DNA from: Saccoglossus kowalevskii
Lineage: Eukaryota; Hemichordata; Enteropneusta; Harrimaniidae
DNA length: 22,822 bases
Direction: 5' to 3'
NCBI RefSeq assembly: GCF_000003605.2
Contig: NW_003130355.1
Location: 395,097-417,918 of the forward strand
Below, in pieces: positions 1 to 22,822 of this stretch (position 1 is the first letter of the stretch; every line of letters begins with the position of its first letter). A program made the translations under genes and the position numbers. Under the pieces are notes generated by a model that saw only the letters and a list, made by a program, of their open reading frames with translations, did not search any database and was not told the DNA's origin.

Positions 1-853
1 AACGCGACCCCGTACACACAGCACTGTACACAGGACTAAAACAGCAACTGCCCACGAGATATAGCTTTTCATGCAATGGAATAGGTGGCAGCCAGTGCAC
101 ATCATAACATTTTATTTTCCATTTTATGAGCTTAGTTGTCTTTCATTGCTCTCCATGCGTATATTGGCAGGATGCCGGCAAGTGACAGGGTCTTAAAGAT
201 CGCCCTCTGTAGCTGAAACAAAAATAATTTCTCCCAATTGACTCATGAGGGTGTTCTTTACCTGGAAGTAATTTTATGGTTATAAGTGAAAATAACATAG
301 TTAAGTTTATGTCACTGTGATAAGAGTAATTTGTTTGTATAATAGCGTTGTCTACACACTGTGAACTTAATGTATTATATATATAAGTTCCAGCAAATCA
401 AATATCACATTGTGGTTTTACAGAATGCCAGTATACTATTCACAGTTATCCGGCATAGAAATAATACACCACCTTGTTTCAGTAGCACACAGCAATCTCA
501 GTCATGTTTAGGCGCTTAAATTTCACATCTAGATTCTGTACCAGAATTATATAAAAATGTTGGGAAGGTTAATCCAAAATACGTTGTATTTACGCAGCTG
601 AAAACTGATCATGGTTTTTTCAAACTTAGCCATTTAGGTGTATCGGGTTTGCAATTACCTGACAGGACATTTTGTAATTCAAATTGGACAGGTCATAGAG
701 TGATAAGGAAAACTGAAAACTAGCTTAAGACATCGCTTTATCGTGTATGTATTTGTTCAGTTGATATGAACAGATAGCAAAGTAAAAGATATAGCATTAT
801 GGTGAAGATATTTTGAAGGAAGTCAAAGATTTAGGAGAAGAAGTTAAACCAAC
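1..853. other. Vinculin intron after e23, running to the window edge
   Basis: A/T-rich sequence with no ORF of note. I looked on the minus strand for the conserved start of the tail domain and for further phase 1-1 proline exons and found none. A small palindromic cgccctctgtagctg stretch near 204 is unremarkable. Confidence 0.6.
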
Positions 854-907
854 CTGGCCTTGGTGGGCCGTGAGGAGTATAGGAACCATCAGTACTTGTT
901 TCATAGC
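854..907 (-). CDS. VCL: Vinculin hinge exon e23 (last exon in the window)
   Basis: 54 nt, phase 1 to 1. The acceptor TGTCTTCTTGCAG is strong and the donor is GTTGGT. It encodes [23 protein letters not shown] fits PxxPxR, an SH3 class II pattern. The following exon, which should bring in the tail domain, must start with a phase 1 acceptor left of position 1. Confidence 0.75.
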
Positions 908-3900
908 CTGCAAGAAGACAGTTCAGAGAATGCAGAGAAGAAAACACTCAGAAAAAAATGCGTTGCAGTGAGAAGTATTCATGCTGAGAAACAAGACACC
1001 CATTAGTATCACTTGTATAGTATACTGCCCTCTACAATGTAAGTGCATGTAAGTGTAGCAGAGCAAAGTATGCAACAGCGCCCTCAACCACAACAGAAAA
1101 GTAAGTTGTATTATTGTTTGTTGCCGTTAGTAATTCATTTCTGCACGTCTAATAATCTGTAAATTCGAGAATTAGAAAATATGAAACATTGTTAATTTAT
1201 AATGGTTACTAAGGAAACATAAGGCCATAGAAAGCATCTGATTTTGTGACCGTAATTTCAGAACAAACATTGTCAGAAAGATTGAAATAAGACGCTTCAG
1301 ATAAACCTCATTCTGTTCTGTTCAATGATTGCAGACTCGTGATGAAATGAGATTAGGTCACATATTATATCCTTCTCTGCCTTCAAGTTAAATCAACGCT
1401 GTCGTCGTAACTGAACATACACATGTAGGAGGTTCACATACTACTGTAACATGTTTTTAAAAAGCAGCTAAAATCCTGGTTACTTTTACAGGTAAACTAG
1501 TAAATTCAAACAAATTCTGTGTCAGGCTAGGTCAAAGTTCATGGGCTTTAGGAGTTACGCGTAGTACATGTGATGTACATCATGACTAAACACAAGCAAA
1601 GTTCTGACGACAGTGTTGCTTTTAATGTGTTCTTAATTATGACAAAATTGTGTGCGTTAATAACATTGTAAAGCCAATCAATTTTTATTTAATCTTGCAA
1701 CATCATGCATTTATGTAAATCTGTGCAGCTACGTGTACTGTACCAACCAACCTTGGTTCATCACAGAATCTAAAACCGTATCAAGTTCCTTGTAAAAATC
1801 CTCAAAACCTGGAATGAGATGGAAGTCGTACATGGAAAAGGGAAAAAGGGAAAAGATTGTCAGAAAGGAAGGAGATCAACTTGATTGAAGGAGAAAAAAA
1901 AACGAAGGAAAAGCAGAGAAAATTGTGGCAAGAGAACAAACCTGGTTGGTTTGTGCTGGGCAGCTGGTGGGGTTTAGGAGGCGGCGGAGGTGGCACTCGA
2001 CACGTTTGCACGGTCGTCTTGTAGCCTACGAATAAAGCAGCAAAGATCATATTTTCACAATACGCAAGTTTAAAGTAAAGATGAAAATAAGAAGCACAAA
2101 GTAAACAATGAGAAGTTATGAAAAGAAGTCACACCTGACGAAGGAGAAAAAGAATTATGTGGTGGTGGTGGTTGCATAGCAACAGCCTTCGGTGGTGGAC
2201 TCAGTCCTGTTGGCAGACAAGAGCATAGAGAAACACAGCTAAGAAAAGGAATGCAGAAGACAAGCCAATGAAAACAGAGCGCAAAAATGATACAGCAAAA
2301 TTAGAGGTGGAAAGCTGAGCCTAACCTGCAAACGAACTTGGTTTTGGAGCCGCAGTGTTGACAAAGATGGTAGCGTTGAAGTCATGCCCTGACAAACAAC
2401 AAGACAGCATACAAAAGCAAAACACAAACTACATACTGAGCATGTGCAAAAAAAGTACAGAGCTAATAACACCACATGCAAATCATTGCACTCACATGTA
2501 CATGTTCTCATTGAGAGCCAATCAGATGTCAGCAAATATTTCAAAAATAATCTGCTATGAACACAATGCTTCTTATTTTCCCTGGATTCAATGTGATGGT
2601 TCCCCCATCTTCCTTATTTAGTTGGTTTTATTCTGGGAAAGATTCTAAAGTCCACAGGAATCCAGAAAAGCACATTAAGTTGCACAGTATTGCTGATTTC
2701 CAAAACACTATGTTGCTAGGTACGATGCAAAAAGAAGGAAATAGCAAGTTCATCTTTACAAAGCTTAAGTTTGTGCAAAAAATTGGAAGAAAAAAAAGAT
2801 TGGGAAACAAACCTGAGAACGGAGCAGCTACAAGTGAAGGTTGTGGAGGAATAGAGTGTGGGATGGTTCTTGCATTCAGTTGTCTAAGAGGAGTTGATGG
2901 CAGAGTAGTGCTAGCAGGCAAAGACTGGTGTGACAGCGCTGCGCTCGGTTGGAAAGATGATAAACTGTGAGGATTTTGCGAATAAGATTGCAAAATAGGA
3001 GATAATGTTCGTGGGAGGGAAGATGTTTCATATAGAGCTGCTGACTGGGGAGGGTTATAAGCGGATATGGTTGCTGGGTGATGAAGTGATGAAGAAGATG
3101 ATGCAGCTGCAGTGTGAACAGATGGTGATTCTGTTGAAAGTGGAGTTTCTAATCTCAGTTGGAAGGAAGGGGATATGTGCGTAAGTGGCAAATGGGAAGA
3201 CAAAGGAAGTGATGCGGCTCCAGGAAGAACAGGCATGGGAAGAGGACTATAAAGCGTTGTTTGATGCGAGCTGAAATTAGGAGGATGTGGAAGAAGAGAT
3301 GGCCCAGACAGAGATGAGTTTGAGTACACAGATGACGGTGGGAAAGTGGAAGATGCCGCTGAGAATGGATGAGATCTGGAATAAGCAGAGTTGGTGACTG
3401 GAAAGAAACAGAAAGAAGGGATTCTGCAATCTCAAAGAGTTCAAATATTTGCAGCTATAGATGCGAGTTAGATGTAATGAAGTTGAAAGATGAAAGAAGA
3501 ATGAAATAGATTAGATTTACACATTCAATGATTCAATAGCCGTAAAGTATTAACTATTGAGAAATAAAAAAAGAGTTAGTAGTAGTGTACATCAGTGAGA
3601 TGAAGAAGACTGAAAGTATCTGCCAAACCTGGAGAAGAGGAGACTTGTGGACCAGGAGAAGAGGAGACCTGTGGACCAGGTGGTGGAGGTGGTGGTGGTG
3701 GCGGAGAGGATACAGAATGTTGAGACCTGGAATTCAATGCTGCGAGACAAAGAAAAACAATAGAAATGAAGACACAACACTCGGTACATAGAGGAAGCTA
3801 TAAACGAATAAATAGTTGAAGTTAGTAATGGTAGTACCGTAGTAATGGTAAAGTGAGTGTACAAGTCTGACATGGGATATTGTAAGTTATGTAATATAAG

Positions 3901-6900
3901 TGAAAGTAATGTACAAGGCTGACTGGGATATCGTAAGTGATGCTGTATAAGTGACTATGGATAGGCGAGATTGACTGTGATTCTGGTTTAATATTTTATG
4001 AATGAAAATACAAGTTATGATGTTCTTGTTCTTCTTGACTCGTTATGTATGAATTAGAATATGCTGTGAATTAAAATGTACATCAATGATTAGAAAAATG
4101 AAAACGCCACACATGGTAGTAGGTTGAGGAGACGAATGATAAGACAAAGTGACAAAAAACAGAAATATCGACTGAATTCACAGTTCAATGAAAACAATAG
4201 GAAAGCTATATATTCAACATTAACTACAGTTACTATGACAACAAAAGTAAACAAAGAAACACAAATAAAATAAACACCTTTTGATGATGGGGAGGAAGAA
4301 GGAGACACACCGGATTCACTGGGAGGTTGCTGCATCATCTGTTCGCGTCGAGAAGCATCCAGCTGATCGGCCGATATGCCTAGACATCGAAAAAACATGC
4401 AAAGGAACAGAAACAAGAAAAACAACGAAAACAATGTCAGAACAGATTGAAAGGAGAAAGAATAATAATAATCACAGGAAATAATTATACTTTACAGTCA
4501 AGAAAGAAATAGACATAATAATATTTTAATAACACAAATTGTAAACGAAATGAATTAAAAAACTGAATAGTATTAATTTTCATATAAATTTGTTGCATTG
4601 TGCACGAGTCAGATCAAATTCCCTTGCATAAAATTGTTATGAGATCTCATCAGCGTTCCTAGGTGATCCTGTTGCATTGTGGGATATTTCATACATGTAC
4701 AATACAACAGCTGTAATCCTTTCAATTTTATGAACCAATTAAGTATAACTGTTTTGAAACACAGTCGGAGTTAAGCACCCCCTAGAGGCAAGATTCCAAT
4801 TCCTTTGTTTTTATTATATAATCATGAGTTTGGAAGCGCATTGACGACATGAACAAATCCATGTTACTCTGCAACTCTGAAAAGAAACTGTTCATGAAAT
4901 ATGTTTACATTGAATGTGTAATGTGCAAAATGCTACAGTGAAAAGAAATAAGCAGTGAATACACCCCACCAATGCATACCTTTCATCCCTATCAACAATA
5001 AATGTGATCACCCTTGCAAACAATTCAGATCATACCATTGTAGCTTTAGGGGTAAAGTAGACAGTGAAAGCAAGAAGAAAAAGTTTACCTGGTTGGCCTG
5101 AAGAATGCAGCAATTGACGATCTAATGGACGATGTAAATCTACAGAAATAAGATGAGAGCAGAGCAAAGATATGCAAATTTACAAAGCGAGAATAAAGAA
5201 AGAGTTTTCGAGTGATATTTTCAGATTTGACTTGGTTGAGGAAGATGACATAAAGGAAAAGAAGTGCAGTCTGTAGCGATGTGTCAAGTTCATCACTACA
5301 CTTTTTATAGAATGCAGTGATATTTGACTTTTACTAAAATGGTGATGCTACTGTGATACCGAGGGTATAGAGGTAGGTATGGGTTAAACATAATGCAAGA
5401 GTGTAGATTGCGCGAGCTATTAAACAAGACTGAGCCATTGTAGGCAACAGATGCATTGTCTACCTTTTAAGCATTTACATCAAACACAAAAACTCACCAG
5501 CTTCACTGATGTGCAACTGGCTCATATCTGGCGGTCCTGGAAACTGTTCTTCTGGAATTGGTTCTGGAGCAGGAGGAGGTGGGGGGTACTTCTCTCGCTG
5601 TGACATGAGGATAGCTTCACGGACACCGCCAACTGCATCAATTAACTAATTAGAGTAAGGGAATAATGTTTTGTGATCAGTTTCTGGGAGCAGAGGAATA
5701 GTGTACACTAATTTTATTTCACATAAACTGTAGAGGAATACAACTGCAAAAAATAATATGCATGAAACTACAATTTTCAAATAGCTGAAATAAATTTCTG
5801 AAAATCTTTTTTTTACACGTATACACCAAACTTAAAGATTCACATTTCAGGGTATAAACCACATGGCCACCATCAACTAACATCCATAATAGTCCTGCAC
5901 CCATTCATACAAGATATGCAAATAAGCTCATTATAAATGATGCATACAATTATACAAAGTTGAAATAATACTTTTCCATTATATGGGTATGCACAATCTT
6001 ATACTATATGAATACTGAAATTACTGAAATAATTAACTAAAACCAATTAATGTCACAGACATTTACATTTTAGCCCTCAATAGTAAAAATTCCCCTCCCC
6101 TAAAACAAAAAAGTTAACATACATGCTTGTCCGAGTTATACCATCCATCTTGTGCATTTCTGTCGCTAGGGTTACTGGCTACAGCCTTGGCATTTATAAC
6201 CAATGGTGAGATACCTAGAATAGAATCAGAAAATGTCAACACTGAAACAGAAAACAACAACCATTTGTCAGCTGTGGGGCGTGAGCCACCAACTAGTTCA
6301 AATCTGCACTAAATGCTGGTCAAATGACATAAACTACGTGTATACAATTTGAATAAATAAACAAATGCAACCAGGTCAGTAAAGGACTATATGGCATCCA
6401 AAACATAACGCGTTGAAAATAGGAAAAATATCTCCTTGTACAAGTACGGTTATACCATAATTATTGTGCCATATTGTTGCATGCCCCTCTGCATGGTTTG
6501 CCACTGATTCTACGGACATTTTAAGATGACAAAACAATTATTAACAGTAATCCACATTGAATAATTAAGGAAATGAATCTTCATTTGCAGATAATAATTA
6601 TTTAATATCATTTCCATTTTTGTATCTTTCATCTCTACATTACCCAATGGAAACAAAAGAATAATCAAACATAACTCACGTTGGGTCATACGTTCCGAGG
6701 CTTCGCTGACCTTCTGTACAAAGTTAGGATCTTCAGAATTCTCCACTTCCTGGTTAGCTACCATGAAAACTCGATTGGCACGGCGAGCCATATTGGATGC
6801 ACCACTCACGATCTGTGCTGGGTCTTGGTTCTTGATGGCACCATCCACCATGTTGCTATCGTGCTTCAACGCTTCCTCTGAAAGGAGTATGAACAAAAAG

Positions 6901-9900
6901 ACACAAGTTGAAAAACCTGGGATTCATTTCTCCCCAATGGGTGCTTTATCAAAATTAAAAATATTTTTAAGGGATATTTTTTTATCCACCCTCAGGAGAT
7001 TTTTGTCATTTCTGTATTCCTTTCTCTTGATGAGGTCATAAACAATTCCAGTGAAAAACACCAACATTTTGGTTGTTCTGATCTAGGAGCAATCTCAATA
7101 ACAAAATGTTGGTGGTTTTCACTGTAATGATGGACAAATTCGAACACCACAATGTGATATAATCTGGAAATGAATCAGTAACACAAAACTTATTTTATAA
7201 TTCATTACCTGTAGACCACTCATCTCAATTGAAAACAACCATTGGGACAACAAAGCACTGTTATAGAGTAACACATGTGATCTACCCCAAACTTGTTCAT
7301 TACCAAAACTTAGTCAATGTTGTCGATATCAAAAAAGCAAGCACACCTGTAGCTTTGATGAAAGACACAGTATCTGTCGCTTCATCTACGAGTCCCGTCA
7401 ACTTCTCCATATTGCCGGTCCACTCCTTCTTCAGCATTTCAAAATGCTCCCTGGCAGCCTGTAAGAATTGCAAACGGCGTTAATTAATCTAAAACAAAGG
7501 ACATATTAACACTTATATTTATCATATAATGGAACATATTCGTATTGCTATTTCACCAGAAGAAGATACCGGTAATGTTGAAAAACATGGTCAAACTATG
7601 GTAGCCTTGCCAGTATCATTACAATATAAATATGTGAGCACACTTTGACCTCAACTGGGCTGATACCTGATATAAGGCACTCCTAGGCAGGCACACCCAG
7701 AGTTAAAGAAAAACTGGAATTGTAATTGCATATTACAGCGTATGACATGGTGGGAGTGCATACAAATTCTCAGCAGTCGCTGGGTTGGTGTGGCTTGTTA
7801 GCTGTTGTACATATACGGTAGCGTTGTTTATGTGTGGGCTTCAAATACGAACACAACGTTCAACACCATCAATGTGGTGAAAACCATCGACGATGCTGAA
7901 CGTTAGTTGCATGGAGCGTAAATTTCAATAGAACTCACTGTAATGATGCATGCGCTGTGAAATAAGGAAAAAGAGCCCAAGGCATATGCACTGCATACAC
8001 AATATTCTAATAACTTTTAACAAGGTTATGATGTAGACATATTTCATGAATATTATTTGAAAGTGAAACTATTAATAGAAAACATTTAGTATGACACGTC
8101 AGAATCATGTATATTCGATCTTGACCCCCACTCTGTCTAGTGTGGATATTTGAAGACTGTAAACACTTTCTAGGTATAATACAAAACTGGTCACTAAATT
8201 TAACAAGTGTATCTAGCATATATACTCAAATCGGTTTCAATAGGTTTTGATTGCATACAGCGCCACCTGCAGTTTGTTCCCGGCTCTATGCGTCTAGGCA
8301 CTAAGTCATCCATACACAAATTAAATACAAATTTCTGTAATGGGATTTTTTAAAGGGTGATGGTCGTTGTGCGGTTTTTGTATTGATAAAAATTGATTTT
8401 CCCCAAATCCAATGCACTCTTCTAAAGGAAATTATGAGTATGAGTTTTGATTTGGGCTCGACATGCACTAAATATTCCCATTGACTTCTTTGATATCACC
8501 AAGAAAATTACTTTAGTTAATACTTGATAACGTTTTAGTTTGTACTTGTTGGTTTGTGCAACAGTCAAAGTCGCCATCGTTCATACAAGACCTCGGACAG
8601 TTGTGGTGCGATAACCACAGACCACGGTGGAAAAAGTTAGTAGTTCTAATGATCACAAGGTCACAGTGATAAATAAACATTGCAGTCACAACAGAAATAC
8701 ACAACCAACATTGAACAAAAATATTTTAGAAACTAAAAATCTTAATTAATGAAAGAAATCTAAACAAATTTTAAAATCTGCCTATCGTAGGGAAAACAAA
8801 TAAACAATTATAAAATTATGGACCTCAGTTCTCAACAAATTCTGCAAAGGTTACACAGTATATGAGTAAAAATGCGGGGTGTACCATTATTTCTGATAGG
8901 GTGGCTAAGCAAGAATTGTTGAAGGAAAAAACAAATAATTTTGTATAATTTCGCAGAATGAAAAATAACTTCCAGATTATACAGTATTGATTTAAAACAA
9001 ACAATCTCAAAATTGGTAACCAATACACCCCCAAAAATAATGGTATGTCCCAAAGTGTGAATGCAATGCACACTAGACAGACATTTCAGCCAAAAGCAAC
9101 TTACGTCATGTCGCAGTCTTTCCTGGTTGCCATGGAAATGCATGAAGAAATGGATGAGTGAATGTTAGTGCTAAAGCAGTGGTTAGTGTCAAAGCGACAT
9201 TAACACAGGGTTTGAAATTGACGTAGTTGGGAGAGCGAAACCAATGCAAGGAGCCATATAAACTTATGATGATATATAGACAGTAACCTTCTATATGTAA
9301 ATTCAACAATAGATCTTGTACAGTGAAAATTTCACTGGGATCACAAGAAGAAAAGTTGTCCTCACCAACACCATTAAATCATTTACTGTAGCTACATGTT
9401 CAGCACAAAATAAGGATGCTTTGTTTCTTACTTGGAGGGGAGGGGAGGGGCCATTATTTTATGACATCATTTCAAACCCAGAGTTATATGCTCTGATTGG
9501 TCTATAAGCAGGGATTTTGACACAAAGCTAACATGGCATACAAGTTATTTTGTTATTGTTAACACTAGACAGATGGTAATGCAAAAAGTTAACTATTATT
9601 CAACAAGTTTGAATTTCCTTAGTATAAGCTATTTTCACTGAAGACAAGTTTACCAGCATGTACAAAACAACTCTGACATGCACAATTCTCTGTATTAATT
9701 GTTTAGGAATAAAGTTAAAAACAATTCTTGAAAATAGAAGAAAAATTAACAATCCATAATTAATTTTCACTAAATCCAAGGAAGACAAGATTTAATATAA
9801 TACACTCACCTCATTGTCAGGATTTTCTAGCAATATACGTCCAGCATGGATTACTTGAGGAGTCATATCACGAACCTACAAACATTATTTAAAAAGAATA

Positions 9901-12900
9901 TTGAACAATGTGGAACTGGCACTTGATGAAAAATAGGATGACTATATCTCACAAAATTCTTCCGTAGATTGAATCTGGTTTTATACCTGTTGGGATCTGT
10001 CATGTATTGCTTCTACAGTTCTTTTATCATTACAACCACCAGCTTCAGCCACTCGCTGCGCAGTGTTGGCAAGACGACTAGAATGCTGATCAAATGAACC
10101 AGCTTTATTACTGAACTCTGCCTCTCTGTTTGGAGCACCTGAAAGGATATTGATATGAGTGAGCCATCTAGTGGCAAGTATGGAATAAACTTTTGTTTTC
10201 ATCACTTGGTTTTGTGCTGGGTTTGTTAAATGAGGGTGATTTGGTCAAATTTCTTAATGCTGATTGATAAGGGATACTGCAACATTTTGAAGAGAAAACT
10301 CTTATATACCAATATAGAAGAGATATTATTCAGTAAAATCAGACCAGCAAATGTCATCAATAAAAAAATATCTATGTTCTAGCAGAACCATGCACAATAA
10401 ATCTGATGGCTAACTTTCCAAATGAATAAAGCAAAAGATGAAAATTCAAAGGGAATACAAAAGTTAGAATGTCATTACCTGGTGGAGCATAAGCGGCAGC
10501 ACTAAATTGCTTCAATGGCGTGGTTGTGTCAATAAAGACTTCAGCCACCTGTGAATTAAAATGAACAGTTGTTTAGTCTCAAATTCACAGTAAATTGTAA
10601 TTGTTCACAATCACTTTGATGCAAAAACTAAATCTTTTACTTCACAGAATAAATGTGCCAGATAAATAAACAAGTGTTCATGAATAACAAATGAGCATAA
10701 GAATTTTCATATGCAAATATATCACCCAGAATGTATACTTTGCATTATGGGTAAATAATAAATGACCAAAATTTACCTGATTGACTAGTGATTGTTGAAT
10801 TGCATCTTTCAACTCCTGAAGTTTGGAAGACAGTTGACGACTGATAGCATGGGCTTGGGGTGTGTTGCCCTGTCCACGAGCACACAGATCAGCTAGCTGA
10901 TTGGTCAGTCTCTCGCAGTCATCACAGAGCTGATGTAGTCGGACACGCTCTGGTCCAGAGCATCCTTCAGCCACTTTCCGTCCTTCATTGATGACCATTC
11001 TCAGGGCTTGTTGACCTGGTGATCAAATTTATTAGCTGGTATGAGTTATCAATTTGTTGAAAAAATTAAAACATTTGTACCAACTGAGCTATTTGGTAAA
11101 TACTACTGGTAGTAGTAGCGTTCAGCAGTTGTTTGTAACAAACAGAGGGAATCAAAACTACATAATGTAGAGATTAACAAATTCGGTTTCAGTATAACAG
11201 AGTTATGAGAAAATAGAAAATAAGTCTTACCGAGACCCCTATCATCCACACCAGGAGAAGCCAACCACTGCTGCGCCTGTTCTACTTTGCCACTGACAGT
11301 TGGAGCCGGTTTACGGATACCACTCTGAGCATAGTGGGCTACGGCGCTGTTAACACGTCCAGTCAAATAGTCGACTCTATCTTGTATAGCCCTGGCAAGC
11401 TGCTGAGCCTGGGGAGTGTTGCCCTCCCCTCTCGCTCTCAATTCAGCTAACTGATCAGTCATTACTGTGATATCATCACAGAGTCTCAGTATCTCGTCTT
11501 TTTCAGGTCCCTCGCACCTTGCTCCAACTTTACGTGCTTCGTCAACAATCTGACGAATTGATCTTTCACCTGTCATTGTGAAATATTAGAGTAATATATA
11601 AAATAAGAATTTAAAGTACCGAAATGTAATGGCAGCAACTTTGTTTATTCATTTTAAGCAGCCCAGAGTGGGTGTTTAATACTCCTGACAGTAACTATGA
11701 CAACTAATGTTTTAACCTTTTCACCACTAGACTTTCACACCCAAATTAGTCTACACTTTTTTTTATATTCTTCCATATTTCTGGAAATGAATCCAAATTC
11801 AAACAAAATTTGAGTCAATTTTCAGTTTTTACTCAAAAGATTCAGCTATTTTTGTCCCAATCTTCTGAAGGAATGTGCAGACTATAAATGGGACTATTTC
11901 GTGAATTTGTGATGAAAAGAGGGTACTGGAGGTGAAAAAGATAAACAAATAAACAAAACAAAGAATTATGATGTACCCAAACCACCAGGTTCCGCGTGAG
12001 GGTTGCTCAACCAATCCTTGGCGAGGTCTCCTTTACCAAATATAGCGGCCTGGGCTTTTTTCATCACTGTGATATCATCAACATCCCAGCCTTCTTCATC
12101 GTATGTTGTCAGTTGCAATACACGAATTATCTCGTGTATTTCCTGCGACATCTTGGTAACCACGTAGTTTCGGTTCTCCTGTGATTCGCCTACACCTCTA
12201 CCGCCTGTGAAGTAAAAGAAAAATGTGTACATTTCCGTCAGCATTCACAAGTGACAGTATCAGTAGATTTGGGATGTCTCAATTATCAACAACAATGCAA
12301 CTAACTCAATGTATTCATACGTACTCATCTCGAGATACGTTAGCTATCGGCTGAGACATCAAATCGTAGATACATACCTGTTTGCTTGGTAGTGACGAAT
12401 ATCTTGATACCAGAAATCAGTACAGGAGTCAAATTCTTAACACTGTTGATTGAATACACTAACTTCTCACGATGAACTTGATGTGTCAGTTCTTTCTCTC
12501 TCTGGTCTATCATTTTAGACATTGTAGTCATTCCGGGAGTCAAATTCTATTTAAAAAAACATAGCAAAACTGTGGATGCCTTGCCTTATATAATTATATG
12601 TCACTCATGAAAGACCTTTTTCTTTATTAGGCATGGCAATATTCAACTTTGCAATTCTAACATGATAATGAGTACATTTTGAATTTTAAGAAAGACGGTA
12701 ATTTTTCTCTCTGTAGAAGCCCTGTCGAATTTTCACAGCTACAAGATTTCGCAGTTTTCCCAGAAATGCAAGAACACGTGCCAAACGTGACTGCAAGCAG
12801 TCTCTGCTTCTCACCACAGAGGGGGTAGTTCACCATTGCACTGCCAAATTGACATATTTTCTCTTCATTTTCCAATGTTAATTTTGTACTAAATGAAGTC

Positions 12901-15900
12901 CTAAGCGGCTTTGAATTTTTCATGAAATTTGCCTAATATTTAAGTATAAGACTTTATGAAAGGGGATAACATTTGACAATGGCAGTAAAAGGATTCAATG
13001 GCAACACCATTGATTAATACTTGTATCACTGCACATCTCAAAAAAAAAAAAAAACATTTCATAATTTTGTTTCATTTCCGCCAGAACACTCACCTTCACA
13101 AATGTTACCAGATCTTCCATTGATTCGACGACCTCAGCAATGGCTAAATATTCCAACACACTTTTACATACTCGGAGAATCTTCCTCACTTCGGCTTCGT
13201 CAAAAGCCAGTAGCAATGCTGAGGTACCTGACAAAATACCTGAATTTATACAGCAAAAAAAAATACTTTTACATTAAAACATATTTTCTACTTTCACTTT
13301 AAATATTTGTTTTTAATATGATGCTTTAATGATATACATGAATATACATAACAGTGTGATTTTTCTAAATGTTATAATTTGCATAATAAGAAATAATTAC
13401 AACATTCAACAGGGTACTAACATTCTGCTATATTAAAGCCAGAGAAATCATAAAAATAATTTGTTGTTATTGAATCACACTCAGTCAGGTACAGTTTGTA
13501 CCTATGATATTGGATACTTCTTCAGAATGTTGGGATATAGAGGAACACATAATCTGTAATATTGTTTGATTAAGAACTCTTATATTACCATGGTAACTTC
13601 AATCAGAAATACATTTCCACTAGTATTTCAAACAAGTTATGTTTTAATGGAATTGTCAATCCACGGAAGTCAAACTAAACCAATTATTTTAACTTTATAA
13701 ACATTGTTTTGTTTGGTTGGACTCCGGCCTTATGTGAATATTTTTCAGCGTTACATAATTAATTTTTATGTCATTGTGTCATTTCACTTGGTACGTGTCC
13801 CAGATTTGATAGTAGCGACCCAGGAAGACAGTGGAATAAGACTAGAGACAGTGGCCAAAAAGAGACACTGAGTCAGCAATGCCCAACTGCCAAGGGCGCT
13901 AACATCAAGTCATACACGTACGCATGACTGACTTCAGCATGACAGAAAATCCTTGTGTTGAGTCAGTTTCAGTTACAGTATTTACATGCGCTTGTAATAG
14001 TAAAATAATGTAAATGAAATCCACACACTCACAGTTGATCATTGGAATACTAACTTCCAGGTATGTTTTAAACCTATGACCTCCAGGATAAAAAGCCTGA
14101 AGCAACAAAAACAACATTAACAATTTATTTGTTTCTACCTCTAGCGCCATCTATCAATTTCTTCCTGGCAGGCACGGAGAATGGGTCATCCCTCAGCAAC
14201 CCTGATGCATCAACCAATAACCCAGAAGCCTCCTCCACCCTATTCAGTGCCAGCGGCATTTCTTGTTTAAGGACTTTATCGGCACTGGTCTCCGCAGTCT
14301 CACGACCAACCTGATAAATATAATTGAATCTCATTGTTTAAAAAATATATATCGATAACAGATATTAAATATGGCATAATGTTATGATAGATAACTTGAC
14401 AAGACAATATTTTGTTTTCACTTCACTGTTTGATATTTCCTAAAACTGATATAAGATTTTGTAGCACACTAATTACAAGTGATGATAATGAGGATTATTT
14501 TTTGGAGTTGTCATCCAAACTTTTTTGGGACTACTGGTATGTCGTCTGTATTTATATTTAGTGTATTCTTTTAGAATTCATAAGCATAATACTGTAAAAT
14601 ACTTTATTTTGGATTTATTTTATTTTGAATTCATTTTTGCTGGAGGGATGATTCAGTGAAAATAAAATCCAGTGAATATACCTTTTTTTTTTTTTTGTTT
14701 TACATTCAACTTGTCAAAAATCAGTGAAAATAAATTCAATAAACACACCTAAAATGTCTTTTTAGCGAAAATTAATTCCAGCTAAAATAAAATAATTTAC
14801 AGCAGTTAAAACTTAATCCGGATTGTTATTAAAAGCATAGCCAACAATTCAATCAGTAAAGTTGAAACTTGAAAATTGTTCCGTCATCATAAAAGTAACT
14901 ACTTGAAATGAGTATCAATGACATAAAAAATAAAGCTACATTTTCTGTTCTACAGAAATGTAATGATTCATTGCCAGATTTTAAAGTATGAAAGTTTGAA
15001 TGCCACAACATTTCCTGTCAAAATTATGCAAATTTTTTTTTCTATAATTTTTGATCAAAATTGTTATTTTTGTTGACAGTTGTTTTTCTGTTTAAAAGGT
15101 TTAAAATGGTATTAAACATAACTCAATCATAACATATTGCTGGCAATGATGGCATTCAAAATTTAAAATTGAGTTACAATTTTTCTATACTAAAAATCTA
15201 TAAAGGGCTAGCTAGCTAATATGAGAAGTGAGATACACTGGCTAAATTAAATATTTTCGCCATTCCTGATGGCAACAAGAGAATTCAAATCTGAAATACA
15301 GATAAACAGAATAAAAATACACCTGTCAAGTTAGTTTGGGATTATGTTGCAATGGTCTTCAATTTACCAGGTGTTTGTATTGAGTGTTGTGTTTGCATGC
15401 ATGATATATAATCAGGACGCAAGGTTTCAATGACACACAAGACCCAACATGTGTCCTGGTAAAACATTTATGCATATAATATTTGACTTCTTGTCTTAGG
15501 TCAGGGGGCAATGACACATAACCAGTTCAAAGCGCACAAGTTATAATGAGATTAACAAATCACCAAAAAGAATAATAATCTCTCAAGAAATTTGGGACAG
15601 CAAGTTGCCTCATTTACATACACATTTACATAACTTTAACTTTATTCACATAATACCATTTATTTACACTGACATTTAATTTCACTATTTTGATGTTTTG
15701 AGCATATTCACTGTGTTTTAAGTTCACAAATTTGTGAATGAAACAATGAGTTTTATTGTTACCGGGGTATTTCACATATTCACATATGTGAATTAATTTA
15801 GCAAATTTTACTTAGGCCACACCAACTTAATTTTATGGATGACATCCGCGCGCGCATTAGTTTTCGTCTGTTCTCAAAAAACAAAAACAAATCTCCGACG

Positions 15901-18164
15901 ACGAGTCTCTACAAATCGGTTTTCTGTCCTGTTTTCTCATATTGTAACAACGCGCCGGCTTGTCGTAAAACTCATTTTGGACTACCTCAAAACGTGCCAA
16001 TTTTGTCGTAAATGATTCCAACATGGCGACCACGCCACCAGAATACGTGAGCATAAAAGTTCAGAGGAAAAACGGAGGGATTGTCGTAGACTGGTACAGG
16101 GAGATGTGACGTGGTAGCGTCAAGTGAGTTTCGCCCAGACAACTTTAAGGACATATTGTCCAGAGTGGCTGTCTCGCGTTTCTTCTGCAACGATGAGAAA
16201 AATGGGAAAGGAGTGGAGGTGTATGGTGGCCTAAAACTTGGTCAGGTGACAAGTCAGTTTGGTTGCTTTGTCCGCATTGAAGTGTACAAAACTGCAACGA
16301 AAGTGAGCAAGCTCCACGGCCGAAAAGAAAATTTTCTTCTTATTTTTTTTTTCATTTTCTGATTCGGATAATTTGCTTGCACACACAGTGCAATGTTTTG
16401 TTAGTTATTGTCATAAAGTAGTGATATTTACATTCCGCCTTGACTTGTACTGAAAATGGTGTTCATGCTGTACCTTGAATGAAGTGTTTCTGACTGAAGG
16501 TACTTCATCATGACTACATGTACTAGAGCTTGTCTGAATGGGTTATACCTGTGACAGTAATACAGTACGAGATGTGTACATCAACATGTGCCTCCTACAA
16601 ATAAAGATTTCTTGTTGTTTTTTTGATACACTCTGTTCCGTGGTTCAATTCGTAATACCAACTCCGTAGTCGTGTGGTTTTAGCAGGATTTTTTTTTTTG
16701 CCCTCTCGCATTAGTTTTGGGGTCTCCAGAGAATGTCATCCATAAAATTAAATCAGTGTGGCCTTATCAACAAAAATAGCAAAATTAAAACCCAGTAAAT
16801 AATTAATACATTTACAGTATTATGTTGGAATAATAGCCATCTTTAGCATAAAAAACATTTGAGCACAGTAAAACTAACATGTTAAAAGATGTCTTCATTT
16901 CATTTAAACGCAGTATATTTTGACTGTTTTGAAGGTCAAAATAATGCTTAATTTTTATGATCATAAGATTTCTAAATATGGGCATTCCAAAGGTCAAGAG
17001 TTCAAAAAGTACTTTTGAATATACTCTACATAGTACATATAATGTGATATATGTGACAAATGTGAACAAAAATGGTAAATGTTTCTCAGAGATATAGTAG
17101 TATCTTTGATCACGAAACGAATCAACATGAAAAATGTGTATGCCAAATTGGAACAAAATATGCCAAATCACCTCCAAGATAACACATTTTCAACAAACAA
17201 GATAGCCACCAGTCGGCCATATTTAATCAAATCACAAAATAAATTGACAAGAAGCAATTTGATCAGATTGTGAAATGAATGGTCATGGAGATGGATTATG
17301 AAATTGAAGCTCGAATATATAACATTTTTGCTGACAGGGAGAACTGCAACTATATCAGACATTAACCTAGAGCCTGGGGATGATGATGAAAATATATCAT
17401 CCAGCTTGATACATACAAGTTATGGTCCTATGACCTCCAACCTTTGACCTATTACTGTGATTACATTGACACACACTGTGCCCAGATTTATGGCATACAT
17501 AAAATGTGATACATAAGCACAGCAAGCTGCTACAACATATGGTAGACTGTCAACATATCTGTGCTAACAATGAGGCGGTGGATTGGTTAAGTCAGTGTGT
17601 GAAATTACTGTCTACTCTTATGCCCAAGACAGGTAGTTTTCCAGTTGGGCTGGTAAAAATTAAAATTTGTATGCCAAAGGGTGTCATTGTTTTCTTCAAT
17701 TACAATTTCACTGAAAATATTACTGTATGAAGTTGAATGTCCTCTGATGGCTAAGACAAAGATCATGAAACAAAGAATGCAACAATTTCAAAGGAAAAAT
17801 TTAAATAATTCATTCTGCACTATGTTTTTGTGGTGCTAACATGAAATGGGAACAGAAGTATTTTAAAGTAGTTGTTAATGCAAGGCTGGCAAAATTGGAA
17901 AGTTACCTGGCCTGGTAATTGGTACACAACGTTTGATAATTTCAAACACTGATAGGGTGGGATTGGATCAGATGGTGAGTTCATGGATACAGATTGTGTT
18001 ACAATAATAGATTTGTGATAAGAAAATGATTGAAAAATATCAAAATGTCTTCTTACTTTGACCAGGTTGTTGACGGCGGCACATACAGCTTGCACCGGCC
18101 GATACAAATCGGGCATGGCATTGCCATCTTCGGCTTCTTCATGTAAGATTACAAGTTGGGAGAC
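854..18164 (-). CDS. VCL: Vinculin, 23 coding exons, incomplete at both ends
   Basis: This is the gene-level entry; exons are listed separately. Vinculin is a cytoplasmic adaptor at integrin and cadherin junctions. Its head binds talin or alpha-catenin, its hinge binds Ena/VASP and SH3 proteins, and its tail binds actin. The exon translations follow the vertebrate protein in order from about human residue 20 to the proline hinge: [87 protein letters not shown] and YPPPPP. Every junction has minus-strand AG/GT borders. The phases chain without a break: 108+172+146+169+228+339+239+70+152+66+112+198+92+148+51+102+111+585+63+72+84+57+54 = 3,418 nt. Alpha-catenin is excluded because the closest motifs and the proline hinge are vinculin's. 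Missing are exon 1 (right of the window) and the tail domain (left of it). The hinge is much longer than usual, and one central repeat is absent compared with vertebrates. Confidence 0.97.
908..1751. other. Intron between hinge exons e22 and e23
   Basis: No coding stretch with consistent minus-strand borders and phase was found. Nothing recognisable apart from ordinary A/T-rich intron sequence. Confidence 0.6.
1752..1808 (-). CDS. VCL: Vinculin hinge exon e22
   Basis: 57 nt, phase 1 to 1. The acceptor is ...CATTCCAG and the donor is GTTGGT, with a second possible GT four bases on. It encodes [18 protein letters not shown], an amphipathic-looking acidic segment quite unlike the Pro/Ser-rich exons around it. 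The phase fits only with the donor at 1752. It could be a short helix or a ligand motif. Confidence 0.68.
1942..2025 (-). CDS. VCL: Vinculin hinge exon e21 (polyproline, SH3-type motif)
   Basis: 84 nt, phase 1 to 1. The acceptor is ...TATTCGTAG and the donor is GTTTGT. It encodes [20 protein letters not shown] followed by LPSTNQP. PPPPPK fits the class II SH3 pattern PxxPx(K/R). In vertebrates the hinge binds SH3 proteins of the vinexin/ponsin family, so a similar role is inferred. Confidence 0.77.
2135..2206 (-). CDS. VCL: Vinculin hinge exon e20 (proline-rich)
   Basis: 72 nt, phase 1 to 1. The acceptor is ...TGCCAACAG and the donor is GTGTGA. It encodes [20 protein letters not shown] then PSS. 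It is a typical proline-rich hinge segment, and a CCA-rich codon run (tgg repeats on the plus strand) makes the polyproline. Confidence 0.75.
2326..2388 (-). CDS. VCL: Vinculin hinge exon e19
   Basis: 63 nt, phase 1 to 1. The acceptor is ...TTTGTCAG and the donor is GTTAGG. In the phase dictated by its neighbours it encodes [21 protein letters not shown] second open frame exists here, but it does not fit the phase chain. Nothing outside the gene context supports a function. Confidence 0.65.
2813..3397 (-). CDS. VCL: Vinculin hinge exon e18: 195-residue Ser/Pro-rich block
   Basis: 585 nt, phase 1 to 1, the longest exon seen. The acceptor CTTTCTGTTTCTTTCCAG is very strong and the donor is GTTTGT. 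The frame is open throughout. The product is rich in Ser, Pro, Leu, Thr, Ala and His. I see no Lys or Asp in it and only a handful of Arg and Glu. Typical segments are [38 protein letters not shown] and [18 protein letters not shown]. No domain is recognised and it looks intrinsically disordered. It has no equivalent in vertebrate vinculin that I know of. The opposite strand also has partial open frames, but these lack splice logic. Confidence 0.78.
3629..3739 (-). CDS. VCL: Vinculin hinge exon e17 (polyproline and 8-residue repeats)
   Basis: 111 nt, phase 1 to 1. The acceptor TTTCTTTGTCTCGCAG has a strong pyrimidine tract and the donor is GTTTGG. It encodes [12 protein letters not shown], a run of nine prolines, and GPQVSSSP twice. 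A second AG lies 13 nt further in. Using it would shift to a histidine-rich frame and break the chain, so the outer acceptor was chosen. Confidence 0.75.
3631..3678. repeat. 24-bp x 2 tandem repeat inside hinge exon e17
   Basis: The unit ggagaagaggagacttgtgg acca at 3631-3654 is repeated at 3655-3678 with one substitution (t/c). It encodes GPQVSSSP twice on the minus strand, so it is an in-frame coding minisatellite. Confidence 0.9.
3740..4277. other. Intron between e16 and e17
   Basis: Holds the 52-bp tandem duplication listed separately. It also holds a short repeat of tagtaatggta at 3823 and again at 3840. No exon was found. Confidence 0.6.
3859..3961. repeat. 52-bp tandem duplication, two diverged copies
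   Basis: The segment beginning gtacaagtctgacatgggat at 3859 recurs at 3911 as gtacaaggctgactgggata. The two copies continue with tattgtaagt/tatcgtaagt and end tataagtga. Several substitutions and a small deletion separate them. Intronic, non-coding. Confidence 0.8.
4278..4379 (-). CDS. VCL: Vinculin hinge exon e16
   Basis: 102 nt, phase 1 to 1. The acceptor is ...GATGTCTAG and the donor is GTGTTT. It encodes [20 protein letters not shown] followed by [13 protein letters not shown]. The first half is polar and possibly helical and the second half is Ser/Pro-rich. Identity rests on phase, position and composition. Confidence 0.75.
4380..5088. other. Intron between e15 and e16
   Basis: A/T-rich. 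The phrase tgttgcattgtg occurs at about 4590 and 4670. A 9-nt micro-exon-like AG/GT pair near 4980 was considered and rejected. No other feature seen. Confidence 0.55.
5089..5139 (-). CDS. VCL: Vinculin hinge exon e15
   Basis: 51 nt, phase 1 to 1. The acceptor is ...TTTCTGTAG and the donor is GTAAAC. It encodes 17 residues, [17 protein letters not shown], with no counterpart that I recognise in vertebrate vinculin. Support comes from the borders and the matching phase only. It is a plausible cassette exon because skipping it keeps the frame. Confidence 0.75.
5140..5497. other. Intron between e14 and e15
   Basis: No ORF, repeat or exon-like segment with matching phase was seen. Confidence 0.6.
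5498..5645 (-). CDS. VCL: Vinculin exon e14 (end of D4 and start of the hinge)
   Basis: 148 nt, phase 0 to 1. The acceptor is ...CTAATTAG and the donor is GTGAGT. Residues 1-19 ([12 protein letters not shown]...) end D4. Residue 20 begins the hinge with [29 protein letters not shown]. It aligns with human VAKVREAFQ, DFPPPPPDLEQLRLTDE. FPGPP fits the EVH1 ligand core FPxPP, and YPPPP is a weaker candidate, so Ena/VASP binding is a reasonable inference. Human Tyr822 aligns with Lys at the e13/e14 junction. Confidence 0.93.
5646..6122. other. Intron between e13 and e14
   Basis: A/T-rich intron with no recognisable content. The spacing of conserved residues across the junction leaves no room for a missing exon. 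Confidence 0.65.
6123..6214 (-). CDS. VCL: Vinculin exon e13 (D4)
   Basis: 92 nt, phase 1 to 0. The acceptor is ...ATTCTAG and the donor is GTATGT. It encodes [20 protein letters not shown] followed by [10 protein letters not shown], corresponding to human [20 protein letters not shown]. The junction with e14 keeps the human spacing exactly (23 residues from LQKSF to REAF). Confidence 0.93.
6215..6679. other. Intron between e12 and e13
   Basis: A/T-rich intron with no recognisable content. Confidence 0.65.
6680..6877 (-). CDS. VCL: Vinculin exon e12 (D3/D4)
   Basis: 198 nt, phase 1 to 1. The acceptor is ...CTTTCAG and the donor is GTGAGT. It encodes [40 protein letters not shown] and EASERMTQ. 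It corresponds to human EEAIKKDLDKC and [21 protein letters not shown]. It is one of the clearest diagnostic exons, and the identity with human is very high around VENSEDP. Confidence 0.96.
6878..7346. other. Intron between e11 and e12
   Basis: Contains the 23-bp foldback at 7049-7124 listed separately. Nothing else was seen. Confidence 0.65.
7049..7124. repeat. Foldback: 23-bp inverted repeat with 30-nt loop
   Basis: The left arm cagtgaaaaacaccaacatt ttg (7049-7071) pairs with caaaatgttggtggttttca ctg (7102-7124) at 22 of 23 positions. It looks like a very short foldback transposable element or a solo hairpin. No clear target duplication was found. Confidence 0.85.
7347..7458 (-). CDS. VCL: Vinculin exon e11 (D3)
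   Basis: 112 nt, phase 0 to 1. The acceptor is ...TTCTTACAG and the donor is GTGTGC. It encodes [30 protein letters not shown] and IKAT. This follows human AAYEHFETMKNQW and MTGLVDEAIDTKS. It is separated from e10 by the 2.35-kb intron 7459..9809. Confidence 0.95.
7459..9809. other. 2.35-kb intron between e10 and e11
   Basis: No coding exon is needed here, since the e10/e11 protein join is seamless against human. It contains an imperfect inverted repeat around aacgttca (7855-7870 with 7892-7904). It also contains a G-run cluster at 9434-9450 (gg, gggg, gggg, gggg) on the plus (template) strand, which could form a quadruplex. The short ORFs here have no recognisable content. Confidence 0.55.
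9810..9875 (-). CDS. VCL: Vinculin exon e10 (D3)
   Basis: 66 nt, 22 codons, phase 0 to 0. The acceptor is ...TTTGTAG and the donor is GTGAGT. It encodes [20 protein letters not shown] then NE, equivalent to human [20 protein letters not shown]. It is a symmetric exon inside a helical domain. Confidence 0.94.
9987..10138 (-). CDS. VCL: Vinculin exon e9 (D3)
   Basis: 152 nt, phase 1 to 0. The acceptor is ...CTTTCAG and the donor is GTATAA. It starts [20 protein letters not shown] and ends [11 protein letters not shown], corresponding to human [20 protein letters not shown] through STVEGIQ. The donor is followed at once by an in-frame TAA in the intron. Confidence 0.95.
10139..10478. other. Intron between e8 and e9
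   Basis: Short A/T-rich intron. Nothing recognisable. Confidence 0.65.
10479..10548 (-). CDS. VCL: Vinculin exon e8 (start of D3 after the repeats)
   Basis: 70 nt, phase 0 to 1. The acceptor is ...TTCACAG and the donor is GTAATG. It encodes [20 protein letters not shown] and then APP, matching human [20 protein letters not shown] and APPDAP. It is too short for a simple ORF scan, but its identity and phase are unambiguous. Confidence 0.95.
10777..11015 (-). CDS. VCL: Vinculin exon e7: last central repeat
   Basis: 239 nt, phase 1 to 0. The acceptor is ...GATCACCAG and the donor is GTAAAT. It encodes [53 protein letters not shown] and [10 protein letters not shown]. It is equivalent to human repeat 3. 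The core TNQLADLxARGxGxTPQA matches e6, which shows that the two exons are repeat paralogs. Confidence 0.95.
11231..11569 (-). CDS. VCL: Vinculin exon e6: one complete central repeat
   Basis: 339 nt, phase 1 to 1, equal to 113 codons' worth of sequence, so it is one family repeat (about 112 residues) in one symmetric exon. The acceptor is ...AATGACAG and the donor is GTAAGA. It begins [15 protein letters not shown], like the start of human repeat 1. It continues [18 protein letters not shown] and ends [20 protein letters not shown], like the end of human repeat 2 (TVDDRGVG). One repeat therefore stands where vertebrates have two. The upstream intron (11570..11976) shows no second copy. Confidence 0.96.
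11570..11976. other. Intron between e5 and the first central repeat
   Basis: This 407-nt intron is where a vertebrate-type additional repeat could have been. No repeat-like coding sequence or remnant (no ARGxGxxPQA-like segment) was seen on the minus strand. Confidence 0.65.
11977..12204 (-). CDS. VCL: Vinculin exon e5 (end of D1, linker to the repeats)
   Basis: 228 nt, phase 1 to 1. The acceptor is ...ACTTCACAG and the donor is GTACAT. Key segments are [28 protein letters not shown] and [14 protein letters not shown]. It corresponds to human [20 protein letters not shown] through DPSASPGDAG. It leads directly into the first central repeat. Confidence 0.95.
12378..12546 (-). CDS. VCL: Vinculin exon e4 (D1)
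   Basis: 169 nt, phase 0 to 1. The acceptor is ...TAAATAG and the donor is GTATGT. It encodes [20 protein letters not shown] followed by a segment ending KIFVTTKQT. It matches the human stretch [20 protein letters not shown] to TTKNS. The exon is two or three residues shorter than human at its 3' end, in the loop before the next helix. Confidence 0.95.
12547..13093. other. Intron between e3 and e4
   Basis: A/T-rich, with a 15-base A run at 13040-13054. No other feature. Confidence 0.6.
13094..13239 (-). CDS. VCL: Vinculin exon e3 (D1)
   Basis: 146 nt, phase 1 to 0. The acceptor is ...AATTCAG and the donor is GTGAGT. It starts [19 protein letters not shown] and ends MEDLVTFVK, equivalent to about human residues 115-162. 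This is one of the most conserved stretches of the family. The 5' GT completes the split glycine codon from e2. Confidence 0.96.
13240..14138. other. Intron between e2 and e3
   Basis: No exon or repeat was recognised. The codon-split glycine of e2/e3 joins cleanly across it. Confidence 0.6.
14139..14310 (-). CDS. VCL: Vinculin exon e2 (D1)
   Basis: 172 nt, phase 0 to 1. The acceptor is ...TTATCAG and the donor is GTAGAA. It encodes [16 protein letters not shown] through [16 protein letters not shown], matching about human residues 57-114. Where human has the phosphorylated Tyr100 in DPYSVPAR, this gene has Phe. Confidence 0.96.
14590..14806. mobile_element. Probable degenerate MITE with imperfect inverted ends
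   Basis: The left end tactgtaaaatactttattt is mirrored by the right end, whose reverse complement reads ctgctgtaaattattttatt. Internal segments such as gaattcatttttgctg and its mirror around attaattccagc also pair. The match is imperfect and the target duplication is unclear. A long T run (about 14680) lies inside. Confidence 0.4.
15812..15814. repeat. Left TTA target site duplication
   Basis: TTA directly abuts the left inverted repeat and is matched by TTA at 16764-16766. At only 3 bp it carries little weight alone. Confidence 0.5.
15815..16763. mobile_element. 949-bp non-autonomous DNA transposon, PIF/Harbinger-like
   Basis: The terminal inverted repeats are 31 bp. The left copy (15815-15845) starts GGCCACACCAACTTAATTTT, and the right copy (16733-16763, reverse complement) starts GGCCACACTGATTTAATTTT. 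28 of 31 positions agree. Flanking TTA triplets at 15812-15814 and 16764-16766 fit a 3-bp target site duplication. GGC-type termini and TTA/TAA duplications are typical of the PIF/Harbinger superfamily, so that assignment is an inference. No transposase is present. The interior is less A/T-rich than its surroundings and carries a short degenerate ORF and an AATAAA at 16600-16605. It sits inside a vinculin intron. Confidence 0.68.
16023..16362 (+). pseudogene. Unidentified ORF fragment(s) inside the transposon
   Basis: An ATG in a good initiation context (CCAACATGGCG) opens a 28-codon frame, [19 protein letters not shown] then IVVDWYREM, ending in TGA at 16107-16109. An overlapping frame, open from 16090 and shifted by one base, continues to 16362 with [20 protein letters not shown] and later [19 protein letters not shown]. 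Together they read like one roughly 100-residue protein broken by a frameshift. A splice donor-like CAAGTGAGT at 16121 offers an alternative explanation. An AATAAA follows at 16600. I do not recognise the protein. The sequence could be captured host sequence or coincidence. Confidence 0.3.
16764..16766. repeat. Right TTA target site duplication
   Basis: TTA directly follows the right inverted repeat, matching 15812-15814. Confidence 0.5.
18057..18164 (-). CDS. VCL: Vinculin exon e1 (D1, talin-binding helices 1-2)
   Basis: 36 codons, phase 0 to 0. The acceptor is ...TTCATAG and the donor is GTAAGA. It encodes [20 protein letters not shown] and then a helix ending CAAVNNLVK, equivalent to about human residues 20-56. 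The alanine matching human Ala50, which is central to the talin-binding groove, is kept (CAAV). The ATG inside the exon is not the start: homology continues upstream to the splice acceptor, so the true N-terminus lies in an earlier exon not found here. Confidence 0.96.
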
Positions 18165-21100
18165 CTATGAAGATAAAGTGAGAAATAAGTACACTGACTT
18201 CAATTGCTTTGATATTGACATGATTAATTGATTTCTAAGTAACTATAACAAAACTCAGAGACAGTATTTATTATTTACATTACAACAATTACTTCACAAT
18301 TAACTACTTCTAATTTTCATTTTCAACTGAACAGCAAACATGGATGTCAATAGAAAACTCAACACTATTTATGGGGTTTTCTCAGGCCAAATATCAATAG
18401 TGTGCTTCTGGTAACAATGAAAACAAATATAGATAGGTAGTTTTTATTTTATGTAAATTAATCAATTATTCCTAATTTGATTTTCTGCAGTGCTGCTCGG
18501 CCCATACTGTTATACAAGAGTATTTTTTCAATAAAACTCTACATCTTGCATGTGGAGGTTGACATTTTGGTTAAAAAATGATGAATTTCAAGTAGAACTG
18601 AAAGGTGTACCTACAAATGCCCATTTTCTAGTTTCGCCATAAAAAATACAGGTTCGGCCTCAAAAATCTAGGGCTCACTCTCAAGATTTTGATGGATATT
18701 TGTGGATACGAGGTTACTGGTAATATGTGAATATGAAGTAAGTACTAAAACAGTGCAGTGATCGTAATGGCCGACATGCAACAGGAGTCAGGGCGATCAC
18801 GAACTGATTGAGCACATTGCGGTATTTCTGTGATAACATTATCATTATACTTCCTTTCTGTCACATAATAATAACGTGAAGAGAGATAACAGACATTACG
18901 TTCAGTGACGTGATTCCATTTCAGTCAGCCATGTTTCTGCGTTTGATGTATATAAATAAAAGTGTTTGAATGTGACGTAAGCACAAGACGTATTTCCCGA
19001 ATACATGTCAGTAACACTTTTACATTTGATTTGGTATAGAATTAGTCAATAGCATTCAGTTGTTCTGGTATGTTAGAAAACTTAATTTAGAAAAAAAAAA
19101 CTAATCTAAAAACATTTCTAGCCAGTAGCTGGTCAAAATGACACTTACTATGAACAAAATAGCGAGTATTTTTTTGCAATTCAGCAGTGAAGAACACAAA
19201 AATAAATAGACAGCGGCTTTTCAATGTTTTTCGTATCACTTGTTTCAAATAATAATGATAAAGCATTATTTCAATTTTAACTAAATAATTTAACTTGTTT
19301 AGAACCAAAAAATTCAGCAAAAAGTGTTCTGTTGAAAACAACTTTGTCTAACCCCACATTGAGTGTGTGATCTAAAAAAAGTTTTGAGATACATCTATGA
19401 TGAAATGTACGGTAGTTACCATAGTTTCCAACCACAAAAAAAAAAGTGTAGTGTATTTTACAATGATTTTCACAATTAATAAATTGTAACATTATTTGAT
19501 TTACAAGTTAACCTTACAAAGCGTCAAACAAATTTTTTTTTTTTTTCAGATATTGGATTACGATTGCTGAAACCATGGAAATTAAAAACGTCTTTCGTCT
19601 TTTCATGATTAGTCATGAGTTCATCATTAGTGTAACATTTCTAGTGCCTGAATTCCACGAATACCTAAGATTTTTGAAACATGAAACTAGTGATACAACT
19701 CTGATATGGGGAAGTTGGAATGTATTTGGTGCAATAAAATGACAGGGTTCTCACATGTAATAAATTGTATGAGATAAGATGGTTCACTGACAATAATAAA
19801 TTGAAATTGACGAAGATTGATTACGGTCATATAATAACTAGATTTCATTGTGGGTCTGGTGCCATCCTAAAACAACTTCTTGTTTAACTTTTTTATTTTT
19901 ACCTACTTAGTAATGTAGGTCAACTTGAAGATATCAGAACACAACTAAATACCAGATAGTTCAACACAACTCAAAATATTTTAACCTCGAAAAACCTTCA
20001 CCATATTTGCCCTACTAGTAGTGTATACCGGTACGCTTATGTAAATTACGAAACTGTTTCTATGGTTAAAATAACTAATATTCAATGATTCAGTATACAT
20101 AAATGCCATTCTTGGTTTATATATGCTATTATTATACATCTGTCACCGTAACGCCATAAGTTACAGCGTGCCGTAATTTTGGAGTATTTTACGGGGTATT
20201 TTCATCCTACCATATTAGGAAATGCGAATTCCAAATATGGAACGATTACGTGCATAAGCGTCCTCTAATAATTAAAACAAACATGGCTGCCACCAGGGTT
20301 TGGCCGGACTCCATACAGAAAAGTTTGCTGATTCTGTTCTAAACTTTTCGGCATTCCCATGATGTATCCATGGTTGGAAACGATGTATAATAATAAGGTT
20401 ATTATGAGGATACCTCAAAGTATACACTCAGACAGTACGCTGTCACACATCAACCTCCGTTGTGCGTCGGTCAATACTGCCGCTGTACTGTCTTCGTGCA
20501 TACTTTTGAAGTATCTTCGTAATAACCTTATATTATTAGATATGCTTCGAATAGAGCAAATACAGTAATGGTATCACTATGGGAATATTTAAATGAATCA
20601 TACTGGATACACTTATATGTAAATGTACTTTATTTTTCCTTGGAATTTACTTGGGATACTATAAACAGTTTAATATTCATCGCTACAAATGATCGGCATG
20701 TCATAGCCTGGGAGTATTTGAAAAGATAACATTTCCCAAAATTCTTCAGTTAAAGATATTCAGATTAACATGATTATTTTTATTCATGATGTTATTCACA
20801 GAAGTCGTATAAAAGCATGTGGTGACTAAACTGCTTTTTATATACAAATGGCTAACAAAAAACATGAAAACTGTGATATTTGAGCCATTTAACATTGGTT
20901 TCTATGGGAGAAAGATCTAGTCATATTTAAAATATCGTTTGGTGACGTATAGATGGTTGTTACAAGATGGGTAATTCTGATTGTCACAAATTATTAGGAT
21001 ACTGGCGAATACGATTTATTTTTCATGAAATAATGCTTTTACATGAATTCCTTTGGAAATTGTTAAAAAAATGGCATTTTGTCACAAGATATTCTGTAAA

Positions 21101-22822
21101 TCCATGATTTATATCAGACAAAAACACTCAAGAGTCTATGCATATATCCATCGATAATTAATTAAATAACACTTTTAAAACAAAATATTGGGATTACATT
21201 TTTACCCTTTTTAATAGGTTGAAATACTTGTGATAATGTTCAAACTCCTCATGTCCACATCCGCGCTCAATTCCAGAAATTTGAAATATATCTCTTCTGA
21301 AATTGACAGTATTTCCACTGGGATGAATTTGGGAAATTAATAACCATATAAAAAAATGTGGGTTTTCCTATATTTTGTATTTCTAAAATACAGATGTATA
21401 AATAACGCAGTTTTCCGCCAAGATTTCAAATAATATTTTTGTTTAAATAGTTTCAAAGAGATTCATAATATTTTTATAATGCCACAGATACCTATATGCT
21501 TTTTGCAAACCGTGCCCATGCAACGACAAATTTATGTTGCATGTCCTACCATTTGAATTCCTGACTGTCAGTCCCAAGGGTGAAGTTGTATACATGTATG
21601 GTTATATATTGGTTAATTTATGAACTCTGCCTCACAGAAATAACACACGATATAAGTTTCACCTCTAGAAACCTTCAGAAAAAATGTATTTACATAATTA
21701 TCCAATATATTTTCAGTTCTCATGCTAAGTCTAATGTTCATTCACTTTAATCAGCAGAAAATCCATTTGGATAATTACATTAGCACAATCAGACTTCATA
21801 TCATCACTAAGTCAGGAGCCCAAATAGGCCATCTGTTCTTTGAGTCTGTAATAAAAACACTAAAACAGTGTTTTAGCTATGTATGCCTCAGTTTTAATTC
21901 ATTATGTAATCCTGTCATAATATTGAATTAATTAATTAAATTTTATCAAAAAAATTTAAGATTGCACTGATCATTATCATCACCGTCTTTTCAATCTTAT
22001 TATATGAAATTGTTTTGTTAGCTTGCTAAGGAAAAATTAAACCCAGTTTCATTCCAACAAAATCACTACCAGATTGGTATATTAGTAATTTGTCACTCTG
22101 ATAAGAATCTGTTATTTAATAGCAATTCACCTGCCACATGGCTACTGAGAAATTCATGAAAACTGACTGCTTTGACCAATAGTGGCACTAGGATCATTTA
22201 AAACAGTTTTAAAATAAGAATGTGGCAGTTTATGTGTGGAATTGCTATAATACAGTTACTTGTGTACAAGAAATATACAACAAGCAGCCTATCGGCTGAG
22301 ATAGCTCTGCTGTTAGCAATGCACATTTCAATTAAAGAACTGAAGACATCATTAGAAAATGAACAATATGAATAGTATCAAAGCAATCGGACTTACAGTT
22401 TTTAACAAGAAGTCGAAAATATCACTTTTTACCAAAAATTACAAAAATATTCACCAAAATAAATTAATTAGAGAATTGAAGATATCATCACAAAATGAAC
22501 AAATCTGAGAGAGTTCCACATGTAGTACCTATATATGTAATATCAAAGCAATCGGACTTACAGTTTTCAACAAGAAGTCGAAAATATCACTTTTTACCAA
22601 AAATGGCAAAAATATTCACCAAAATTAGAGAACTGAAGATATCATCACAAAATGAACAAATCTGAGAAAGGTCTACATGTAGTATCTATATATGTAATAT
22701 CAAAGCAATTGAACTATTGATTTTAACAAGAAGTCGAAAATATCACTTTTTACCAAAAATTACAAAATATTCACCAAAATTAGAGAATTGAGATATCATC
22801 ACAAAATGAACAAATCTGAAAA
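18165..22822. other. Vinculin intron 1 or upstream sequence
   Basis: The exon for the N-terminus (family motif around PVFHTxTIES) was sought on the minus strand by looking for reverse-complemented ggcat contexts, and was not found. The 4.6 kb is A/T-rich with no supported gene. A small perfect hairpin (aaaacact/agtgtttt) lies near 21855. The far right holds the tandem array listed next. Confidence 0.6.
22333..22822. repeat. Satellite-like tandem array, period about 157-165 bp
   Basis: The anchor aagcaatcggacttacagtt at 22381 recurs at 22546 (165 bp on), and a diverged aagcaattgaact version occurs at 22703 (157 bp on). Each unit also contains aagaagtcgaaaatatcact, aaaaatattcaccaaaat and atatcatcacaaaatgaaca. 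About three units are visible and the array continues past the window edge. Units differ by small indels and are roughly 90% alike. Confidence 0.92.

Follow-up and report, generated by a model that had tools for sequence, protein, structure and literature searches.

A vinculin gene of a Saccoglossus-like hemichordate with a hinge enlarged by nine phase 1-1 exons

The hinge of vertebrate vinculin follows D4, is proline-rich and is bound by the SH3 domains of vinexin/CAP (excerpt of PMC6070524). Construct limits place the vertebrate head at residues 1-843 and the tail at residues 879-1066, with the helical bundle starting at 891 (excerpt of PMC2873289), so that the linker comprises 35-47 residues. 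Metavinculin, a muscle splice isoform, carries an insert of 68 residues which replaces H1; its insertion point, between residues 915 and 916, separates the tail helices H1 and H2 (same excerpt). Like the gene described here, if some of its hinge exons are skipped, metavinculin has optional vinculin sequence C-terminal of the head. Since the insert is inside the tail, and not between hinge and tail as an earlier sequence-only reading of the locus had it, metavinculin gives no direct precedent for hinge exons. In the vinculins of Drosophila and C. elegans (DEB-1), the head has six, not seven, helical bundles (excerpt of PMC5201009). For DEB-1, short N- and C-terminal isoforms are described, and its coding sequence of 3033 bp is too short for a hinge of the kind reported below (excerpt of PMC6527391). 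A literature search, with most subscription journals outside its scope, gave no paper on such a hinge among the matches listed.

The window (the whole stretch of DNA analyzed, 22,822 nucleotides) contains a vinculin orthologue on its minus strand. The spliced model of 23 exons encodes 1139 AA without a stop codon. Its head matched the Pfam profile Vinculin (PF01044) with an e-value of 1.7e-196 at profile positions 18-631 of 852. For a 471-residue piece, PDB vinculins gave e-values down to 7.7e-140 and alpha-catenin 1.2e-21; thus, the gene is closer to vinculin than to alpha-catenin, in agreement with the initial assignment. Thirteen conserved head exons of this gene, determined by splice sites, frame and Pfam, span 6123..18164 on the minus strand: 6123-6214, 6680-6877, 7347-7458, 9810-9875, 9987-10138, 10479-10548, 10777-11015, 11231-11569, 11977-12204, 12378-12546, 13094-13239, 14139-14310 and 18057-18164. 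The first coding exon lies upstream of, and outside, the window, where the canonical N-terminus MPVFHTKTIESILEPVALQ was located by a motif search. Vertebrate vinculin has three internal repeats; in the alignment, the window gene has two in their place, in line with the six-bundle head of the invertebrate proteins. The last conserved head exon, e14 (5498-5645, minus strand, phase 0-1), follows from splice sites, frame and HMMER and includes the start of the hinge. The HMMER alignment to vertebrate vinculins extends across the D4/hinge border in this exon, whereby the vertebrate FPPPPPDLEQL is aligned to the e14 hinge segment, and a second e14 block resembles, by eye, FPPPPPDLEQLRLTDE of the vertebrate hinge. 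The DNA at 800-5700 matched only itself in the assembly; no second copy or haplotype was available for a selection test. Apparently, the locus is the sole copy of the vinculin gene in a Saccoglossus-like hemichordate, an affiliation indicated by the mitochondrial gene order and tRNA-Lys. Other loci of the assembly, judged by eye, are alpha-catenin-like (C1491) or catulin-like (C1731). An Rfam search of the window gave no match.

Downstream of e14, nine GT-AG exons follow on the same strand, all of them open and phase 1-1, which together encode 393 residues: e15 (51 nt, 5089-5139), e16 (102 nt, 4278-4379), e17 (111 nt, 3629-3739), e18 (585 nt, 2813-3397), e19 (63 nt, 2326-2388), e20 (72 nt, 2135-2206), e21 (84 nt, 1942-2025), e22 (57 nt, 1752-1808; from splice sites and frame) and e23 (54 nt, 854-907), the last exon detected in the window. 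Sizes, coordinates and phases were found as proposed by the sequence-only reading. Exon e17 encodes a run of nine prolines and twice GPQVSSSP, due to a 24-nt tandem repeat; e18 encodes a Ser/Pro-rich block of 195 residues, and e21 a proline run of the SH3/profilin type. Ten consecutive phase-1 introns are present at the hinge (the tenth deduced from the e23 donor alone) compared to 7/13 elsewhere in the modelled gene. No acceptable further exon beginning in phase 1 was detected at 1-853; therefore, the hinge extends past the window edge, as had been supposed. Whereas the vertebrate linker has 35-47 residues (the approximately 60 assumed previously were too many), the hinge of this gene is enlarged by at least 393 residues to at least ~430 (429 in the window), and in this respect the sequence-only reading was right. 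With 21% Ser and 19% Pro in e15-e23, the linker is probably intrinsically disordered.

Splice-site scores were trained on e1-e14 of the window only, and thresholds were set post hoc at the level of the nine exons. At these thresholds, which 12/14 conserved exons pass, the minus strand of the 4.7-kb hinge has 11 phase 1-1 candidates (9 non-overlapping), whereas none was found in the other non-exonic minus strand (15,099 nt) or on the plus strand of either the hinge or the upstream region. In other DNA, L012 gave no candidate on either strand, and L017 gave one on the plus and two on the minus strand. The latter three, the derivation of the thresholds from the nine exons themselves and the little coding signal in each short exon would fit a reading in which some shorter exons (e.g., e15, e19, e23) are unused chance pairs of splice sites and the hinge adds fewer than 393 residues. 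In addition, an internal donor of e16 (69 nt, 4311-4379, also phase 1-1) outscores the 102-nt form. However, strand and phase agree across all nine exons, and in 100 Markov-1 resamples of the hinge DNA the mean was 0.32 phase 1-1 candidates with a maximum of 3; chance pairs are thus improbable. Regarding coding signals, C occupies 50% of the second codon positions and the third position is AT-rich. The open frame of e18 taken alone is modest evidence, because 70/2000 resamples of its own composition were open in some frame.

The tail, which in vinculin has five helices and binds actin and lipids, was searched in the assembly using the Pfam vinculin profile, which gave 19 matches, none of them in the tail part of the profile on this contig, and using a vertebrate tail sequence, which gave only the catulin-like C1731 (38% identity). 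Both searches score best candidates only and are blind to N, and about 60 kb next to the low edge of the window, on its outer side, consist of N. Neither the translations of ≥ 45 AA of L017 (the closest DNA below the window that can be read), inspected by eye, nor positions 1-853 contained a tail exon. Sequence similarity of e16 and e22 to H1 or H1' was not significant (P 0.09-0.45), which gives no support to either as an alternative tail helix H1. The assembly gave no tail exon and thus no view of the join to the tail; in another reading, e14 would canonically join the tail directly, and e15-e23 would form an alternative 3' portion or a separate gene of this strand. This is very improbable, since e15-e23 share the strand, match the end phase of e14 and continue its proline-rich composition; moreover, they have no sequence match in Pfam or PDB, and no other protein family was recognized.

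The phase symmetry of the nine exons allows 512 subsets, and any exon can be skipped without a frameshift, as the sequence-only reading had stated. Given this frame neutrality, a part or all of e15-e23 may be cassette exons, which would set linker length and motif content per tissue. Weak donors or pyrimidine tracts as a sign of alternative splicing were not supported: compared with the conserved exons, hinge donors scored no worse (P = 0.59; P = 0.43 with a generic donor consensus), and pyrimidine counts were higher in the hinge (P = 0.10). Acceptor scores were lower in the hinge (5.7-9.0) than in the conserved exons (5.0-14.2), with a matrix trained on these conserved acceptors themselves. 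The Rbfox site TGCATG was not enriched (3 versus 2.0 expected, P = 0.33). One TGCATG is found 43 nt past the e22 donor. Apart from phase, hinge and conserved splice sites were seen to differ only in T at donor position +3 (6/9 hinge versus 0/14 conserved, P = 0.0008), in a comparison of four features. Donors and pyrimidine tracts of the same strength as in conserved exons, as well as TGCATG at the expected level, would fit a long hinge with all nine exons always included, and hence no combinatorial system. The phase 1-1 run would then merely reflect exon addition inside one phase-1 intron, as exons added there are tolerated only if frame-neutral, even without later skipping. Hints, albeit weak, of a common origin come from the pairs R15-R23 (DNA similarity reached by 0/200 shuffles), R16-R17 (DNA, P 0.010) and R16-R20 (peptide, 0/200 shuffles), all uncorrected for 36 pairs; among these few low values there is no clear case of exon duplication. 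Against constitutive inclusion, e16 has two usable in-frame donors, and regulation is common among short, frame-neutral linker exons. We consider constitutive inclusion a real, though lesser, possibility.

Motif counts in the hinge are post hoc and depend on composition. Three SH3 class II patterns were found, all within the nine exons (shuffle P 0.044), three proline runs of ≥ 5, two of which are within the nine exons (P 0.0005), and three EVH1-type patterns, two in e14 and one in the nine exons (P 0.016). The two SH3 class I patterns did not exceed expectation (P 0.33), and a WW PPxY motif was absent from the hinge. By analogy to the vertebrate hinge, the giant hinge would tether head and tail and, through its proline motifs, offer binding sites to partners of the EVH1, SH3 and profilin type. 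A simple disordered-chain estimate, which ignores composition, binding and crowding, gives an effective tail concentration at the head of ~3-7 mM for 40-60 residues and ~0.1 mM for 429 residues. With all exons included, this drop should make head-tail autoinhibition weaker or give the tail a wider reach. An exon-built giant hinge acting as a longer tether, with some cassette exons, is the probable explanation overall.

Within the Pro/Ser-rich surroundings, e22 encodes the most amphipathic proline-free stretch of the hinge, which contains LDTVLDSV. This peptide fits a relaxed DLC1-like pattern, LDx(L/I/V/M)Lxx(L/I/V/M), and resembles the talin-binding 469-LDDILYHV-476 of DLC1; both are an amphipathic segment in a long linker (excerpts of PMC7703752 and PMC4938799). 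For two relaxed LD patterns, shuffle P values were 0.001 and 0.012, and for the helical moment 0.0012, all chosen post hoc. The strict pattern (L,V)(D,E)X(L,M)(L,M)XXL had no match in the 429-residue hinge and, by eye, e22 does not fit the form I/LDxOOxOO (PMC10281804), nor does the DLC1 peptide itself. Paxillin as native LD control gave no match in the same genome, and likewise none in the control genomes. LD-binding domains include talin R8, FAT and parvin. Vinculin is named as an LD-motif binder (excerpts of PMC7703752 and PMC4938799). Tentatively, and as a rather doubtful addition to the length-tunable tether, the optional frame-neutral e22 could be vinculin's own candidate LD motif, whereby splicing would gate docking onto talin R8, FAK or its own tail. 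If true, an LD-motif binder would have turned into an LD-motif carrier.

The ease with which vinculin opens and the partners that it recruits should depend on the length and content of its linker. A hinge of about ten times the vertebrate length in frame-neutral exons would give a ready series for tether-length tests, in which autoinhibition and force transmission could be compared with tether length in a deuterostome amenable to keeping and sequencing.

The vinculin gene lies on the minus strand of the window, in an animal assembly of 572 Mb and 4830 contigs. Its spliced model of 23 exons (e1-e23) comprises 1139 residues without a stop codon, with GT-AG at all modelled borders. The head part matched positions 18-631 of the 852 in the Pfam Vinculin profile (E=1.7e-196). 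A 471-residue head piece matched PDB vinculins (best value 7.7e-140), the sponge-type VIN1 (5.7e-67) and alpha-catenin (1.2e-21). Because the first coding exon, which reads MPVFHTKTIESILEPVALQ, lies upstream of the window (L011), e1 is actually the second coding exon. The head carries two internal repeats (10777-11569, minus strand) versus three in vertebrates, and the upstream repeat aligns to human vinculin (6fuy) residues 298-426 and from 408 on. Two repeats are an ordinary feature and fit the invertebrate vinculins, for which an excerpt of PMC5201009 gives six head bundles versus seven in vertebrates. Talin rod models showed sub-cut-off similarity to head model residues 593-702 (Talin_IBS2B, 2.3e-5) and 521-566 (Talin_R4, 1.2e-4).

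The last head exon, e14 (5498-5645, minus strand, phase 0-1), closes the conserved head and opens the hinge, i.e. the linker between head and tail. It is followed on the same strand by e15 (5089-5139), e16 (4278-4379), e17 (3629-3739), e18 (2813-3397), e19 (2326-2388), e20 (2135-2206), e21 (1942-2025), e22 (1752-1808) and e23 (854-907), of 51, 102, 111, 585, 63, 72, 84, 57 and 54 nt, respectively. The sequence-only reading had proposed nine consecutive phase 1-1 exons of these sizes, which was confirmed: all are open and have GT-AG borders. Together they encode 393 residues. The same reading had put the unfinished hinge at 423 residues or more; from MSQREKY in e14 to the final base of e23 it counts 429 residues and is still open, and a further exon starting in phase 1 was sought in window 1-853 with no acceptable candidate. 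Phase-1 introns number ten in succession in the hinge, the tenth judged from the e23 donor alone, versus 7/13 in the remainder of the model. For e16, a second, better-scoring in-frame donor yields 69 nt. A 51-base repeat occurs in two copies (3850-3954) in the intron separating e16 from e17, and e17 ends with a 24-base tandem repeat (3627-3680) that encodes GPQVSSSP twice; hinge length polymorphism from the latter is possible.

The exon run was compared with chance using splice-site matrices derived from the 14 conserved exons (e1-e14) alone, with thresholds fixed post hoc at the level of the nine hinge exons; 12 of the 14 conserved exons passed them. On the minus strand of the 4.7-kb hinge, 11 phase 1-1 candidates were found, nine of them non-overlapping; the two extra ones reuse the e16 acceptor with different donors. 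Non-overlapping candidates in phases 1-1, 0-0 and 2-2 numbered 9, 3 and 2 there. The remaining non-exonic minus strand (15,099 nt) yielded 0, 2 and 1, the plus strand of the hinge 0, 0 and 1, and the plus strand upstream 0, 0 and 2. Elsewhere, the two strands gave 0 and 0 phase 1-1 candidates in other DNA of the assembly (L012) and 1 and 2 in the nearest readable DNA below the window (L017). In 100 Markov-1 resamples of the hinge the mean was 0.32 and the maximum 3. The open frame of e18 alone is modest evidence, since 70/2000 resamples of its composition were open in some frame; the stop-free run around it measures 267 residues versus a maximum of 237 in 200 hinge resamples. Read in frame, the hinge exons carry C at 50% of second codon positions and are AT-rich at the third, as expected for a coding sequence rich in Pro, Ser, Thr and Ala.

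The vinculin profile had 19 matches in the assembly, none of them in its tail part on the window's contig, and a vertebrate tail used as query matched, among the best candidates scored, solely the catulin-like gene. About 60 kb immediately past the low edge of the window read N, reflecting either a gap in the assembly or withheld sequence; thus, neither the connection of e23 with the tail nor any additional hinge exon could be observed. The catulin-like vinculin-family gene (contig C1731, L018 and L019) and an alpha-catenin-like locus (contig C1491) were judged by eye; in the former, the tail-like part is split over several separate open frames.

Pfam identified COX1 on the mitochondrial contig of the assembly, C4830 (17,037 bases, 17,000 examined); the remaining genes were assigned by eye from their translations, and ARAGORN supplied the tRNAs. 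Here nad5 adjoins cob, cox1 is inverted, nad2 lies ahead of nad1, and the tRNA-Lys anticodon is TTT. An excerpt of PMC3121625 derives the Saccoglossus kowalevskii order from that of Balanoglossus via COX1 inversion and ND1 or ND2 transposition and gives the anticodon UUU of tRNA-Lys for Saccoglossus and several other groups; nd5-cob adjacency is given for hemichordates and Xenoturbella in an excerpt of PMC2697986. Gene order and anticodon of the contig (L025, L026) agree with these published Saccoglossus features, which suggests that the animal is a Saccoglossus or closely related to it. One translated stretch occurs three times, ~190 bases apart, near the contig end.

Residues of e15-e23 are 20.6% Ser and 18.6% Pro, with 18 K+R and 17 D+E; no Pfam family was matched up to E=0.1 and no PDB sequence up to E=1. 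This composition suggests a disordered hinge. HMMER aligned the hinge start with vertebrate FPPPPPDLEQL, and by eye the next block resembles FPPPPPDLEQLRLTDE too. Binding patterns in the 429 residues were assessed with 2000 shuffles, giving composition-sensitive, post hoc P values: EVH1-type YPPPP and FPGPP (both e14) and LPHPP (e18), P 0.016; SH3 class II PSTPLR (e18), PPPPPK (e21) and PHGPPR (e23), P 0.044; three proline runs of at least five (e14, e17, e21), P 0.0005. The two SH3 class I patterns were no excess (P 0.33), one NES-like pattern was below expectation, and WW PPxY was absent from the hinge.

The hinge windows of 14 residues that lack proline have their highest helical moments in e22: all eight of those listed fall there, two extending past it by one or three residues, and the top value is 0.69 (P 0.0012 versus 5000 shuffles of itself). 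There, LDTVLDSV resembles the DLC1 talin-binding peptide LDDILYHV, located in a largely unstructured linker according to an excerpt of PMC4938799. The strict LD pattern that an excerpt of PMC7703752 quotes from Brown and colleagues is unmatched in the hinge, since LDTVLDSV has V at two positions. By eye, it also misses the form I/LDxOOxOO (excerpt of PMC10281804) with S at one hydrophobic position, where the DLC1 peptide has H. Two relaxed patterns gave one match each, with shuffle P of 0.001 and 0.012, which are optimistic because the motif was picked after the sequence was seen; pattern searches for LD motifs yield many false positives (excerpt of PMC7703752). The putative exon-encoded LD-like motif is the boldest lead.

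Phase symmetry permits any of 512 exon subsets, which is permission for alternative splicing and not evidence of it. Weaker donors or pyrimidine tracts than in conserved exons were not seen in the hinge (P 0.59, 0.43 and 0.10). Acceptor scores were lower (5.7-9.0 versus 5.0-14.2) with a matrix trained on those same conserved acceptors. One difference was conspicuous: T at donor +3 in 6/9 hinge donors (e17, e18, e19, e21, e22 and e23) versus 0/14 conserved ones (P 0.0008, four features having been compared), which may reflect common origin or regulation. TGCATG was not enriched (3 versus 2.0 expected, P 0.33); one copy lies 43 nt beyond the e22 donor. Overall, the interpretation in the sequence-only reading is partly supported, with alternative splicing and a tuning function of the hinge still hypothetical.

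No paper among the matches listed in the literature searched described a long or exon-modular vinculin hinge, which is weak evidence of novelty. Of two listed papers that mention vinculin together with Saccoglossus, PMC5043372 treats a different topic. The coding sequence of C. elegans DEB-1 is 3033 bp (excerpt of PMC6527391). A metavinculin exon between hinge and tail, as assumed earlier, was not borne out: an excerpt of PMC2873289 places the insert inside the tail. In vertebrates, the linker connects head with tail and is bound by the SH3 domains of vinexin and CAP (excerpt of PMC6070524). A disordered chain of 429 residues would have a contour of ~154 nm versus 14-22 nm for 40-60 residues, and by a simple scaling estimate the effective concentration of the tail at the head would fall from ~3-7 mM to ~0.1 mM. 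Skipping of all nine exons would leave a linker of ~36 residues, and full inclusion, by lowering the effective tail concentration at the head, should ease opening or widen reach.
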